Origin: Cryptosporangium phraense
GTDB lineage: Bacteria > Actinomycetota > Actinomycetes > Mycobacteriales > Cryptosporangiaceae
Direction: 5' to 3'
DNA: 64,000 nucleotides
Assembly: GCF_006912135.1 (NCBI RefSeq)
Contig: NZ_VIRS01000003.1
Coordinates: 372,001 to 436,000, forward strand
Shown here: positions 1-64,000 of the stretch, piece by piece
Layout: every line of letters starts with the position of its first letter
Numbering within the stretch: the first letter of the stretch is position 1
Notes under the pieces: generated by a model
The model's database searches: none
What the model was told of the DNA's origin: nothing
Seen by the model: the letters and a program-made list of their open reading frames with translations, nothing else
Program-made: the position numbers and the translations under genes

Positions 1-563
1 AGGGCCGGCCGATCTGGAAGACGCTGCCGATCCGGGTCGGTGTGACCGCGGTGGTCGGCGTGATGCTGATCGTGTCGGCTGCGATCGTGATCTTCACCGG
101 GGATCTGGCGCAGGTGGTGGGGGACAAGATCGGGCTCGGCTCGGCCGCGGTGACGACGTGGAGCATCGCGAAGTGGCCGGTGCTGCTGGTGCTGATCAGC
201 TTGATGTTCGCGATTTTGTACTGGGCCTCCCCGAATGCGAAGACCGGCGGGTTCCGGTGGGTCAGCCCGGGCGGTCTGTTCGCGGTGGTCCTGTGGATCG
301 TCGCGTCGATCGCTTTCGCGATCTACCTGGGTAATTTTGCGAATTACAACAAGACGTACGGGACGCTGGGCGGGGTGATCGCGTTCCTGGTCTGGATGTG
401 GGTCTCGAATCTGGCGATTCTGCTCGGGGCGGAGTTGGATGCCGAGCTCGAACGTGGCCGGGCGGCGGCGGCGGGGCACGACCCGACGGACGAGCCGTTC
501 CTGGAGCTCCGGGATGACCGTAAGCTCAAGAAGGGGAGTGAGCGGGGGCTGGGCGAGCATTAG
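1..563 (+). CDS. YihY/BrkB family membrane protein, C-terminal part (5' end outside window)
   Basis: The reading frame is open from the left edge, so only the C-terminal ~186 residues are present. They hold three or four hydrophobic segments (around VVGVMLIVSAAIVIF, WPVLLVLISLMFAILYW, LFAVVLWIVASIAFAIY and GVIAFLVWMWVSNLAILLGAELDAE). The last segment, with GNFANYNKTYGTLGG before it and the GAELDAE ending, is the typical C-terminal signature of the YihY/BrkB family. These are inner-membrane proteins of uncertain function, once annotated as ribonuclease BN. A charged cytoplasmic tail of about 35 residues follows. The internal GTG at 42 is not taken as the start because the homologous sequence continues upstream of it. 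Confidence 0.85.
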   Translation, partial: GRPIWKTLPIRVGVTAVVGVMLIVSAAIVIFTGDLAQVVGDKIGLGSAAVTTWSIAKWPVLLVLISLMFAILYWASPNAKTGGFRWVSPGGLFAVVLWIVASIAFAIYLGNFANYNKTYGTLGGVIAFLVWMWVSNLAILLGAELDAELERGRAAAAGHDPTDEPFLELRDDRKLKKGSERGLGEH

Positions 564-745
564 TCGCCGTCTTTTCGCGGCCGCAGTCCGGCGCCGCCGT
601 CTCACCTCCGAGCCGGCGGCGCCGCGCTGTTCCGCCCCGCCGAGCCGTTGCCTCTGCTGTGCACCCTCCGCCGTGGTCCGGCGGCGCGGCCCGCAGTCCG
701 CACCCCCGCTGCGGCGGCGCTGTGGCGGGCGCGTTGACAACGGGG

Positions 746-1723
746 CTACGCCAGACGATCGCCCTCGCGCTGGACCAGGATCCGTACACCGTCCGCCACC
801 GCCGCATGGTGGCGGACATCCAGCCGGCGCCCCTCGATCCGGTTGGTGACGTACGCGTACGCCAGGCGACGCTCCGGGTCGGCCCAGCCGATGCAGCAAT
901 TGCTGCCGTTGTGACCGAAAGTCCGCGCCGTACTCGAAGCACCCAGCGGCCCACCCCCACCCCCACCCAACTGAAACCCCTGCGCCCAGCGGATCGGCGC
1001 CCGCGCGACCGGGTCCATCCCTCCGTCGTTGCTCGGCGTGACCGCCGCGGCCAGCGACTCCGGCCTCAGCAACTCGCCGCGCAGCAGCGCGTCGTAGAAC
1101 CCCGCCAGGCCGCGGGCGGTCGTGGAGATCCCGGCGGCCGGGATCACCGCCTGCCGGGTGGCCCGGCGGTTGACGACCCCCTCGACTAGCAGCCCCAGAG
1201 GGTGACGCACGGTGATCGGTACCTGAAGATGCCACTGATCGTCGGGGATACCGAGGTAGGCACCGGGCACACGCTCGGCCATTACGTCACGCACGGCCCG
1301 GCCGGTCACCCGCTGAACCACCTCGCCGAGGATGAACCCGAACGCGATCGGGCTGTACGCCGACACCTCGCCGGCCGGCCAGCGCGGCCGGGCCCGGGCG
1401 ATCGCGCGGACCGAGCGGTCCCAGTCGGTCATCGTCAGGGCTCCGGTGAGCGTGCCGTACAGCCCGGAGCGGTGCCGTAACACGTGCCGGATCGTGATCT
1501 CCGGCTTCCCGAACCCCGGCCAGTGCCGGACGACCGGGTCGTCGAGGTCGAGCGCCCCCGCCTCGGCCAGCTGGTAGATCAGCACGGCCAGGTACGGCTT
1601 GCTCGCCGAGAAGAGCCAGAACAGCGCGTCCGGCTCGCAGCCGTAGGCCTCGTCGATCACGACCCGGCCGTCGTGGATCACGCACAACTGCGCGGCCGCC
1701 CCGCGCGCCTCGATCAGGTCCAC
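746..1723 (-). CDS. Beta-lactamase/esterase-type serine hydrolase (325 aa)
   Basis: This is a serine hydrolase of the class C beta-lactamase/EstB/D-aminopeptidase superfamily. The SxxK motif is FSASK, with the nucleophile at about residue 39 and the lysine at 42. The late H-x-G motif appears as FGHNGSNCC near the C-terminus. The middle YxN motif is altered: the sequence reads AYSPIAFGF, with proline where asparagine is usual. The GTG at 1723 is preferred because homology begins immediately (DLIEARGAAAQLCVIHDGRVV). A longer reading would run antisense through the start of the protease gene at 1812. There is no obvious signal peptide, so the protein is probably cytoplasmic. The substrate cannot be predicted. 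Confidence 0.8.
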   Translation of the reverse strand: MDLIEARGAAAQLCVIHDGRVVIDEAYGCEPDALFWLFSASKPYLAVLIYQLAEAGALDLDDPVVRHWPGFGKPEITIRHVLRHRSGLYGTLTGALTMTDWDRSVRAIARARPRWPAGEVSAYSPIAFGFILGEVVQRVTGRAVRDVMAERVPGAYLGIPDDQWHLQVPITVRHPLGLLVEGVVNRRATRQAVIPAAGISTTARGLAGFYDALLRGELLRPESLAAAVTPSNDGGMDPVARAPIRWAQGFQLGGGGGGPLGASSTARTFGHNGSNCCIGWADPERRLAYAYVTNRIEGRRLDVRHHAAVADGVRILVQREGDRLA

Positions 1724-1811
1724 GCGCTCATCATCGTCTCGCCGACGAGCCGGAGCGCGGCTCCCGAGGGGAAACTTTTCGGCACCGTCCGGCGCACTCG
1801 GCCCTCCCGAC

Positions 1812-2789
1812 ATGGAGGGCATGCGTAACCTGCTGAACCTCCGGACCGCCTCCGCCCCGACCACCCCGGTCGCCGCGCTCGCTGCCCTCGCCGCCGCCGT
1901 CGCGGTCACCGCAGGCATCGCTGCTCCCGTCACCGAAGGCCCCGCCGACGCCCACGACGACGCTATCGTCCGCACCGCCCAGACCGTCTCCTACCAGGGC
2001 ATCTCAGTCCGCATCCCGGCCGCGGGCGAGGGCGTCCAGGCCGCCGCCGAGAGCACCTCGGGCGAGATCTCGCTGACCGTCACCCGCGCGGCCGACGGTG
2101 CGGTCGTCGTCAAGACCGACGCGCACCGTCACGCGTCGAAGCCGGCCGCGGACCGTTCCGTCGCCCAGGCCGCCGCCCCCAGCACGACCCGGACCGACTC
2201 GGCCAAGACCTGCACCGACGCGGCCTACTCGCTGTCCGGCTGGAAGCTCAACGACTTCAAGTGGTACTACAACCCGGCCGGCGCGCCGGCCGCGATCTCG
2301 ACGACCGCGGCGACCGCGATCAGCGCCGGCACCACTGCGCTGACCTCGGCCTGTGGCCAGAAGTCGCTCGGCCTGACCCCGGCCTACGTCGGCCAGACCG
2401 CCGCCACCCCGCAGGTCGGCGCGGCCGGCAACTGCACCGGCAACGACGGCCGGAACGTCATCGGCTGGGTCGCCGGCTCGGGTCGCTGGCTGGGGATGAC
2501 CTGCACGTACTTCAAGACGGTCAACGGCGTGAAGACCGCGACCGGCACCGACACCGCGCTCAACACCCAGTACAAGTTCTTCACCTCGACCGCGAACTGC
2601 AGCGGCGCGTACGACCTGCAGTCGGTGGTCCTGCACGAGCGTGGCCACTCGCTGGGCCTGAACCACGTCGACCAGACCGCCCACGCCAGCGCCGTCATGA
2701 CCCCGGCCCTGAGCGCCTGCACGATCGGCAAGCGCACGCTCGGCCTCGGCGACTACAGCGGCCTCAAGTCGATGTACGGCACGAAGTAA
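1812..2789 (+). CDS. Secreted matrixin-like zinc metalloprotease (325 aa)
   Basis: The N-terminus has a basic start followed by a long alanine-rich hydrophobic stretch (VAALAALAAAVAVTAGIAAP), which is a signal peptide, so the product is exported. The zinc motif HExxHxxGxxH reads HERGHSLGLNH at about residue 275, followed by an HVD. This fits matrixin/M10-type or related small actinobacterial metalloproteases. Its position about 50 residues from the C-terminus, with a downstream VMTP Met-turn-like segment, also fits. A propeptide-like region lies between the signal and the catalytic domain. A second ATG at 1821 is an alternative start; the GGAGGG at 1813-1818 is too close to serve it well. The substrate is unknown. 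Confidence 0.8.
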   Translation: MEGMRNLLNLRTASAPTTPVAALAALAAAVAVTAGIAAPVTEGPADAHDDAIVRTAQTVSYQGISVRIPAAGEGVQAAAESTSGEISLTVTRAADGAVVVKTDAHRHASKPAADRSVAQAAAPSTTRTDSAKTCTDAAYSLSGWKLNDFKWYYNPAGAPAAISTTAATAISAGTTALTSACGQKSLGLTPAYVGQTAATPQVGAAGNCTGNDGRNVIGWVAGSGRWLGMTCTYFKTVNGVKTATGTDTALNTQYKFFTSTANCSGAYDLQSVVLHERGHSLGLNHVDQTAHASAVMTPALSACTIGKRTLGLGDYSGLKSMYGTK

Positions 2790-2803
2790 GACCTCCCGAT
2801 CCA

Positions 2804-2845
2804 CGGCGGTCCGTCTGCGCCCCTCGCGCGGACGGGCCGCCGTTT
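2804..2845. terminator. Bidirectional terminator between convergent genes
   Basis: A long GC-rich hairpin has arms CGGCGG-T-CCGTC (2804-2815) and GGACGG-G-CCGCCG (2830-2842), followed by TTT. It lies exactly between the stop of the metalloprotease gene and the stop of lipA, and could terminate both. Confidence 0.7.
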
Positions 2846-2846
2846 C

Positions 2847-3755
2847 TCACTGACGACGGCCGGCCGCCTGGGCGAACAACCGCCCGGCCCGGTAGGACGA
2901 CCGCACCAGCGGCCCGGCCAGCACCCCCGCGAACCCCATCGCCGTAGCCTCGGCGGCCAACGAAACGAACTCCTCCGGCCGCACCCACCGCTCCACCGGA
3001 TGATGGCGCGGTGTCGGGCGCAGATACTGCGTGATCGTCACGATGTCGCAGCCCGCCTCCCGCAGATCCGCCAACGCCGACCGCACCTCGGAATCCGTCT
3101 CACCCAGGCCCAGGATCAGGTTCGACTTCGTCACCAGCCCGGCCGCCCGGGCCTGCCGGAGCACGTCCAGCGACCGCGAGTACCGGAACCCCGGACGGAT
3201 CCGCTTGAAGATCCTCGGCACCGTCTCCAGGTTGTGCGCCAGCACGTCCGGCGCGGCCTCCAGCACCTCGCCGAGCAGGTCCGGCACCAGCAGCTCGACC
3301 CGCGTGCCCGGGCTCACCACCCGGATCTGCCGGACCGTCTCCGCGTACAGCCATGCTCCGCCGTCAGGCAGATCGTCCCGGGCGACGCCGGTGACCGTCG
3401 CATACCGCAACCCCATCGCGGCGACCGATTCCGCCACCCGGCGCGGCTCATCCCGGTCGAACGCGACCGGCTTCCCCGTGTCGATCTGGCAGAAATCGCA
3501 GCGCCGGGTGCAGCGGTCGCCGCCGATGAGGAACGTCGCCTCCCGGTCCTCCCAGCACTCGTAGATGTTCGGGCACCCGGCCTCCTGGCACACCGTGTGC
3601 AGGTTCTCCCGCTCCACCAGCGCGCTGATCGCCGTGTAGGACGGCCCGGTCCGGGCCCGGACGGTCAGCCAGGGCGGCTTCCGCTCGATCGGCGTCTCCG
3701 CGTTCCGGACCTCCAGCCGGAGGAGCTTGCGCCCCTCCGGCACGACCGCGGTCAC
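2847..3755 (-). CDS. lipA: Lipoyl synthase (302 aa)
   Basis: This is a radical-SAM enzyme that inserts two sulfurs into protein-bound octanoate to make lipoyl groups. Both iron-sulfur signatures are visible: the auxiliary cluster C-x4-C-x5-C in [12 protein letters not shown], and the radical-SAM C-x3-C-x2-C in CTRRCDFC. The family motif for SAM binding and the C-terminal RSSYRAG (auxiliary cluster serine ligand) are present. Start GTG 3755 overlaps the upstream MDR stop by GTGA. It is the last gene of an operon encoding an E1/E2 complex whose E2 needs lipoylation. The arrangement resembles acetoin-dehydrogenase operons that carry their own lipoyl synthase gene (acoS). It is not next to lipB, so it may be a second, operon-dedicated copy. 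Confidence 0.93.
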
Positions 3756-4732
3756 GGGGTCACCAGGATCTTTCCCGCGCGCCCGCCCCGGGCCGAGTGA
3801 CGCAGCGCCTCGGCGACGTCGTCCAGCGAGTACGTCGCCTCGACCGGAACGTCGAACGCGCCGGTCGCCAGCAGCTCGAACGCGTCCTTGAACACCGCGG
3901 CCCGCTGCTCGTCGGAGCGCGCGGCCATCGACCGGGGCGTCCAGTACCCCTCCAAGCGGACGCCGTGGAACACGATCAGCTCGGCGTCGACCTGGCACGG
4001 CTCCCCGGACAGTAGCCCGTAGTTCGAGATCACCCCGCCCGGCTCGAGCGTGTGTCCCAGCCGCCCGGTGGCGGCCCCGCCCACCGCGTCCACCGCCAGC
4101 CGGGGGCGCGCGCCCCCGGTCGCGTCCAGAACCCTCTCGGTCAGGTCCGGCCCGTCCACGACCACCGGACCGCGCGCCTCGCGCAGCGAGGCCGCTGCCT
4201 TTTCCGAACGGACGACGTTGACGACGCGGTGCCCGCGGCGGTAAGCGATCGCGTCGAGGATCCGGCCGAACGCGGAGTTGGCCGCGTTCTGGACGATCCA
4301 GTCGCCCGGTCCGAGCGGGACGTGGTCTTCGAGCAGGAGCAGCACGGCCTGCGGGTTCACCAGACCCATCGCGAGCTGGTACCGGTCGACGTCCGCGGGC
4401 AGGGTCAGTGCCGCCGCGGCCGGGAGCACGCAGTAGTCCGACCACAGCCCGTCGACCCCCAGCAGCGCCACCGGGGTCCCGAGCGGCAGCACGTCGGTGG
4501 CCCCACCGGCGACCTCGCCCACGCCCTCGATGCCGGCCTTGCGGGGGAGCGGCGGCACGGTCTCGCCGTAGCCGTAGCGACCCTCGAACATCAGCAGCTC
4601 GGCCGGGTTGATCGGGGCCGCGACCAGCTTGATCAGCACCTCGCCCGGGCCGGGCTGGGGCACCGGCACGTGGTCGACCTCGGCGACCTCCCACGGGACC
4701 CCGGTCCGGCGCTGGACCACCTGGCGCATCAT
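3752..4732 (-). CDS. Zinc-independent MDR oxidoreductase, 2-enoyl thioester reductase-like (326 aa)
   Basis: This is an NADPH-dependent medium-chain dehydrogenase/reductase. The N-terminal GroES-like part contains [23 protein letters not shown], and [14 protein letters not shown] is typical of the mitochondrial enoyl reductase (ETR/MECR) branch. The Rossmann half has [13 protein letters not shown] and a C-terminal [10 protein letters not shown]. The catalytic and structural zinc cysteines of alcohol dehydrogenases are absent, so it is not a zinc ADH. Start ATG 4732 overlaps the E2 stop (ATGA) and its stop overlaps lipA (GTGA), so it is translationally coupled within the operon. It probably reduces an alpha,beta-unsaturated thioester or quinone-like intermediate of the pathway; this is inferred. 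Confidence 0.82.
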
Positions 4733-6285
4733 CGCGCCTCCAGGCGCGCCTTGAGCGCGCCGGTGAACTTCGCCGCGGTGAGACCGTCGAGGACCCGGTG
4801 GTCGTAGGCGATCGCGATGCCCATCTGGGGCTGCACCACGATCCCGCCGTTCACGACCGCCACGCGTTCGACGACTGCTCCGACGAAGACGAGCGCGGTC
4901 TGGCCCTCGGTGACCAGGGGTACTCCGGTCTCGACGCCGTAGCGGCCGAGGTTCGAGACCGTGACCGCGGCCGGGGCCTGGTCGTCGGCGCGGAGCGTGC
5001 CGTGTTGCGCCCGGTCGGTCAGTTCGCGCAGGCGGCGGCCGATGCCGGTCACGTCGACCGGGTTGACGCCGGCGATCGTCGGGACGATCAGGCCGCGGTC
5101 GGTGGCCACGGCTACTCCGACGTTGGTGAGGTCGTAGTGCTCGAGGCCGCCGTCGTGGTAGCGGGCGTTGACCTGGGGGACCTCGCCGAGGGCGGCGGCC
5201 ACCGCGGAGATGACGAGGTCGGTGAGGGTCGCCCGGCCGTTCGGGGTCTCGCGCCGGGCAAGCAGGCCAGTGGCGTCGACCGTGATCTGCTGGACGAACT
5301 GGGGGATGTCGCGCCAGGCGCGCGAGACGCTGTCCGCCATCGCCCGGGGTACCCCGGCCAACTGCTCGAACCGCCCCCCGTCGGCCCCCACGGACCACCC
5401 ACCGCGCGCCCCGGCCGGGACGCTGTCGGCCGCGCTGCCGGCGGCCACGGTGCCGGCGGCCGCGGTCCTGCCGGCCGTTGGGTCGGCGAGCGCCGCGGGC
5501 GCGGCGGATTGCGCCGCGGTGGCGCGGGCCACGGCGAAGGCTTCGACATCGGCGATCGTGACCTGGCCCTCCGGGCCGGATCCGGCGACCCCGTCGAGGT
5601 CCACCCCGAGATCCCGAGCGACCCGCCGAGCCCGAGGCACGACCCGCCGCCGCCCCGGCCCCCCACCGTCCGATCCAGTCCCGTTCGCCGATGCTCCACC
5701 CGGCCGCAGGTCGACCCCCACCGACCCGGCACCGGCCGCCGCCGCCCCGGAACCCACTGCGGTCGGCGAGGCGCCGGCCAGCACCGCCGGCACCTCCGCA
5801 CCCGCCCCCGGCGTCCCCCCGCCGATCACACCAGCTCCCGCGCTCTGCGCACCCGCACCCGCACCCGCGCCAGGCGCGCCCGCGCTCGGCGCCCCCGCGT
5901 CCGCGCCAGGCGCGCTCGCACCCGTACCCGCGACCGCGACCGCGCCCGCGCTGGGCGGGGCCGCGACCGCCGGGGCGTCGGTCGGCGCCGGCGCGCCGGT
6001 CGCCTCCGCGGCGAGGGCGGCGTCGATCGCGGGATCGTCCACCTCTTCGCCCGGATCCGCCACCGCCGCGATCGACGTCCCGATGTCCAGCGGCTCATTG
6101 TCGGCCACCAGGATCCGCCGCAACGTCCCCGGCACCTTCGCCTCGATCTCGACCCGGTTCTTCTCGGTCTCGAGCTCGTACAGCACGTCCCCGACCTCGA
6201 ACGGCTTCCCGACCTCGACGACCCAGTTCGTGATCACACCGACCTGCATCGTCTGCCCCAACCGCGGCAAATGCAGAATATGCAT
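4729..6285 (-). CDS. Dihydrolipoamide acyltransferase (E2) of a 2-oxoacid/acetoin dehydrogenase-type complex (518 aa)
   Basis: The domain order is clear. A lipoyl domain comes first, with the modified lysine in ETEKN (Lys42). A very long Ala/Gly/Pro linker of roughly 120 residues follows ([12 protein letters not shown]-like), then a peripheral subunit-binding domain ([33 protein letters not shown]), a second Ala-rich linker and the acyltransferase domain. That domain ends in the active-site DHRVLDG. It acts in the cytoplasm as the core that moves the acyl group from E1 to CoA. The ATG at 6285 overlaps the E1beta stop by one base. There is a single lipoyl domain. The paralogue at 30545 has a much shorter linker. 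The chemical substrate of the complex is not evident. Confidence 0.92.
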
Positions 6286-7259
6286 CAGATGATTTCCTTC
6301 ACCGCGGCGACGATGTCACTGGTCCCGGGCACGACCCGCTGCTCCAGCGCGATGCTCTGCGGCATCGGGATGTCCGGCGCCCCGACCCGCTTCACCGGCG
6401 ACTGCAGCCAGTCCCAGGCCTGCTCGGTGATCCGCGCCAGCACCTCGGACGCCGGCCCACCGGTCACCGCGGCCTCGTGCGCCAGCACGACCCGCCCGGT
6501 CTTGCGCACCGACGCCAAGATCGTGTCCATGTCGAGCGGGTTGATCCCCCGCGGGTCCACGACCTCGACCGAGATCCCGTCGGCCGCCAGCTCGGAGGCC
6601 GCCTCCAGAGCCCGCAGCACCATGTTCGACCAGGCCACGATCGTGACGTCCGACCCCGAACGCTTCACGTCCGCGACCCCGAGCGGCACCAGATGCTCCC
6701 CGGACGGCACCTCACCCGACGTGTTCGCCAGCGCCTTGTGCTCCAGGAACAGCACCGGGTTGTCGCTCCGGATCGCCGACTTCAGCAGCCCCTTCGCGTC
6801 GGCCGGCGTCGACGGCGTCACCACCTGCAGCCCGAACGCCGAGTAGAACAGCGCCTCCGGGCACTGCGAGTGCTCCGGTCCGGCCCCACCGGCCGCACCC
6901 TCGGCCGCGAAGATCACCAGCGGCACCGTGAACAGCCCACCGTGCATGTACCGCCACTTCGCGGCCTTGTTGTAGATCTCGTCCATCGCCACCGAGACGA
7001 AGTCCGCGAACTGCAGCTCGACGATCGGCCGCAGCCCGGTGATCGCCGCCCCGACCGCGGCCCCGACGATCATCGACTCGGCGATCGGGGTGTCGAACAC
7101 CCGCTTGGCACCGAACTTCTGCTGCATGCCCTGGGTCTCGCCGAACACACCGCCGGCCTCGCCGACGTCCTCGCCGAAGAAGAAGACGGTGTCGTCCCGC
7201 TCCATCTCCTCGAACAACGCCTCGTGGATCGCCTGTCCCATCGAAATTTCCCGCGTCAT
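6285..7259 (-). CDS. E1 component beta subunit, transketolase-type (324 aa)
   Basis: This is the beta subunit of a heterotetrameric thiamine-diphosphate 2-oxoacid or acetoin dehydrogenase. The sequence starts TREISMGQAIHEALFEEMERDD and has the usual GEDVGEAGGVFG, DTPIAE, ELQFADF and GAGPEHSQCPEA motifs of the transketolase pyrimidine-binding domain. The C-terminal transketolase domain (VEVVDPRGINPLDMDTI, GRVVLAHEA) follows. The length is normal for E1beta. The ATG at 7259 lies 16 bases after the E1alpha stop, and its stop shares a base with the E2 start (TGATG). It pairs with the alpha subunit at 7276. A second, diverged copy is at 31804. Confidence 0.92.
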   Translation of the reverse strand: MTREISMGQAIHEALFEEMERDDTVFFFGEDVGEAGGVFGETQGMQQKFGAKRVFDTPIAESMIVGAAVGAAITGLRPIVELQFADFVSVAMDEIYNKAAKWRYMHGGLFTVPLVIFAAEGAAGGAGPEHSQCPEALFYSAFGLQVVTPSTPADAKGLLKSAIRSDNPVLFLEHKALANTSGEVPSGEHLVPLGVADVKRSGSDVTIVAWSNMVLRALEAASELAADGISVEVVDPRGINPLDMDTILASVRKTGRVVLAHEAAVTGGPASEVLARITEQAWDWLQSPVKRVGAPDIPMPQSIALEQRVVPGTSDIVAAVKEII

Positions 7260-7275
7260 GACGCAAACCCCCGAA

Positions 7276-8229
7276 TCACGCGTAAACGCCCTGGTAGATA
7301 CGGTCGTCAGCAGGCGGCGGTGCGGCCAGAGCCAGCTCTGCCGCCGCGTCCACCTCGGCTCGGACAGAAGTGGTGATCGAGGCGAGCTGATCGGCCGAAG
7401 CCCGGCCGTCGGCAACGAGACGGTCCGCGAACAGCACGATCGGGTCCTTCTCCTTGCGGAGGCGACGCAGTTCGTCGCGGTCCCGCCAGAGCTGCGGGTC
7501 ACCCTCGTAGTGACCGCGGAAGCGGTGGGTCTTGGCTTCGATGAACGTCGGCCCGCCGCCGTTGCGGGCCCGGTCGACGGCCGTCTGCACCGCCGATTGC
7601 ACCGCCTCGACGTCCTGCCCGTCGACGGTCACCGCCGGGATCTTGTACCCCAGGGCCAGATCGGCGACGTCCTGGTTGGCCAGCATCCGCTCGTTCGCGA
7701 CGGTCGCGCCGACGCCGTTGTTCTCGCAGAGCCAGATCACCGGCAGGTTCCACAGCTTCGACGCGTTCAGCGATTCGTGCAGCGTCCCCCGGGCCGACGT
7801 GCCGTCACCGAAGAACGTCAGCACGACCTGGTCGGTGCCGCGGTACTGGGCCGAGAGGCCGGCGCCGGTCGCGATCGGGAACGACCCGCCGAGGGTCCCC
7901 GACTGCCCGAGGATCCCCAGCTCCGGCCAGGCGATGTGGACGATCCCCGCGCCCAGGCCGCCGGTCGTGCCCGCGCTGTTGGCCAGGAAGTCGCCGAACA
8001 GCTTCTCCATGCCCAGGCCCTTGGCGATCAGGTACCCGATGCCCCGGTGGGCGTAGAGCAGGTAGTCGTCCTCCCGGAGCACCGAGCACGCGCCGACCGG
8101 GATCGCCTCCTGGCCGCGTCCGGCGTGGAAGAAGCCGGAGACCAGGCCCTCGTCGATCATCCACAGGAGCTTCTGCTCCCAGACGTTGCAGCGGACCATC
8201 ATCTCGTAGAGCGCGAGACTGTCAGACAT
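7276..8229 (-). CDS. E1 component alpha subunit, thiamine-diphosphate-dependent (317 aa)
   Basis: This is the thiamine-diphosphate-binding alpha subunit of a 2-oxoacid/acetoin dehydrogenase. The ThDP motif is present as GDGTSARG followed about 25 residues later by ENNGVG. GGLGAGIVHIA and HRFRGHYEGDP are standard for the PdhA/AcoA family. The length of ~320 residues and the head of the protein (YEMMVRCNVWEQKLLWMIDEGLVSGFFHAGRGQEA) suit AcoA-like subunits, which lack the longer N-terminal extension of mitochondrial PdhA. AAGGAG lies 7 bases before ATG 8229. No dihydrolipoamide dehydrogenase (E3) gene is present anywhere in the window, so E3 must be shared with another complex. Confidence 0.92.
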   Translation of the reverse strand: MSDSLALYEMMVRCNVWEQKLLWMIDEGLVSGFFHAGRGQEAIPVGACSVLREDDYLLYAHRGIGYLIAKGLGMEKLFGDFLANSAGTTGGLGAGIVHIAWPELGILGQSGTLGGSFPIATGAGLSAQYRGTDQVVLTFFGDGTSARGTLHESLNASKLWNLPVIWLCENNGVGATVANERMLANQDVADLALGYKIPAVTVDGQDVEAVQSAVQTAVDRARNGGGPTFIEAKTHRFRGHYEGDPQLWRDRDELRRLRKEKDPIVLFADRLVADGRASADQLASITTSVRAEVDAAAELALAAPPPADDRIYQGVYA

Positions 8230-8240
8230 CGGAAACTCCT

Positions 8241-9647
8241 TCAGGACCGCTTCTCGGGGGCGATGACCTCGGCCGGCTCGGTGAGCATGGCCGGCATCTC
8301 CGGCACCGCCTGCTGAGCGAGCACCTCGCGCGGGCCGGGCCCGTGGTCGACCACCCGCTTCGACACCCGGATCTCCCGGGAGAGCGCCACCGGGATGATC
8401 GCGACCGCGAAGATCGCCGCACCGACCCAGAGGATCGGCGACAGCTGCCCGCGCCCGGTCGCCGACGCGTCGAGCCACTTGCCGCTCTCGTTCGTGATGT
8501 ACCAGCCGACCGCGACCTGCAGGCAGGCGGCGAGACCGTTCAGCGTGCCGGTGACCTCCGGACGGGCGATCCCGGCCCAGTAGCTGTTGACGTTGCCCCA
8601 GAACAGCGGGTCGCACAGGAACGCCAGCGCACCGATGGCCAGACCCCACAGCAGCCACGGCGTGCCCGGGAACAGCGCGGCCAGCGCGAAGCCGATCGCC
8701 CCGCAGAGCGGGCCGAGGATCAGCCACGGCTTGAGCCGGCCGCCGAAGAACCTGGTGACGAGCGTGCCGCTGAACAGGCCGACCGCCACCGGGACGACCG
8801 CGACCAGCGGGCTGACCCAGGCGATCAGGTCGGGGTCGACCTTCTCCAGCGTCAGCAGGCCGTACGGCATCCACGGCCCGGCCAGCCAGGTCGGCGTCGT
8901 GGCCAGCGCGGTGGCGATGGCCATCGTCACGATGCTCGGCTTGCGCAGCGCCTTCAGCACCTCGCGGAACGGCAGCTTGGCCTCGGTCTGCGCCGAGAAC
9001 CCGGCCTGGATGTGGTCGACCTCCTCGCGCGAGATCCCGCGCATCTTCTCCGGCTTGTCGGCGACCAGGAAGATCAGCCCGAGCAGTGCCGGGATGCCGA
9101 GCGCGGCGACGATCCAGAACGCGTCCCGCCACGACAGGTGGTTGGCCAGCGGCAGCGCGATCGCGGGGGAGAGCACACCGGCGATCAGCGTCGAGCTCAT
9201 CCAGGTCGCGGTGGCCCGGGCACCCAGGGCACCGGGGAACCACAGCGCCAGCAATCGTTGCGACGGCGCCCACAGGAACCCGAAGAAGATGCCGAAGACG
9301 AAGTTCCGCCACCACATCTCGGTGTACGTGTGGACGAACGCCATGCTCGCCGAGAGCACCGTGACGCCGAGCACGCAGATGATCAGCATCAGCTTGGCGC
9401 CGAGCCGGTCGGAGAGGATGCCGGCCAGCAGCAGCAGCGGGAAGTACCCGAGCAGGTACGACGCGACGACGCTGGAGATCTGCGCCGGCGTCAGGTGCAG
9501 GTCGGCCGACCAGTATGGGTTGAGCAGGCTGAACTTCGCGCTGTCGAGCCAGACCACGAAGTTGACGAACAGGACGGTGCCGAGCAGGAGGCCTCGCTTA
9601 CCAGCGAAGAGGCGCTCCGTTCTGGCGACGGGGGCGGCGAGTGACAT
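8241..9647 (-). CDS. MFS transporter, anion:cation symporter-like (468 aa)
   Basis: There are twelve predicted membrane segments. A typical MFS loop motif lies between helices 2 and 3 (GILSDRLGAKLMLI), and the N-terminal helix (GLLLGTVLFVNFVVWLDSAKFSLLNPYW) is followed by the periplasmic LTPAQISSVVASYLLGYFPLLLLAG. The pattern recalls the ACS family that imports organic acids such as hexuronates, tartrate or aromatic acids. A cytoplasmic loop follows helix 6 and the C-terminal tail is about 45 residues. It sits between the ADH/SDR and E1 genes, so it probably imports the substrate of this pathway; that link is inferred from position. ATG 9647 has GGAGCC upstream. Confidence 0.85.
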   Translation of the reverse strand: MSLAAPVARTERLFAGKRGLLLGTVLFVNFVVWLDSAKFSLLNPYWSADLHLTPAQISSVVASYLLGYFPLLLLAGILSDRLGAKLMLIICVLGVTVLSASMAFVHTYTEMWWRNFVFGIFFGFLWAPSQRLLALWFPGALGARATATWMSSTLIAGVLSPAIALPLANHLSWRDAFWIVAALGIPALLGLIFLVADKPEKMRGISREEVDHIQAGFSAQTEAKLPFREVLKALRKPSIVTMAIATALATTPTWLAGPWMPYGLLTLEKVDPDLIAWVSPLVAVVPVAVGLFSGTLVTRFFGGRLKPWLILGPLCGAIGFALAALFPGTPWLLWGLAIGALAFLCDPLFWGNVNSYWAGIARPEVTGTLNGLAACLQVAVGWYITNESGKWLDASATGRGQLSPILWVGAAIFAVAIIPVALSREIRVSKRVVDHGPGPREVLAQQAVPEMPAMLTEPAEVIAPEKRS

Positions 9648-9726
9648 GGGGGGCTCCGACTCTGACGGGCGCGACGAGGCGCGCCGGTTTGCGGGCGGCG
9701 TTGCGAGCGGGAAGGAGCGGTACTGA

Positions 9727-9747
9727 CCGGCGCGCGGTCGGCGCCGG
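9727..9747. other. Hairpin in the only long gap of the operon
   Basis: A perfect inverted repeat CCGGCGC-N7-GCGCCGG lies in the 112-base gap between the SDR stop and the transporter start. It has no T-tract, so it may stabilise mRNA, attenuate or mark a processing site rather than be a full terminator. It may lower expression of the downstream transporter/E1/E2 genes relative to ADH/SDR. Confidence 0.35.
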
Positions 9748-9759
9748 CCTGTCGGGGGC

Positions 9760-10533
9760 TCAGAGAGCGGTGTGGCCTCCGTCGACGGGGAGGATGACCC
9801 CGTTGACGTACGACGCGGCGTCCGAGGCCAGGAAGACCGCGACCGACGCGATCTCGTCCGGCCGGGCCACCCGTCCGAGCGGGTTTCCGGCCGCGGCGGC
9901 CTCCCGGCCCCCGTCGGCGTGCAGGATCTCCGAGATCATCGGCGTGTCCACGCCACCAGGGCAGATGCAGTTCACGCGGACGCCACGGGGGCCCCAGTCG
10001 GCGGCCAGCACCCTGGTCAGGGCGACCAGCCCGCCCTTCGCCGCGGTGTAGGCGTCCGCACCGGGCATCGCGACCAGGCCGTTGATCGACGCGTTGTTGA
10101 CGACGGCGCCGCGGCCCTGCGTCGCCATGATCGGTAGCACGTGCTTGCAGCAGAGGGCCGGGCCCTTGAGGTTGATCGCGAGAATCGCGTCCCAGTCCTC
10201 GGCCGGGGTGTCGACGACGCTCGCCATCGCGTAGCGGGAGCGGGCGCTGAAGCCGACCCCGGCGTTGTTGAACAGGACGTCGATCCGGCCGAAGCGGTCC
10301 ATCGTCGCGTCGACCATGGCCGCGACCGCGGCCTCGTCGGAGACGTCGACCTGGATCCCGAGGGCCGGCGTGCCGTCGGCGGTCAGCTTGGCCGCGGCCT
10401 CCTCGGCGCCGGTCCGGTTCCAGTCCGCGATCACCACCGTGCTGCCCCGCTCGGCGAACAGCCGGGTGGCGGCCAGTCCCTGGCCGCTCGCGCCACCGGT
10501 GACGATGACGACGGCACCCTGGAGCCCGGTCAC
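9760..10533 (-). CDS. Short-chain dehydrogenase/reductase (257 aa)
   Basis: This is a classical SDR with the cofactor motif TGGASGQG near the N-terminus, an acidic residue after strand 2 (VVIADWN, suggesting NAD preference), NNAG, a catalytic serine region VNNASINGL and YTAAK. The C-terminus ASYVNGVILPVDGGHTAL is normal. It starts at GTG 10533, overlapping the ADH stop by GTGA, so it is co-translated with ADH. With the ADH upstream it probably oxidises hydroxyl groups to give the keto compound that the E1/E2 complex later cleaves; that order of reactions is inferred. Acetoin/butanediol-type or cyclic alcohol substrates are possible. Confidence 0.88.
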   Translation of the reverse strand: MTGLQGAVVIVTGGASGQGLAATRLFAERGSTVVIADWNRTGAEEAAAKLTADGTPALGIQVDVSDEAAVAAMVDATMDRFGRIDVLFNNAGVGFSARSRYAMASVVDTPAEDWDAILAINLKGPALCCKHVLPIMATQGRGAVVNNASINGLVAMPGADAYTAAKGGLVALTRVLAADWGPRGVRVNCICPGGVDTPMISEILHADGGREAAAAGNPLGRVARPDEIASVAVFLASDAASYVNGVILPVDGGHTAL

Positions 10534-11597
10534 GAGGCGTCCATCGTGACGACGACCTTCATCACGTCGTCGGCCCGGAGCTGGGTGCGGAACGCCTCGT
10601 CGACGTCGTCGAGGTCGAACGTGTGGGTGACCAGCGGCTCGGTCTTCACCTGCTCGGTGGCGAGCAGCTCGATCGAGCGGCCGAAGTCGCCACCCAGGCA
10701 GCCGACGATGCGCGGTGCCTTGTGGACGATCTTCGTCGTGTCGATCGGCGCCGGGTTCTCGGGCAGTCCGACGAACGCGATCGTGCCGCCCGACCGGACC
10801 ATCTCGAACGACTGGACGATCGTCTGGGGCGCCCCGGCGGCTTCGATCACGACGTCCGCCATGCCGCCTTCACCGAAGTGATAGCGTCCGACGCCGATCT
10901 CCTGCTTGACCCATTCGAGAGGGTCACCGGTCCGCGCGTCGAACACCGCGTCGGCTCCGGCGGCCTCGGCCGCCGCCAGCCGGCTCGGGCTGACCTCGAC
11001 GAGGACGACCTTCCCGGCGCCCGACGCCTTCGCGACCTGCAGGCAGGCGTTGCCGATCAGGCCGCCGCCGAGGACGACGACCGAGTCACCCGGCTGGACC
11101 TCGGCCATCGTGACCGTGCCGACCGCGACCGAGACCGGCTCGACGGTGGCAGCCGCGGTGACCGGGACCGAGTCGGGGACGCGGTGGACGCTGGCGCCGA
11201 GCACGGCCCGCTCGATCAGCACGTAGTCGGCGAACGCGCCGGGGCGTCCGTACCCCATCGAGTTGGCGAAGATCTCCGGGCAGAGGCCGTACTGGCCGCG
11301 CTGGCACCAGAAGCACTTCCCGCAGAAGCCCATCGTGAAGCCGGTGACCCGGTCGCCCACCGCGATGCCCTCGATCTGGTCGCCGACGACGACGGCCTCA
11401 CCGATGAACTCGTGCCCGACCACCTGGCCGGGCTGGACGTACATGCCCTTCTTGTAGGTGTGCACGTCCGATCCGCACACTCCGCAGGCACGAACCCGGA
11501 CTAACACGTCGTGCGATCCGCAGTTCGGCACCGGCAGGTCGTGCACGACGATCTTCTCGGGGGCCTCGTAGACGGCGGCCCTCATCTTCTCCGTCAT
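10530..11597 (-). CDS. Zinc-dependent alcohol dehydrogenase, sorbitol/butanediol/threonine dehydrogenase-like (355 aa)
   Basis: This is a zinc MDR enzyme. The catalytic zinc ligands lie in RACGVCGSDVH and GHEFIG; the structural zinc cysteines lie in CGKCFWCQRGQYGLC. The Rossmann motif is VVLGGGLIGNACLQVAK. The family covers sorbitol, threonine and 2,3-butanediol dehydrogenases. The ATG at 11597 is chosen because GGAGG stands 6 bases upstream; a longer reading from 11615 lacks a ribosome site. It is the first gene of the minus-strand operon that runs to lipA. An ACCGAC-GG-GTCGGT palindrome sits 47 bases before the start, as expected for repression by the divergent TetR. Confidence 0.9.
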   Translation of the reverse strand: MTEKMRAAVYEAPEKIVVHDLPVPNCGSHDVLVRVRACGVCGSDVHTYKKGMYVQPGQVVGHEFIGEAVVVGDQIEGIAVGDRVTGFTMGFCGKCFWCQRGQYGLCPEIFANSMGYGRPGAFADYVLIERAVLGASVHRVPDSVPVTAAATVEPVSVAVGTVTMAEVQPGDSVVVLGGGLIGNACLQVAKASGAGKVVLVEVSPSRLAAAEAAGADAVFDARTGDPLEWVKQEIGVGRYHFGEGGMADVVIEAAGAPQTIVQSFEMVRSGGTIAFVGLPENPAPIDTTKIVHKAPRIVGCLGGDFGRSIELLATEQVKTEPLVTHTFDLDDVDEAFRTQLRADDVMKVVVTMDAS

Positions 11598-11643
11598 GAA
11601 AATCCTCCAGAACACCGATGTCTGGGGTCCGAGCGAGCTCCCG

Positions 11644-11657
11644 ACCGACGGGTCGGT
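11644..11657. promoter_or_regulatory. TetR-type operator, perfect ACCGACnnGTCGGT
   Basis: ACCGAC-GG-GTCGGT is a perfect 6-2-6 palindrome, 47 bases upstream of the ADH start of the lipA operon. The same 14-base motif recurs at 11801, 34560 and 34653. Confidence 0.7.
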
Positions 11658-11800
11658 TGGGGGGAGTCTCGTACCCCGTTTACGGGTGTGTCAAGGGTCA
11701 CCGCTGGGCCGATTTCGCACCTGGCAGTTGTGTAGTCATCACGAAGAGCACCCAGAACGGGCCTAAATGCCGAGACGAGGGAAGTACTCGGGCCCACTCG

Positions 11801-11814
11801 AACGACTGGTCGGT
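11801..11814. promoter_or_regulatory. TetR-type operator, AACGACtgGTCGGT
   Basis: This matches ACCGACnnGTCGGT with a single mismatch (the second base). It lies 61 bases before the TetR start, on the other side of the divergent promoter region from the 11644 copy, as expected for autoregulation. Confidence 0.6.
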
Positions 11815-11874
11815 CGCCAGCGGCTACCCGGTGCTACTGTGCTCGTCACGACTTCGATGAGGGGGAGAGCCGCG

Positions 11875-12507
11875 ATGGCGAACCCGAAGACCGCGCGGTC
11901 GGCGCGACGACAGATGAGCCTCGACGACCGGCGGCAGGAGATCATCACCGCGGCCGCCGAGCTCTTCGACCGCAGCGGCTACAGCCAGACCACGATGGAC
12001 GACATCGCGAAGACGATCGGCATCGCCAAGCCGACGCTCTACCACTACTTCCGCAGCAAGGAAGAGATCCTCAGCTCGATCCACGAGGAGTTCATCGACC
12101 TGCTGCTGGAGAAGGAGGAGCGGCGCCAGCGCGCCGGGCTACCGCCCGAGCAGATGCTGCTCGAGGTGATGGTCGACATCCTCGAGCTGATGGAGACCCA
12201 CCGCGGTCACCTGCGGGTGTTCTTCGAACACCACCGCGAGCTCCCGGACGCCGCCCAGCCCGACATGCGGGCCAAGCGCGACCGGTACGAGGAAGCCGTG
12301 ACGCGCACGATCAAGGCCGGCGTCACCAGCGGGGTGTTCCGTGACCTCGAGCCGCGGCTGACCGCGCTCGGGCTGTTCGGCATGTGCAACTGGGCCTACC
12401 AGTGGTACCGGGCCGGCGGGCCATTGCAGCCGCGCGAGATCGCGTTCCAGTTCTGGGACATCTTCGTGCGCGGGGTCGCGGCTACCCCGTCGCGAACGTT
12501 GATTTGA
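11875..12507 (+). CDS. TetR family transcriptional regulator (210 aa)
   Basis: The N-terminal HTH spans about residues 20-65 (RRQEIITAAAELFDRSGYSQTTMDDIAKTIGIAKPTLYHYFRSKEEIL). The C-terminal ligand domain (GMCNWAYQWYRAGGPL) recalls KstR2/FadR-like TetR proteins, which bind acyl-CoA type ligands. ATG 11875 is chosen for the GGGGGAG 7-8 bases upstream. It is divergent from the ADH-to-lipA operon and most likely represses it and itself through the ACCGACnnGTCGGT sites at 11644 and 11801. Two more copies before the paralogous operon at 34.5 kb suggest it controls both. Its 3' end overlaps the convergent ligase gene by 26 bases. Confidence 0.88.
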   Translation: MANPKTARSARRQMSLDDRRQEIITAAAELFDRSGYSQTTMDDIAKTIGIAKPTLYHYFRSKEEILSSIHEEFIDLLLEKEERRQRAGLPPEQMLLEVMVDILELMETHRGHLRVFFEHHRELPDAAQPDMRAKRDRYEEAVTRTIKAGVTSGVFRDLEPRLTALGLFGMCNWAYQWYRAGGPLQPREIAFQFWDIFVRGVAATPSRTLI

Positions 12508-13996
12508 TCTCGTTCTTCAGGATCTTCCCGACCTTGGAGCGGGGCAGGTCGGGCCAGATCTCGACCTGCTTCGGTGTCTTGACGCTGCCGATGCGCTGCT
12601 TGACGAAGGCCCGCAGTTCGCTCGGGTCCAGGGTCTGGCCGCGCTTGAGCTGGACCACCGCGGTGACCCGTTCACCCCACTTCTCGTCGGGCAGGCCGAT
12701 CACCGCGCAGTCCTGAACGGCGGGGTGCGCGAGAACGGCCTGCTCGACCTCGGTGGAGTACACGTTGAAGCCACCGGTGATCACCATGTCCTTGGCCCGG
12801 TCGACGATGAACAGGACGTTGTCCTCGTCGAGGTAGCCGATGTCACCGGTGTGGTGCCAGCCGTGCGCGCTCGCTGCTGCGGTGGCCTGGGGATTCCGGT
12901 AGTAGCCACGCATCACCAGCGAGCCGCGCACCACGATCTCGCCCCGCTCACCCCTCCGGAGCAGGGCGCCGTCCTCGGCCATGATCCCGACCGTCACCAA
13001 GGGTGACGGCCGTCCGGCCGAGGAGAGCCTTTCGGTCGCGACCGATCCGTCCGGGCGGAAGTGGTCGCGGGGAGCCAGCGTCGAGATCATCATCGGCGCC
13101 TCGGTCTGGCCGAACAGCTGGCCCATGGGTCCGATCCGCTCCAGCGCCTCGGCGAGGCGGGTGGCCGACATCGGCGCCGCGCCGTACCAGAAGCACTGGA
13201 GGCTTCTCAGATCCGCGGTGACCAGCGCCGGATGGTCCAGGATCATGTAGATCAGCGTCGGTGGCAGGAAGGTATGCGTGACCTGGTGCTTCTCGATGTT
13301 CGCCAGGAACTCGCCGACATCCGGATCGCGCATCACGACGATCTCGCCGCCCAGCGACAGCACCGGGAAGCACAGCACGCCGGCCGCGTGGGTGAGCGGC
13401 GCCAGCGCGAGGTAGGTCGGGCGTCCCTCGAACGGGTAGCTCATCAGCGTCAGCGCGGTCATCGCCTCGAGGTTCGCCCCGGTGAGCATGACGCCCTTCG
13501 GCCGTCCGGTGGTTCCGCCGGTGCCGACGATCATCGCCAGGTCGTCGTCGGCCGGGCGGTTGACGTCACCCTCGGTGAGGAACTCGTCCCAGGTGAGGGC
13601 GCCGTCGACGTATCCGTCGAGGCAGACGAGCGTCGTGAGTTTTTCCAACCGCAGCTGGGCGACCAGGGGCGCGAAGTGTTCCTGGAAGATCAGCGTGCCG
13701 CACTCGAACAGGTCGAGCAGTTCGCGGTTCTCGGCGACCTCGTTGCGCGGGTTGATCGGGCACCACACCGCACCGGCCCGGCTGATCCCGAACACGCAGG
13801 TGAACGCGATCGGGTCGTTGGCCGAGAGGATCGCGACCTTGTCGCCGGGCTCGACGCCCCGCCGGGCCAGAGCCGCGGCGACGCGTCCGCTGAGCGCGAC
13901 GACCTCCGCATAGGTGCTGGTGCGGCCGTCGGTCGTCAGGCAGGGGGCGTCCGGGCCCAGCGACGCCCCCTTGTCGAGGTAGTCGACCAGGCGCAC
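12482..13996 (-). CDS. AMP-forming acyl-CoA synthetase (504 aa)
   Basis: This adenylate-forming CoA ligase activates a carboxylic acid as the acyl-CoA with ATP. The P-loop-like signature is GTGGTTGRPKGVM, the A5-type segment is GQTEAPMM, the hinge region is HHTGDIGYLDEDN followed by VDRAKDMVITGG, and the catalytic lysine of the C-terminal domain is in SKVGKILKNEI. The length is usual for this family. GTG 13996 is one base after the stop of the upstream SDR, so the two form an operon. The 3' end overlaps the convergent TetR gene. The substrate is probably an aliphatic or aromatic acid from the same catabolic island. Confidence 0.9.
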   Translation of the reverse strand: MRLVDYLDKGASLGPDAPCLTTDGRTSTYAEVVALSGRVAAALARRGVEPGDKVAILSANDPIAFTCVFGISRAGAVWCPINPRNEVAENRELLDLFECGTLIFQEHFAPLVAQLRLEKLTTLVCLDGYVDGALTWDEFLTEGDVNRPADDDLAMIVGTGGTTGRPKGVMLTGANLEAMTALTLMSYPFEGRPTYLALAPLTHAAGVLCFPVLSLGGEIVVMRDPDVGEFLANIEKHQVTHTFLPPTLIYMILDHPALVTADLRSLQCFWYGAAPMSATRLAEALERIGPMGQLFGQTEAPMMISTLAPRDHFRPDGSVATERLSSAGRPSPLVTVGIMAEDGALLRRGERGEIVVRGSLVMRGYYRNPQATAAASAHGWHHTGDIGYLDEDNVLFIVDRAKDMVITGGFNVYSTEVEQAVLAHPAVQDCAVIGLPDEKWGERVTAVVQLKRGQTLDPSELRAFVKQRIGSVKTPKQVEIWPDLPRSKVGKILKNEIKSTFATG

Positions 13997-13997
13997 G

Positions 13998-14792
13998 TCA
14001 CATGCCCATTCCGCCGTCGACCGGCAGACCGGCCCCGTTGACGAACCGGGACGCGTCGGAGGCCAGGAACACGACCGCGTCGGCCATGTCGGAGACCTCG
14101 CCCAGCCGGCCCGACGGGGTGAGCGCGACGACCGCGCCGACGGCCTCCTCGGGCGAGCCGAACAGGCCGAGCCGGGCGCAGTCGTTGGCCAGCCCGGCGC
14201 CCATCGCGGTCGGCACCAGCCCGGGGTAGATCGCGTTGACCCGCACGCCGTACCCGAGCCGTCCGGATTCGGCCGCGGCCACCCGGGTCAGCCGGTCCAC
14301 TCCGGACTTCGTCGCCGAGTAGACCGCGATGCCCGGGAACGCGATCGTCGCCGCGACCGACGCGACGTTGATGACCGCGCCGCCGTTGCCGGCGACGCCG
14401 CCCGGGCGCATCGCCCGGAACGCGTGCTTGAGGCCGAGGGTGGTGCCCATCAGGTTGATGTCGAGCTGCCTGCGGATCTGCTCCGGTTCGACGTCGACCA
14501 GCAGGCTGGTGATCTCGACGCCGGCGTTGTTGACGACGACGTCGAGGCCGTGGAGTTGCTCGGTGGCCGCGGTGATCGCGGCTTCCCAGTTGGCGTCGTC
14601 GGTGACGTCGAGGTGCACGAATCCGTGGCCCGTGCCGAGGGACTCGGCGACCTTGGTGCCGAGTTCGTCCTGCACGTCGGCGACGATCACCTGCGCGCCG
14701 GCGGCCGCGAGTGCCTGGGCCATGCCCTCGCCGAGACCCTGGGCTGCTCCGGTGACTAGGGCCTTGCGTCCGGTCAGGTCGAAAACACTCAT
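13998..14792 (-). CDS. Short-chain dehydrogenase/reductase (264 aa)
   Basis: This classical SDR has TGAAQGLGEG at the cofactor site, VIVADVQD after strand 2 (NAD-type acidic residue), NNAG, SVAAT and the catalytic YSATK. It ends in NGAGLPVDGGMGM. It resembles 3-alpha/20-beta-hydroxysteroid or 3-hydroxyacyl-CoA dehydrogenase-like members. ATG 14792 (MSVFDLTGRKALVTG) is taken because family homology begins there and GGAGCG lies upstream; longer readings would invade the palindromes at 14853-14891. It is the first gene of a two-gene operon with the acyl-CoA synthetase and is divergent from a TetR gene. Confidence 0.88.
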   Translation of the reverse strand: MSVFDLTGRKALVTGAAQGLGEGMAQALAAAGAQVIVADVQDELGTKVAESLGTGHGFVHLDVTDDANWEAAITAATEQLHGLDVVVNNAGVEITSLLVDVEPEQIRRQLDINLMGTTLGLKHAFRAMRPGGVAGNGGAVINVASVAATIAFPGIAVYSATKSGVDRLTRVAAAESGRLGYGVRVNAIYPGLVPTAMGAGLANDCARLGLFGSPEEAVGAVVALTPSGRLGEVSDMADAVVFLASDASRFVNGAGLPVDGGMGM

Positions 14793-14852
14793 GGGGCGCT
14801 CCATTGCGTCATGAACGGCTCTGTGGCGGCCATCACAACTTACGGCCCGGCG

Positions 14853-14891
14853 CTTGACGCTTGTCAAGATTCGTTTGGGCAGACGTCCAAA
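14853..14891. promoter_or_regulatory. Two adjacent inverted repeats in a divergent promoter region
   Basis: CTTGAC-GCTT-GTCAAG (14853-14868) is a perfect 6-4-6 repeat. TTTGG-N8-CCAAA (14874-14891) follows six bases later. They lie between the SDR (minus) and TetR (plus) starts and are candidate operators for the TetR at 14972. The TTGAC elements could also be overlapping -35 boxes. Confidence 0.5.
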
Positions 14892-14971
14892 TCCGGCTGG
14901 TCAATTGTCAAGACATCGGGTGGGGGCCGCTCTTAGGATCAGGTCTCGGGGGTTCGGGTCAGGGGGGTGGC

Positions 14972-15601
14972 ATGGCGGCGATGCGTACGGCGCGTACGGC
15001 GCGTACGGCTCCGGCCGACAAGTACGAGGAGCGGCGGAAGCAGCTGGCCGAGTCCGCGCTGCGCACGCTGGGAGAACTCGGCTACGCCCGCAGCAGCCTG
15101 CGCGAGATCGCCACGAACTCCGAGTTCAGCCACGGCGTCGTGCACTACTACTTCGCCGACAAGCTCGAGCTGATCATCTACTGTGTCCGGTACTACAAGG
15201 CCCAGTGCGTGACGCGCTACGACGAGGTGATCGCGTCCTCCGAGACGCCCGACGCGCTGGTCGAGGCGTTCGCGGCCAAGCTCGTCGAGACGATCGTCGA
15301 CGAGGCCCCGATGCACCGCCTCTGGTACGACCTGCGGACCCAGAGCATGTTCGAGGAGGGGCTGCGCGAAGCGGTCCTGATGATCGACCAGACGCTCGAA
15401 GACATGATCTGGCGGGTCGTCGAGCGGTACGCGACGCTCAGCGGATGCTCGCCCACGACGACCCCGCCGGCCGCGTACGGCCTGCTCGACGGCGTCTTCC
15501 AGCAGGCGCTTCTCGGGTACCTGACCGGCCGCGCGAGTGCGCTGGAGAACCTCGTCGCCCAGGTGCGGGCGTTCTTGCCGTTCCTATTGTCCCGAGCCTG
15601 A
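14972..15601 (+). CDS. TetR family transcriptional regulator (209 aa)
   Basis: The HTH spans roughly residues 17-62 (RRKQLAESALRTLGELGYARSSLREIATNSEFSHGVVHYYFADKLELI), ending in the typical HYYF. ATG 14972 follows AGGGGGGTGGC. The first residues contain a short repeat (MAAMRTARTARTAP). The gene is divergent from the SDR/acyl-CoA-synthetase operon and probably represses it through the palindromes at 14853-14891. The last 18 bases overlap the convergent TetR gene at 15584. The ligand is unknown. Confidence 0.85.
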   Translation: MAAMRTARTARTAPADKYEERRKQLAESALRTLGELGYARSSLREIATNSEFSHGVVHYYFADKLELIIYCVRYYKAQCVTRYDEVIASSETPDALVEAFAAKLVETIVDEAPMHRLWYDLRTQSMFEEGLREAVLMIDQTLEDMIWRVVERYATLSGCSPTTTPPAAYGLLDGVFQQALLGYLTGRASALENLVAQVRAFLPFLLSRA

Positions 15602-16195
15602 ATTCGCCGCGCCGTCGCGGATGACACCGACGATCCGGCGGGCGATCACGGTCGGGGAGTCGCCGTCCGGGCGGTACCAGATCAGCGACCAGTTGACCGC
15701 GCCGAGCAGCGTCAGCCGCACGTAGCGGCGGTCGACCTTCGGGCGCAGCGGAAGCGCGGCGACGAGGTCGCGGAACACCTGCTCGTACGAGTCCCGGATC
15801 GCCAGCATCGCCTGATGGACCTCGCCGCTGCGCCGGCTCGGGATCTCGGTGGCCAGGACGCGCATCGCGCCCTCGCCGTGCAGGAGCGCGGTCAGGTGGG
15901 CGGCGCAGGCCTGCTCCAGCCGGGCCCACGGGTCGTCCGCGGTCACCGCCCGCCGGACGCGGTCGGCCACCTCGGTCGCGGCCCGGTCGACGATCGCGAC
16001 CAGCAGCGCCTCCTTCGAGCGGAAGTGGTAGTAGACCGACGCGGGCTGCACGCCGGCCGCGGTGGAGATGTCGCGCATCGAGGTCGCGTCGAACCCGCGG
16101 GTCGCGAACAGGTCGGCCGCCGCGGCCAGCACGACCTGGGCGCTGTTGTCGTCGCGTCGCGGCCGGCCCACCGGGCGCTTCACGGCTTCGCTCAT
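15584..16195 (-). CDS. TetR family transcriptional regulator (203 aa)
   Basis: After a basic, PRGR-like N-terminus (VKRPVGRPRRDD) comes the HTH (VVLAAAADLFATRGFDATSMRDISTAAGVQPASVYYHFRSKEALL). The C-terminal half (RLTLLGAVNWSLIWYRPDG) is like KstR2-type regulators of CoA-thioester catabolism. ATG 16195 is divergent from the hydratase/ligase operon at 16273, with only 77 bases between, so it probably controls that operon. An imperfect A/T-rich palindrome around 16236-16262 in the gap is a possible operator. Confidence 0.85.
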   Translation of the reverse strand: MSEAVKRPVGRPRRDDNSAQVVLAAAADLFATRGFDATSMRDISTAAGVQPASVYYHFRSKEALLVAIVDRAATEVADRVRRAVTADDPWARLEQACAAHLTALLHGEGAMRVLATEIPSRRSGEVHQAMLAIRDSYEQVFRDLVAALPLRPKVDRRYVRLTLLGAVNWSLIWYRPDGDSPTVIARRIVGVIRDGAANSGSGQ

Positions 16196-16272
16196 GCGTT
16201 CACCCTAGACCCTTCCCTGACCAGCTCCGTTGAATTAGCCTAACGATCGATCTATTAATTTAGGGGTGCCTC

Positions 16273-16821
16273 ATGGCGATGGTGGAGAGGCTGGCCGCGT
16301 TCGCGACGACGGCCAAGCAGAAGGACTTCGAGTGGGACTTCACGAAGGGCGTGGAGTCCTACGAGACCTGGGACGAGATCGAGATCGGCGCGAGCGGGCC
16401 GGGCATGCGCGTCTTCGAGGTGACCGAGGACGACATCCTGTCGTTCAACCGGTCCTGTCTGGAGACCGACCCGATGCTGGTCGACCCGGAGTACGCGGCC
16501 GCCCACGGCGGTCTGCGCCAGCACCCGCTGTTCGTCGTTCAGGTCGTCTTCTGGTGCATCGACACCGGCATCGGCAGCTGGCTGCGGTCCCCGGGCGCGC
16601 GCAACCCGGGCCAGCACATCGAGCTGTTCGAGCCGTTCGTCGTCGGCGAGACGATCACCGCGACGATCACCCACCAGGACAAGTGGATCCGGCGCGACAA
16701 GACCTACGTCGAAGACGAGGTCGCGCTGCACAACCAGGACGGCGTGCTCAAGGCCGTCTGGTTCACCCGGCTGATCATCCCGCCGAACCGCGCCGAGCTG
16801 GTCCGTTACGCGAGCCTGTGA
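16273..16821 (+). CDS. FAS1/MaoC-like hot-dog dehydratase subunit (182 aa)
   Basis: This is a single hot-dog domain protein of the N-terminal half-hydratase type (DEIEIGASGPGMRVFEVTEDDILSFNRSCLETDPMLVDPEYA). Such proteins pair with a MaoC partner to make a heterodimeric enoyl-CoA hydratase, as in actinobacterial steroid and acyl-CoA catabolism (ChsH1/ChsH2-like). The catalytic D-x4-H pair of MaoC enzymes is not obvious here, which would leave catalysis to the partner. ATG 16273 is preceded by AGGGGT. The partner starts 11 bases after its stop. Confidence 0.78.
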   Translation: MAMVERLAAFATTAKQKDFEWDFTKGVESYETWDEIEIGASGPGMRVFEVTEDDILSFNRSCLETDPMLVDPEYAAAHGGLRQHPLFVVQVVFWCIDTGIGSWLRSPGARNPGQHIELFEPFVVGETITATITHQDKWIRRDKTYVEDEVALHNQDGVLKAVWFTRLIIPPNRAELVRYASL

Positions 16822-16832
16822 GAGGAAGCGCC

Positions 16833-17261
16833 ATGCACTTCGCCGACCTGACCCTGGGCTACGAGTTCCCGGCCGTCGAACACCAGGTCACCCAGGACAT
16901 CATCGACCTGGCCGCGGTGGCCCACCTGGACTTCAACCCGGTGCACACGAACATCCCCTGGAACGAGCGGGCCCAGGTCTTCCACATGCCCGACACCGCG
17001 GCCCACGGCATGTTCACGATGTCGATGATGGCGTCGGTCGTCGACCGGCACTGGCGCGCCGAGGGCGCGCAGATCCGCACCATGCAGACGAAGTTCACGA
17101 AGCCGGTGCGGGTCGGCGAGACGACCCGGGCCACCGGCTCGATCACCGAGCTGCACCCGCTGGGGCCGGGCCGCAACGCGGTCGTCGTCGCCGTGCGGGC
17201 CACGGACTCGACCGGCGACGTCGTCGCCGTCGGCACGTTCCGCGTCGCGGTCCCGGACTGA
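16833..17261 (+). CDS. MaoC-family enoyl-CoA hydratase (142 aa)
   Basis: This hot-dog fold protein has the MaoC hydratase signature. LDFNPVHTN holds the catalytic Asp and His (D-x4-H), and HGMFTMSMMASVVDRHW forms the central helix. It hydrates an enoyl-CoA double bond, probably as a heterodimer with the preceding protein. The ATG at 16833 has GAGAGGAAG upstream. It lies in the operon 16273-18759 with the partner subunit and an acyl-CoA synthetase. Confidence 0.85.
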   Translation: MHFADLTLGYEFPAVEHQVTQDIIDLAAVAHLDFNPVHTNIPWNERAQVFHMPDTAAHGMFTMSMMASVVDRHWRAEGAQIRTMQTKFTKPVRVGETTRATGSITELHPLGPGRNAVVVAVRATDSTGDVVAVGTFRVAVPD

Positions 17262-17265
17262 CGCG

Positions 17266-18759
17266 ATGGACGAGTCGTTGGACGGAATGGTGCGCTGGCA
17301 CGCCCGGCACCGCGCCGATGCGTCGGCGGTGATCTGCGGGGACGCCCGGCGCAGCTACTCCGAGCTGTACGACCGCAGCGGGCGGCTGGCCGCCGGGCTT
17401 CTCGCCACCGGGCTGAAACCCGGCGACCGGGTGGCGATCCTGCTGCCCAACTGCATCGAGTACCTCGAGCTGTACCTGGCCGCGGCCCGCAGCGGCCTTC
17501 CGCTGGTGCCGATCAACGCCGCGCTGACCGGCCCGGAGATCGCCTACATCCTCGAGGACTCGGGGGCGGCGCTGGTGATCGCGGCGGACGGGCTGGACGT
17601 CCCCGAGGGGCTCCCGGTGATCCGCGACCTCGCGGCGCTGATCGACGGCGGATCGGCGCTCGAGGCTGTGGTACCCGGCCCGGACGCCGTGTTCTTCCAG
17701 GGCTACACGTCCGGGACGACCGGACGGCCGAAGGGCTGCGTCCAGACGCTGGGCGCGTTCGTCGAGCATTTCCGGCGGTCGTTCGGGCTCTACCGGCACG
17801 ACGCCGACGACGTCATGCTGATGCCCGGCCCGCTGTTCCACGAGGCGCCGGCGCTGTTCAGCCTGGCCCAGCTGTACTACGGCGGCACCGTGCTGCTGCT
17901 GTCCCGGTTCGACGCGGCCACCGCGCTGACCGAGATCGGGACCCACCGGGCGACGACGATCGGCTTCGCGGTGCCGACGATGCTCGACCGGATGATCCCG
18001 GCGGCTCGGGAGCACGACACGTCGTCGCTGCGCAGCATCGTCACCGCGGGCGCGCCGCTGCACCCGGAGACCCGGGAGGGCACGCTGCGGGCGTTCCCGA
18101 CCGCGGCGCTGCACGAGTTCTACGGCGGCACCGAGATCGGCATCATCACGAACATCGAGCACCGGGCCGGGCGGGCCTTCGGGTCGAGCGTCGGCACGGC
18201 GGTGCCCGGGTTCGACGTCGTCCTGCTCGACGAGACCGACCAGCCGGTGGCGCCGGGCGAGGTGGGGCTGATCTACGTCAGCCCGATCATGATGGCCGGG
18301 TACCACGGCCGGCCGCAGGCCACCGCGGACGCGACGCGCACGCTCGACGGCGTCGACTGGCTCACGCTCGGCGACCTCGGCCGCCTGGACGAGGACGGTC
18401 ACCTCTACCTGGTCGACCGGAAGAGCCACATGATCATCACCGGCGGCGAGAACGTCTACCCGGCCGAGGTCGAGGCCGTGCTGGCCGAGCACCCGGCGAT
18501 CGACGACGTCGCGGTCATCGGCCTGCCCGACGCCGACTGGGGCGAGGCCGTCACCGCGGTCATCGCGACCACCGGCGAGGCGCCCGACCTGGACAGCGTC
18601 CGGACGTTCGCCCGGGCCCGGCTGGCCGGGTACAAGACGCCCCGCCGGGTGGTGATCGTCGACGAGATCCCGCGGACCGCGTCGGGAAAGATCCTCAAGC
18701 ACCGCCTGCGGAACGACCTCGCCGGCGGAGAGCCTCCCAGCGAGCCAGGCGGTCGCTGA
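17266..18759 (+). CDS. AMP-forming acyl-CoA synthetase (497 aa)
   Basis: This adenylate-forming CoA ligase has the nucleotide motif YTSGTTGRPKGC, the segment YGGTEIG, the hinge LGDLGRLDEDGHLYLVDRKSHMIITGGENVYP and the catalytic lysine region ASGKILKHRL. It differs clearly from the ligase at 12482, so the two probably activate different acids. It starts 4 bases after the MaoC stop, so it is the third gene of this operon. Its 3' end overlaps the convergent rarA gene by 65 bases. Confidence 0.9.
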   Translation: MDESLDGMVRWHARHRADASAVICGDARRSYSELYDRSGRLAAGLLATGLKPGDRVAILLPNCIEYLELYLAAARSGLPLVPINAALTGPEIAYILEDSGAALVIAADGLDVPEGLPVIRDLAALIDGGSALEAVVPGPDAVFFQGYTSGTTGRPKGCVQTLGAFVEHFRRSFGLYRHDADDVMLMPGPLFHEAPALFSLAQLYYGGTVLLLSRFDAATALTEIGTHRATTIGFAVPTMLDRMIPAAREHDTSSLRSIVTAGAPLHPETREGTLRAFPTAALHEFYGGTEIGIITNIEHRAGRAFGSSVGTAVPGFDVVLLDETDQPVAPGEVGLIYVSPIMMAGYHGRPQATADATRTLDGVDWLTLGDLGRLDEDGHLYLVDRKSHMIITGGENVYPAEVEAVLAEHPAIDDVAVIGLPDADWGEAVTAVIATTGEAPDLDSVRTFARARLAGYKTPRRVVIVDEIPRTASGKILKHRLRNDLAGGEPPSEPGGR

Positions 18760-19978
18760 CCTCGGCCTCGTTGCCGTTGGTCGTGGGCCGGTAGTACTGC
18801 TCGCGTTCCATCCCGTCCGGGAAGTAGTCGGCGCCGGAGAAGCCGTCCTCGGTGTCGGGGTCGTACTGGTAGCCCTCGCCGTAGCCGATTTTCCGCATCA
18901 GCCGGGTCGGGGCGTTGAGGATGTGCGCGGGCGGCATCAGGCTGCCGGTCTTCTTCGCCCGGACCCGGGCCTCGCCGAACCCCCGGTACACCGCGATGGA
19001 CTTGGGTGCGGTCGCCAGGTACACGGCCGCCTGGGCGATCGCGAGCTCGCCCTCGGGGGAGCCGAGCCGCTCGTAGACGTCCCAGGCGGCCAGCGTCTGC
19101 TCCACGGCCCGCGGGTCGGCCATCCCGACGTCCTCGGTGGCGAACCGGACCAGCCGGCGGGCGATGTAGAGCGGGTCCTCGCCGCCCTCGAGCATCCGGG
19201 CCAGCCAGTAGAGCGTGGCGTCGGGGTCGGAGCCGCGCATCGACTTGTGCAGCGCCGAGATCAGGTTGTAGTGCCCCTCCTGCTTCTTGTCGTAGAGCGG
19301 CGCGCGTTTCTGCACCTGGGCGGCGAGGCCGGCGACGTCGAGCGGCGGGCCCGGGGGGAGGGCTTCGATCATGTTGAGCAGGTAGCGGCCGTCACCGTCG
19401 GCCAGCGCGACGAGGGCGTGCCGGGCGTCGGGGGTGAGGTTCACCGGGCCGGCCCGCTCCACGAGCGTTTCCAGGGCGTCGTCATTCAAGCGTTTGAGCA
19501 CGAAGACCTGACAGCGGGAGAGCAGCGCGCCGTTCAGTTCGAAGCTCGGGTTCTCGGTCGTCGCCCCGACCAGGATCACCGTGCCGTCTTCCACGTAAGG
19601 CAGGAAGCTGTCCTGCTGGGCGCGGTTGAAGCGGTGGATCTCGTCGACGAACAGCAGCGTGCCCTGGCCGATCGTCCGCCGCTTCCTGGCCGCGTCGAAG
19701 ACCTTGCGCAGGTCGGCGACGCCGGAGAACGTGGCCGAGAGCGGTTCGAAGACCAGGTCGCTCTGCTCGGCCAGCAGCCGGGCGATCGTCGTCTTGCCGC
19801 AGCCGGGCGGCCCCCACAGGATCATCGAGACCAGCCGGTGCTGCGCGACCATCCGCGCCAGCGGCGCGTCCGGCCCGAGCAGGTGGTCCTGCCCCACGAC
19901 GTCGTCGAGCGTCCGCGGGCGGAGGCGGTCGGCCAGCGGGCGGGTGTCGTCGGAGAACAGCGGCAACGCTTCGTCCAT
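18695..19978 (-). CDS. rarA: Replication-associated recombination protein A, AAA+ ATPase (427 aa)
   Basis: RarA/MgsA is a clamp-loader-related AAA+ ATPase that acts at stalled replication forks. Visible motifs are PLADRLRPRTLDDVVGQ at the N-terminus, Walker A GPPGCGKTT, Walker B LLFVDEIHRF, sensor 1 ATTENPSFE and the C-terminal tetramerisation part (HYNLISALHKSMRGSDPDA). ATG 19978 (MDEALPLFSDDTRPLADRLRP) matches the usual short N-terminus. The C-terminal ~20 codons lie antisense to the acyl-CoA synthetase gene. This is a housekeeping gene and not part of the neighbouring catabolic cluster. Confidence 0.94.
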   Translation of the reverse strand: MDEALPLFSDDTRPLADRLRPRTLDDVVGQDHLLGPDAPLARMVAQHRLVSMILWGPPGCGKTTIARLLAEQSDLVFEPLSATFSGVADLRKVFDAARKRRTIGQGTLLFVDEIHRFNRAQQDSFLPYVEDGTVILVGATTENPSFELNGALLSRCQVFVLKRLNDDALETLVERAGPVNLTPDARHALVALADGDGRYLLNMIEALPPGPPLDVAGLAAQVQKRAPLYDKKQEGHYNLISALHKSMRGSDPDATLYWLARMLEGGEDPLYIARRLVRFATEDVGMADPRAVEQTLAAWDVYERLGSPEGELAIAQAAVYLATAPKSIAVYRGFGEARVRAKKTGSLMPPAHILNAPTRLMRKIGYGEGYQYDPDTEDGFSGADYFPDGMEREQYYRPTTNGNEAEVSDRLARWEALRRRGRSAGGA

Positions 19979-19983
19979 GGCCC

Positions 19984-20724
19984 CTACCCTGCGACGAAGA
20001 TCGTCCAACTGTCCACGACCCGGAAGCCCATCGACTCGTACAGCGTCCACCCGTCGGCCGACGGCTGCAGGTAGGCGGTGGTGGCGCCGGCGGCGAAGCC
20101 GTCGGACAGGATCCGCGCGGTCATCGCGCGGCCGAGGCCGCGCCTACGGGCCTCCGGCACCACGGCGACGTTGAAGACGCCGATCATCTCGCCGCTGCGG
20201 ATGCCGAGGCCGGTAGCGACGGGCCGGCCGGACGCGGACGCGAGGTAGCCGGTGATGCCGGGGGTGTCGAGCACGTCGCCGCCCATCAGGTCGCCGAAGG
20301 CGGCCGAGGGGACGCCGAAGCCGTGGGCGAGGGCGGTGGTGTAGGCGTTGGCGTGGTCGGGACCGACGTGGTGGATGGTGGTGTCGGGGGCGGGCAGTCT
20401 CACGTCCGGGGCGGGGCAGGTCATCATCGGGCCGTCGTGGCGGGCGGTCCGGCCGTGGCGGGCGGCGAGGTCCGCGGCTGTGTCGCTGCGGACGACCATC
20501 GACCAGGGGAAAGGTCGGGTGCCGGCGTCGGTCGCGAGGGTTTCGAGCGCGGTCAGGTCGGGGGTGGGGTCGAGGCTGACCACGGTGTTGAGCGAGGCGA
20601 ACTCGGTGCCGCTGACGACGACGGCGCCGCCGCCCAGCTCGGCGTACCAGCCCTGCGGGCTCGCGGTCATGAAGCGGGCCATCGCGTCGAGCCAGGCGGC
20701 CGCGGCGCGGTCCCGTACGGTCAT
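19984..20724 (-). CDS. GNAT family N-acetyltransferase (246 aa)
   Basis: The C-terminal half carries the GNAT acetyl-CoA-binding motif (VVPEARRRGLGRAMTARIL) and the following YLQPSADGWTLYESMGFRVVDSW. The N-terminal ~110 residues form a divergent domain seen in two-domain GNAT proteins. The acceptor is unknown. Start ATG 20724 is 24 bases from the divergent gene at 20749, so they share a very short promoter region. It ends 5 bases before the rarA start, so the two are probably co-transcribed. Confidence 0.82.
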   Translation of the reverse strand: MTVRDRAAAAWLDAMARFMTASPQGWYAELGGGAVVVSGTEFASLNTVVSLDPTPDLTALETLATDAGTRPFPWSMVVRSDTAADLAARHGRTARHDGPMMTCPAPDVRLPAPDTTIHHVGPDHANAYTTALAHGFGVPSAAFGDLMGGDVLDTPGITGYLASASGRPVATGLGIRSGEMIGVFNVAVVPEARRRGLGRAMTARILSDGFAAGATTAYLQPSADGWTLYESMGFRVVDSWTIFVAG

Positions 20725-20748
20725 CGGGCGAGTCTACGAAGGAGTGAC

Positions 20749-21558
20749 GTGGGGTTCGAAGACGCGGTGCGCGGCGCGTTCCGGCGGGGCGACACGGACG
20801 CGGTCGTGGGGATGGCGAAGGCGGAGGTCGTCCGGGCGCGGGAGGCCGGTGATGCGGCCGGGGAGGTGGAGGCGCTGTACGCGCTGTCGCGCGTGGCGCT
20901 GCGTGGGGGTGAGCTGGTACGGGCGGAAGAGTTGGCGCGGGAGGCGCTGTCCGTAGCGGTGGGTGCGGCCGGCTTGGTCGGCCGGGAGGCCGGCGGGGGT
21001 GGCGGGGGTGGCCGGGAGGCTGGTGGGGGTGGCCGGGAGGCCGGTGGGGGTGGCCGGGAGGCCGGTGGGCGGGGGTTGGAAGAAAGGCCTCGGCATGTGC
21101 TGGCGGCGGTCGCACGGTTGTCGGGGAACTACGAGCTCGCGCGCGAGCGGTATCTGGCCAGCATCGCGCTGAACGAGGAACTGGGCCGGCCGGAGGCCGT
21201 GAACTCCGAGTCGTACAACCTGGCCTTCACCGAGCTCCGACTCGGCAACCGGGACCGGGCCCGAGAGCTGTTCGCCGAGGTCCGAGAGCGCGTCTTCCGA
21301 GAGGGCTACGACTCGTTCGTGCCGTACCTCGGCGTGGCCGCGTCCGCCCTGGCCGCGGCCGACGGAGATGACGAGCTAGCGGCCCGCATGATCGGCCTCA
21401 CCGACGCGGCCTACGCCGAGATCGGCCAGGTCCCCGACCCGGACGACGCACAAGAGCTGTCAGCGGCCCGGGAGAAGGCGATCATGGCCCTGGGCGAAGC
21501 TGCGTTCGGGCGCGAGTACGAGGCCGGGAGAGCCCTCACCCCCCGCGACGCACTCTGA
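20749..21558 (+). CDS. TPR-like alpha-helical protein with a Gly-rich repeat insert (269 aa)
   Basis: GTG 20749 is preceded by AAGGAG at a spacing of 5. Helical repeats resembling tetratricopeptides flank an insert. The N-terminal part (VEALYALSRVALRGGELVRAEELAREAL) and the C-terminal part (RHVLAAVARLSGNYELARERYLASIALNEELGRPEAVNSESYNLAFTELRLGNRDRARELF) look like TPR units from the ATPase-associated regulator type. Between them lies a low-complexity stretch, roughly residues 78-108, built of GREAGGGG units and encoded by 21-base DNA repeats. The function is unknown; the protein is probably a cytoplasmic scaffold. Confidence 0.7.
   Translation: MGFEDAVRGAFRRGDTDAVVGMAKAEVVRAREAGDAAGEVEALYALSRVALRGGELVRAEELAREALSVAVGAAGLVGREAGGGGGGGREAGGGGREAGGGGREAGGRGLEERPRHVLAAVARLSGNYELARERYLASIALNEELGRPEAVNSESYNLAFTELRLGNRDRARELFAEVRERVFREGYDSFVPYLGVAASALAAADGDDELAARMIGLTDAAYAEIGQVPDPDDAQELSAAREKAIMALGEAAFGREYEAGRALTPRDAL
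20980..21072 (+). repeat. In-frame 21-bp tandem repeat inside the TPR-like gene
   Basis: About four copies of a 21-base unit (GGCCGGGAGGCYGGTGGGGG plus T), with a 9-base partial unit after the first, encode repeated GREAGGGG. Copies are nearly identical, so expansion or contraction by slippage would change protein length by 7 residues without a frameshift. Confidence 0.8.
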
Positions 21559-21602
21559 GCAACCGGGCGGAATTGTCGGAGGGGCGGGCCATACTGCGGC
21601 GC

Positions 21603-21962
21603 ATGACGGAACCGACTCATCGCCATCACGCGATCGACTACATCGAGTTCACGGTCACCGACCTGGAGGCGGCCAAGCGCTTCTACGCCGACGCGTTCGG
21701 CTGGCAGTTCACCGACTACGGCCCCGGCTACGCCGGAATCCTGGGCACCTCCGGCGAGGTGGGCGGCCTGGCCGCCGGTGACGAGATCCGTCCCGGCGGC
21801 CCGCTGGTGCTCCTGTTCTCGACGGATCTCGACCGGTCGGTGGAAGCGGTCGAGAAAGCGGGCGGCCGAGTGACGAACGGCCCGTACGAGTTCCCCGGCG
21901 GCCGACGCTTCCACTTCGCCGACCCGAGCGGCAACGAACTGGGCGTCTGGTCGGAGTCCTGA
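21603..21962 (+). CDS. VOC (glyoxalase/bleomycin resistance) family protein (119 aa)
   Basis: This is a single vicinal-oxygen-chelate domain. It has IDYIEFTVTDLEAAKRFYADAFGWQF at the N-terminus and RRFHFADPSGNELGVWSES at the C-terminus. The metal ligands would include the final Glu of GNELGVW. It is similar to the short YaeR/PhnB-like proteins. ATG 21603 has no good ribosome site; a GGAGGGG stands about 25 bases upstream, so the message may be leaderless. The function is not predictable from context. Confidence 0.85.
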   Translation: MTEPTHRHHAIDYIEFTVTDLEAAKRFYADAFGWQFTDYGPGYAGILGTSGEVGGLAAGDEIRPGGPLVLLFSTDLDRSVEAVEKAGGRVTNGPYEFPGGRRFHFADPSGNELGVWSES

Positions 21963-21966
21963 GCCC

Positions 21967-22090
21967 GAGCCGGGGTGGCGGTGCGAGCCGGGGCAGCGGT
22001 GCGAGCCGGGGCAGCGGTGCGAGCCGGGGTGGCGGTGCGAGCCGGGGTGGCGGTGCGAGCCGGGCGGCGGTCTGAGCCGGGCGGCGGTCC
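21967..22090. repeat. Non-coding 18-bp tandem repeat, five copies plus two 17-bp variants
   Basis: Five units of GAGCCGGGG(T/C)(G/A)GCGGTGC run from 21967 to 22056, then two 17-base variants, GAGCCGGGCGGCGGTCT/C, to 22090. The array starts only four bases after the stop of the VOC gene. There are no spacers, so it is not CRISPR. It is a minisatellite-like locus. Confidence 0.85.
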
Positions 22091-22515
22091 TAGCCGGCAC
22101 GCAGCCGAGGCGACCCACGCCTAAGCCACGCCTGGCGCACAGGCGCTCACCCGGCCGCCGCGGCCCAGGCGATCGCCCGCCCCGGCGCTGACCGTGCCGC
22201 CACCTGGCGTTGACCGTGCCCGTCGGGGCACATCGTGGGCCTGAACGACGCGGCGGGCAGTCGTCGCCGCACCGTGCCCAGCTGAATGCGGTCAGCGCGT
22301 GACCCACAACCCTGGGCCGATCGCGTAGCGATCACCAAGCAGACCGGGAGCGCCCGTCATCTCGAGTCTGGCGCCGCGCCCACGGCGAGCCCCAGCCGAA
22401 GCAGATCACCCCGCCCGGCTCGCCCAAGCGCGGATGCCAGCGCAGGAGGCCAGAGAACCACTGATCCGGTCATTCGTCCCCATCAAGGCGCGATCAGTGG
22501 GTTAGCGTGCATCGC
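22091..22515. other. Intergenic stretch without a recognisable gene
   Basis: No convincing coding region is present. There is a direct repeat GGCG(C/T)TGACCGTGCC at about 22183 and 22208. The promoter for the following gene must lie at the right end. Confidence 0.5.
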
Positions 22516-22977
22516 ATGGGAGAGAAGTTGCAACTGACCGCCACCCTGGAACCCCGAGGTCCAGCAGGCGCGTTCGTCCTCACCGACGAGCAGGTATCCG
22601 TCCTAGGCGAGGGCAAAAAGACCTTCCCGGTCCGAGTGACCCTCAACGGCGTGACGCTCTCCCTGAGGCTCGCCAAAATGGGCGGCGAAAACATGGTCGG
22701 ACTGGCCAAGGCAGCCCGAGCCGAGGCCGGCGTAGAGATCGGCTCGACGTACGACGTGGAGATCACGTCCGACGCAGGCGAACGCACGGTCGAGGTCCCC
22801 GCCGACCTGGCCGAGGCTCTGGCCGCAGACGCACCCGCCGAGAAAGCGTTCAACGCTCTGGCGTACTCCCACCGCAAGGAATTCGTCCGCTGGATCACCG
22901 AAGCCAAGCGCGAAGCAACCCGAGCCGACCGAGTAGCCAAGACCGTAGAAATGGCCCGAGAAGGCCGAACCCGCTAA
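22516..22977 (+). CDS. DUF1905 / YdeI-like protein (153 aa)
   Basis: The N-terminal ~95 residues form a DUF1905 beta-barrel-like domain (LQLTATLEPRGPAGAFVLTDEQVSVLGEGKKTFPVRVTLNG and SLRLAKMGGENMVGLAKAARAEAGVEIG). The C-terminus has the YdeI/OmpD-associated helical motif (AFNALAYSHRKEFVRWITEAKREATRADRVAKTVEMAREG). The fusion is common in actinobacteria but its biochemical role is not known. ATG 22516 is chosen; GTG 22507 is an alternative. It stands alone with gaps of over 400 bases on both sides. Confidence 0.82.
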   Translation: MGEKLQLTATLEPRGPAGAFVLTDEQVSVLGEGKKTFPVRVTLNGVTLSLRLAKMGGENMVGLAKAARAEAGVEIGSTYDVEITSDAGERTVEVPADLAEALAADAPAEKAFNALAYSHRKEFVRWITEAKREATRADRVAKTVEMAREGRTR

Positions 22978-23468
22978 CTCCTCCTCCCGCCAGACCACGC
23001 AGGAGCCGCGCCCACCGCCGACCGGCCACCGCCCACCAACGGCCGCCCGACCGCACCGCGCCGCCCGCTGCGCAGGGTCAACCGGTGCGCTGGGCGCCAG
23101 GCTTTGCCTTTCGCGCCACTGCGTTCCCGCGCACCGCGCTCCGTGCCCCCGCCTCGTCACGACGAACTCGGAGCCGAGGCCGCGAAGCCGAACGTCGACC
23201 GAGCCGGGGGCGCGCTGCTCGGGTCCGATGCCGTGCATGCCGCGACCCGCATACGCCCCCATGCCGTGCTGTGCCCGCCGCGCGCCGCCTACCGCGGCGG
23301 CTCTCCTGCGCCGCGTCGGCCGGGCCCGCGGCCCCGGGCATGCATTGCGCGCCGCCTACCGCGGCACGCGGGTCGGCGCACACCGCACCCGCCAGGCCCC
23401 CGCCGGAATGACCCCCAGCCGAAGCCGCCACCAAACCCCCGCCTAGCCGACTCAGCCGCCGCCGCAGA
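22978..23468. other. GC-rich intergenic stretch, no gene called
   Basis: Open frames exist on both strands but they are arginine/proline/alanine-rich and show no domain pattern, which is usual for non-coding DNA of this composition. It separates the convergent YdeI-like and monooxygenase genes. Confidence 0.5.
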
Positions 23469-24623
23469 TCAAACGCCCGTCGGCAGCGGATAGTCCTCGA
23501 GCGCGATGTTGCTAGCCGGACGATCGAACACCCTCATCAACGGCCCGAACACCTTCAACGCCGTAAACAAAACATTCCGGCCCACGATCCCCACCCAACC
23601 CCGCGGCGCCAACAGCCGCCCCGCATTCACCTTCCGCGACACCGATGCATAATCCCGGAACTTCTCCTCGTACCTCCCGAACGCCATCCCGTAGTCACCT
23701 CCCGCCAACCCCAGCTCCCCGGCCAGCACATACGCCCCCACCATCGCCAACCCAGTCCCGAACCCACCCAGCGCATTCCCGTACGCCGAGTCCCCGACCA
23801 GCGCCACCCGCCCCGCCGAATAGTGCTCCACCGTCACCCGGCTGATCGAGTCCAGATAGAACTCCGACGCCCCCTCCAGCTTCCCCACGAGCTCCGGCAA
23901 CCGCCACTTCCCACCCCGATACGCCTCGGCGACCCGCTGCTTCTGCGCCGCTACGTCCTCCCGCACCCCCGGCTCGAGACGCCCCGCGAAGACGAAGAAC
24001 GCCGGGGCCTTGGAGCCTCCCAGCGCCGCCATCCGGCCCGGCTCGTTGTACATCACGTCGTCGTCCCCGGCGTCCAGGCCGGCGAGCGCGTAGTAGTACC
24101 CGAGGTGCGTGACGAACCGGGACTCCGGGCCGAACGCCAGCCGCCGCACCGTCGAGTGAATCCCGTCCGCGCCGATGACCAGGTCGAACGTCCTCGGCTC
24201 CCGGTGGACGAACGTCACGTCGACGCCGTCCGCGGTCTCGGTCAGCGTGGCGATCGAGTCGCCGAACACGTACTCGCACGATTCCGCGGTGAGGTCGTAC
24301 AGGATCCGGGCCAGGTCGCCGCGCGGAATGTTGATCTCCCCACCGGCGAACGCGCCCGGCACGACTCCGATCCGGCGCCCCTTCGCGTTCACGATCGCCC
24401 CGTCGTCGGACCCGACGGACGCTTGCTCTACGGCGTCCAGAATGCCCATCTTCTCGAGGACCGTCCGATGGACGGGTCCTTTGAAGTCGACGGCCTGACC
24501 GCCGGTCCGGATTCCGTCGGCCTTCTCGACGACGGTGACGTCGAATCCGTAGCGGTCGAGCCAGAAGGCCAGAGCCGGGCCGGCGATGCTGGCGCCGGAG
24601 ATGAGGACGCGGCTGTTCTTCAC
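23469..24623 (-). CDS. FAD-dependent monooxygenase (384 aa)
   Basis: This is a PHBH-fold flavoprotein hydroxylase. It has an N-terminal Rossmann motif VLISGASIAGPALAFWL, the ribityl/DG motif LVIGADGIHSTVRR, and the second FAD motif VALVGDSAYGNALGGFGTGLAM. The sequence is in the TetX/PgaE-like, rifampicin- or tetracycline-modifying and aromatic-hydroxylating group. GTG 24623 overlaps the stop of the upstream TetR gene by GTGA, so the two form an operon and the monooxygenase is co-induced with its regulator. A role in detoxifying an aromatic antibiotic or metabolite is a reasonable inference. Confidence 0.88.
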   Translation of the reverse strand: MKNSRVLISGASIAGPALAFWLDRYGFDVTVVEKADGIRTGGQAVDFKGPVHRTVLEKMGILDAVEQASVGSDDGAIVNAKGRRIGVVPGAFAGGEINIPRGDLARILYDLTAESCEYVFGDSIATLTETADGVDVTFVHREPRTFDLVIGADGIHSTVRRLAFGPESRFVTHLGYYYALAGLDAGDDDVMYNEPGRMAALGGSKAPAFFVFAGRLEPGVREDVAAQKQRVAEAYRGGKWRLPELVGKLEGASEFYLDSISRVTVEHYSAGRVALVGDSAYGNALGGFGTGLAMVGAYVLAGELGLAGGDYGMAFGRYEEKFRDYASVSRKVNAGRLLAPRGWVGIVGRNVLFTALKVFGPLMRVFDRPASNIALEDYPLPTGV

Positions 24624-25264
24624 GAGGGTGCTCCTGGGGTTGTGACGCTGCGGAAGGCGCGGTCGAGGTCGTCGAGCGCGAGCGAGGCGACGCGGGTCAG
24701 CTCGGCAACCAACTCCGCCACCGGGGCGGAGTCGCGGAGCCCGGCGCCGATCCGGTCGCCGATCGCCTGGACGACGGCGACGAGCGCGGCGGCGTGGGCC
24801 GTCGCGCTGAGGGGGGCCAGATCCGGACAGGTGCTGACGATCGCGTCGGCCACCACCTCGATCTGCCGTTCCCGGAATTCGAGCGCGAACCGGCGCAGGA
24901 CGGGGCTGATCACGCATTGCGTGAAGAACTCGCCCCGCCCCTGGCGCGGATCGGTGTGGCGGTACCGCTCGATGTCGGCCTCGAGCAGCGGGCGGATCGC
25001 GCCGGCCGGGCTCACCCCGGCGCCGCGTTCGAGCACGGCCCGCCGGTAGAGCTCGAGGAACTCGTCGACCCGGTCGAGGACCAGGTCCTGCTTGGCCGGG
25101 AAGTAGTTGTAGACGGTCTGGTCCGACACGTTCGCCGCGCGCGCGACGTCGATCACCGACACCGCTTCGTAGCCGTGCTCGGCGAACAGCCCGGCGGCCA
25201 CGTCGGCGATCCGCTCGCGCGTCTCCGCCTTCTTCCGGTCCCGCAGACCCTGTTCTCGCGCCAT
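24620..25264 (-). CDS. TetR family regulator of the monooxygenase (214 aa)
   Basis: The HTH spans about residues 13-58 (TRERIADVAAGLFAEHGYEAVSVIDVARAANVSDQTVYNYFPAKQDLV). Start ATG 25264 (AREQGLRDRKKAETRER) is taken because a perfect palindrome at 25283-25305 lies just upstream; a longer reading from 25300 would begin inside it. The C-terminal ligand domain is of MftR/SACE_7040-like type. The gene is upstream of, and overlaps by GTGA, the FAD monooxygenase gene, so autoregulation would also control that enzyme. Confidence 0.88.
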   Translation of the reverse strand: MAREQGLRDRKKAETRERIADVAAGLFAEHGYEAVSVIDVARAANVSDQTVYNYFPAKQDLVLDRVDEFLELYRRAVLERGAGVSPAGAIRPLLEADIERYRHTDPRQGRGEFFTQCVISPVLRRFALEFRERQIEVVADAIVSTCPDLAPLSATAHAAALVAVVQAIGDRIGAGLRDSAPVAELVAELTRVASLALDDLDRAFRSVTTPGAPS

Positions 25265-25282
25265 GTCGAGAACAGTACGCCG

Positions 25283-25305
25283 AAACTTTGGCTTCGCCAA
25301 AGTTT
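25283..25305. promoter_or_regulatory. Perfect 10-3-10 palindrome, probable TetR operator
   Basis: AAACTTTGGC-TTC-GCCAAAGTTT ends 19 bases upstream of the TetR start. No U-tract-dependent gene end is near (the next gene, pointing the same way, ends at 25319), so an operator is more likely than a terminator. Confidence 0.75.
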
Positions 25306-25318
25306 TGTGCCCACCAAC

Positions 25319-26260
25319 CTAATGGAGGAAGACGATCTTTCCGCGGGCGTGACGGGTCTCGCTGAGCGCGTGCGCGGCCGCGGCCTGCTCCAGCGGGAAC
25401 GTCGCCGCCACCGGTATCCGCAGCCGGCCGGAGTCGGCCAGCTCGACCGCGATGCCCAGCGCGTGGACGGCCTGCGGATCGGCGTCGGACCCGACGTCGG
25501 AGCCGGCCGGCGCCCCGTGCGAGAGGTGGACGCCGTGGGCGGCCGCGGTGAAGTCGGCGATCGTCACGACCCGGTCCGGCGAACCGGCGATCGCGATCAG
25601 GTCGGGGAGCGCGCCGCCCGCGCAGTCGACGACCGCGTCGACCCCGTGCGGTGCCAGCTCCTGGGCCCGGTGCACCAGCCCCGGTCCGTAGGTGGTCGGC
25701 TCGGCGCCCAGCGACCGCAGGAACTCGTGGTTCGCCGCGCTCGCGGTCCCGATCACCCGGGCTCCGCGGGCCACCGCCAGCTGCACCGTCACCGCTCCGG
25801 TCCCACCGGCCGCGCCGTTGATCAGCACCGTCTGCCCGGGCGCCACCTTCAGCCGGTCGAGCACCCGGGTCGCGGTCTCGACCGCGCCCGCCGCACCGCC
25901 GGCCTCCGGCCAGCTCCAGCTCCGAGGCTTCGGCGCCTACGCCATCAGGACGACGTGATCCGCGTTCGCGGCCCGCGTCGCCATCGAGGCCCACCCGAAC
26001 ACCTCGTCCCCGAGCGCGACCCCGGCCACCCCGTCGCCGATCTGGTCGACGACGCCGGCCGCGTCGAACCCGGTCCGCCACGGCAACTCCGCGGGGACGG
26101 CGTCGCGCATCGCCCCGGAGCGGATCATCGTCTCGCCGGCCGACAGTCCCGACGAACGCACGGCGATCCGGATCTCGCCCGGCCCGGCGTGCGGTTCGGG
26201 AACGTCGGCCACCCGCATCACGTCGGGCGGCCCGTACTGCGCGAACTCCACTGCTCTCAT
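25319..26260 (-). pseudogene. NADP-dependent quinone oxidoreductase-like MDR gene interrupted by an in-frame TAG
   Basis: Two halves in the same frame make one zinc-independent MDR protein of 313 residues. The N-terminal half (RAVEFAQYGPPDVMRVADVPEPHAGPGEIRIAV to ADHVVLMA) ends at a TAG at 25937-25939. The C-terminal half continues directly (APKPRSWSWPEAGGAAGAVETATRVLDRLKVAPGQTVLINGAAGGTGAV) to HARGKIVFLH. No frame change is needed; a single base substitution explains it. Without suppression the protein would end after 107 residues and lack the cofactor-binding domain. It is divergent from the TetR at 26302 and shares an operator-like repeat with it. A sequencing error remains possible. Confidence 0.85.
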
Positions 26261-26270
26261 GCCTGGCGAC

Positions 26271-26297
26271 GCTAACGGAACACCCCGTCCGGTTAGC
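26271..26297. promoter_or_regulatory. Inverted repeat in divergent MDR/TetR promoter region
   Basis: GCTAAC-GGA (26271-26279) and TCC-GGTTAGC (26288-26297) form an inverted repeat with one extra base, only 5 bases before the TetR GTG and 11 bases before the MDR start. It is a candidate operator for both genes. Confidence 0.55.
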
Positions 26298-26301
26298 TAA
26301 A

Positions 26302-26910
26302 GTGAGAGCCGTGGCCGGACAACTGAGAGCGGACGCCCAGGACAACCGTTCGCGGATCCTGGCCGTCGCGAGGGCCGCCTTCGCCGCCGACGGCCTCGAG
26401 GTGCCGATCCGGGAGATCGCCCGGCAGGCGGGCGTCGGCCCGGCGACCGTCTACCGGCACTTCCCGACCAAGGAGGCGCTGCTCGCGGAGGCGTTCGCGG
26501 ACGAGAGGGCGCTCTGTTCGGAGATCGTCGCCGAGGGGCTGGCCGCCGAGGATCCGTGGGACGGCTTCTCCGGGGTGATCCTGCGACTGCTCGAGGTGCA
26601 TGCGCTCAACCGCGGCTTCTCCCGGGCGTTCAATGCGACGCTCGGTGTTGCGGCCGAGCGGGACCGGTCGTTGCGCGGGATGCTCGAGCTGATTCGCCGG
26701 GCGAAGCTCGCTGGGGCTCTGCGGAGTGACTTCGTGCTCGAGGATGCGATTCTGGCGTTGATGGCCAATGAGGGCATTCGGGCGGAGTCGCCCGCGCAGC
26801 GCGCCGCTGCTTCCCGCCGGTTCGGAGCCCTGATGCTCCAGTCGTTCCGGGCTATTCCGGACCCGGGTCCGCTCCCGCCCCCGGTCCGCCTCCCACTCGC
26901 GGCCCGCTAG
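26302..26910 (+). CDS. TetR family transcriptional regulator (202 aa)
   Basis: The HTH lies at about residues 13-57 (NRSRILAVARAAFAADGLEVPIREIARQAGVGPATVYRHFPTKEALLAEAF). The C-terminal domain (EGIRAESPAQRAAASRRFGALMLQSFRA) is like the SCO-type TetR group often paired with oxidoreductases. GTG 26302 is used. It is divergent from the broken MDR gene, and the repeat at 26271-26297 lies in between. The C-terminus is proline-rich. Its target enzyme may now be inactive. Confidence 0.87.
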   Translation: MRAVAGQLRADAQDNRSRILAVARAAFAADGLEVPIREIARQAGVGPATVYRHFPTKEALLAEAFADERALCSEIVAEGLAAEDPWDGFSGVILRLLEVHALNRGFSRAFNATLGVAAERDRSLRGMLELIRRAKLAGALRSDFVLEDAILALMANEGIRAESPAQRAAASRRFGALMLQSFRAIPDPGPLPPPVRLPLAAR

Positions 26911-26984
26911 CCCGTGTTCTCGAAGTAGTTGCTGCTGCATAGGTGCGTCGGCGTGAGTCGACCGATGGCCATCGGCAGGCGATC

Positions 26985-27430
26985 GCGGCGTTACTTGCGG
27001 TGTCGGGTGCCGCTGCCGGCGTTGGTCGCGCAACGGCACCCTGACCCGGCTGGTGCAGCAGGTGCGCGTGATCGCCGAGGCGATCGACGAGCTCGACCGT
27101 GAGGTGTCGGTCGATTCCAGCATCGTGCGCGCTCACCAGCGCACCGCCAGCGCGTGCCGGGCCCGGCCCGGCGACGGCCATGGTCGGCCCCTGACCGTGT
27201 GCTGACCGGCGGGAACGTCAACGACTCGAGTCCTCGCGGACAAGGGTTACTCCAGCCGCGCGATCCGCGGCCATCGGCGTCGCCGCCGCATCATCACGAC
27301 GATCCCGGAACGCCGTGATCAGCAGGCCCACCGGCAGTGCCGCGTCCGGTCCGGCGGCCGGCCAACGGCCTTCGACAAGCTGGCCTACCGCCGTCGCTAC
27401 GACAAGACAGCCCTTGGGGACAGGCTCTAG
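26985..27430 (+). mobile_element. Decayed IS5-family transposase
   Basis: Translating frame by frame gives fragments of an IS5/IS427-type DDE transposase. The first is GTLTRLVQQVRVIAEAIDEL, then EVSVDSSIVRAHQRTASAC, the DDE-containing DGHGRPLT, LTGGNVNDS, and VLADKGYSSRAIRGH with TIPERRDQQAHRQ. It ends with PTAFDKLAYRRRYDKTALGD. At least one frameshift (before LTGG) and internal deletions (after NVNDS and before YDKTA) are needed, so it is inactive. No terminal inverted repeats were identified. It lies between the TetR gene at 26302 and the monooxygenase gene at 27461. Confidence 0.85.
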
Positions 27431-27460
27431 CCCGCTCTGGTCCGGACGGGGCGGGCGCGG

Positions 27461-27763
27461 TCAGGAAGACGGCGCGGCGGCACGGAGGGCCACCTCGAAG
27501 ATCTCGGCGGCCGGCGGTTGGACGCCGACTTCGGCCTCAACGCGTTCACGCGTCGACGCGTTGGTCGCTTCGAGACGGCGTAAGTCCTCTTCGGACGACC
27601 ACAAGGAGAGCAACACGGCCTTCCCGTTGTCGCGGTCGACCAGGAGGTAGTAGCCGTTCAAGCCAGGGATCGAGCGCGCCGCCGCGACCTGCTGACGGGT
27701 GAGTTCGGTCAGCTCGTCGAGCTTCTCGGCCGAGTGGTGGAACGTCTGAACCCGAGCGATCAC
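27461..27763 (-). CDS. Antibiotic biosynthesis monooxygenase (ABM) domain protein (100 aa)
   Basis: This is a small dimeric alpha/beta-barrel protein of the ABM/YgiN type (IARVQTFHHSAEKLDELTELTRQQVAAARSIPGLNGYYLLVDRDNGKAVLLSLWSSEEDLRRLE). Such proteins act as cofactor-free oxygenases or stress proteins. GTG 27763 is favoured by a GGAGGAGG sequence 6 bases upstream; the GTG at 27781 would start before that site. It is divergent from a TetR gene across the 27782-27803 palindrome, which probably controls it. Confidence 0.82.
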   Translation of the reverse strand: MIARVQTFHHSAEKLDELTELTRQQVAAARSIPGLNGYYLLVDRDNGKAVLLSLWSSEEDLRRLEATNASTRERVEAEVGVQPPAAEIFEVALRAAAPSS

Positions 27764-27781
27764 GGCGGCCTCCTCCGGCAC

Positions 27782-27803
27782 AATGAGACATCAGCGTCTC
27801 ATT
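27782..27803. promoter_or_regulatory. Perfect 8-6-8 palindrome, probable TetR operator
   Basis: AATGAGAC-ATCAGC-GTCTCATT lies in the divergent region between the ABM gene start (27763) and the TetR start (27842), placed to repress both. Confidence 0.75.
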
Positions 27804-27841
27804 ACGCGACCGGTGAGTCAACGTGCTCCAGAATCGGAGGC

Positions 27842-28408
27842 ATGACCAAGGGCGAAGCGCTCCGGGACCGCACCGCGGCCGCGATCATCGACAGCGCGGC
27901 GAAGGTTCTGGCGGCGCGGGGCGCGGCGGCGAGCATGGAGGAGATCGCCGGCGCGGCCGGCGTCGGGCGCGCCACCGTCTACCGGTACTTCCCCAATCGC
28001 GAGCAGTTGGCGGGCGCGATGGCCGCGGCCAGCGTGCAGGAATTGGCGGTTCGGATCGAGCAGGCCGACTTGCCGTCGGTTCCCTTCGAGGAGGCGGTGG
28101 CCCGGCTCTCGCGCGTCATCGTGGCCACCGGGAGCAAGTACGTCTACCTGAGCAGGGATGGCGTGCGGCACAGCGAGGAGCAGCCCGGATTCGACGAGAA
28201 GGTGCTCGAGCCCATCCGCGCGCTGTTCCGTCGTGCGCTCGCCGACGGCGCGCTGCGAGCGGACGTTCCTCCCGATCTTCTGCTCGACTTGTTCTCGGGC
28301 CTGACCAAAGGCGCGATCGAGGCGGTCGGGAGCGGCCGGCGGGGAATCGAGGAAGCTGCTGCCGCGGTCACCACGCTCCTCTTGGAGGGCACCCTGACCC
28401 ACCGATGA
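27842..28408 (+). CDS. TetR family transcriptional regulator (188 aa)
   Basis: The HTH spans about residues 9-54 (RTAAAIIDSAAKVLAARGAAASMEEIAGAAGVGRATVYRYFPNREQLAGAM). The C-terminal domain (PPDLLLDLFSGLTKGAIEA) is typical of regulators of small efflux or oxygenase genes. ATG 27842 follows GGAGG by only one base, which is unusually tight; the message may be leaderless. It is divergent from the ABM monooxygenase gene, and the perfect palindrome at 27782 lies between them. Confidence 0.86.
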   Translation: MTKGEALRDRTAAAIIDSAAKVLAARGAAASMEEIAGAAGVGRATVYRYFPNREQLAGAMAAASVQELAVRIEQADLPSVPFEEAVARLSRVIVATGSKYVYLSRDGVRHSEEQPGFDEKVLEPIRALFRRALADGALRADVPPDLLLDLFSGLTKGAIEAVGSGRRGIEEAAAAVTTLLLEGTLTHR

Positions 28409-28597
28409 GGCCGAGGCTCCGGCGGGCGAAGGGGTCGGCGTCCACGCCATGCGTCTTCAGGTGGGCTGTGACGCGCCCGGGACCGCAGGCGACCGGGTCG
28501 CCGCAGCTCGGACTCACAGGATTATGAGACGGCCGGCCGGGTATTCCGCGAGTCTCCGGCCTCGCATCCCGTGGGGCGGCACAACAGGAGGACGACT

Positions 28598-28771
28598 GTG
28601 GGCGCCGACGACAAGGTCAGCAACAAGGCGGAAGAGCTCGGCGGCAAGGTGAAGGAAGGCGCAGGCAAGGCCACCGACGACAAGGACCTCGAAGCCGAAG
28701 GCAAGGGCGACCAGGCCAGCGCGAACCTCAAGCAGGCCGGCGAGAAGATCAAGGACGTCTTCAAGTCGTGA
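28598..28771 (+). CDS. CsbD family stress protein (57 aa)
   Basis: This is a small, highly charged Lys/Glu/Asp/Ala-rich protein (GADDKVSNKAEELGGKVKEGAGKATDDKDLEAEGKGDQASANLKQAGEKIKDVFKS) matching the CsbD family. These are general-stress proteins of unknown mechanism, SigB-dependent in Bacillus. GTG 28598 has AGGAGG upstream. A GGGTAT at 28539-28544 resembles a SigB-type -10 element, but no clear GTTT -35 partner is seen at the right distance. Its 3' end overlaps the convergent CPBP gene by 11 bases. Confidence 0.9.
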   Translation: MGADDKVSNKAEELGGKVKEGAGKATDDKDLEAEGKGDQASANLKQAGEKIKDVFKS

Positions 28772-29690
28772 CGTCCCCGACGGACCGGGCCACCTCGGCC
28801 CGGTCCGCGGCCGGCCCCGAACCCGGGCCCGGCCCGGAAGTCCGGCCCGGGACCGGCCCCGGATAACCCAGCCGCCCCCGCGTCACGATCACCAGCACGA
28901 CCGCGAGCACCCCGTACCCGATCAGGCTCGCCACGGTCACCTGCTCCGAATTGACCAACCCCGGCAACAGCACCGGGGTCAGCACCGAGAACGTGTTGTT
29001 GTTGCTCGCGTGGATCAGCATCGCCACCGGGAGACTCTCCCCGGTCCGGTTGAACGCCCACGTGATCACCACGCTGAACGCCACGGCCAGCAGCGTGAAC
29101 AGCGCGATTGCGCGCAGCCCGCCGCCGCCCCGGTTCCACGTGGTCAGGAACAGCGGCAGGTGCCACCAGGCCCACAACGGCCCGAGGATCACGGTCCCGA
29201 GCAGCGGCCCGTGCCGCGCCTGCAGCCGCGGCAGCGCGAAGTCCCGCCAGCCCGGCTCCTCGGCCAGCGACGACGTCAGCATCTGCAGCACCATCCCGCC
29301 GAGGTACAGCAGGATCATCGACACGCCGACCCGGTGCACGTCCCGGGTCAGCACCAGGCTCCCGGCCAGCAGCACCAGCGGAATCCCCAGGACCGAGAAC
29401 AGATACCACCGCGGGGCGATCCGCCACCGGAACAGCCGGGCCCGCCACCGGCGTAGCCCGGGAACCCCGTCGGCCAGCGCAGTCACCGCGAACGCCGACG
29501 CGAACGGACCCAGGTAGCCGCCGACCAGCAACCCGGCCAGCTGCGTGTCCCCGAGCACCTCTGGGAACCGGAAGTGCCACCATCCGAGCCCGTCCTCCGA
29601 CAGCGCGTACGGCAGCCAGAACAACCAGGTGATGCCGTACACCGCCACGAAAAAGCAGGTCAGCGGGTACCGGCGAACGATTCCAGCCAT
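28761..29690 (-). CDS. CPBP family intramembrane metalloprotease (309 aa)
   Basis: This is an integral membrane protein with about eight hydrophobic segments. It has the CPBP/Abi (CAAX protease-like) motifs: EE-x3-R in AEEPGWRDFALPRLQ, the following WWHLPLFL, and H-x3-N in LIHASNNN. The last ~35 residues are a Pro/Gly-rich cytoplasmic tail. In bacteria such proteins process or protect peptides; the substrate here is unknown. ATG 29690 starts MAGIVRRYPLTCFFVAVYG. Confidence 0.88.
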   Translation of the reverse strand: MAGIVRRYPLTCFFVAVYGITWLFWLPYALSEDGLGWWHFRFPEVLGDTQLAGLLVGGYLGPFASAFAVTALADGVPGLRRWRARLFRWRIAPRWYLFSVLGIPLVLLAGSLVLTRDVHRVGVSMILLYLGGMVLQMLTSSLAEEPGWRDFALPRLQARHGPLLGTVILGPLWAWWHLPLFLTTWNRGGGGLRAIALFTLLAVAFSVVITWAFNRTGESLPVAMLIHASNNNTFSVLTPVLLPGLVNSEQVTVASLIGYGVLAVVLVIVTRGRLGYPGPVPGRTSGPGPGSGPAADRAEVARSVGDVTT

Positions 29691-29765
29691 GCCCCCGACG
29701 CTAGGAGAACCGCGCCGGGAGCAACGGCCAGCCAGCCACCCTGTCCACGGTGGACCTAGCTGTAC

Positions 29766-30548
29766 CTAGTGCACCTCGATCCCGCCGTCCACGTTGATCG
29801 CCTGGCCGGTGATCAGCTCGGCGTCGTCGGAGAGCAGGAACCGCACGGTCGCGGCGATGTCCTCCGGCCGGGTCGGCCGCTGCAGCGGCGTGCTCGCCTT
29901 CACCGTGGCCAGAAAGGCCTCGTGGTTGCTCATCCCGGCCGACGCGAAAGCCGGCTGGTTGGCGGCCAGCCACGAACCGGTGGCCTCCCACATCGGGGTC
30001 CAGACCAGACCCGGGCAGACCGCGTTCGCGGTCACCCCGCTCGGGCCGAGGGCCCGGGCCAGCGACTGGGTCAGTGAGATCGCCGCCGCCTTCGACGCGC
30101 AGTAGTCGGCCAGCTCGGCCGACCCGCCCTTGCCGGCGATGCTCGCCATCACGACGATCCGGCCGCGGCCGCGCGCGGCCATCCGCACGCCGATCGCCTG
30201 CGAGAGCACGAACGGTGCGGCCACGTTGATGTCGAACGTCCACTGCCACTGCTCCAGCGACAGCTCCGGGAACTTCGACATGAGGCCGACGCCGGCCACG
30301 TTCACCAGGCCGTCGAACGGCTCCTCGCCGTCGAGGCGCTCCGCCAGCTCCCGCAGGCGGTCGTGCTCCCGCACGTCCACGACATACGTCTGGACGCTGC
30401 CCGCGCCGGCGTCGGTCGCTTCTTTGACGGTGGACGCCAGCCCCTCCTCGTTGCGATCGAACAGCACGAGGTCTTCACCGTCGGCGGCCAGTCGCAGGGT
30501 CACGGCCTTGCCGATGCCCTGGGCCGCGCCGGTCACGAGGATTCTCAC
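29766..30548 (-). CDS. Short-chain dehydrogenase/reductase (260 aa)
   Basis: This is a classical SDR with TGAAQGIG at the cofactor site and an acidic residue after strand 2 (LVLFDRNEEG). The NxAG motif reads VNVAGVG. It also has VMASIAGKGG and the catalytic YCASK, and ends ELITGQAINVDGGIEVH. GTG 30548 overlaps the E2 stop by GTGA, making it the last gene of the second E1/E2 operon (33726-34502 SDR first). Its partner SDR at the head of the operon differs in sequence, so the pair may carry out two successive alcohol oxidations. The exact substrate is not known. Confidence 0.88.
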   Translation of the reverse strand: MRILVTGAAQGIGKAVTLRLAADGEDLVLFDRNEEGLASTVKEATDAGAGSVQTYVVDVREHDRLRELAERLDGEEPFDGLVNVAGVGLMSKFPELSLEQWQWTFDINVAAPFVLSQAIGVRMAARGRGRIVVMASIAGKGGSAELADYCASKAAAISLTQSLARALGPSGVTANAVCPGLVWTPMWEATGSWLAANQPAFASAGMSNHEAFLATVKASTPLQRPTRPEDIAATVRFLLSDDAELITGQAINVDGGIEVH

Positions 30549-31804
30549 GAGGTCACCGCCGGGGTGTCGAGGAGTTCGGGCTTGTCCAGCAGACGTTTGA
30601 CCGCGCTGCAGAACCGGGCCCCGGTGATGCCGTCGACCACCCGGTGGTCGTACGCGGCGCTGAGCCCGAGCAGCGGACGCACGACCACGTCGCCGTCCTC
30701 GACGACCGGGGTGTCCACGGTGGCCCCGGCGAACAGGATCGCGGTCTGCGGCGCCGTGACCAGCGGAGTTCCGGTCTCGACGGCCGACTGGCCGAGGTTC
30801 GACAGCGTGACCGTGGCGGTCACCGGCGCGCCGCCGGCCGACTCCGAGGCCCGAGCCTGCGCGGTCAGGGCCCGGCTGCGGTCGCCGATCTCGGCCAGCG
30901 TGAGCGACTGGGCGTCGGCCAGCACCGGCACGAGCAGGCCGCGGTCGGTCGCGACCGCGATCGCCACGTTGACCGCTCCGTAGAGCGTCACGGTCCGGCC
31001 GTCGACCGTCGCGTTGATCTCCGGCACCTCCTGGGCCGCGTGGGCCAGCGCGGCGATCAGGACGTCGGTCAGGCCGACCTGGACGCCGTCGGCCTTCAGC
31101 GCCGCGCGATGGCGGCGCACCGCGGTGAGATCGACCCGGAACTGCTGGACGAACTGGGGGATCTCGCTCCAGCTCCGGGCGACGTTCTCGGCCATCGCCC
31201 GCCGGACCCCGGTGAGCACCCGCTGCTCCCGGACGGCCGGTCCGCCGTCGGACGGGACCAGTGCGGCCGGCCCCTCGGCGCCGGTCGCGCCGACCGTGGC
31301 CAGGTAGGCCTCGACGTCGGTCATCGTGATCGACCCGCGGGGCCCGGTTCCGGTCAGGGCGCTGAGGTCCACGCCCTTCTCGGCCGCGAACGCCTTGACC
31401 TTGGGGACGGCGCGGACGCGCGCGCCGTCGCCCCGGGCGGTGGTGCGGTCGTTGGCTGCTTCCGGTGGTGCGCCGCCACCGCCAGGCGCCGACGGTGCGC
31501 TCGGCTCGGCGTAATCATCGTGGTGAGACGCGAGCAGGGCATCGATGGCCTCGGACGACGGGGTTTCTCCGGGGTCGGCCACGACGGCGAGGAGCGTGCC
31601 GACCGGGTGCGCCTCCAGGGACGGAGCCACGACGCGGGCGAGCGTGCCGGCCAGGCGGGCCTCGACCTGGACCGCGTTCTTCTCGGTCTCGACCTCGTAG
31701 AGCGGGTCACCGACCGCGAACGACTCACCGGGCTGCACCAGCCAGCTGGTGATCACCCCGTTCTCCATCGTGTAGCCCAGCTGGGGCAGGTGGATGAGGT
31801 GCAT
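30545..31804 (-). CDS. Dihydrolipoamide acyltransferase (E2), second copy (419 aa)
   Basis: The lipoyl domain carries the lysine in ETEKN (Lys42) and a short Pro/Ser/Gly-rich linker follows. The peripheral subunit-binding domain is RAVPKVKAFAAEKGVDLSALTGTGPRGSITMTDV. The acyltransferase core has RRAMAENVARSWSEIPQFVQQFRVDLT and ends with DHRVVDG. It is about 100 residues shorter than the copy at 4729, mostly in the linkers. Its ATG shares a base with the E1beta stop, the same arrangement as in the first operon. It is diverged from the first copy throughout, so the duplication is not recent. Confidence 0.92.
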   Translation of the reverse strand: MHLIHLPQLGYTMENGVITSWLVQPGESFAVGDPLYEVETEKNAVQVEARLAGTLARVVAPSLEAHPVGTLLAVVADPGETPSSEAIDALLASHHDDYAEPSAPSAPGGGGAPPEAANDRTTARGDGARVRAVPKVKAFAAEKGVDLSALTGTGPRGSITMTDVEAYLATVGATGAEGPAALVPSDGGPAVREQRVLTGVRRAMAENVARSWSEIPQFVQQFRVDLTAVRRHRAALKADGVQVGLTDVLIAALAHAAQEVPEINATVDGRTVTLYGAVNVAIAVATDRGLLVPVLADAQSLTLAEIGDRSRALTAQARASESAGGAPVTATVTLSNLGQSAVETGTPLVTAPQTAILFAGATVDTPVVEDGDVVVRPLLGLSAAYDHRVVDGITGARFCSAVKRLLDKPELLDTPAVTS

Positions 31805-32772
31805 CAGGCCAGGACTTCCTTGATCGCGACCTGGATCTCGGCCGCGGTCGGGATCGCCATCGCCTCGAGCATCGCGTTCTGGGGGAGCGGGATGTCGAGC
31901 GCGCCGACGCGCTTGATCGGGGCGTCGAGGAGGTCGATGGCCTCCTCGGCGACGATCGCCGCGATCTCGGACGCGCCGCCGCCGGTCTTCGGAGCCTCCT
32001 GGGCGATGACGAGCCGGCCGGTCTTCTCGATGCTGGCGAAGATCGCGTCGGTGTCGAGGGGGCGCAGGCCGCGGGTGTCGAGGACCTCGACGGACGCGTC
32101 GGAGTTCTTCGCGGCCTCCAGCGCGCGGCTGACCATCCGGCCCCAGGCGACGACCGTGACGTCGGTGCCCTCGCGCTTGATGTCGGCCTTGCCGATCTCG
32201 ACCAGGTGCTCGCCGTCGGGGACCTCGCCGCGGGTCGCGTACAGGCCCTTGTGCTCGAAGAACGCGACCGGGTTGTCGTCCCGGATCGCGGCCTTGAGCA
32301 GGCCTTTGGCATCCGCAGGGGTGGACGGCACGACGATGTGCGCACCCGGGTGGGCCAGCAGCGCGGCCTCGGGGCAGAGCGAGTGCTCGGCGCCACCGCC
32401 GCCGGTCGCGCCCTCAGGGAGGCGGAGGGTCATCGGCACGGTGAAGTTGCCGCCGTGCATGTACCGCCATTTGCTCATCTTCGCGTAGGTCTCGTCGGCC
32501 GCGTTGAAGATGAAGTCGGCGAACTGGAGCTCGGCGACCGGGCGCAGGCCGGTGATGGCCAGGCCGACCGCGCCGCCGACGATGAACATCTCGGAGATCG
32601 GGGTGTCGAGCACGCGGTCGGGGCCGAAGCGCTCGTACAGGTCGTGGGTGACGCCGAAGATGCCGCCCATCCGGCCGACGTCCTCGCCGAGGAGGACGAC
32701 GCGCTCGTCGCGCTCCATCTCCTCGCGGAGTGCCTCGTTGATCGCTTCGGAGTACGTGATGGTTCGGGGCAT
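31804..32772 (-). CDS. E1 component beta subunit, second copy (322 aa)
   Basis: This is a transketolase-type beta subunit with GEDVGRMGGIFGVTHDLYERFG, DTPISE, AELQFADF, KWRYMHGG and GGGGAEHSLCPEA. The C-terminal part includes SVEVLDTRGLRPLDTDAI and GRLVIAQEAPKTGGGASE. It is full length for the family. It starts 9 bases after the E1alpha stop and ends in a one-base overlap with the E2 start. It pairs with the alpha subunit at 32782. Confidence 0.92.
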   Translation of the reverse strand: MPRTITYSEAINEALREEMERDERVVLLGEDVGRMGGIFGVTHDLYERFGPDRVLDTPISEMFIVGGAVGLAITGLRPVAELQFADFIFNAADETYAKMSKWRYMHGGNFTVPMTLRLPEGATGGGGAEHSLCPEAALLAHPGAHIVVPSTPADAKGLLKAAIRDDNPVAFFEHKGLYATRGEVPDGEHLVEIGKADIKREGTDVTVVAWGRMVSRALEAAKNSDASVEVLDTRGLRPLDTDAIFASIEKTGRLVIAQEAPKTGGGASEIAAIVAEEAIDLLDAPIKRVGALDIPLPQNAMLEAMAIPTAAEIQVAIKEVLA

Positions 32773-32781
32773 CGGTGCTCC

Positions 32782-33729
32782 TCAGACGTAGGTGTAGCGG
32801 GTGAGCAGGTCTTGGCCGGGTTGGTTGCCCTTGAGGGCCTCGTCGCGGGCGTTGTCGACCTGGGTCCTGGCCTCGGCCTCGATCTTCTCCAGCTCGTCCT
32901 CGGTGGCCTCGCCGCTCTCGTGCAGGAGCTTGCGGGCGAACACGATCGGGTCCTTCGTGGACGCGTCGGCCTTGGTCTCGGCGCTGCGGTACTGCTGCGG
33001 GTCGGCGAGGTAGTGGCCGGTGAGGCGGACGGTCTTGACCTCGATGAGCGTCGGCCCGTTGTTGCTGCGGGCTCGTTCGACGGCTTCGACGGCGACGTCG
33101 TGGACGTCGAACGGGTTCTGGCCGTCGACTTGCACCCCGTGCCAGCCGTAGCCCTTCGCCCGGTCCACGAAGGAGCCCCCGGTCGAGTGCTCGGTGGGCG
33201 TCGACACGGCCCAGCCGTTGTTCTGGACGACGAAGACCAGCGGGAGTTTCCAGGCCCCGGCCGCGTTGGCAGCCTCGTGGAACGTCCCGCGGTTGGCCGC
33301 GCCGTCGCCCATGAAGCACATCGTGACCTGGCCTGACTTGCGCAGCTTGGCGGAGAGCGCGGCGCCGGACGCAATGAGCTGGCTGCCGCCGAGCGTGCCC
33401 GACTGGCCGAGGACGCCCCGCTCGGGGTCGGCGACGTGCACGATGCCGGCGCCGAGGCCGTTGGTGGTGCCGAGCTCGTTGCCCAGGAAGTCGCCGAACA
33501 GGGCGGTGAGCGACGTGCCCTTCGCGATGATGTGGGCCATGCCGCGGTGGTCGTAGAGCAGGTAGTCGGTGTCTTCGAGGGCCAGCGTGGCGCCGACCTC
33601 GGAGCCCTCCGAGCCGCGGCCCGGGTGGTAGCTGGCCGGCGCCAGGTTCTCGTCGATGAGCCTGAGTAGGGCCTGTTCCCAGGCTTGGGCCAGGACCATC
33701 ACGCGGTAGATCTCTAAACGGGAGCTCAT
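32782..33729 (-). CDS. E1 component alpha subunit, second copy (315 aa)
   Basis: This is a ThDP-binding alpha subunit. The ThDP motif is GDGAANRG followed by QNNGWA, and GGLGAGIVHV in the first copy corresponds here to NGLGAGIVHV. HYLADPQQYRS stands where the family has the phosphorylation loop. ATG 33729 overlaps the SDR stop by ATGA. As in the first operon, no E3 gene accompanies it. The E1alpha/E1beta/E2 order and junctions are conserved between the two operons, while the flanking oxidoreductases differ. Confidence 0.92.
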   Translation of the reverse strand: MSSRLEIYRVMVLAQAWEQALLRLIDENLAPASYHPGRGSEGSEVGATLALEDTDYLLYDHRGMAHIIAKGTSLTALFGDFLGNELGTTNGLGAGIVHVADPERGVLGQSGTLGGSQLIASGAALSAKLRKSGQVTMCFMGDGAANRGTFHEAANAAGAWKLPLVFVVQNNGWAVSTPTEHSTGGSFVDRAKGYGWHGVQVDGQNPFDVHDVAVEAVERARSNNGPTLIEVKTVRLTGHYLADPQQYRSAETKADASTKDPIVFARKLLHESGEATEDELEKIEAEARTQVDNARDEALKGNQPGQDLLTRYTYV

Positions 33730-34502
33730 TGGGCTGTCCAACCTCCGTCGACGTTGAGGACGGTTCCGGTGAGGTAGCGGGCGGCGTCCGAGAGCAGGAA
33801 GTGCACGGCGCCGACGACGTCCTGCGGCGTGGCGAAGCGGGCCATCGGGATCTTGCCGAGCAGGATCGCCGACCAGCGGTCGTGCGCGCGCAGCGCCTCG
33901 GTCATGTCGGTCTCGACGTAGCCGGGCGCCACCGCGTTGACGCGCACGCCCCGGTCGGCCCACTCGACGCCGAGGCTGCGGGTCAGCATGTCGACGCCCC
34001 CCTTGGAGGCGGCGTAGGCGACGATGCGCGGTCCGGCGACCTGGCCGTGGACGCTCGAGACGTTGACGATGCTGCCGGCGCCCTGGTCGAGCATCTGCCG
34101 TCCGGCGGCCATCGTCGCGATGAACGTGCCGGTCAGGTTCGTCTCGCAGACCTCGCGCCACTCGTCGAGCTGCATGGTCTCGCTGCGCTTGAGGACCGGG
34201 CTGATGCCCGCATTGTTGACCAGGCCGTCGAGGTGACCCCACCGTTGCTCTGCTTTCCTGACGGCGGTGGCGGCGACGGCCTCGTCGGTGATCGAGCCGA
34301 CGACCGGGATGACCTCGGCGCCGTCCGCCTCGGCCTTCGCGCAGACGTCCTGCAGGGCCGCCTCCGTCCGGGCCTGGAGGACGAGGTGTGCGCCGGCCAG
34401 GGCCAGTTGGTGGGTGATCGCGGCGCCGATCCCGCGGCTGGCGCCGGTGATCCAGATGACGCGGCCGTCGAGGCCGAAGGTGGTGTTCGGGTCTGGTGGC
34501 AC
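33726..34502 (-). CDS. Short-chain dehydrogenase/reductase (258 aa)
   Basis: This is a classical SDR with TGASRGIG at the cofactor site, NNAG in LVNNAGISP, VNVSSVHGQVAG with the catalytic serine, and YAASK. It ends YLTGTVLNVDGGWTAQ. The residue after strand 2 (LVLQARTEAA) is arginine, suggesting NADP rather than NAD, unlike the SDR at the end of the operon. GTG 34502 is the first start of the operon; the ACCGAA-CA-GTCGGT site lies 58 bases upstream. Confidence 0.88.
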   Translation of the reverse strand: MPPDPNTTFGLDGRVIWITGASRGIGAAITHQLALAGAHLVLQARTEAALQDVCAKAEADGAEVIPVVGSITDEAVAATAVRKAEQRWGHLDGLVNNAGISPVLKRSETMQLDEWREVCETNLTGTFIATMAAGRQMLDQGAGSIVNVSSVHGQVAGPRIVAYAASKGGVDMLTRSLGVEWADRGVRVNAVAPGYVETDMTEALRAHDRWSAILLGKIPMARFATPQDVVGAVHFLLSDAARYLTGTVLNVDGGWTAQ

Positions 34503-34559
34503 GGCGTTTCACGCTCCTGTGCGCGTTCTGGGCCCGGGAGGGCTCGCTGACCGCAGTCG

Positions 34560-34573
34560 ACCGAACAGTCGGT
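34560..34573. promoter_or_regulatory. TetR-type operator, ACCGAAcaGTCGGT
   Basis: This is one mismatch from ACCGACnnGTCGGT. It is placed before the SDR/E1/E2 operon (minus strand) and repeats the motif at 11644 and 11801. Confidence 0.65.
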
Positions 34574-34652
34574 TCGTTGTTTCCTACGCTGCGGCCTGCG
34601 CGCTGTCAACCGTTGCCTAGAGGCGTGGTGATGGCGTAGAGATGGCCTGTGA

Positions 34653-34666
34653 ACCGACCAGTCGGT
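34653..34666. promoter_or_regulatory. TetR-type operator, perfect ACCGACcaGTCGGT
   Basis: This perfect 6-2-6 palindrome lies 25 bases before the start of the AhpD-like gene (plus strand). Together with 34560 it gives one site per direction, as in the 11.6-11.8 kb region. Confidence 0.7.
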
Positions 34667-34690
34667 CGGGAGCCTCCTAGGGAGACCTCA

Positions 34691-35017
34691 GTGGCGGATC
34701 GCAAGGATTTCCAGCTCGGGCTGGGGAAGCTGGCCAAGGCCGGCGGCACCAGCGAGACGATGAAGGCGTTCACCGCCGTGCACGAGGCCGCGCTGGCCGA
34801 CGGCGAGCTACCGCGCAAGGTCAAGGAACTGATCGCCACGGCCATCTCGATCACCTCGCAGTGCGAGGGATGCATCGGCTGGCACGTCGACGGGGCCCTG
34901 CGGGCCGGGGCGAGCGCGGCCGAGGTCGAGGAGGCGATCGGGGTCGCGATCCTGATGGGCGGCGGGCCGGCGACGTATTACGGCTCGAAGGCGCTGGAGG
35001 CGTTGCAGAATTCGTGA
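34691..35017 (+). CDS. Carboxymuconolactone decarboxylase/AhpD-like protein (108 aa)
   Basis: This is an all-helical CMD-family protein (GLGKLAKAGGTSETMKAFTAVHEAALADGELPRKVKELIATAISITSQCEGCIGWHVDGALRAGAS). The redox motif C-x2-C followed by H (CEGCIGWH) is typical of AhpD-type proteins, which reduce lipoylated or peroxiredoxin partners. GTG 34691 has GGGAG 7 bases upstream. It is divergent from the second E1/E2 operon and probably under the same operator. Since AhpD works with lipoamide-type electron carriers, a functional link to the lipoylated E2 is possible but not shown. Confidence 0.85.
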   Translation: MADRKDFQLGLGKLAKAGGTSETMKAFTAVHEAALADGELPRKVKELIATAISITSQCEGCIGWHVDGALRAGASAAEVEEAIGVAILMGGGPATYYGSKALEALQNS

Positions 35018-35629
35018 GTGCTTCTCTTCGACGAGGTCGCGCAGCTGTACTCGCAGGTTCGTCCGGGGTACCCGGATGCGCTGTTCGAGTGGCTGGCGCC
35101 GGGGACGTCGGTGCTGGAGGTCGGCTGCGGTACCGGGCAGGCGACGCGGTCTCTGGTGTCCCGCGGCTGCGACGTGACCGCGCTCGAGCCCGGGCCCGCG
35201 CTGGCCGCGGCGGCCCGGCGGGCGGTGCCCGGAGTGCCGGTCGAGGAGTCGACGTTCGAGCGGTGGGACGACCGGGGCCGGCGGTTCGACGTGCTGCTGG
35301 CGGCGTCGTCGTGGCACTGGGTCGATCCGGTGGTGGGGTGGCGACGGTTCCGGGAGGTCGTGCGTCCGGGTGGGTCGTTCGCGGTGCTCGGGCACGTCGT
35401 CGTGCGGCGCCCGGGGGAGCCGGAGGTGTACGCGGAGACCGCTGACCTGCACGAGCGCTTCGCGCCCGGTCATCCGGCGTGGGGTCATCCGCCTTGGGAG
35501 GACGAGTCCGCGCTGCCGGAGGGGGTGCGGGAGGCGTTGTTGGACGCGGTGGCGGAGCGGATCCGGACGGGGTTGGGGGATCGGGTCGCTCGGCGGTATT
35601 TGAGCTACGTGGGTATCTCGAATCGCTGA
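35018..35629 (+). CDS. Class I SAM-dependent methyltransferase (203 aa)
   Basis: Motif I is VLEVGCGTGQATRSL, followed by an acidic residue at ALEPGP and the SSWHWVDP motif common in small-molecule methyltransferases of the Mtf11 type. GTG 35018 directly follows the TGA of the AhpD-like gene, so the two are probably co-translated. The acceptor substrate is unknown. It ends before a strong hairpin at 35683. Confidence 0.85.
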   Translation: MLLFDEVAQLYSQVRPGYPDALFEWLAPGTSVLEVGCGTGQATRSLVSRGCDVTALEPGPALAAAARRAVPGVPVEESTFERWDDRGRRFDVLLAASSWHWVDPVVGWRRFREVVRPGGSFAVLGHVVVRRPGEPEVYAETADLHERFAPGHPAWGHPPWEDESALPEGVREALLDAVAERIRTGLGDRVARRYLSYVGISNR

Positions 35630-35682
35630 GCCCGGGCGTGGCCGGGCGTTAGCCCGGGCGCGTTCGGGCTCGGGCGGGCGTC

Positions 35683-35708
35683 AGCCCGGGCGCGTGGGCG
35701 CCCGGGCT
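35683..35708. terminator. Bidirectional terminator-like hairpin
   Basis: AGCCCGGGCG-CGTGGG-CGCCCGGGCT is a perfect 10-base-arm hairpin between the convergent methyltransferase and membrane-protein genes. The arm sequence also occurs singly at 35651-35660 and in part near 35632, suggesting local duplication. It has no T-run. Confidence 0.6.
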
Positions 35709-35723
35709 GTCAGGTGCGGCGGG

Positions 35724-36383
35724 TCAGCCGTGGGCGTCGCCGGCGCCGTTGACGACCGTGATGCCGGTGGCGAACTCGGCGATGCGGGCGCCGTCCCAGT
35801 GCAGCTGGGCCGGAACCTGAATCTGCACCCACCGGCCGGACTTGTCCTGGTACGTGAAGATCTGGATGCCGTCGGTGCTGCGGAGGTAGCCGGTGCGGTC
35901 GCCGGTCGGGACCGGGGTGCCCTGGGTGAGCTCGCCCTTCGGCGTGTCGGACGAGGCCGAGAGCACGGTCAGCTTGTTCACGAACGAGTCCGGGTCCTTG
36001 TCGGCCGCGGACCTCGGCGCGATCGTGAGCGAGGACTCGCTGCCGCCCTGGATGACCCAGCCGTCCGGGAGCTGCTCGACGCGGTATCCCTTGGGCTGCT
36101 TGCCGGTGTAGGCGACGAGCTGGATCTGGTTCTTCGCCGGCGCCTGCGCCGTCACCGGGGTGTTGGAGGTGCTGGAGGTGCTGGACGTGCCGACCCAGGC
36201 GGCGGCGCCGCCGACGAGCAGAGCGGCCACGGCGACGCCGCCGGCGATCGCCGCGCGTCGGCGGTACAGGTGATGGCGGCCGCGGTCGAGGTCGGCGGTC
36301 GGGTCGGTCGGGCGGACGTCGGTGGTCATGGGGGTGTGCTCCTCGTTCAGGGCTGCGGCGAGCAGGCGTTTGATGTCGTTCAT
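35724..36383 (-). CDS. Single-pass membrane protein partnered with an ECF sigma factor (219 aa)
   Basis: The topology is a ~42-residue N-terminal cytoplasmic part, one membrane helix at about residues 45-64 (AIAGGVAVAALLVGGAAAW), a Ser/Thr linker (TSSTSSTSNT) and an extracytoplasmic domain of about 145 residues. ATG 36383 has GGAGG 6 bases upstream and overlaps the sigma-factor stop by ATGA. This is the usual place for an anti-sigma factor, and the N-terminal part (NDIKRLLAAALNEE) could bind the sigma, but the zinc-binding anti-sigma motif is absent. It is therefore called a putative anti-sigma/sensor protein. Confidence 0.75.
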   Translation of the reverse strand: MNDIKRLLAAALNEEHTPMTTDVRPTDPTADLDRGRHHLYRRRAAIAGGVAVAALLVGGAAAWVGTSSTSSTSNTPVTAQAPAKNQIQLVAYTGKQPKGYRVEQLPDGWVIQGGSESSLTIAPRSAADKDPDSFVNKLTVLSASSDTPKGELTQGTPVPTGDRTGYLRSTDGIQIFTYQDKSGRWVQIQVPAQLHWDGARIAEFATGITVVNGAGDAHG

Positions 36384-36898
36384 CGGGACCTCCGCCCGGG
36401 TGACACGGGTAGCGGTTCCAGGAGTTGGCGTAGCTTGGCGACGCCCTTGGCGTTCTGGCTCTTCACGGTTCCTTCGGAACAGCCGAGCCACTCCGCGGTC
36501 TGTTCGACGCTCAGGTCGAGCCAGTGCCGCAGCACGACGACCGCGCGCATCTTCGGCGGGAGCGTCGTGAGCGCGGCCCGGACGGCGTCGCCCAGGTCGT
36601 CGGCCGGAGTGGTGTGGGGCCGTTCGGGCAGTTGGTCGACCGACCGTTCCCGGCGCCACCACGGTCGACGGCTCTCGTCGATGTGCGCGTTGACGATGCT
36701 GCGCCGGACGTAGGCGACCGGGTGGTCGCTGGTCCGGATCCGGCCCCACGAGACGTAGGCCCGGACCAGCGCGGTCTGCACCAGGTCCTCGGCCCGGTGC
36801 GGGTCACCGCTCGCGAGCAGGCGAGCGGTGCGGACCAGGTCGGTCCGGTTGTCCCGGACGAAGCACGCGAATTCCGCGTCGAGCGCTCGTCGTTGCAT
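36380..36898 (-). CDS. SigE family ECF RNA polymerase sigma factor (172 aa)
   Basis: Sigma region 2 occupies about residues 5-75 (EFACFVRDNRTDLVRTARLLASGDPHRAEDLVQTALVRAYVSW) and region 4 about 105-155 (LPPKMRAVVVLRHWLDLSVEQTAEWLGCSEGTVKSQNAKGVAKLRQLL). This matches the SigE family of ECF factors. ATG 36898 has AGGAGG 6 bases before it. It is translationally coupled to the membrane protein at 35724. It probably directs a cell-envelope or stress regulon; the signal is unknown. Confidence 0.9.
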   Translation of the reverse strand: MQRRALDAEFACFVRDNRTDLVRTARLLASGDPHRAEDLVQTALVRAYVSWGRIRTSDHPVAYVRRSIVNAHIDESRRPWWRRERSVDQLPERPHTTPADDLGDAVRAALTTLPPKMRAVVVLRHWLDLSVEQTAEWLGCSEGTVKSQNAKGVAKLRQLLEPLPVSPGRRSR

Positions 36899-37009
36899 CG
36901 GCACCTCCTTCGCCCGAATGGACGAATCCCACCGCGCCGAGGGTTGCCTCCCGAGACAACAATTTCGACGGGCGCGCGGAGCCGAGTCGCCTCAGCATGG
37001 CGCGATACC

Positions 37010-37022
37010 CTGACGTCGTCAG
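37010..37022. promoter_or_regulatory. Short palindrome CTGACG-T-CGTCAG
   Basis: This perfect 6-1-6 repeat lies 33 bases before the Uma2 gene start, overlapping where its promoter should be. The regulator is unknown. Confidence 0.4.
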
Positions 37023-37055
37023 TCAGCCCACGTCGTGCGCTTGCGGAGGTGCCTC

Positions 37056-37619
37056 ATGACCGGGATGGTGGCGCCCGCGTGGATGCACGAACAGGTCACC
37101 GCGGAGCAGTACGCGGTCTGGACCGAAGAGCAATGCGCGGGCATCGAAATAGTCGACGGGATGGTCGTCGTGAGCCCGAGTGCGTCCAAGCGTCACAACC
37201 GCTTGGCCCGGCTGCTGGCCAACGCCCTGGATGATGCGGCGGGGCCGGACTGGAACGCGGATACCGACTTCGACGTCCGGCTCACCGATGTGCCGCTCAA
37301 CAACCGCCGCCCGGACGTCACCGTCTATCGCGCCGACACCATCGACGTGACGCCGACGCGGCCCGAGGACGTGCTCCTCGTCGTCGAGGTCGTCTCACCC
37401 GGCTCGGAGACCACCGACCGCATCGTCAAAGCCGACCAGTACGCGAAGGCCGGCATTGCTTTCTACTGGCGCGTCGAACAGACCGCGACCGGCGTGCCGC
37501 TCGTCTACACCTACGTCCTGGACCCGGCCACGGACCGCTACCACGAGGGTGACCTCTTCACCGGCGCCGTCCGGATCTCAGCCCCGTTCACCGTCGAGGT
37601 CGACCTCACGGCGCGGTGA
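37056..37619 (+). CDS. Uma2 family (DUF820) putative endonuclease (187 aa)
   Basis: This is a PD-(D/E)xK-fold Uma2 protein (HEQVTAEQYAVWTEEQCAGIEIVDGMVVVSPSASKRHNRLARLLANAL). It shows the family motifs RRPDVTVYR and VEVVSPGSETTDRIVKADQYAKAGIAFYWRVE. These contain the expected Asp, the Glu in VEVVSP and the Lys of KADQYAKAGI. Uma2 genes are common in actinobacteria and the role is not established. ATG 37056 has GGAGG 6 bases upstream. Its 3' end overlaps the convergent chitosanase gene by 14 bases. Confidence 0.88.
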   Translation: MTGMVAPAWMHEQVTAEQYAVWTEEQCAGIEIVDGMVVVSPSASKRHNRLARLLANALDDAAGPDWNADTDFDVRLTDVPLNNRRPDVTVYRADTIDVTPTRPEDVLLVVEVVSPGSETTDRIVKADQYAKAGIAFYWRVEQTATGVPLVYTYVLDPATDRYHEGDLFTGAVRISAPFTVEVDLTAR

Positions 37620-38397
37620 TCGTGTACGTCGTGCCGTAGGTCTTCCAGGTCAGGGGGGCGGCCAGGGTCAGGTTGCCGGCGGCGAGGAACGGGCGTTGCT
37701 CGGTGTCGATCCGGCTGGTGTCGAGGCCCTCGGCGCGCATCACGGCTCGGCGGGCGGTGAGGAACGCGCTCAGGTACGCCCTCTCGCTGCCGCCCTGGGC
37801 GGGCGTCCGCGCGAGCCTCATCGCGGTGGCGCGGATCCCGCTGAAGCTCCTCGGGTCGGTGCCGGGGCCGTGCATGACGATCGCGTCGAAGTAGATGAAC
37901 TGACCCAGCGCGTGCAGACCGTCGGCCTTGGCCCGGCGAACGGCGGGACCGAGGTAGGACCGGTCGCGTTCCTCGTCCTGTGCGGCCCGGAACGCCGGGT
38001 CGGACGCGGCGGCCCGCCACGCGGCCACGAAAGGGGCGCCCAGCCCGGAGTGCGACGCGGTGCCGTCGACCCGCGCCAACGCCGGCAGGAACCGGGCCAG
38101 CCGGTTGCCGGGCCTCCTCGCGGTGTACCGCACGACCACCGCGAGCATGTCGGACGTGCCGGAGCAGAACCCGATGATGCCGCCGGTGTAGCCGCGCCCG
38201 TCGCCGATGTCCTCGATGTACGCGTACTGGGCGCGCCAATCGAGGGTCGAGTTCTCGGCGCTGGACACCAGCCGCATCGCGAGGTCCTTCCCGCGCGGAG
38301 TGTCCAGCGCGGTCACCGCGCCGGCCGGCGCGGCCGGGAGGAGTGCGACGGTCAGGACGGCAGCGACTAAACCGGTGCGAACGGCGGCGTGCTTCAT
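37606..38397 (-). CDS. Secreted GH46 chitosanase (263 aa)
   Basis: The signal peptide is MKHAAVRTGLVAAVLTVALLPAAPAGA, so the enzyme is exported. The catalytic region LVSSAENSTLDWRAQYAYIEDIGDGRGYTGGIIGFCSGT is very close to the Streptomyces N174 chitosanase. It gives Glu48 as the proton donor and Asp66 as the nucleophile activator, with the same 18-residue spacing. It hydrolyses chitosan by inversion. ATG 38397 is preceded by AGGAAG. A 9-base direct repeat (TTCCTAGCG twice, 38402-38419) spans this ribosome site. Confidence 0.93.
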   Translation of the reverse strand: MKHAAVRTGLVAAVLTVALLPAAPAGAVTALDTPRGKDLAMRLVSSAENSTLDWRAQYAYIEDIGDGRGYTGGIIGFCSGTSDMLAVVVRYTARRPGNRLARFLPALARVDGTASHSGLGAPFVAAWRAAASDPAFRAAQDEERDRSYLGPAVRRAKADGLHALGQFIYFDAIVMHGPGTDPRSFSGIRATAMRLARTPAQGGSERAYLSAFLTARRAVMRAEGLDTSRIDTEQRPFLAAGNLTLAAPLTWKTYGTTYTITAP

Positions 38398-38719
38398 CGG
38401 CTTCCTAGCGTTCCTAGCGTTCGGGGAGCGGAGCAAAGACGATGTGCCCCACGTTCGTCGACGGAGCTCACGATTGGCTCAACGTGACGTTGCCGCTAGT
38501 GGGACGGATGTCGTCTCGCCGCGAAGCTTGCCATCCCCGCACGCGCCCCGGCCACCCCGCGCGACGCCCGGCCGCCCCCGCCGAACAGGGTCAACCGGAG
38601 GTCGGGACGGACCGGCGGTCGCCGGCGTCCCCAGCGGCGCGAGCACCGCCGCCGAGACCGAACCGGCGCACGGCCTCGGCGTCCAGCAGGGGTTCGTGAA
38701 CGTGGATCGGGTCAGCGGC
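38398..38719. other. Intergenic stretch upstream of the chitosanase gene
   Basis: Apart from the duplicated TTCCTAGCG (38402-38419), a CAACGTGACGTTG inverted repeat is seen near 38479-38491, which could be a promoter-proximal regulator site for the chitosanase. No gene is supported. Confidence 0.45.
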
Positions 38720-41119
<2,400 letters not shown>

Positions 41120-41261
41120 GCCTGGATCGTGCCGGGGTGATTTCCCGGTTTCCAGAGGTCGGCCCGCTTGTTCAGCGATTGGACACGTGGTGGCCTGCAA
41201 CCACCTGCTCTTCCGGGCTCACTGGGACAATGAGCTGCTCGAATCTCTGGAAGGACTGCCC

Positions 41262-42161
41262 GTGGCCGGTGGACTGGTTGCCCTGCTGGACGACGTCGCG
41301 GTGCTGGCTCGCGCCGCGGCCGCGTCCGTCGACGACATCGGCGCCGCCGCGGCGAAGGCCGGCACCAAGGCGGCCGGCGTCGTCATCGACGACGCGGCGG
41401 TGACGCCGCAGTACGTGCAGGGGCTGGCGGCCGAGCGGGAGCTGCCGATCATCAAGCGCATCGCGCTGGGGTCGCTGCGCAACAAGTACCTGATCATCCT
41501 GCCGGTGGTGCTGCTCCTCAGCCAGTTCCTCCCCGGCCTGCTGACGCCGATCCTGATGCTCGGTGGCGCCTACCTGTGTTTCGAAGGCGCGGAGAAGGTG
41601 TGGGCGAAGATCGCGGGTCATTCCGGCGAGGAGGGCGGCGCTGCGAAGGACGAGAAGGCGCTGGTCTCGGGCGCGGTGCGCACCGACCTGATCCTGTCGG
41701 CCGAGATCATGGTGATCACGCTCAACGAGGTGATCGACGAGCCGTTCTGGTCCCGCCTGGTGATTCTCGCGATCGTCGCGCTGGTGATGACCGTCGTCGT
41801 CTACGGCGCCGTCGGGCTGATCGTCAAGATGGACGACGCCGGCCTGCGGCTGGCCGGGAGGTCCGGGGGAGTGGCGGCCTTCGGCCGCGGCCTGGTGAAG
41901 GCGATGCCGATCGTGCTGACGGTGCTGACCGTGGTCGGGACGGCGGCGATGCTGTGGGTAGGTGGGCACATCCTGCTGGTGGGGACGGACGAGCTGGGTC
42001 TGCACGTGCTGTACGACGTGGTGCACCACCTGGAGGAGGGCCTGAATCCGGTGGTGGGGTGGGTGGTGAACACCGTGGCCAGCGGGATCCTCGGCCTACT
42101 CGTGGGAGCGGTGATCGTGCTGGTGGTGACGTTGACGGTTCATCGGCGCAAGGCTCACTGA
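41262..42161 (+). CDS. DUF808 family membrane protein (299 aa)
   Basis: The conserved N-terminus AGGLVALLDDVAVLARAAAASVDDIGAAAAKAGTKAAGVVIDDAAVTPQYVQG and the following ELPIIKRIALGSLRNKYLIILPVVLLLSQF are diagnostic of the DUF808/YedI family. There are about five membrane helices. The function is unknown. GTG 41262 has GGAAGGA upstream and matches the usual family start, so the longer open frame from 41061 is not used. Confidence 0.9.
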   Translation: MAGGLVALLDDVAVLARAAAASVDDIGAAAAKAGTKAAGVVIDDAAVTPQYVQGLAAERELPIIKRIALGSLRNKYLIILPVVLLLSQFLPGLLTPILMLGGAYLCFEGAEKVWAKIAGHSGEEGGAAKDEKALVSGAVRTDLILSAEIMVITLNEVIDEPFWSRLVILAIVALVMTVVVYGAVGLIVKMDDAGLRLAGRSGGVAAFGRGLVKAMPIVLTVLTVVGTAAMLWVGGHILLVGTDELGLHVLYDVVHHLEEGLNPVVGWVVNTVASGILGLLVGAVIVLVVTLTVHRRKAH

Positions 42162-42207
42162 CCCACGGGGCCGTGGCGTCGCAGCGCCGCCCGCAGGCGG
42201 GGGTCGC

Positions 42208-42879
42208 TCAGCCGTTCCGGACCGCGAAGATGTCGGCGACCTCGTGACCCTTGGCCCGGCCGCGGGCCTCGTACTTGGTGACCGGCCGCCACTCCGGCCG
42301 CTCCACCGGCCCGCCGTACTCGAGCACCAGCCCCGGCTCGGCGTCGAGGACCTCCACCATCTGGGCCGCGTAGGGCGCCCAGTCGGTAGCGCAGTGCAGC
42401 CGGCCGCCGGGAGCCAGCTTCGAGGCCGCCAACGCGGCGAAACGGGCGTCGACGAGACGGCGCTTGACGTGCCGGGCCTTCGGCCACGGGTCGGGGAAGT
42501 AGAGACGAATCCCGGCCAGACTCGCCGGGGGGATCCGCCGGGCGAGGAGCTCGGCGCCGTCGCCGTGGAGGACGCGCACGTTGTCGAGGTCCTGCTCGTG
42601 CAGGCCCCGGAGCAGCGCACCCACGCCGGGCACGTGCACGTCGGCCGCGATGATGCAGGTCGACGGGTCGGCGCGGGCCATCTCCAGGGTGGTGCCGCCC
42701 ATGCCGAAGCCGATCTCCAGGACGACCGGGGCTTCGCGCTGGAAGAGGGCGGGCAGGTCGAGGAGGACGTCGCCGGGCGGGATGGCGAATCGGTCGGCGA
42801 AGGAGTCGAGTGCTCGCTGCTGACCCGGGGTGATTCGTCCGCTGCGGAGCTTGTAGGTCCGGGTCAGGGGTTCGGTCAC
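42208..42879 (-). CDS. trmB: tRNA (guanine-N7-)-methyltransferase (223 aa)
   Basis: TrmB makes m7G46 in tRNA. It has the SAM motif VVLEIGFGMGGTTLEMA, the DVHVPGVGALL segment, IRLYFPDPWPKARHVKRRLV and the C-terminal TKYEARGRAKGHEV of the family. It starts at GTG 42879. The C-terminus faces the DUF808 gene tail-to-tail with about 45 bases between. It is a housekeeping gene. Confidence 0.95.
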   Translation of the reverse strand: MTEPLTRTYKLRSGRITPGQQRALDSFADRFAIPPGDVLLDLPALFQREAPVVLEIGFGMGGTTLEMARADPSTCIIAADVHVPGVGALLRGLHEQDLDNVRVLHGDGAELLARRIPPASLAGIRLYFPDPWPKARHVKRRLVDARFAALAASKLAPGGRLHCATDWAPYAAQMVEVLDAEPGLVLEYGGPVERPEWRPVTKYEARGRAKGHEVADIFAVRNG

Positions 42880-43048
42880 GCTTCATTGTCCGCCACGGGG
42901 GAGTCGGTGGGGGAGGTGGCCCCGGGGCGACGTCCGAATGCCGGAGCGGATCCCGGACTGCGCCGGATTCGCTCCGGCGAGCTGCACCATGGGGCGCCTC
43001 CTAGGGGTCGATCTCCGGGTGTTCCCGCATTGCCCGAGTTGAAGCACG

Positions 43049-43066
43049 TGCAAATCATTGTTTGCA
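43049..43066. promoter_or_regulatory. Perfect 6-6-6 inverted repeat before the DedA-like gene
   Basis: TGCAAA-TCATTG-TTTGCA lies 35 bases before ATG 43101. It would be inside the coding region if the upstream TTG at 43062 were the start, so it supports the ATG and is a candidate operator. Confidence 0.5.
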
Positions 43067-43100
43067 GGTAGTTACTCGCCTGTGGACGGAGCTCCCTCGC

Positions 43101-43685
43101 ATGCTCGAACACGCCCTGCACCTCGCCGGATCGCCCTGGATCTACGCCGTCGTCGTGCTGTTCGTCGCCGCCGACGGTGTCTTCACGTTCCTGCCATCGG
43201 ACTCCCTCGTCATCTGCCTCAGCGCTCTCTCCATCGGTGGCGCGCCCAGCCTCGCGCCGTTGGTGACGAGTGCGGCGCTCGGCGCCGTCGTCGGCGATTG
43301 GATCTCGTACGCGCTCGGGCGGCGGGCGACCGGGTGGCTGGGCCCGCCGAAGAAAGGCGCCGTAGGCGCCGCGTTCGCCACCGCTCGACGCGCCGTGGGG
43401 CGCTGGGGCGGCCTGGCCCTGGTGGTGGGTCACTTCCTTCCCGGCGGACGTACGGCGACGACGCTCGCCGCGGGCTGGCTCAGGTTCCCCAGGCGGACGT
43501 TCGGCCTGAGCACGACGGTGGCCGGCGTGTTGTGGGCGATCTACATCAGTGGACTGGGGTGGCTGGGCGGCCTGGCGTTCGCATCGCGGCCGTTGCTCGG
43601 CGCGGTACCGGGAATCGTGTTCGGAGTGGTGGCAGGAGCGTTCCTCCAAGTTCGCTCGCGGCGGTTGACAGCGGCGCCCGAGTAA
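43101..43685 (+). CDS. DedA/SNARE-associated family membrane protein (194 aa)
   Basis: This is a short DedA-type protein with four or five hydrophobic segments. The conserved glycine/arginine motifs include DGVFTFLPSDSLVICLSALS, LGAVVGDWISYALGRRA and HFLPGGRTATTLAAGWLRFPRRTF (F-x3-R-G/R-P-type). DedA proteins act in membrane lipid recycling (undecaprenyl phosphate or phospholipid transport). ATG 43101 has GGAG 9 bases upstream. A separate palindrome-marked promoter at 43698 starts the next unit. Confidence 0.85.
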   Translation: MLEHALHLAGSPWIYAVVVLFVAADGVFTFLPSDSLVICLSALSIGGAPSLAPLVTSAALGAVVGDWISYALGRRATGWLGPPKKGAVGAAFATARRAVGRWGGLALVVGHFLPGGRTATTLAAGWLRFPRRTFGLSTTVAGVLWAIYISGLGWLGGLAFASRPLLGAVPGIVFGVVAGAFLQVRSRRLTAAPE

Positions 43686-43697
43686 ATGACTCTGTAA

Positions 43698-43713
43698 TCC
43701 AAAGCGATTTGGA
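43698..43713. promoter_or_regulatory. Perfect 6-4-6 palindrome TCCAAA-GCGA-TTTGGA
   Basis: It lies 52 bases before the start of the membrane protein at 43765, whose operon partner is a winged-helix regulator. It is a likely binding site for that regulator. Confidence 0.6.
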
Positions 43714-43764
43714 AAGCAGAGGTGTGTCACGGACGCTTCTCGCTCGGCCGCCGTACTGGCGGAG

Positions 43765-44463
43765 ATGAATCAGCTGAAAGCCAGAGGCCGGCGGCTGGCC
43801 CACGGCGGTGCGTGGCTGCCGGCCCTGGTGCTCGCCGCGGTCCCGCTGGCGAGCATCGCGCTCTACCGGCACCCGTTCTCGTCGGCGATCAACGGGGGGA
43901 CCGTGCAGTACCCGTTCTGGGCAGGTCTGCCCGACCGGCAGCGCTCCTCGGTGCTCTCGTATGCCTTCTGGCTGGTGGCGGTTCCCCTCGCTTTCGTCTT
44001 CGTCGCCCGCTGGTATCGCTATCGCGAGAACCGTGCGGGCGTGCGGGTGAACTGGCGGATGCCGGTCGTTGCCGGAGGAACGGGATTGCTGGCCCTGCTG
44101 CTGTTGTTCGCCGCGCCGACCGGCACGCCCGGCTTCACGTTCGACTGGTGGCAGGGGCTCCTCACCCCGCTGATGAGTGTGGCACTGGCGGCGGTCGCTC
44201 TGGGAGTCGCCGAGCGCAGCCTGGGGATAGCGGCCGCGGGCCTGTGGATGGGCGGTCTGGCCTGGCAGTTCTGTGCTACGGGGTTCGTCGGAGGGCTGCT
44301 CGGGTGGCAGGACTGGGTGCTGTCGGGTGGGTCGGGGCCGGGGCTGGGTGGTCAGCTCGGGTTCGGCCTGGATCGCCCCGCTCCGGCCGTGGTGGTCATG
44401 GCCCTGCCGCTGGTGCTGGTCGGCGCGTACCGAGCTGTCCGCCTCCGCGGGCAGGGGACGTGA
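43765..44463 (+). CDS. Integral membrane protein in an operon with a winged-helix regulator (232 aa)
   Basis: There are about six membrane segments (for example WLPALVLAAVPLASIALY, LSYAFWLVAVPLAFVFVARWY, VVAGGTGLLALLLLFAAP). No catalytic motif was recognised. It starts at ATG 43765 directly behind GGCGGAG. Its stop overlaps the start of the winged-helix gene (GTGA). Such membrane-protein/HTH pairs occur in many actinomycetes; the function is not known. Confidence 0.72.
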   Translation: MNQLKARGRRLAHGGAWLPALVLAAVPLASIALYRHPFSSAINGGTVQYPFWAGLPDRQRSSVLSYAFWLVAVPLAFVFVARWYRYRENRAGVRVNWRMPVVAGGTGLLALLLLFAAPTGTPGFTFDWWQGLLTPLMSVALAAVALGVAERSLGIAAAGLWMGGLAWQFCATGFVGGLLGWQDWVLSGGSGPGLGGQLGFGLDRPAPAVVVMALPLVLVGAYRAVRLRGQGT

Positions 44464-44825
44464 GCGGGGAGCCTGTGGCATCGCCGGGTGCGGCGATGCC
44501 GCAGGCTCCGCCGCACCCGGCGGTGGAGCTCGATGACACCATTCATCAGAGGGTGCGCCTGGGGATCCTGGTCATCCTCGCCGAGATCCCCGAATGCGCC
44601 TTCGCGACCATGCGCGACGAGCTGCACCTCAGCGACGGGAACCTGAACCGTCACGTACAGGTCCTGGTGGATGCCGGGCTGGTCGACGTCACCAAGGGCT
44701 ACGAGGGAAAGCGTCCGCGGACGTGGCTGAAGCTCACGCCGAACGGTCGCCGCGCGCTGAAGGCGGAGCTGAGGACGCTGGAGGAGCTCACGAACCGGTT
44801 GAGGTCCGTCGGCCTGGAGCCGTGA
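44460..44825 (+). CDS. Winged-helix transcriptional regulator, MarR/ArsR-like (121 aa)
   Basis: The domain covers residues ~30-110 (IHQRVRLGILVILAEIPECAFATMRDELHLSDGNLNRHVQVLVDAGLVDVTKGYEGKRPRTWLKLTPNGRRALKAELRTLEEL) and matches the HTH_34-type winged helix found in single-domain regulators. GTG 44460 overlaps the membrane protein stop. The palindrome at 43698 is its likely target, giving autoregulation of the two-gene operon. Confidence 0.85.
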   Translation: MSGEPVASPGAAMPQAPPHPAVELDDTIHQRVRLGILVILAEIPECAFATMRDELHLSDGNLNRHVQVLVDAGLVDVTKGYEGKRPRTWLKLTPNGRRALKAELRTLEELTNRLRSVGLEP

Positions 44826-45085
44826 GGTCGCCGTCGCCCCGCGGCGCGGTGGACCGACCTCGAGTGCAGGCGTCCATGGCTGGCCACCCAGCGGGGGTGA
44901 ACCGGGCGGCACCGCCGCGACCACGTCGACCGGTCGCGGCGGCGACCGGCCTGGACGGGTAAGGAATGTGCTGGCCAGCCGGAGGGGAAGGGTGGCGTCC
45001 GGTCGCGGCCGGCCGTGGTTTCGAGAGCCTCTGAGCCGTTCGACAGTAGAACGGGGGTTCGATAATCGCATCGGTGTGGGCCGAC

Positions 45086-45115
45086 TTGGGAGTTGGTCTG
45101 GCCATTAGGTAAGGT
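45086..45115 (+). promoter_or_regulatory. Probable promoter of tRNA-Leu
   Basis: A -35-like TTGGGA (45086-45091) and a -10-like TAAGGT (45110-45115) are separated by 18 bases, ending 31 bases before the tRNA. The rest of the gap 44826-45085 holds no gene that can be supported. Confidence 0.45.
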
Positions 45116-45146
45116 TCTCGCAGCGGACGCCGCAAGGCGGTCCCGC

Positions 45147-45229
45147 GTCCGGGTGGCGGAATGGCAGACGCGCTAGCTTGAGGTGCTAGTGCCCGAAAGG
45201 GCGTGGGGGTTCAAGTCCCCCCTCGGACA
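45147..45229 (+). tRNA. tRNA-Leu (anticodon GAG)
   Basis: The acceptor arms GTCCGGG and CTCGGAC pair fully, allowing one G-T pair. The anticodon stem CTAGC/GCTAG carries the loop TTGAGGT, with anticodon GAG decoding CUC. The long variable arm (GTGCCCGAAAGGGCG) is that of a class II tRNA. The T-arm is GTGGGGGTTCAAGTCCCCC. The discriminator base is A and CCA is not encoded. The 3' end is part of the att core 45221-45234, where the integrative element sits. Confidence 0.95.
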
Positions 45230-46404
45230 CAATCATGCACACGGCTTTCGGGCCGTGCTTCGGCCGTGACGCTCTTCCGGCCAGGGTGGTACGTCATCTC
45301 CAGGTTCAGACTCCGGTAGACGCGCATGCGGTCGATGGGGTCTGCGTTGAGCAGCACGGCCCGGATGCCACCTAAGGCGCTGACCAGCGAATCTATTTCC
45401 TCGGTGGTCATCCGCTGACGGCCGCTCAACTCGCGGATCTTCGCCTCGGCCTGGACACGTTCGGCCTGGACTTCGGCCGTCCACTGCTGGATGAGAACGG
45501 CGTCGGTGCCTGCTTCGAGCGCGGCGCGGTAGCGCTGGAGTCGCTGTCCGCACGACTGGATCGTTTCCCTGGCAGCAGCGAGCGCCGCATCGTCCGCGTC
45601 ACTGCGCTGAGACTCGCTAATCGCGGTAAGTGTCTCGGTCAGGCGTGCGGGTGCGAACGCTTGGGCGAGCCACTCGTCGACCGGGCCGGCGAGGGCGTCC
45701 TCTCGGAGGTAGAGCGCCTTCGGGTGCTCGACGTGGTTCGCTGCGGCGTAGTCGCCGGGATAGCGGCACCGATAGTGCGGGCGGTCGTGGTTGAAGTTGC
45801 CCTGCATGACGCGCCCGCAGAGGCCGCACCGGATCATGCCCGCAAAGAGGTAGGTCCGGTGCGTCGTGCGGGTCTTCCTGACTCCGGGTCGCTTCGCGCC
45901 GGCGGCGACGAGCATCTGCACGCGCTCGAATGTCTCCGGGCTGATGATCGCCGGGTGTGTCGGCTTGGCGGAGTGGACCCAGGCGCCTTGGTCGTTCCAG
46001 CGCATCTTGGTCTCGTGGCCGAGAGCGACGTCCTCGACGTCGATCAGTACCTCGTCTTTACGTTGCTTGTTCCAGACCTCGCGACCGGTATACCGAGGGT
46101 TCAGGAGGATCACGCGGACCGCGGACTTGCTCCAGGCGATGCCGCTCCGGTGGCTGTTGCGCGCTCGGTCGTGGGCAGATGGGCACGGGATGCCGTCCCG
46201 CGTGAGTCCCTGCGCGATGGCGTAGAAGCCGCTGCCGTCGAGGAACTCGGCGTAGATCCGCTGGACGACGGGTGCGGCGAGTGGGTCGATCTCCAGCACG
46301 TGGAGCCGCTTACCGTCGCCGGCCTTGGCGGGATTGGGGTGTGGTCCGGCGTCGCCGAGCCGGTAGCCGTATGGCGGGCGCCCGCCGAGGTATCGCCCCG
46401 GCCG
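45211..46404 (-). pseudogene. Large serine recombinase (integrase), 5'-truncated
   Basis: The recombinase domain and C-terminal domain of a large serine integrase are intact. They begin at GRYLGGRPPYGYRLGDAG and include the zinc ribbon CGLCGRVMQGNFNHDRPHYRC and a coiled coil (AARETIQSCGQRLQRYRAAL to AEAKIRELSGRQ). The gene ends DCVRGGT inside the tRNA 3' end. The ~150-residue N-terminal catalytic domain with the active-site serine is missing. At about 46400-46405 the homology changes abruptly to the FtsK-like gene in another frame, although the frame stays open to 46479. It is therefore catalytically dead. It stands directly beside the att site, as an integrase should. Confidence 0.9.
45221..45234 (+). 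other. Left att core (tRNA-Leu 3' end)
   Basis: CCTCGGACACAATC spans the last 9 bases of the tRNA and 5 bases beyond. The identical sequence is at 59596-59609. Confidence 0.88.
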
Positions 46405-47779
46405 CGTCGAGGGTGTGTGCGTTCCATCCAGCGGCGAGCATGCCTTGTCCGAGGACCAGATCAACGTCTCGGCGCTCACAGACGCGGAGGCAGATACGAA
46501 CGTCCATCTGCGAGCGGACAGCGCCGTTACCCATCGCGTCCTGTGTCGGCCTCTGCGTCGCGGCGAGCAGCGTCACCGCAGGCGCACGTCCTCGCCTGGC
46601 GAGCGAGTCGGCGTAGCGGAGTGCTTCGTCGTCAAGTTCGGCGTACTCATCGACGACGATCACCAGCGCCGGCCGGTCGTGCGAGGGTTCCCAGACACGT
46701 GCGCCGCGCCGGGCGAGATCAGCGGCGCGTGCGTCGAGGACGCGGACGGCATCGGCGAGCAGCTCGGCGGCGTCGCCTGGCGTGGTAGCGAGCCGGTCGA
46801 GGCAGCGTCCCCACGGCTGTAGTTCCATGCCGCCCTTGAGGTCGATGCCCCAGAGCACGACGTCCCGACAGCCCGTGAGGATCGCGAGGACGACGTTTAG
46901 TACTCCGCTCTTGCCGGAGCCGGCCACACCACCGATGAGGCCATGCCGACGCAGCAGCGAGACGCGCACCGGGCCGGCGTCCTCGTAGATGCCGAGTTCG
47001 GCGGGCTCATTGATGCTGCGCGCCGTGCCCCCGGGCCAGGGCAGCGGCTCGGCATGCGGATCGCGGTTGAGAACGCGCAGCAGCACGTGATCGGCGCGGT
47101 GTGGGTCGGCCTCGATCCGGAGCGCACCCGGCCGAGTGCCGAGCCCGGATTCGAGCGCTGGTAGGCGGTTGAGCGCATCAGCAACGGTCTGCCCCTTGCG
47201 AAGCGCGATGCGGGCTCGCCACCCCCACGCATCGACAAGCGCTGACATCACCCGTGAACCGGCGAGCCCGACCTGTTCGCCGACCTCTGGCCATGCCTCC
47301 AGAGTCCGCTCGACCTGGACCCGAGCGCGGCGCCGTCGGTGCCACCACCACGGAACCCCGGCCACGATCGTGCCGAGTCCGAGAACCTTGGGCAGCGGTC
47401 CGGCGCCCGGTCCGTAGACGGTCGCGAGTACCACCCAGGTACCGGTGGCGAATACGACGCCGGCCGCGTAGGCGCGTTCGATCAGTCGCGGCAGCCAACG
47501 CCGACCGAGCCAGGCGACGGCTGCCGTACCGAGGACCGTGGCGACAATAAGGCCGGGCCACCAACCCGGGTGCCTCGTATGCAGGAAGAGCGCGACGAGT
47601 CCGGCCGTAGCGGCGAGTGCGAAGGGTGCGAGTTCGGATCGGTACCGAAAGAGGATCCGTCCGGCGGCGGCGAGTCCGGCGCCTGGATACGGCTCGTCGA
47701 TAAGTACGACCGGCGCGGTCCGAGTGCCGTACCGGCGGCGGAGTTGCCGACGAGCGCGGCGGTAGTCGCGGCGCCTCAT
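46310..47779 (-). CDS. FtsK/TraB-like DNA translocase of the element, 3'-truncated and fused out of frame (489 aa)
   Basis: Two or three membrane helices lie in the N-terminal 150 residues (FALAATAGLVALFLHT; GLIVATVLGTAAVAWLG). The ATPase domain has Walker A GGVAGSGKSG at about 283-292 and Walker B LVIVVDEYAE near 370. It belongs to the FtsK/SpoIIIE-type Tra proteins that move double-stranded AICE DNA. Homology continues to LGQGMLAAGWNAHTLDA (about residue 463) and then stops. The remaining ~26 residues (Arg/Pro-rich) read through the serine recombinase gene in another frame. The C-terminal gamma (DNA-recognition) domain is therefore missing. ATG 47779 overlaps the upstream small gene by ATGA. 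Confidence 0.88.
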   Translation of the reverse strand: MRRRDYRRARRQLRRRYGTRTAPVVLIDEPYPGAGLAAAGRILFRYRSELAPFALAATAGLVALFLHTRHPGWWPGLIVATVLGTAAVAWLGRRWLPRLIERAYAAGVVFATGTWVVLATVYGPGAGPLPKVLGLGTIVAGVPWWWHRRRRARVQVERTLEAWPEVGEQVGLAGSRVMSALVDAWGWRARIALRKGQTVADALNRLPALESGLGTRPGALRIEADPHRADHVLLRVLNRDPHAEPLPWPGGTARSINEPAELGIYEDAGPVRVSLLRRHGLIGGVAGSGKSGVLNVVLAILTGCRDVVLWGIDLKGGMELQPWGRCLDRLATTPGDAAELLADAVRVLDARAADLARRGARVWEPSHDRPALVIVVDEYAELDDEALRYADSLARRGRAPAVTLLAATQRPTQDAMGNGAVRSQMDVRICLRVCERRDVDLVLGQGMLAAGWNAHTLDAAGAIPRRAPAIRLPARRRRTTPQSRQGRRR

Positions 47780-47970
47780 CGTGCGTCCAAGTACGGGGGC
47801 AGGCTCGGGTTCGCCGAGAGTTCGTCGCGCAGGTAGTACAGCGGGTCCGGTTCGCCGTCCCGGTCAGCGGCCAGCGTCGAGCGGGCGGCAGCAAGTAGGA
47901 AGGCGTAGCGCAGACGCGTCTCGGTCAGTGCGGCGCGTAGGCGCGTGTTCTCGTCGGGCTCAGGCGTCAT
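47776..47970 (-). CDS. Small protein of the element's transfer operon (64 aa)
   Basis: TPEPDENTRLRAALTETRLRYAFLLAAARSTLAADRDGEPDPLYYLRDELSANPSLPPYLDAR is a short, mostly helical protein of the kind found between SpdB and Tra genes in AICEs. ATG 47970 has AGGAG upstream. The gene overlaps its neighbours on both sides (11 and 4 bases), so it is part of a compact transcription unit. Its function is unknown. Confidence 0.7.
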   Translation of the reverse strand: MTPEPDENTRLRAALTETRLRYAFLLAAARSTLAADRDGEPDPLYYLRDELSANPSLPPYLDAR

Positions 47971-48709
47971 CGTTCTCCTCTCGTTCGGGGACATGGACGG
48001 CCGGTACCGGGTCGGACTCGGTGGGTCCGGCGGGGAGTTCGGCGAGCTGCCGACGGAGTTCGGTGGCTCGGCGTCCGCCGATGTGCAGCGCTGCGCGGAG
48101 CGCATCGCGGGTGATCGGCCGGCCGTCGTGCTCGACGCGGTACCGCCGGTCCGCGAGTCGGGCGGCAGCGAGCAGATCGTTGTTCGACCGGGGCCGCTCG
48201 GGAGTCCGGCGGACCGGCCAGCCGGGCTCGACGGGATTCGGTAGGGCGGACGGATCGGCTCCGTTCGAACCGTCGATGCGGGCCAGTTCGTCAGAGGCCG
48301 ACTCGTTGGAGACCGGACCCGTACTCATGGGTTCGGATGGGGGCCGCGATCGGAGTGCATGCAGGTGGGAGGTAAGGCCGAGCACGGCGGCCGGGATGGC
48401 ACCGACCACAACGACGACCGGCCAAGTGATCTCAAGGAGTCCGGTCTCGGCCGCGTGGTAGACGGCGTTGCCAGCGATGCTGACCGTGATCGCACCGAGT
48501 GCGTTCGCTCGGGCGAACCGTCGAGCCTCGGCCGACCGCGTCGAGGCGGCGAGCCAGACCCGGGCGGATGTGGTGGCGTAGGCGTCGACCGTGACCGGCA
48601 ACAGCCAGGCCAACTCAGGCGCCCATCCCGAAGCGTCGGCCAGACCCCGGAGTCCGGAGAAGCTCGCCACCGCGGCGGATGCGGCCGAGACGACCATGCC
48701 GCCCATCAC
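47960..48709 (-). CDS. DUF2637 family membrane protein, SpdB-like (249 aa)
   Basis: The N-terminal half has the DUF2637 signature with about three helices (GLRGLADASGWAPELAWLLPVTVDAYATTSARVWLAASTRSAEARRFARANALGAITVSIAGNAVYHAAE). The C-terminal half ends with an HTH-like segment (AARLADRRYRVEHDGRPITRDALRAALHIGGRRATELRRQLAELP). Such proteins are linked to plasmid spread in actinomycetes. The start is uncertain: GTG 48709 is used, but TRRDWW just upstream also looks like protein, although no usual start codon lies there. Confidence 0.78.
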   Translation of the reverse strand: MMGGMVVSAASAAVASFSGLRGLADASGWAPELAWLLPVTVDAYATTSARVWLAASTRSAEARRFARANALGAITVSIAGNAVYHAAETGLLEITWPVVVVVGAIPAAVLGLTSHLHALRSRPPSEPMSTGPVSNESASDELARIDGSNGADPSALPNPVEPGWPVRRTPERPRSNNDLLAAARLADRRYRVEHDGRPITRDALRAALHIGGRRATELRRQLAELPAGPTESDPVPAVHVPEREENDDA

Positions 48710-48753
48710 CCACCAGTCCCGTCGCGTCGTATCCGGCGCCTTGGTGTCGGCGC

Positions 48754-48936
48754 TCAGGACAGGAACCGAAGGACGGTGGCGACTGCTTCGCGGACGAACG
48801 GCGCGGCGGCCGAGGTCGCGAGGTAGAAGCCGAACAGGGTGCAGAGGATCGCGTGCCAGACGCGCAGGCCGGCGTAGCGGATGAGGAACATGACGAGTGT
48901 GCCGAGCACGAGGACGGCAGAGAGAGTCAGAACCAA
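48754..48936 (-). CDS. Small membrane protein (60 aa)
   Basis: This is a two-helix protein (VLTLSAVLVLGTLVMFLIRYAGLRVWHAILCTLFGFYLATSAAAPFVREAVATVLRFLS). A TTG start at 48936 is supported by AGGAGG 8 bases upstream. The sequence resembles the small hydrophobic protein regularly encoded before DUF2637 in AICEs. It probably helps form the transfer machinery in the membrane. Confidence 0.78.
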   Translation of the reverse strand: MVLTLSAVLVLGTLVMFLIRYAGLRVWHAILCTLFGFYLATSAAAPFVREAVATVLRFLS

Positions 48937-48966
48937 CAGAACGGCCTCCTTTACGAGTGGGGTTAG

Positions 48967-49128
48967 TCAGGCTTCGTCGGCGTCGGGCCGGCGGTTCCTC
49001 CGGCCGGCGTGACGGCGGATCCAGCGAGCGCGGCCGAGGCACTTACGGCACTGGTCGCGGTGCGACTCGGTCGGGCGCGCACACGGGCAGAGCGGACGGA
49101 TCGGGAGTCCTAATTCGAGGGTGTTCAC
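48967..49128 (-). CDS. Small Cys-rich protein (53 aa)
   Basis: NTLELGLPIRPLCPCARPTESHRDQCRKCLGRARWIRRHAGRRNRRPDADEA has two Cys pairs (CPC and CRKC), possibly a zinc knuckle, and a very basic tail. GTG 49128 with GGAAG 7 bases upstream fits better than a longer reading from 49215. It starts the transfer operon, divergent from the HTH gene at 49382. Confidence 0.65.
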   Translation of the reverse strand: MNTLELGLPIRPLCPCARPTESHRDQCRKCLGRARWIRRHAGRRNRRPDADEA

Positions 49129-49315
49129 GGCGGCTTCCTTTCGAAGGAGCTGCCGAGAGAAAGCGAACATGTCTGAGTATGTGCAAGAACTCGATCTGCC
49201 AGGGATAGAGCGCATTCTCTGCGCTCATTTCCTGGGGTTGATCGCGTCCGTTCCTCTCGGCTGGACGTGAACGAGAATCCGCCAAAAGAGGGGGACGACT
49301 TCACCACGTGACTAG

Positions 49316-49381
49316 ACGTGTGCAAGACGTCTCGCTAGCGTGAGCGCGTCTAGCGACGTCTAGGGACGAGTTCCGGGGGCA
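49316..49381 (+). promoter_or_regulatory. Promoter region with GACGTCT repeats
   Basis: GACGTCT occurs at 49326-49332 (within the palindrome AGACGTCT) and 49355-49361, and TAGCGTG lies at 49336-49342. The same pair of elements precedes the paralogous gene at 53098. It is probably a shared operator/promoter. Confidence 0.6.
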
Positions 49382-50119
49382 ATGGCAAACGAGCGGCTGC
49401 GGGCAGCACTGTTAGAGCAGGGATTGACCCCCGACAGCGTCGCCGCGGTGGCCGGCGTCGATCCGAAGACCGCGGAGCGCTGGGTCACCCAAGCGCGCAT
49501 TCCCTACCGGCGCCATCGGTACCTCGTCGCTGCGCTGCTTAGGCTCGACGAGAACTATCTGTGGCCGGACGCGCTCACTCCTGAGCAGGCTGCGGACGCG
49601 TCGGAGAGCGAAATCGTCACGGTCTACCCGCACCGCTGGGCGGTGCCGCGTGATTCGTGGGGCCGGCTCTTCCGGACGGCCGAGAGCGAGATCAGCGTGC
49701 TGGTCTACGCAGGCACGTTCCTCGCGGACGACAACGGCATGGTGCGACTGTTCGCCGATAAGGCCGACGCAGGCGTCCGAGTCCGCCTCCTACTCGGCGA
49801 CCCGGACAGCCCGCACGTCGCGCAACGCGGCGCCGATGAGGGCATCGACGACGGGATGTCCGCCCGTATCCGTACCGCACTAGCGCTCTACCGGCCGCTA
49901 CGCAGCCGCGACAACGTCGAGATCAGCTTGCACGACACGACGCTCTACAACTCCATCTACCGGGCCGACGACGAGCTCTACGTCAACACCCACATCTACG
50001 GCTCACCCGCGGGCAACGCGCCCGTGCTCCACCTGCGCAAGGTCGCAGGGGGCAGCATGGTCACCACGTACTTGGAGAGCTTCGAACGCGTCTGGGCCGA
50101 GTCCCGTCGCGTCGAGTAG
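49382..50119 (+). CDS. HTH protein with PLD-like C-terminal domain (DUF5919; 245 aa)
   Basis: The N-terminal ~65 residues form an XRE-like helix-turn-helix (RLRAALLEQGLTPDSVAAVAGVDPKTAERWVTQARIPYRRHRYLVAALLRLDENYLWPD). The rest (VYPHRWAVPRDSWGRLFRTAESEISVLVYAGTFLADDNGMVRLFADKADAGVRVRLLLGDPDSPHV) resembles the PLD-like domain DUF5919. A full H-x-K-x4-D catalytic motif is not present, so it may bind rather than cleave. A close paralogue is at 53098. ATG 49382. It is divergent from the transfer operon and may repress it. The Nudix gene follows 21 bases later. Confidence 0.8.
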   Translation: MANERLRAALLEQGLTPDSVAAVAGVDPKTAERWVTQARIPYRRHRYLVAALLRLDENYLWPDALTPEQAADASESEIVTVYPHRWAVPRDSWGRLFRTAESEISVLVYAGTFLADDNGMVRLFADKADAGVRVRLLLGDPDSPHVAQRGADEGIDDGMSARIRTALALYRPLRSRDNVEISLHDTTLYNSIYRADDELYVNTHIYGSPAGNAPVLHLRKVAGGSMVTTYLESFERVWAESRRVE

Positions 50120-50140
50120 CCGAGCAGAGAGGCGGCCCGC

Positions 50141-50617
50141 GTGGGCGCACGGATTGACTACTACGACGACCCGGACGCGCCGGCTGCGAACAGCGTGGTG
50201 CCCTCGGCGAACGTCGTGGTCACCAACGACGCGGGCGAGATCCTCATGATCCTCCGCACGGATAACGGCAACTGGGCCGTGCCCGGCGGGGGAATGGACC
50301 CGGGCGAATCGCTCCCCGCGTGCGGTGTCCGCGAGACGAAGGAAGAGACCGGCGTCGACTGCGAGATCACGGGGCTCGTCGGCATCTACACCGACCCGAA
50401 GCACCTCATCCACTACACGAGCAACGACGAGGTCAGGCAGGAGTTCTCCGTCGTATTCACCGCCCGCTACGTCGGCGGCGACCCCACGACGAGCAGCGAG
50501 TCGCGCGAGGTTCACTGGGTCAAGCCGAGCGATGTCGACGGCCTGACGATGGATCGGTCGATGAGGCTGCGCGTCGGCCACTACCTAGAACAACGCCCGA
50601 CGCCGTACCTCGGCTAG
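50141..50617 (+). CDS. Nudix hydrolase (158 aa)
   Basis: The Nudix box is complete: GGGMDPGESLPACGVRETKEETGVD fits G-x5-E-x7-R-E-U-x-E-E-x-G-U. The N-terminus (SVVPSANVVVTNDAGEILMILRTDNGNWAVPGGGM) is typical. It hydrolyses a nucleoside diphosphate linked to another moiety. Nudix genes are conserved next to pra/traR-type regulators in AICEs such as pSAM2. GTG 50141 lies 21 bases after the HTH gene, so they are probably one transcript. Confidence 0.9.
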   Translation: MGARIDYYDDPDAPAANSVVPSANVVVTNDAGEILMILRTDNGNWAVPGGGMDPGESLPACGVRETKEETGVDCEITGLVGIYTDPKHLIHYTSNDEVRQEFSVVFTARYVGGDPTTSSESREVHWVKPSDVDGLTMDRSMRLRVGHYLEQRPTPYLG

Positions 50618-50620
50618 CGG

Positions 50621-51121
50621 ATGGCGGTTACCGACTGGATTCAAGCTGGCGCGGACGCCTTCGCGGCGCTGGGCACCGTCGGCGCGTTCGGGGTCGGCCT
50701 TGTGCTGTTTCGTCGCGAGCACCGACGCGAGGAGAGCCATGCCGAGGAGGCTCGACGCGCGCAGGCAGCGAAGGTCAGCGCGTGGGTTGAGGCGAAGCAC
50801 GCACGCGACGGCTCGCCGGAGTTGTTGTTCTTCGTTCACAACGCCAGCGACATGCCGATCTACGAAACCGCGCTTCCCCTGCCGGCGCGGCCCGACGAGG
50901 AAACCGAGTCAGAGTTCATCGGTCTCGTGCCACCTGGCCAGACCTTGACACGGTCGGCGCCCTCGGAGTGGCTCGGGTCGTATTACTCACCCGAGCCAGT
51001 ACAGATTGAGTTTCTGGACAGCGCGGGATGGTTCTGGACCCGTGATGAGCAGGGACTGCTCGTGCGCAACTCTGAACGCCTAAGCCATGACATTTGGGCG
51101 AAGAATGCGAGAAATAGGTAG
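50621..51121 (+). CDS. Small membrane-anchored protein (166 aa)
   Basis: A single N-terminal helix (AFAALGTVGAFGVGLVLF) is followed by a charged coiled region (RREHRREESHAEEARRAQAAKVSAWVEAK) and a beta-rich C-terminal domain (LLFFVHNASDMPIYETALPLPA to DSAGWFWTRDEQGLLVRN). No catalytic residues were recognised. ATG 50621 is 3 bases after the Nudix stop, so it is in the same operon. Proteins of this shape are frequent in actinobacterial mobile elements; the function is unknown. Confidence 0.72.
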   Translation: MAVTDWIQAGADAFAALGTVGAFGVGLVLFRREHRREESHAEEARRAQAAKVSAWVEAKHARDGSPELLFFVHNASDMPIYETALPLPARPDEETESEFIGLVPPGQTLTRSAPSEWLGSYYSPEPVQIEFLDSAGWFWTRDEQGLLVRNSERLSHDIWAKNARNR

Positions 51122-51148
51122 AGCTTCTACCGAGATTGAGGGGGCGTA

Positions 51149-51856
51149 GTGTCTAATGTGCGTGGCAAGCGGGGCCTGATAGGCCGAGTGTTACTCGGTA
51201 TGATTCTAACGCTAGGGCTGATTGCGCTTCTGGCTGCCCCGATCGCCCTGACCGTACCAGCCGAACTACCGGGATTTGATTGGCAAAAGGTCGGCGCCGT
51301 TGGCGAAGCCTACGGCGGTGTATCCGCACTTCTTTCGGGGGCCGCGCTGATTGGCGTGATTGTATCCACTCGCCAACAGTCACGACAAATTCGCCTAGCC
51401 CGAGCGCAAGCGAATAGAACACTTCATTTCGAGTTGATTCGCTACGTGATTGAAAACCCAAAAAGGTATGCCCCCTACTGGGGTATACCTCCGAACGGCG
51501 CAGAGGCGGTGGCTGAGTCCGCATATATTAACCAGATCCTCAATTTTCTGCGCTTCGGTATTGAGTCGGAATCGTTTCCTGTTGGAGAAGCTAAGGGCGT
51601 TCTTAAAGAGGTTCTTGCGGGGGAGGAGGGCCGCCGATACTGGGAATCCCGGCGGAGCGGTTGGCTTGAACTCGTCGCGGACGAAGATGGCCGCCGTTTT
51701 ATCTCTTTGGTCGATGAGGCGTACGACGAGCTAGCTGCGCATTATAAGGCGTTACCTCCGCCGCGCGACGGGCGTCGAAGCCCTGCCGCCCCGCTTGTCT
51801 TCCTCGGCGCGGCGACGATCGGAGCGATAGCGCTGCGGGCGCTTCGCCGCAGGTAG
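51149..51856 (+). CDS. DUF6082-like membrane protein (235 aa)
   Basis: Two N-terminal membrane helices (LGMILTLGLIALLAAPIAL; GGVSALLSGAALIGVIVS) are followed by a cytoplasmic helical domain (RQIRLARAQANRTLHFELIRYVIENPKRYAPYWGI) with the SRQIRLARAQANRTLHFELI-type segment of DUF6082. A third hydrophobic stretch is at the C-terminus (APLVFLGAATIGAIALRAL). GTG 51149 has GAGGGGG upstream. The DNA is less GC-rich than the surrounding genes, suggesting separate acquisition. The function is unknown. Confidence 0.75.
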   Translation: MSNVRGKRGLIGRVLLGMILTLGLIALLAAPIALTVPAELPGFDWQKVGAVGEAYGGVSALLSGAALIGVIVSTRQQSRQIRLARAQANRTLHFELIRYVIENPKRYAPYWGIPPNGAEAVAESAYINQILNFLRFGIESESFPVGEAKGVLKEVLAGEEGRRYWESRRSGWLELVADEDGRRFISLVDEAYDELAAHYKALPPPRDGRRSPAAPLVFLGAATIGAIALRALRRR

Positions 51857-51926
51857 AATTCCGTCATACTGAAACTCGGCGGAGCCGACCTATAGCCGGA
51901 TGCATCGTCGGCTTAATAGCGCAGGG

Positions 51927-52490
51927 TCACTGGTCGGTACTTAGTCTCCCCAGACGATCAGCCGTTGCTCTGACCGCAGCGACGAGGGCCGGCGTCGCAC
52001 GGCGGATGGAGCGGCTCACCAAATGATCTGGACCGTAGCGGCCATCAATTTCAGCGAGCCGGTTAGATACGTCCATGCGTTCGCCGGATGGGCCGGTCGT
52101 CATATCGCAGTAGATCAGTGCATCGGCAAGATCGCTGGGCGGCGCGTCAAACTCGTCCATCTCAGCGGACAGTCCGCGTTCCTCCGCCTCGATGCATGCG
52201 CACGTGTGGTGAGCAACCAGGCGGCATAGCATCTCGTCCGCGTATTCTACGTCGCGTAGATAACGGGCGCCATCGATCGGATGGAAGTCCGTCGCGACGA
52301 GCGAGGGCGCGTATCCGATGTCGTGCAGCCATGCGGCGCTGACCAGAAGATCGGCATCGGACCCAAGGATCGAGCGGAGCGTCTCGGCCTGAGCGCCGAC
52401 CCCCTGGGAGTGGGCCCATCGCCGAGGCAGCGGCTCCGCTAGCAACGACTCCGCGAGCGCTCGCGCCCAACCGACCTGCACATGTCCCAC
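51927..52490 (-). CDS. HD domain phosphohydrolase (187 aa)
   Basis: This is an HD-fold metal-dependent phosphohydrolase. The histidine in WAHSQGVGAQAETL, the HD pair in AAWLHDIGYAP, and later H residues (DFHPIDGARYL, VAHHTCA) and D in LIYCDMTTGPSG supply the metal site. It resembles small HD proteins that cleave nucleotides or cyclic nucleotides. It starts at GTG 52490 inside the 9-3-9 palindrome at 52477-52497, which would place it under tight control of the upstream GntR protein. It is convergent with the DUF6082 gene. Confidence 0.85.
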   Translation of the reverse strand: MGHVQVGWARALAESLLAEPLPRRWAHSQGVGAQAETLRSILGSDADLLVSAAWLHDIGYAPSLVATDFHPIDGARYLRDVEYADEMLCRLVAHHTCACIEAEERGLSAEMDEFDAPPSDLADALIYCDMTTGPSGERMDVSNRLAEIDGRYGPDHLVSRSIRRATPALVAAVRATADRLGRLSTDQ

Positions 52491-52497
52491 ATGTGCA
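52477..52497. promoter_or_regulatory. Perfect 9-3-9 palindrome, operator overlapping the HD gene start
   Basis: TGCACATGT-CCC-ACATGTGCA covers the start codon of the HD gene and lies 13 bases before the downstream end of the GntR gene. It could be bound by that GntR protein to block HD gene expression. Confidence 0.65.
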
Positions 52498-52510
52498 AGC
52501 CTAAGCGCAT

Positions 52511-52963
52511 TCAGGGGGCCCGGACGAACCAGCCTCTGCCTTGGATCGACTCGACCAGGCCGGCCGTAGCCAGTTCGGCGAGGGCTTGGCGGGCGGTGCC
52601 TCGGGAGACGCCGTAGGTCATCGTCAGCGACGATTCGGACGGCAGATGAGCGCCGGATTTGTAGTCGCCTCGCTCGATCGCACCACGGAGGTCCGCGGCG
52701 ATGCGTCGGTAGGCCAGGCCGGGTGTCGAGTCCGCTCCAGGCGCCTTCACAATGCGTCCGCGCCCCGGCAGCGTCTCGATCAGCCCTTCGGACTCCAGAG
52801 CTCCTAGGGCGCGGCGGACCGTGTTGCGCACGACGCCGAACTCAGTACTCAGCGCGGCCTCGGACGGCAGAAGCGAGCCTGCGGAGAGTGTGCCGTCCGA
52901 CACCCGCCGACGAAGCACCTCGGCAATGTGGACGTACGCACGCCATGCGGTCGGTCGTCCCAC
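52511..52963 (-). CDS. GntR-type regulator made of two winged-helix domains (150 aa)
   Basis: Two GntR winged-helix domains follow each other: residues ~8-74 (AYVHIAEVLRRRVSDGTLSAGSLLPSEAALSTEFGVVRNTVRRALGALESEGLIETLPGRGRIV) and ~83-148 (LAYRRIAADLRGAIERGDYKSGAHLPSESSLTMTYGVSRGTARQALAELATAGLVESIQGRGWFV). There is no ligand-binding domain, unlike HutC/FadR/MocR proteins. Such tandem-wHTH GntR proteins are typical of KorSA-like regulators in actinomycete elements. GTG 52963. It is upstream of, and same strand as, the HD gene (20-base gap). Confidence 0.85.
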   Translation of the reverse strand: MGRPTAWRAYVHIAEVLRRRVSDGTLSAGSLLPSEAALSTEFGVVRNTVRRALGALESEGLIETLPGRGRIVKAPGADSTPGLAYRRIAADLRGAIERGDYKSGAHLPSESSLTMTYGVSRGTARQALAELATAGLVESIQGRGWFVRAP

Positions 52964-53040
52964 GCGCCTCGCCCTCTCGCTGCTTGTTCAGTGCCGTCCG
53001 AGTGTCTGGTACCTCATCGGACCTTTCCACTACGGAGAGG

Positions 53041-53097
53041 GACGTCTGGGGACGTCTTCTGTTAGCGTGCGATCGTCCCCTCACGCCCGGTGGAGGA
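53041..53097 (+). promoter_or_regulatory. Promoter region with two GACGTCT repeats
   Basis: GACGTCT at 53041 and 53051, exactly one helical turn apart, is followed by TAGCGTG (53063-53069). It matches the region before the paralogue at 49382. A further GACGTCT is at 53846-53852 downstream of the gene. Confidence 0.6.
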
Positions 53098-53823
53098 ATG
53101 GTGAACGACACGCTGCGGCGCGCGCTCGCTGACTCGCGTCTCCGAGACGTTGACGTCGCGTCTCGTTTGGGCGTCGATCCCAAGACTGTGCAGCGTTGGG
53201 TAGCCGGCCGCATCCCCCATGCTCGTCACCGTTGGGGGCTGGCCGACATGGTCGGCAAGCATGAGAACGATCTGTGGCCACACCTAGAGCACCTGGCCGG
53301 TGGAGCTTCGCAGGAGACGGTAGCGGTTTACCCCCATCGGGGTTCGGTCCCGCCGACGGTGTGGCGCTCGTTGTTCGGTGTCGCGCGTGATCGCATCGAT
53401 GTCTTGGTCTACAGCGGCTTGTTCCTCGTCGAGGACGTCGAGCTGATGCGCCTGATCACCTCGCGGGCACGCGCCGGCGTCCGGGTGCGAATGGCGTTCG
53501 GCGACCCGGACAGCCCCTTCGTGCGCTCCCGTGGCGCGGAGGAAGGCATCGACGACGCCCTTGGCGCGAAGGTCCGTAGCGCGTTGGTGCTCTGCCGGCC
53601 GTTGCTTGACGCGCCGAACGTGGAGATCCGACGGCACGCCACCGTCCTCTACAACTCGCTCTACCGAGCGGACGACGAGGTACTCGTTAATGCCCATGTC
53701 TACGGCGTCGGCGCGTCACATGCGCCCGTGTTTCACCTGCGCTCGACCGGGCCGGAATCGATGACCGCGACTTACCTGGAGAGTTTCGAACGAGTCTGGG
53801 CTATCGCGGAGCCCACGGTGTAG
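53098..53823 (+). CDS. HTH protein with PLD-like C-terminal domain, paralogue (DUF5919; 241 aa)
   Basis: It has the same architecture as the protein at 49382. The HTH is residues ~1-60 (NDTLRRALADSRLRDVDVASRLGVDPKTVQRWVAGRIPHARHRWGLADMVGKHENDLWP). The PLD-like part is VYPHRGSVPPTVWRSLFGVARDRIDVLVYSGLFLVEDVELMRLITSRARAGVRVRMAFGDPDSPFV. Both end with TYLESFERVWA. The two copies are clearly related but far from identical in the HTH. ATG 53098 is used; GTG 53101 is a close alternative to GGAGG. It probably binds the GACGTCT sites. Confidence 0.8.
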   Translation: MVNDTLRRALADSRLRDVDVASRLGVDPKTVQRWVAGRIPHARHRWGLADMVGKHENDLWPHLEHLAGGASQETVAVYPHRGSVPPTVWRSLFGVARDRIDVLVYSGLFLVEDVELMRLITSRARAGVRVRMAFGDPDSPFVRSRGAEEGIDDALGAKVRSALVLCRPLLDAPNVEIRRHATVLYNSLYRADDEVLVNAHVYGVGASHAPVFHLRSTGPESMTATYLESFERVWAIAEPTV

Positions 53824-53944
53824 CCAAGGCCAGCGGGACGCTAGGGACGTCTGCAGAACGTCCTTGAACGAGGTTCAGCCGTACCCGTCTCCTGGAGTCC
53901 ACTCAAGTCGCATCACGAGGGCGGACTACTAGGAGGCATCAGCG

Positions 53945-54181
53945 ATGAATCAGCCAGCGAACGGGGCCGACGCCGACCGACCGTCGGTTCGGCCGCGGAT
54001 CGCAGGCGCCGCCGAGGCTAGGCGCGAAGCCAACGGCGCACTCGCCGAGATCCTGGCGCGTCACGGTAGGCATCCGTCGGTCGACGAGTCGACCTGCGTT
54101 GTGTGCGGAGTGCCGTATCCGTGTGGCGAGCGACGAGCTGTCCAGTCCGCGCTAGGCACGGACGACAGGCAGGCCGTCTGA
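53945..54181 (+). CDS. Small Cys-containing protein of the element (78 aa)
   Basis: NQPANGADADRPSVRPRIAGAAEARREANGALAEILARHGRHPSVDESTCVVCGVPYPCGERRAVQSALGTDDRQAV has a Cys-x2-Cys-x5-Cys cluster (CVVCGVPYPC), possibly zinc-binding. ATG 53945 has AGGAGG 8 bases upstream. Its stop overlaps the next gene by TGATG, so they are coupled. Function unknown. Confidence 0.65.
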   Translation: MNQPANGADADRPSVRPRIAGAAEARREANGALAEILARHGRHPSVDESTCVVCGVPYPCGERRAVQSALGTDDRQAV

Positions 54182-54519
54182 TGCCTTTCGACGCGATCGT
54201 CCCCGCGCAGCGTTCGACGCAGTCCGGCCTTCACGACCACCGGCTGAGTCACGCTCGTGACCACCTCCCGATACTGGAAGAGGTAACCACGGTACAGAGA
54301 CTTGCCGCGGTAGCCGTCCTGGAACGCCACGAGCCGCGCCTGACCGTCTTACAGCGCATCGCAGTCGTCGACGCCGCCGCGTACTGGGTCGAGAGCGCTG
54401 GGGGAGACGAGCTGGCATGGGCGCTTCTGGAAGCCGCATGTCGATCATCGATCGCTGCCGGCCGAACGTACGGCGCGCTCTTGAATACCGCCGGAAGGGC
54501 CAGCGCGGCAGCCCGTTGA
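54181..54519 (+). CDS. Small helical protein (112 aa)
   Basis: PFDAIVPAQRSTQSGLHDHRLSHARDHLPILEEVTTVQRLAAVAVLERHEPRLTVLQRIAVVDAAAYWVESAGGDELAWALLEAACRSSIAAGRTYGALLNTAGRASAAAR is mainly helical with no recognised domain. It starts at ATG 54181, overlapping the previous stop. Its place in a short run of small genes in the element is the only clue. Confidence 0.55.
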   Translation: MPFDAIVPAQRSTQSGLHDHRLSHARDHLPILEEVTTVQRLAAVAVLERHEPRLTVLQRIAVVDAAAYWVESAGGDELAWALLEAACRSSIAAGRTYGALLNTAGRASAAAR

Positions 54520-54683
54520 CAGCACAACTCGTGCGTCGGCTGCCATGAGACCCCCGGCGATGCCTGATGCAGGCTCGGTCCGTCGGGTGACACGTCGGGA
54601 CGGGACCAGCCAACCCCGGCAGCGTTGGTCCCGTCCTGGCTCAACTGCGCGTCCGATGAACCCATACCTTGGGAGACCTGACG

Positions 54684-54752
54684 ATGATGCACGGAATCGT
54701 GTGCCTTACCGACGCGTGGTCGGCAGCCGCTCTGTGGATGGTGGAGCGGTGA
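54684..54752 (+). CDS. Possible 22-residue leader peptide
   Basis: ATG 54684 (MMHGIVCLTDAWSAAALWMVER) follows GGGAGA and ends in GTGA, overlapping the start of the gene at 54749. It may be a leader that couples translation to that gene. It could equally be chance. Confidence 0.35.
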   Translation: MMHGIVCLTDAWSAAALWMVER

Positions 54753-54988
54753 GCAGTGCGTCAAGCGACGAACGCTTCCCAATCCCGCCACGATGGCACC
54801 GCGAACTGGTATCGGAGGACGTTGAGACGGCGCGCGGTCTTATTGACCTCCACTGCCCCCCGGGGAATGACCCCGACCGCCTCATCTGCGCGAGCGCGAC
54901 GCACCTCGTCGTGGTGCCGTTTTGGCCTTGCAGGCAGCGACGTTGGGCGGAATGGGTCCTCGACCTAGCGCAACGCGGTGCCGTGTGA
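54749..54988 (+). CDS. Small protein of unknown function (79 aa)
   Basis: SSASSDERFPIPPRWHRELVSEDVETARGLIDLHCPPGNDPDRLICASATHLVVVPFWPCRQRRWAEWVLDLAQRGAV. GTG 54749 follows GGAG by 4 bases. The longer open frame from 54545 has an arginine-rich, unlikely N-terminus. No domain was recognised. It is the last plus-strand gene before the lower-GC block. Confidence 0.5.
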   Translation: MSSASSDERFPIPPRWHRELVSEDVETARGLIDLHCPPGNDPDRLICASATHLVVVPFWPCRQRRWAEWVLDLAQRGAV

Positions 54989-55130
54989 CTCTGGTATCGA
55001 GAGCCAATTGAAGTGTTATCGTGGAAATGAACGTTCGCCGATTAAGGCAACACATGCGGTCGGCCGCCACACGGCGGATATTTCAGAGAGCATCTTTGCG
55101 AAGACTAAGGAGGGGCGAGAATTAGCTCTT

Positions 55131-56786
55131 TCAAACTATCTGAATGCGACACAGCGATGGGCGGACTTGACTGAGTCGCAGTCTCCTCGCGAAGTCGCGC
55201 AAATTCACTTTGCTGAATGTAGGCAAGTCATCTGGCAGGGACCGATTTTTCACATGCCCAATCGCGTAAGTGACGAACTTCGGTGTCGCCTCAGCAGTAG
55301 TGAGGAATGACGGATCCAGCTGTCGAACCGCCTCGTTGAAGTTCTTCCGGTAGATATTGTCGCTAGCCAACAGTTGAGCAGACACCAAGCCTTGTGAGAA
55401 CAGATGACTCAGCGTCTGACTCCCAGAGTATTTTTTGACATGGATAAGGTAGCCGTCTCTGTGAAGGAAATCGCACGACTCGACTTCATCACCGTCGCCA
55501 GGCCGGACGTCAACCGTGTCTAGGCAGAGTAGATCGGCCTTCGATACCTGTGCATTGTACTGAGTCTCCGACAAGTGCCTAGGCCAATCGGGGAGAGCAA
55601 GTATCGAAGTCACGTGGTCGATCTCGCTGAGATCGGAATTCAGTCGTTGCGTATAGTCCTCGTCTAGCGAGAACCATTTGCCAAGGGTCAAGATGTAGCG
55701 TGTATCGGCCGTTCCAACCTCAAATACGAGCCAGTCGCGGAGTGGCATCATTCCGCTTGCCGGCTCGCCGTCATCCCCGATGGCCATAAGCCGAACACTG
55801 CGGAGCGACGCCCGACCGTACCGTCCGCCCATGTTTCCGAGCGCTATTTCCAGCCCACTCAGCGATGCTGAATCGAGTACTTCGGATGCCCCATCCTCAT
55901 CCCTCCCGCGGAATATTTGCATATGATCTACGGTGTCCATATTAACTGAATCGGGAGGTGAGAACTCAAGCACGTACTCAGAGAGTTGTGCCAGTCTCTG
56001 GTCTTTGAGATGCCTACGTATTGATTGCGCGGAAGTTGGAAAAATCGCCGCAGCAAGCAGGGTCTCCAAATCCTCGACGAGAGGATCTTTCGACCGCAGC
56101 GGAACGAGCGCATCGACGAATTGAAGTTCCTCAGTGGGCTGAAGCCGTTCCACCTCTTCTAGCATAGATCTAAGCGCCTCGGCGATCTCGTTCAAGTTCG
56201 TCTCAGCTTTGAAGGCAATCGAGTCTGTGGCGATAAAGATTCCGCTTTCACCAATTTCAATTCCGTCTGAGTTGAGCCTTCCTGCGAGCTTTCGCACGAA
56301 CTCTCCGTCGAGCGGAACATCAAAGTCTCGTAGTCCACCGCCAAATGGTATTTGGACGGACTGAGTTCGGCTGGATGCACCGACACGACGGCTGCGAAAA
56401 TCGCTCAAACCGTCTGGTTCTAGCCGTCTCGCCGCGAACCTCAAGCCAAAGTTTGCCTCTACTTTCGCCCAATCGAGCGTAGAACTCCCGTAGCCGAAGC
56501 AGACAGCGAAGAATCTCCCGTCAACAGGCAAGAATATGACAAAACGATTTGACATATTCATCGCTTGGCTTAGCCCCGGGAAGTATTCAGCGAGCGCACT
56601 TGCCCATGGCGGGGATTTCTCCGACCGTGCGCGAAAATAGGCCACCATGCCAACTGGGGCGCTACCGGTTACGGGGAGGGGATCCATCGGTTGACTGCCG
56701 CCGGGGCGATACTTGGCACGCAGCGCAAGTACGGGCTCACTAAGTCCGTCACGAAGTAGATAGCAATTGAACCGAAGTTTTGCCAC
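55131..56786 (-). CDS. TIGR04141/DUF6119 family sporadically distributed protein (551 aa)
   Basis: The sequence matches the sporadically distributed family TIGR04141 (DUF6119). It begins AKLRFNCYLLRDGLSEPVLAL, has the middle block FAVCFGYGSSTLDWAKVEANFGLRFAARRLEPDGLSDFRSRRVGASSRTQS, and ends with FVTYAIGHVKNRSLPDDLPTFSKVNLRDFARRLRLSQVRPSLCRIQIV. The family is ~500-570 residues, often on mobile elements, and of unknown function. No nuclease or ATPase motif is obvious. GTG 56786 has GGGGGAG 4 bases before it and matches the usual N-terminus. GC is clearly lower than elsewhere in the window. The nuclease-like gene at 57310 lies upstream in the same orientation. Confidence 0.85.
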   Translation of the reverse strand: MAKLRFNCYLLRDGLSEPVLALRAKYRPGGSQPMDPLPVTGSAPVGMVAYFRARSEKSPPWASALAEYFPGLSQAMNMSNRFVIFLPVDGRFFAVCFGYGSSTLDWAKVEANFGLRFAARRLEPDGLSDFRSRRVGASSRTQSVQIPFGGGLRDFDVPLDGEFVRKLAGRLNSDGIEIGESGIFIATDSIAFKAETNLNEIAEALRSMLEEVERLQPTEELQFVDALVPLRSKDPLVEDLETLLAAAIFPTSAQSIRRHLKDQRLAQLSEYVLEFSPPDSVNMDTVDHMQIFRGRDEDGASEVLDSASLSGLEIALGNMGGRYGRASLRSVRLMAIGDDGEPASGMMPLRDWLVFEVGTADTRYILTLGKWFSLDEDYTQRLNSDLSEIDHVTSILALPDWPRHLSETQYNAQVSKADLLCLDTVDVRPGDGDEVESCDFLHRDGYLIHVKKYSGSQTLSHLFSQGLVSAQLLASDNIYRKNFNEAVRQLDPSFLTTAEATPKFVTYAIGHVKNRSLPDDLPTFSKVNLRDFARRLRLSQVRPSLCRIQIV

Positions 56787-57309
56787 GCGCTCCCCCGAGT
56801 CCGATCGGCCATCTAAGCTCACCGATCACGCAGTAGGACGAATCAGCGACACCGTGTGTGATTCTAGGGCCAATAGCGGCCCGAGGTATAGATGGCACGA
56901 AGGTATGAGGCGAATGTGCTTGACCGAGAGCGCGGACGAGAGCCTCTGCGGTGAGTGCCAGGGCTCGGACGTTAAGGCATCCCGGGCCTCATCGGCGGGC
57001 TGGTACCGCAGTACTCGGCAGCCCATGCCGTGCCCGCCGACCCACCCGGTGCTGGCCCGCCTGACGCCCGTATCCGTTCAAACAGCCGATGCGGCGACCC
57101 GCAGTCCTTATAGCTGGTTGGAAGCTTGCATATGCTGGTGTAGCTCTTAGGTCGGCCGTAGCGCGCGTCTCTAATCTCAAGCGACAATTCCGGGCATACG
57201 ATAGATGCCGGTGTGCTTATGGTCCGGCCCGACTCATGCGAATCGTTGTGGTGGATTCACCCAGCGGCGCGCCCTGCACGCCCGATAGTTCCTCCGCCGG
57301 CATCTTCGC
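56787..57309. other. Gap between the two low-GC genes, no gene called
   Basis: The region reads through several short frames without a recognisable protein. It separates two genes on the same strand, so the TIGR04141 gene likely has its own promoter here. No terminator or clear operator was recognised. Confidence 0.45.
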
Positions 57310-59445
57310 TCAGTCATCCTCTCTGCTGGCGAAGACCTCAATTTGATCAGCCAAGGCTCGTAGCCGACGGGCTATATTGCGGGGATCGTCGGCGATCGCG
57401 TATAGGATCTCCCGATTTTCGCCACGGACCTCGCGAGCGGCCGATATAGTTGGATGAGTAAGCAGATTTAGCTTTGCGACAATTTGCTCACTCGTGGGCC
57501 TGAACGGAAGGTCAGTAGAGCGCAGTGCAAAGCGAAGATTTGCGGGCGACGCGGACCCGCGAGCCTCTGGGTCATCTTCGGTAGCCTCACTCTGCAGGAC
57601 TGAAATGATCGCTGCTGTCAGAGCTAGGTCATTTTTTAGAGAATCGGCACTTTCCTGCAGTCCTGAGAGATTCGTTAAGCTCGGGTCGAACGCATTGCGG
57701 AGCTGGTGCAATGTTAGTGGCGTGCGGGAGTGTTCCTGAAGCAGGGACGATAGGTCTTCAATAGTGATCACCGCCATGCCGTTCGACGCGGCGGATTCCA
57801 TTACACTCTTCGGAAATTTTACTCCGACAACAGCCGCATAACTCGCGGCGTTCCGCTTCCGATGCCTCTTTATGGCCTCGAAGTTGATTTGTCCCTCCGG
57901 AACGGATCCTTGTGATGTGGACTTGACTTCAATGATCGCCGAATAGCGAGAGTCCGCTGGCAGATCGGCAGTTACTAGTACGTCGGTGTCACTTTGGCCG
58001 CTAATGTGCTTCGCCCGAAGTCCGAGCATTTCGAATGCATCCCGAACAGCGATTTCGAACTCTTTGTCCCGACTACCAATTGTGCCGAAAGTTTGCAAGC
58101 GATTCAGAATATCCTCGGTGGCGACCATCGACGGATCTCGTTCCTCTGATTCTGGGTCGTCCGCAGCCGCACCGTTAGAGCTTGTAGGAACAAGAGAACT
58201 CTCCTGCAATGGCAGCTCGCTTAACAGTTCCTCGCCGAGGGCTGTCAGTCTCGATCGAGATTTGTCAAACCTTTCGAGGAAGCCGCAATCTGCGAGAAGG
58301 GCGACTCTTGTTCGGATTTCGGAGTTTTCGCCACTGAATTGATAGCGAGATCGGGCTATCGCAAGCAGTTGAGAAGTCGACACAAGATCGCGAGATGCCT
58401 CAAGAAGTTCACCGATGAACGCAAATTTCGAGTGTAAGAAGCGGATCAGGTCTGCCTCGCGACCGACTGCTAAGCACGCGTATGCCAGCTCTGTTGGACC
58501 ATATTTGTTGTAAGCAATCAGTTCGATAAAGTCAAGGTGACGGAGAGAGTGAAGCATTGAATTAAAGGAGCCTGCGCCGACCCCTAGTTCCCGGTCAGCG
58601 CTATCGCGGAACTCGTCCACCGTTGCACCTACGTCGATGAGTCCTACAGCCTTTCTGAGTCCTTCTAGAGCTGTTAGCCGCGTCGCAACGGATCCGGAGG
58701 CAGAGCGGTTCGCGCCTCGGGGTATATATCCGATAGGTTCTTTCCGGTTAATCAAAGATGATGGTGTGATCGCCAGCAGTCGCTCCAATACCACGGTCGA
58801 CGCTTTTTGTACCGCGCTATTCGCCTTCGGATCAGACATGCTTTGACCCGCGGCCTCCTCACTTGTAGCAAGTGTTAGCTTGGCAAGGAGCGTACTGCCG
58901 GATTCTGTTAGAACGATTTTCCGACCCCAAATCTCGACCATTCCGAGGGAACGCAGCCAAGCCAATCGTCTGCGGATCGGGTCTTGCTTCTCCCATGAGA
59001 GTACGTACTTAGATCTTGCCGCTCGTAAGAGATCGGCCTGTGTCGTATTATCGCCGACTTCATTTAGAAGCTCACCAATAAACTTGCATTGATTATGCAA
59101 GTGAACTGCTAGAGCGGACCCGTTGGAAGTGTTGATGAACCATTGACGGGAAAATGCAGTCGGATGCCAGGCTTCTCCAATCCGAACCACGATGCCCATT
59201 GGAGACAGTTGTCGTCGGCACAGTTCGTCCGCAGAAGTCTCAATAGCTTCACCCATTGCGGTGGTTATCAAAAGATTGCTTTCACGAGCCGCTGGCAGTT
59301 GACCCAAGATCTGAACGAGACAATCTACTTGGAAGGTCGTCCCGCCTGGCAATATGCCAACCGTATTAGAGCGCTCGCTCCACGGCCTCGGGGAAGTGAT
59401 TTGAGGATCGTGCCGCTCTGCGGCATCCCCTTCGATTTCGGACAT
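57310..59445 (-). CDS. Large protein with duplicated winged-helix units and PD-(D/E)xK (Mrr-like) nuclease domain (711 aa)
   Basis: Two similar ~80-residue blocks lie at residues 111-190 (HLHNQCKFIGELLNEVG to IVLTESGSTLLAKL) and 331-410 (RFLHSKFAFIGELLEAS to RLTALGEELLSELPL). Each ends in a winged-helix-like segment. Between about 455 and 560 comes an endonuclease fold: EFEIAVRDAFEMLGLRAKHISG, then DTDVLV (Asp486/488) and IIEVKST (Glu506, Lys508), fitting the D-(x)n-E-x-K core of Mrr-type restriction enzymes. The C-terminal ~150 residues are helical. ATG 59445 has no strong ribosome site. GC is low for this genome. It sits directly upstream of the TIGR04141 gene at the right end of the element. 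Confidence 0.75.
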   Translation of the reverse strand: MSEIEGDAAERHDPQITSPRPWSERSNTVGILPGGTTFQVDCLVQILGQLPAARESNLLITTAMGEAIETSADELCRRQLSPMGIVVRIGEAWHPTAFSRQWFINTSNGSALAVHLHNQCKFIGELLNEVGDNTTQADLLRAARSKYVLSWEKQDPIRRRLAWLRSLGMVEIWGRKIVLTESGSTLLAKLTLATSEEAAGQSMSDPKANSAVQKASTVVLERLLAITPSSLINRKEPIGYIPRGANRSASGSVATRLTALEGLRKAVGLIDVGATVDEFRDSADRELGVGAGSFNSMLHSLRHLDFIELIAYNKYGPTELAYACLAVGREADLIRFLHSKFAFIGELLEASRDLVSTSQLLAIARSRYQFSGENSEIRTRVALLADCGFLERFDKSRSRLTALGEELLSELPLQESSLVPTSSNGAAADDPESEERDPSMVATEDILNRLQTFGTIGSRDKEFEIAVRDAFEMLGLRAKHISGQSDTDVLVTADLPADSRYSAIIEVKSTSQGSVPEGQINFEAIKRHRKRNAASYAAVVGVKFPKSVMESAASNGMAVITIEDLSSLLQEHSRTPLTLHQLRNAFDPSLTNLSGLQESADSLKNDLALTAAIISVLQSEATEDDPEARGSASPANLRFALRSTDLPFRPTSEQIVAKLNLLTHPTISAAREVRGENREILYAIADDPRNIARRLRALADQIEVFASREDD

Positions 59446-59595
59446 TAGGCGATGATATCCGAGCAGCACGGTGTATCGAGTTGTTAGTCGACGTTGTTGT
59501 CGCCCCCAGGGTGAAGGCGTGGCAGCCCACGCTGTTACACGAGGCCTATCTCTGCGGTCAACGCTAACAACCGTGTGCTCATGGTTCGGCTCGGT

Positions 59596-59609
59596 CCTCG
59601 GACACAATC
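59596..59609 (+). other. Second att core
   Basis: CCTCGGACACAATC is identical to the tRNA-Leu copy at 45221. It marks the right end of the first element and the left end of an older element relic. Confidence 0.85.
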
Positions 59610-60090
59610 CTTTAGCATGTGGCCTTCGGGCCTGGCTTGGGCCGTGACGATCTTCCGGCCGGGTGGTAGGTCGAATTCGTTTCAGACTCCGGTAGATCTG
59701 TGCCCGGGCGGCCGGGTCGGCGTCGATCAGGCTGCGGCGGATGCCGCCCAGCGCGTCTATCTCGTCGGTCGTCATCCGCTGGCGTCCGATCGGCTCTCGG
59801 CCTTCGCCTCTGCTTGCACGCGTTCGGCCTGGACTTCGGCGGTCCACTGCTGGACGAGTACGGGGTCAGTGCCGGCCTCCAGCGCAGCGCGGTACTGCTG
59901 GAGCCGCTGCCCGCAGGACTGGATCGCTTCCTTGGCTGAGGCAAGGGCAGCATCGTCGGTGTTGTCCTCCGCCTCGCTCAGGGCGGTGAGCGTCTCGGTC
60001 AGGTTGGCGGGTGCGAAATCCCCGGCCTCGGTGGTGGTTGCGGCCGTGATTGAAGGTGCCTTCATCGGCCGCGCAGCCCGCACCGCGCGC
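59597..60090 (-). pseudogene. Second serine recombinase relic (3' part only)
   Basis: Pieces in different frames match the C-terminal part of the recombinase at 45211. They include a zinc-ribbon remnant (TFNHGRNHHR), PANLTETLTALSEAEDNTDDAALASAKEAIQSCGQRLQQYRAALEAGTDPVLVQQWTAEVQAERVQAEAK, then in another frame RMTTDEIDALGGIRRSLIDADPAARAQIYRSL, and in a third VTAQARPEGHMLKDCVRG. At least three frame changes and a deletion after the zinc ribbon are needed. It ends at the att core as the first copy does. It belongs to an older, tandemly integrated element. Confidence 0.88.
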
Positions 60091-60475
60091 GGCCGGCGAC
60101 GAGACACTGCTGTTCGGTGGTAACCGGTGGTTCGGTCGAGCACGGTGGTTCGAGCGGAGCGGCGTCGTAGTAGCGACGCTACCTCCGCACGTGCAACTGC
60201 TGATCGGAACCCGCCGCTCGTGCTGCGATGGATCATCCGGGATACGGGGTGTCTCGAGCGGAGTAACGCTTTGGGCGGATGCACCATTAGCAAAAGACGC
60301 CGCCGGCCATCGACGCCGGGCAGCTGGCCGTGGGCGAGTGGGTGGGGAGTCCGAACGGTATCCCGCCAGGATTGGCACCAGTCGTGGGACCAGCGTGAAG
60401 GCTTCGTACATGCCGAAGCCGGTGATCAGCGACCCGCGCGTCGATGTGACGACGCCGGACACCGCTGACCTCCGG
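60091..60475. other. Stretch of uncertain origin, no gene called
   Basis: This lies between the recombinase relic and the DUF574 gene. It has no recognisable coding content; the decayed remains of the older element or its chromosomal edge probably lie here. A third att core was not found. Confidence 0.45.
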
Positions 60476-61264
60476 TCAGGGCTTGAACGCTACACCGCCG
60501 CTCATCTGCACGTTCACGTCCTCGGCCGCGGCGGCTGCTTCGTCGTCAGGCCGCCAGCGGTTGACCAGGACCACGCCGGGCTCGACGAGGTCCAGGCCCC
60601 GGAACAGGGCCCGCACTTCGTCGTCGGTACGAGGTTTGGCGGGAATTCCCCCTGACGTGTACCGCGCGGCGGCGGCGACTGCTTGGGGGTTGTGCGCGGT
60701 CACCGTCGAGATCGCCAGTGCGCTGCCCGGTGCGAGGGCGGTTAGGAGCGTGTCGACGATCCGGTGGGCCTCGGCCTCATCGGTGACGAACTGCAGGATC
60801 GCGATGAGGCAGAGCCCGACGGGTTTGCTCAGGTCGAGGGTGTCGAGCACCTCGGGCGACGCGAGGAGTCCTTCCGGGTTCCGCACGTCGCCGTCGAGGT
60901 AGGCGGTTCGGCCTTCCGAGGTCGAGGTGAGCAGCGCACGGGCGTGGACCGAGACGATCGGGTCGTTGTCGATGTAGACCACACGTGCGGTCGGATCGAC
61001 CTGCTGGACGACGTTGTGCAGGTTCGGCGACGTGGGTAGACCGGCGCCGATGTCGAGGAACTGCCGGACGCCCTGCTGTGCGAGGAAACGCGCGGCGCGG
61101 GCCATGTACGTGCGGTTGGCGCGCATCGAGATGGGCAGCCCGGGTGATGCCTCCAGGATCCGCGCGGCGGCGCTGCGGTCGGCGGCGAAGTTGTCTTTGC
61201 CTCCGAGCAGGTAGTCATAGACCCGCGCGGAATGCGGAACCTCGGAGTTGAGATCAACTGACAC
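60476..61264 (-). CDS. SAM-dependent methyltransferase, DUF574 family (262 aa)
   Basis: This is an actinobacteria-specific DUF574 (methyltransferase-19 type) protein. The N-terminal SARVYDYLLGGKDNFAADR motif, FLDIGAGLPTSPNLHNVVQ (motif I-like), VVYIDNDPIVSVHARALL and LDLSKPVGLCLIAILQFV match the family. The proteins occur in many copies in streptomycetes and their targets are unknown. GTG 61264 is used; no strong ribosome site is seen. It is the first ordinary chromosomal gene after the integrated elements. Confidence 0.88.
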   Translation of the reverse strand: MSVDLNSEVPHSARVYDYLLGGKDNFAADRSAAARILEASPGLPISMRANRTYMARAARFLAQQGVRQFLDIGAGLPTSPNLHNVVQQVDPTARVVYIDNDPIVSVHARALLTSTSEGRTAYLDGDVRNPEGLLASPEVLDTLDLSKPVGLCLIAILQFVTDEAEAHRIVDTLLTALAPGSALAISTVTAHNPQAVAAAARYTSGGIPAKPRTDDEVRALFRGLDLVEPGVVLVNRWRPDDEAAAAAEDVNVQMSGGVAFKP

Positions 61265-61685
61265 GAGAAGAACGTAGCCCACTGTCCATGGTGGCCGGAC
61301 TCTAGGCGGTGTCGATCCGGCCGAGCGCGGGCAGCGGCCCGAGGGTGTCCAGCATCCGGCGCACCGCGTCGTCAGATTCGTCCGCCACTCAGCCGCCGCG
61401 GGCAGCGCGATTGTCCACCCTCGGGCCGGCCGACGGCAGCACCGAGCGAGGAGTAGCGGCGTGATGTTCCCCGCGGCACGGGTCGTCTCGCATCCGGCGG
61501 GGTTGCGTTAGCCGAGCCGGTCCGGCCCTTCGGTCGGTCACCGACAGTAGCTTCCTGTCCGGTCTGCGAGTGCTGTCACGATCGCGTCGACAATTGGAAA
61601 TATTTACGTAATACTCATTAACGATTTGCCTCGCATGTGGACCTTCGCAGTGGATCGAACCGTTCTGCACGAAAGGACGTTCTCC
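61265..61685. other. Intergenic stretch
   Basis: A 28-codon open frame on the minus strand (61302-61388, VADESDDAVRRMLDTLGPLP onwards) looks protein-like and may be the tail of a lost gene. The A/T-rich 61590-61625 just before the glucanase gene probably holds its promoter. Confidence 0.4.
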
Positions 61686-62630
61686 GTGGCAATCAATGCA
61701 GGTTTCGTGGACCGCGCACTGTCACGCGGTCGCTGGCGCGTCGTGGCCCTTTTCACCGTGGCCCTCACTGCACTCGTCGGCGGCGCGGTCGTCGCGCAGC
61801 AGCCCGCCCACGCCGCGGCGTGGAACCTCGTGTGGGCCGACGAGTTCAACGGCTCCGGCGCGCCCAGCAGCGCCAACTGGAACTACAACGTCGGCAATGG
61901 ACTCAACCCCGGACTCAATGCTTTCGACGGCTGGGGTAATGGCGAGTGGGACTGGTACCGGCCCGAGAATTGCACGCAGTCCGGCGGCAACCTCGTCATG
62001 CGCGCCAACTGGCTCACGACGCCGATCACGGTCAACGGCCGCAACTTCTACCAGACTTCGTGCCGCATGACGACGGACACGAAGAGGTCCTTCCAGTACG
62101 GCCGCATCGAGGCGCGGATGGCGCTCCCGACCGCCGCCGGCTCATGGCCCGCCTTCTGGATGCTCGGTGACGCGTGCGACGAGACGTCCACGGGTGCCTA
62201 CAACCCGGCGCAGACCTACTACGACCGCCTGCCCACCAACTGGGCCAGTTGCGGCGAGGTCGACATCATGGAACACGCGAACGCGAACGCGACCGTGACG
62301 AACAACATCTTTTGGGATCTCCGCACCGGAGTGTTCCCGTGGACGGCGGGCCAGAACGCCAACTACGTCGCCAACCCTGCCGTCAACAACGCTTCGGCGT
62401 TCCACGTCTACGCGATCGAGTGGACGGCCGCGCAGATCCGCTGGTACGTCGACGGCGCGCAAACGCACGTGATCGACACGACGCCGGCAACCTTGGAGGA
62501 GTTCCGTAAGCCGTTCCACATCATTTTCAATTTGGCGCTGGGCGGCACGTACCCCGGGCAGAACCCCGTGCAGAGCCAGTTCCCGTTTACCGCGTCGATC
62601 GACTACGTGCGCTACTACCAGGCTGGATGA
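61686..62630 (+). CDS. Secreted GH16 beta-glucanase (314 aa)
   Basis: The N-terminus is a signal peptide (RGRWRVVALFTVALTALVGGAVVAQQPAHAAA), so the enzyme is exported. The catalytic motif E-x-D-x2-E of GH16 is GEVDIMEH, with Glu191, Asp193 and Glu196. The N-terminal strand WNLVWADEFNGSG and ITVNGRNFYQTSCRMTTDTKRSFQYGRIEARMALP are typical of laminarinase/beta-1,3-glucanase-like members. There is no carbohydrate-binding module after the catalytic domain. GTG 61686 has AAAGGA 8 bases upstream. It probably attacks fungal or plant beta-glucans. The chromosome also has a GH46 enzyme at 37606, which fits a saprophyte. Confidence 0.9.
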   Translation: MAINAGFVDRALSRGRWRVVALFTVALTALVGGAVVAQQPAHAAAWNLVWADEFNGSGAPSSANWNYNVGNGLNPGLNAFDGWGNGEWDWYRPENCTQSGGNLVMRANWLTTPITVNGRNFYQTSCRMTTDTKRSFQYGRIEARMALPTAAGSWPAFWMLGDACDETSTGAYNPAQTYYDRLPTNWASCGEVDIMEHANANATVTNNIFWDLRTGVFPWTAGQNANYVANPAVNNASAFHVYAIEWTAAQIRWYVDGAQTHVIDTTPATLEEFRKPFHIIFNLALGGTYPGQNPVQSQFPFTASIDYVRYYQAG

Positions 62631-62793
62631 GTAGTGCCCGGCGTCGCGTCCAGGCGCGGCGCCGGGCCCGGCGGCGTCTCGGGCTGACCGAGATTCGGAC
62701 GTTGTCCCGGCGTAGCCACGCGCGGCACGGCGCGGGCGGTCGGACCCGACATCTACCTGCCTCCGTCCGGCTCCGACCAGGATTCTCGCTGAC

Positions 62794-64000
62794 CTACGCC
62801 CCGGGGATCGCGGCCGGCCGGCGGCGGTGCTCGCGCCGGCGGCGGGCCTCGGCCGGGTCGGTGACCGGCACGGCGGCCAGCAGCATCCTGGTGTAGTCGT
62901 GCTGGGGATCGCTCCAGACGTCCTCGGCCGCCCCGATCTCGACCACGCGACCGAATTGCATCACGGCGATCCGGTCAGCCAGCCGGCGGACGACGGCCAG
63001 GTCGTGGGAGACGAAGACCAGCGTCAGCTCGTCCTCCCGGCGGACGTCCTCGAGAAGCGCCAGTACCTGGGCCTGTGTCGTCACGTCCAGAGAGGAGACC
63101 GGCTCGTCGCAGAGCACCAGGTGGGGCCGGGGCGCCAAAGCCCGGGCGATGCCGACCCGCTGCCGCATGCCGCCGGAGAGCTCATGCGGATAGCGTCCGT
63201 AGTCGGAGGCTTTGAGCCCAACCCGGTCCAGCAGGTACTCGACCCGCTCACGGGGGTCTTCGGCGCGGGTCGCCCGCAGTGGTTCGGCGATGCTGTCGCC
63301 CACCGTGCGGCGTGGGTTGAGCGAGGCCAGCGGATCCTGGAACACCATCTGGATGGACGCCGGCGGTCCGGTGTAGGTCAGTCGGCCCGAGGTCGGCGCG
63401 GTCAGGCCGGCCATGATCCGAGCGAGCGTGGACTTGCCCGCCCCGCTCTCGCCGACCACGCCGAGCGTCTCTCCTTCCAGAACGTCGAGGTCTACTCCGT
63501 TCACGGCCGTGACCGGGTCCGGGCGCCGCACGCTCTGTCTCGGCGTCGGATAACTCTTGGTGATGGCGGCGAGCCGCAACAGCGGGGGGCCGGCTTTCGC
63601 GGGAGCGGAGTGACCGGCGGCTGGAACGGCGGCCAGGAGGTCCTGCGTGTAGGGCTGGCTCGGGCGGATCAGGACCTGCTCGACCGGCCCCTGCTCGACG
63701 GCCCGTCCCGCCCGCATCACGATCACGTGGTCGGTGGAACCGGCCACCACCCCGAGGTCGTGGCTGATCAGCACCAGCGCCGTGCCGGTAGTGGCGCGCA
63801 ACTCGTCGAGCAGGTCGAGGATCTGGGCCTGCACGGTGACGTCCAGAGCGGTGGTCGGCTCGTCAGCCACGATCAGCCGGGGGCGGCAGGCCAACGCCAT
63901 CCCGATCAGCGCGCGCTGGCGCATACCGCCGGAAAACTCGTGCGGATGGGCCCGGGCCCGCCGAGCGGCATCAGGAATGTGCACCTGACGGAGAACCTCG
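62794..64000 (-). CDS. Dipeptide/oligopeptide ABC transporter, double ATPase subunit (partial, N-terminus outside window)
   Basis: Two ABC ATPase modules are fused. The first is cut by the window edge but shows its signature FSGGMRQRALIG, Walker B LIVADEP and H-loop LISHD. The second is complete: Walker A GESGAGKST, Q-loop MVFQDPLASLNPRR, signature LSGGMRQRVGIARAL, Walker B LVLCDEP and VFVSHD. The C-terminal oligopeptide-binding segment YTRMLLAAVPVTDP is present after it. This corresponds to a DppD-DppF fusion used for peptide import. The frame is open to base 64000. Confidence 0.92.
   Translation of the reverse strand, partial: EVLRQVHIPDAARRARAHPHEFSGGMRQRALIGMALACRPRLIVADEPTTALDVTVQAQILDLLDELRATTGTALVLISHDLGVVAGSTDHVIVMRAGRAVEQGPVEQVLIRPSQPYTQDLLAAVPAAGHSAPAKAGPPLLRLAAITKSYPTPRQSVRRPDPVTAVNGVDLDVLEGETLGVVGESGAGKSTLARIMAGLTAPTSGRLTYTGPPASIQMVFQDPLASLNPRRTVGDSIAEPLRATRAEDPRERVEYLLDRVGLKASDYGRYPHELSGGMRQRVGIARALAPRPHLVLCDEPVSSLDVTTQAQVLALLEDVRREDELTLVFVSHDLAVVRRLADRIAVMQFGRVVEIGAAEDVWSDPQHDYTRMLLAAVPVTDPAEARRRREHRRRPAAIPGA

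Follow-up and report, generated by a model that had tools for sequence, protein, structure and literature searches.

Nucleases of the FokI/Mrr type carry winged-helix-type domains together with a D...(D/E)xK core of the PD-(D/E)xK kind, and both are found again in one of the two genes considered here. PrrC, an ABC-type ATPase with a HEPN domain, provides a comparison for the other. As described in an excerpt of PMC3874165, the prrC gene is embedded in the EcoprrI operon; an excerpt of PMC11037411 describes modification-dependent (type IV) endonucleases of the winged-helix and EVE/PUA kinds. The product of the second gene belongs to TIGR04141, a named family of unknown function, and a text search found no paper treating the family.

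Both genes lie within positions 55131-59445 of the window (the whole stretch of 64,000 nucleotides that was analysed), at the cargo end of an integrative element associated with a tRNA-Leu gene. With up to one mismatch allowed, the 14-bp core of the att-like repeats occurs twice in the window, where 0.03 occurrences are expected, and the nuclease gene starts about 150 bp inward of the right copy. The N-terminal catalytic domain was absent among the Pfam matches of the serine-recombinase-type ORF. The recombinase remnant past the right repeat is 54.5% identical at the amino acid level, over 154 columns, to the related recombinase. The GC content is 53-59% across 55-60 kb and 65-79% in the rest of the window, save for 58% at 51-52 kb. 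The first-pass annotation had described two long, low-GC genes on the same strand as defence-type cargo located at the far end of an integrative element; the shared minus strand, the GC content, the tRNA-Leu(gag) gene, the att-like repeats and the recombinase and FtsK ORFs all agree with this description.

Coordinates of the features of the element and its surroundings in the window
Feature	Position	Strand	Remarks
tRNA-Leu(gag)	45147-45230		
Left att-like repeat	45208..45234	+	Within 3' end of tRNA-Leu(gag); core 45221-45234
Serine-recombinase-type ORF	45211..46479	-	Recombinase and zinc ribbon domains
FtsK/SpoIIIE-type translocation protein of the element	46310..47779	-	
TIGR04141/DUF6119 gene	55131..56822	-	Intact; without linked DNA methyltransferase
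Putative PD-(D/E)xK-like core of TIGR04141	55134..55700	-	C-terminal 189 residues; conservation in 21-33 sequences
Gap between the two genes	56823..57309	.	487 bp, no credible gene
Stand-alone nuclease, 711 aa	57310..59445	-	Two wHTH-type repeats, FokI/Mrr-like PD-(D/E)xK domain, further C-terminal region
Right att-like repeat	59583..59609	+	14-bp core CCTCGGACACAATC at 59596-59609
C-terminal remnant of another, related recombinase	59595..60017	-	Past the right att-like repeat
Methyltransferase ORF	60476-61282		Methyltransf_19 match

The TIGR04141 ORF comprises 563 codons, and its start may be GTG 56822 or GTG 56783, because both the Pfam and the TIGRFAM match set in only at residue 18. The nuclease ORF is open from 57310 to 59847 on the minus strand, and the ATG at 59445 gives the 711-aa protein. 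Depending on the TIGR04141 start chosen, the interval between the two genes measures 487 or 526 bp. The frame read in this gap has stops, and the only overlap is with two mechanical ORFs on the opposite strand, 85 and 127 aa long. A gap of 487 bp speaks against a tight operon; a scan for promoters and terminators gave a result at chance level. Joint acquisition is possible, since the genes adjoin on one strand and share a similarly low GC content. Searched with the PADLOC (2023) profiles, neither protein matched any family at E values up to 1.

The internal repeats of the nuclease, residues 116-195 and 337-416, share 40% identity over 81 columns (E=9e-11), with a score of 45.4 bits, whereas 100 shuffles reached 26.2 at most. 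The core residues are E464, T487-D488 and E506-x-K508. When the protein was aligned with five homologues, the E, the T-D and the K were invariant, D488 and K508 were present in all six rows, and position 506 was either D or E, which amounts to a conserved D...(D/E)xK core. The two wHTH repeats and the D..E-x-K core read from the letters on the first pass are both present, although the catalytic Asp is D488 rather than D486. The profile of the nuclease family matched FokI (2fok, E=5.5e-4), its motif aligning with GGSRKPDG...VDTK of FokI, i.e. D...DxK. Against Mrr_cat (PF04471) the window nuclease scored 15.2 bits (E=0.024), under the Pfam gathering score of 21, a cut-off passed by four of the nine relatives scanned. 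In the Pfam profile search it had no EVE/PUA match, and three relatives carry an EVE domain above the Pfam cut-off. A single-sequence structure model reached a pLDDT of 39, too poor for use of the fold.

The window's contig contains no match to N6_Mtase, DNA_methylase or N6_N4_Mtase; the matches elsewhere in the genome (one, two and one, respectively) are all on other contigs, and the nuclease stands alone without a linked DNA methyltransferase. The methyltransferase ORF at 60476-61282 matches Methyltransf_19, a family not known to be DNA-directed. Around five plasmid homologues of the nuclease, the annotated flanking genes include no DNA-base methyltransferase, as far as the incomplete PLSDB tables list them. 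An N6_N4 DNA methylase gene follows that of a relative fused to GHKL, an observation that counts against stand-alone action of the nuclease family as a whole. The tandem winged-helix-type domains of the window protein would bind DNA, probably modified or otherwise foreign, and the FokI/Mrr-like domain, through D488, E506 and K508, would cut the bound DNA. Modification-dependent (type-IV-like) restriction would be its most likely mode, given the lack of a linked DNA methyltransferase and the modified-base reader EVE in three relatives. The case for modification dependence comes from domain kinship, and the combination of tandem wHTH and a FokI-like domain could also be sequence-specific.

The neighbouring protein matches PF19614 DUF6119 (E=3.3e-126, 422.4 bits, cut-off 27) and the TIGR04141 profile (E=1e-100, 337.7 bits, cut-off 35) over nearly its whole length, which confirms the family given to it earlier. 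DUF6119 is its sole Pfam match, with no toxin or ATPase family. It keeps all residues invariant in the family, E406, D422, E435, D438, K450, H460 and Q464 (numbered from GTG 56783), in the motifs E406xxYN, D422, E435xxD438, IHVK450 and S459H460LFxQ464. The invariant E-D-E-D-K-H-Q series suggests a PD-(D/E)xK-like core, with H448 in place of the acidic residue of (D/E)-x-K. An AlphaFold2 model built with 4 sequences (pLDDT 58, pTM 0.50) has a low-confidence alpha-beta-beta-beta-alpha-beta order in the C-terminus. Foldseek comparison of this model with PDB and BFVD yielded nothing at E<=0.001; XPF/ERCC4 and PD-(D/E)xK entries appeared among the noise and carry no evidential weight. The profile of the C-terminus matched none of the Mrr-like, HsdR N-terminal and methyltransferase alignments, a comparison without power because its positive control (Mrr-like versus HsdR) failed as well. 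Searches for VRR_NUC and Shedu reference profiles found 2/60 and 4/119 genomes, too few for profiles. The closest relative, and the sole close one, is from Streptomyces actuosus (about 50%). These two proteins form a branch of their own, in which no methyltransferase is linked, and in the main actinobacterial clade 28 of the 32 tree rows are methyltransferase-linked. For this tree, fragments shorter than 480 aa and the protein of locus L077 were excluded, and proteins longer than 620 aa were cut to their last 600 residues.

Then, do the two genes act as a pair? The first-pass annotation had seen in them one two-gene defence module, in which the nuclease senses modified DNA and the TIGR04141 protein is its partner or regulator, and had named recurrent pairing in gene neighbourhoods as the check and its absence as a refutation, which is the outcome obtained in the samples. 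A nuclease homologue was absent from all 55 TIGR04141 loci fetched, and TIGR04141 from all 10 nuclease loci. Plasmid records told the same: 24 with TIGR04141, 12 with the nuclease, none in common. The Streptomyces actuosus relative, a single sample, has no nuclease either. Among 396 genomes of the phylum, TIGR04141 occurs in 12 and the nuclease in six, and both only in the genome of the window; this count opposes only an obligate pairing, because chance predicts just about 0.14 further co-occurrences. A diverged nuclease may escape tblastn, as the GHKL-fused relative, found otherwise, was missed by it in the locus scan. The module has in its favour that the genes are adjacent, on the same strand, similarly low in GC and at the same end of the element, but the gap is at least 487 bp, the nuclease homologues occur without TIGR04141, and the recurrent neighbours of TIGR04141 are other genes. 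With pairing lacking in loci, phylum genomes and plasmids alike, we rejected the module, which we regard as very improbable.

What recurs beside TIGR04141 is the machinery of DNA methylation. Homologues of type I restriction or N6-adenine methyltransferase proteins were present in the fetched flanks of 37/54 TIGR04141 loci, or 33/50 without the four source loci of the Hsd references, and in none of 30 control loci, 10 of which are nuclease loci and not random stretches. One control (L091) has McrB and McrC matches and another (L094) an N6_N4 methylase missed by the Hsd references. One locus (L080) was left out of the 54 because its TIGR04141 match is too weak, and two (L031 and L077), apparently one plasmid, are both counted in the 55 and the 54. 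In 28 of the 37 linked loci the nearest Hsd-type match is on the strand opposite to TIGR04141; in four (L087, L089, L095 and L097) the only match is HsdR, about 3 kb off. The 17 loci without an Hsd match include L001 of the window's own lineage, and some of the fetched loci are short or reach the end of a contig. A Pfam scan of ten TIGR04141 neighbours detected N6_Mtase in six and Methylase_S in one more. All nine loci of one class, taken as Streptomyces, have the order McrB-McrC-UvrD, degenerate methyltransferase, TIGR04141. The family is often genetically tied to N6-adenine methyltransferases, to type I operons and partly to McrBC. Solitary phage and plasmid copies exist as well; scans of viral_contigs with single proteins found no relative, and two came up with a degenerate motif pattern. 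No Hsd neighbour accompanies the window copy, and HsdM, HsdS and HsdR homologues lie side by side on another contig of its genome. These neighbourhood data turn TIGR04141 into a testable restriction-linked effector, with a probable partner and residues to mutate, and point away from the nuclease partner.

How such a protein would act can be read in several ways. It might supply the restriction endonuclease in an R-M system made up of divergent methyltransferase and nuclease genes, with solitary copies either modification-dependent or decayed, as the divergent order with N6_Mtase in Streptomyces and the NPPY kept by some partner methyltransferases would have it. We consider this unlikely, for HsdR is also present at other loci, motif IV is degenerate in at least nine partners, and solitary copies would be toxic. 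No less doubtful is the proposal of a guard role, in which TIGR04141 would be a latent toxin forming a second line behind restriction systems, silenced by a methyltransferase or Hsd complex and released upon phage anti-restriction. Three plasmids place it inside a type I operon (hsdS - TIGR04141 - hsdR), like prrC in EcoprrI, and with hsdR present there, the restriction nuclease need not be TIGR04141; some partner methyltransferases lack NPP[YF]. In that case the window copy would protect a different target, and the unlinked type I system encoded elsewhere in its genome may be that target. Against a guard stand the solitary phage and plasmid copies and the lack of any toxin or ATPase family match. 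A broader reading, still tentative and somewhat less doubtful than these two, takes TIGR04141/DUF6119 as an unrecognised effector family: a putative nuclease or toxin, its site PD-(D/E)xK-like with the usual second acid absent, genetically tethered to N6-adenine methyltransferases, themselves often catalytically degenerate, to type I operons and to McrBC. It would step in as a guard or back-up once restriction has been neutralised, and the solitary copies carried by phages and by integrative elements, this one included, would be freed effectors.

On balance, the two cargo genes probably act independently, one as a type-IV-like restriction nuclease, the other as an orphan member of a restriction-linked effector family. 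The gene contents, the repeats, the att-like repeats, the lack of pairing with the nuclease in the sampled loci and the family's linkage to methyltransferases were observed directly; we infer both nuclease activities, the modification dependence and the effector role. The TIGR04141 protein would be a DNA-directed effector of methylation-based defence with a probable PD-(D/E)xK-like nuclease at its C-terminus, and the window copy, a solitary member, would have to act without a linked methyltransferase.

Unlike the FokI/Mrr-type nucleases, the 711-aa protein has two long tandem repeats and an extra C-terminal region, lies below the Mrr_cat cut-off, and no linked methyltransferase was found for it. 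Like the type IV endonucleases in the excerpt of PMC11037411, it joins winged-helix and nuclease domains in a stand-alone protein, whereas it lacks an EVE/PUA match and its nuclease is predicted from sequence. The window TIGR04141 protein, matched only by DUF6119 and of hypothetical toxicity, differs from PrrC in lying outside any type I operon; its relatives in the three plasmids share the embedded position described in the excerpt of PMC3874165. Should guarding of type I or methyltransferase systems prove to be the family's role, PrrC would be joined by a second, unrelated example.

The first-pass annotation had proposed that the TIGR04141/DUF6119 gene (gene A) and the nuclease gene (gene B) form a defence module at the end of an integrative element. 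Both long genes are present among the ORFs of the window as claimed, on the same strand, and their low GC is evident (53-59% over 55-60 kb; 65-79% for the remainder, apart from 58% at 51-52 kb). The gap between them is 487 bp, or 526 bp with the TIGR04141 start at GTG 56783, and the window's ORFs offered no credible gene in it. Within gene B a segment of about 81 aa is duplicated at 40% identity (E=9e-11; 45.4 bits, the best of 100 shuffles scoring 26.2); the repeats are termed wHTH-type after two relatives that score above the Pfam cut-off for HTH_45. The nuclease core lies downstream of the two repeats.

The location at the element end was also borne out, with both genes as cargo at the right end. 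The 3' end of tRNA-Leu(gag) is repeated: with one mismatch allowed, CCTCGGACACAATC matches the 64 kb at 45221-45234 and at 59596-59609 and nowhere else (0.03 expected), and no further copy was found in the next 19 kb with up to two mismatches allowed. Gene B starts about 150 bp inward of the right copy. A tRNA 3' end is an unusual place for part of a serine recombinase. The Pfam matches of the recombinase ORF include no N-terminal catalytic domain, and the element may therefore be defective. The remnant of a second recombinase past the right copy suggests tandem accretion of elements, which are probably defective. The three further genomes that the collection has from this genus lack TIGR04141. 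The element also encodes two similar HTH-type proteins with a common DNA repeat (49382-50119 and 52723-53823), the former matching DUF5919.

Features of the window and of related loci (L-numbers, fetched loci)
Feature	Position	Strand	Remarks
tRNA-Leu(gag)	45147-45230		left repeat copy at 3' end
Serine-recombinase-type ORF	45211-46479		beside left repeat copy; Recombinase and zinc-ribbon domains
FtsK/SpoIIIE gene			beside left repeat copy
Gene A, TIGR04141/DUF6119	55131-56822	minus	profile match over nearly whole length
Gene B ORF	57310-59847	minus	likely start ATG at 59445, giving 711 aa
Second, related recombinase, remnant	59595-60017		past right repeat copy; 54.5% aa identity
Methyltransferase ORF	60476-61282		Methyltransf_19
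McrB-McrC-UvrD / degenerate N6-methyltransferase-like gene / TIGR04141	L073, L086, L088, L096, L098, L099, L101, L113, L041
TIGR04141 in Pseudomonas phage	L117:5524-8205		directly beside integrase
TIGR04141 on two viral contigs	L115; L116
EVE-wHTH-Mrr/FokI-like nuclease fusions	L091:6245-8107, L092:817-2703, L093:6734-8626
GHKL ATPase fused in front of gene B-type nuclease	L094:5273-8952		N6_N4 DNA methylase gene behind

The claimed partnership did not recur in other neighbourhoods. Among 396 genomes sampled across the phylum (one common sample, as the genome handles indicate), 12 have TIGR04141, 6 have a gene B homologue, and only the window's own genome has both. With about 0.14 further co-occurrences expected if the two were scattered independently, this count alone rules out only obligate pairing. 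TIGR04141 was found in 24 plasmid records and gene B homologues in 12, with no record containing both. A tblastn search with gene B (E<=1e-3) against 55 TIGR04141 loci (L001, L027-L041, L070-L089, L095-L113), with flanks of about 6-8 kb unless the contig ended sooner, detected no homologue in any, the Streptomyces actuosus locus with the nearest TIGR04141 relative (50%) included. Conversely, none of ten gene B loci (L022-L026, L090-L094) contained TIGR04141. A highly diverged gene B could escape this search, as did the GHKL-fused relative known from the phylum search, so the partnership lacks support but is not disproved.

Most likely these are two independent cargo genes: gene B a wHTH/FokI-Mrr-like restriction nuclease that stands alone and is probably modification-dependent, gene A an orphan from a restriction-linked effector family. 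E464, T487-D488 and K508 are common to the window protein and its five homologues (Actinomycetota and Bacillota), and position 506 is D or E; in this six-sequence alignment the conserved Asp is D488 and not the D486 of the first-pass annotation. The six-sequence profile matches FokI (2fok, E=5.5e-4), the core aligning on its GGSRKPDG...VIVDTK. Mrr_cat was passed by four of nine scanned relatives, and its cut-off was not reached by the window protein. In three relatives the same nuclease is preceded by an N-terminal EVE domain, which belongs to a family of modified-base readers, and these fusions are probable modification-dependent restriction enzymes. One of them (L091) lies near McrB/McrC homologues. 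Other homologues adjoin an ABC-three-component system (one case) or occur on staphylococcal plasmids; that of Gordonia p174 lies beside TnsA-like, Mu-transposase-type and AAA-ATPase genes (L022:1218-8100) and is possibly Tn7-like cargo. The DNA-alkylation repair genes a few kb from the S. saprophyticus homologue are not DNA-base methyltransferases. All matches of the window's genome to N6_Mtase (one), DNA_methylase (two) and N6_N4_Mtase (one) lie on contigs other than the window's. Helbrecht et al. (PMC11037411) recognise modification-dependent wH nucleases by the lack of any linked methyltransferase, a criterion by which gene B would be type-IV-like, unlike its GHKL-fused relative.

The linkage of TIGR04141 to methyltransferases is a more interesting result than the proposed module. 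Matches to HsdM/R/S references (E<=1e-6) were found in the fetched flanks of 37 of 54 TIGR04141 loci (33/50 without the four loci that supplied the references) and in none of 30 controls (10 gene B loci and 20 arbitrary stretches from genus g8, which is treated as Streptomyces). In 28 of the 37 the closest match lies on the opposite strand, within 750 bp in 24 of these. The 17 loci without a match include Rhizobium plasmids. Pfam assigned N6_Mtase to six of ten scanned neighbours, Methylase_S to one more and no family to three. On a 53-row TIGR04141 tree the methyltransferase label needs 7 changes (shuffled mean 15.7, 0/500 as low), and linked rows turn up in a number of clades far apart from one another; the copies from the window and S. 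actuosus form a separate, unlinked branch. HsdM, HsdS and HsdR homologues lie side by side in the window's genome, on a contig other than the window's. The TIGR04141 genes of the Pseudomonas phage and viral contigs are further copies without a flanking Hsd match and are likely accessory defence genes of prophages. In genus g8, where 38 of 295 genomes have TIGR04141, copies in five (G446, G499, G615, G618, G678) have an internal stop or are in pieces, assembly errors being possible; this suggests that the gene decays often.

What would the family do? Thirty-three sequences share invariant residues including E406, D422, E435, D438, K450, H460 and Q464 (numbered from GTG 56783), all kept in the window copy. 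Their succession (helix with E; strands bearing D and ExxD; hhVK; helix with SHxxxQ) is similar to that of a PD-(D/E)xK core, with another residue, mostly His, in place of the usual (D/E)-x-K acid. The structure model, of low confidence, has the matching alpha-beta-beta-beta-alpha-beta order. Sequence, profile and fold searches gave no nuclease match, although the profile test failed its own positive control and so had no power, and we give a putative C-terminal PD-(D/E)xK-like core about an even chance. The literature text search, with bioRxiv preprints and most subscription papers outside its scope, found no paper treating TIGR04141/DUF6119; the single DUF6119 mention was in text from a wheat MADS-box paper.

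Two roles would fit the family: a guard or back-up effector kept in check by a methyltransferase, or the partner that cuts in a divergent restriction-modification pair. The methyltransferase-like neighbour lacks NPP[YF] in nine loci of Streptomyces (one on a large plasmid, the others in eight g8 genomes), reading DPPA or DPPV in the four aligned rows, the other five being scanned for NPP[YF] only. McrB, McrC and UvrD homologues lie past this gene in all nine (in L041 the McrB match is short and falls right where the fetched stretch ends); McrB and McrC together occur in one of 30 controls (L091). Because TIGR04141 is co-resident with HsdR and these partner methyltransferases are degenerate, a guard or back-up effector held by the methyltransferase is slightly favoured over the cutting partner. 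Plasmids of Paracoccus, Mesorhizobium and Mameliella have the order S-M-S-TIGR04141-R-SprT, which places TIGR04141 inside a type I operon, likewise the position of PrrC inside the EcoprrI type I operon as described in PMC3874165.
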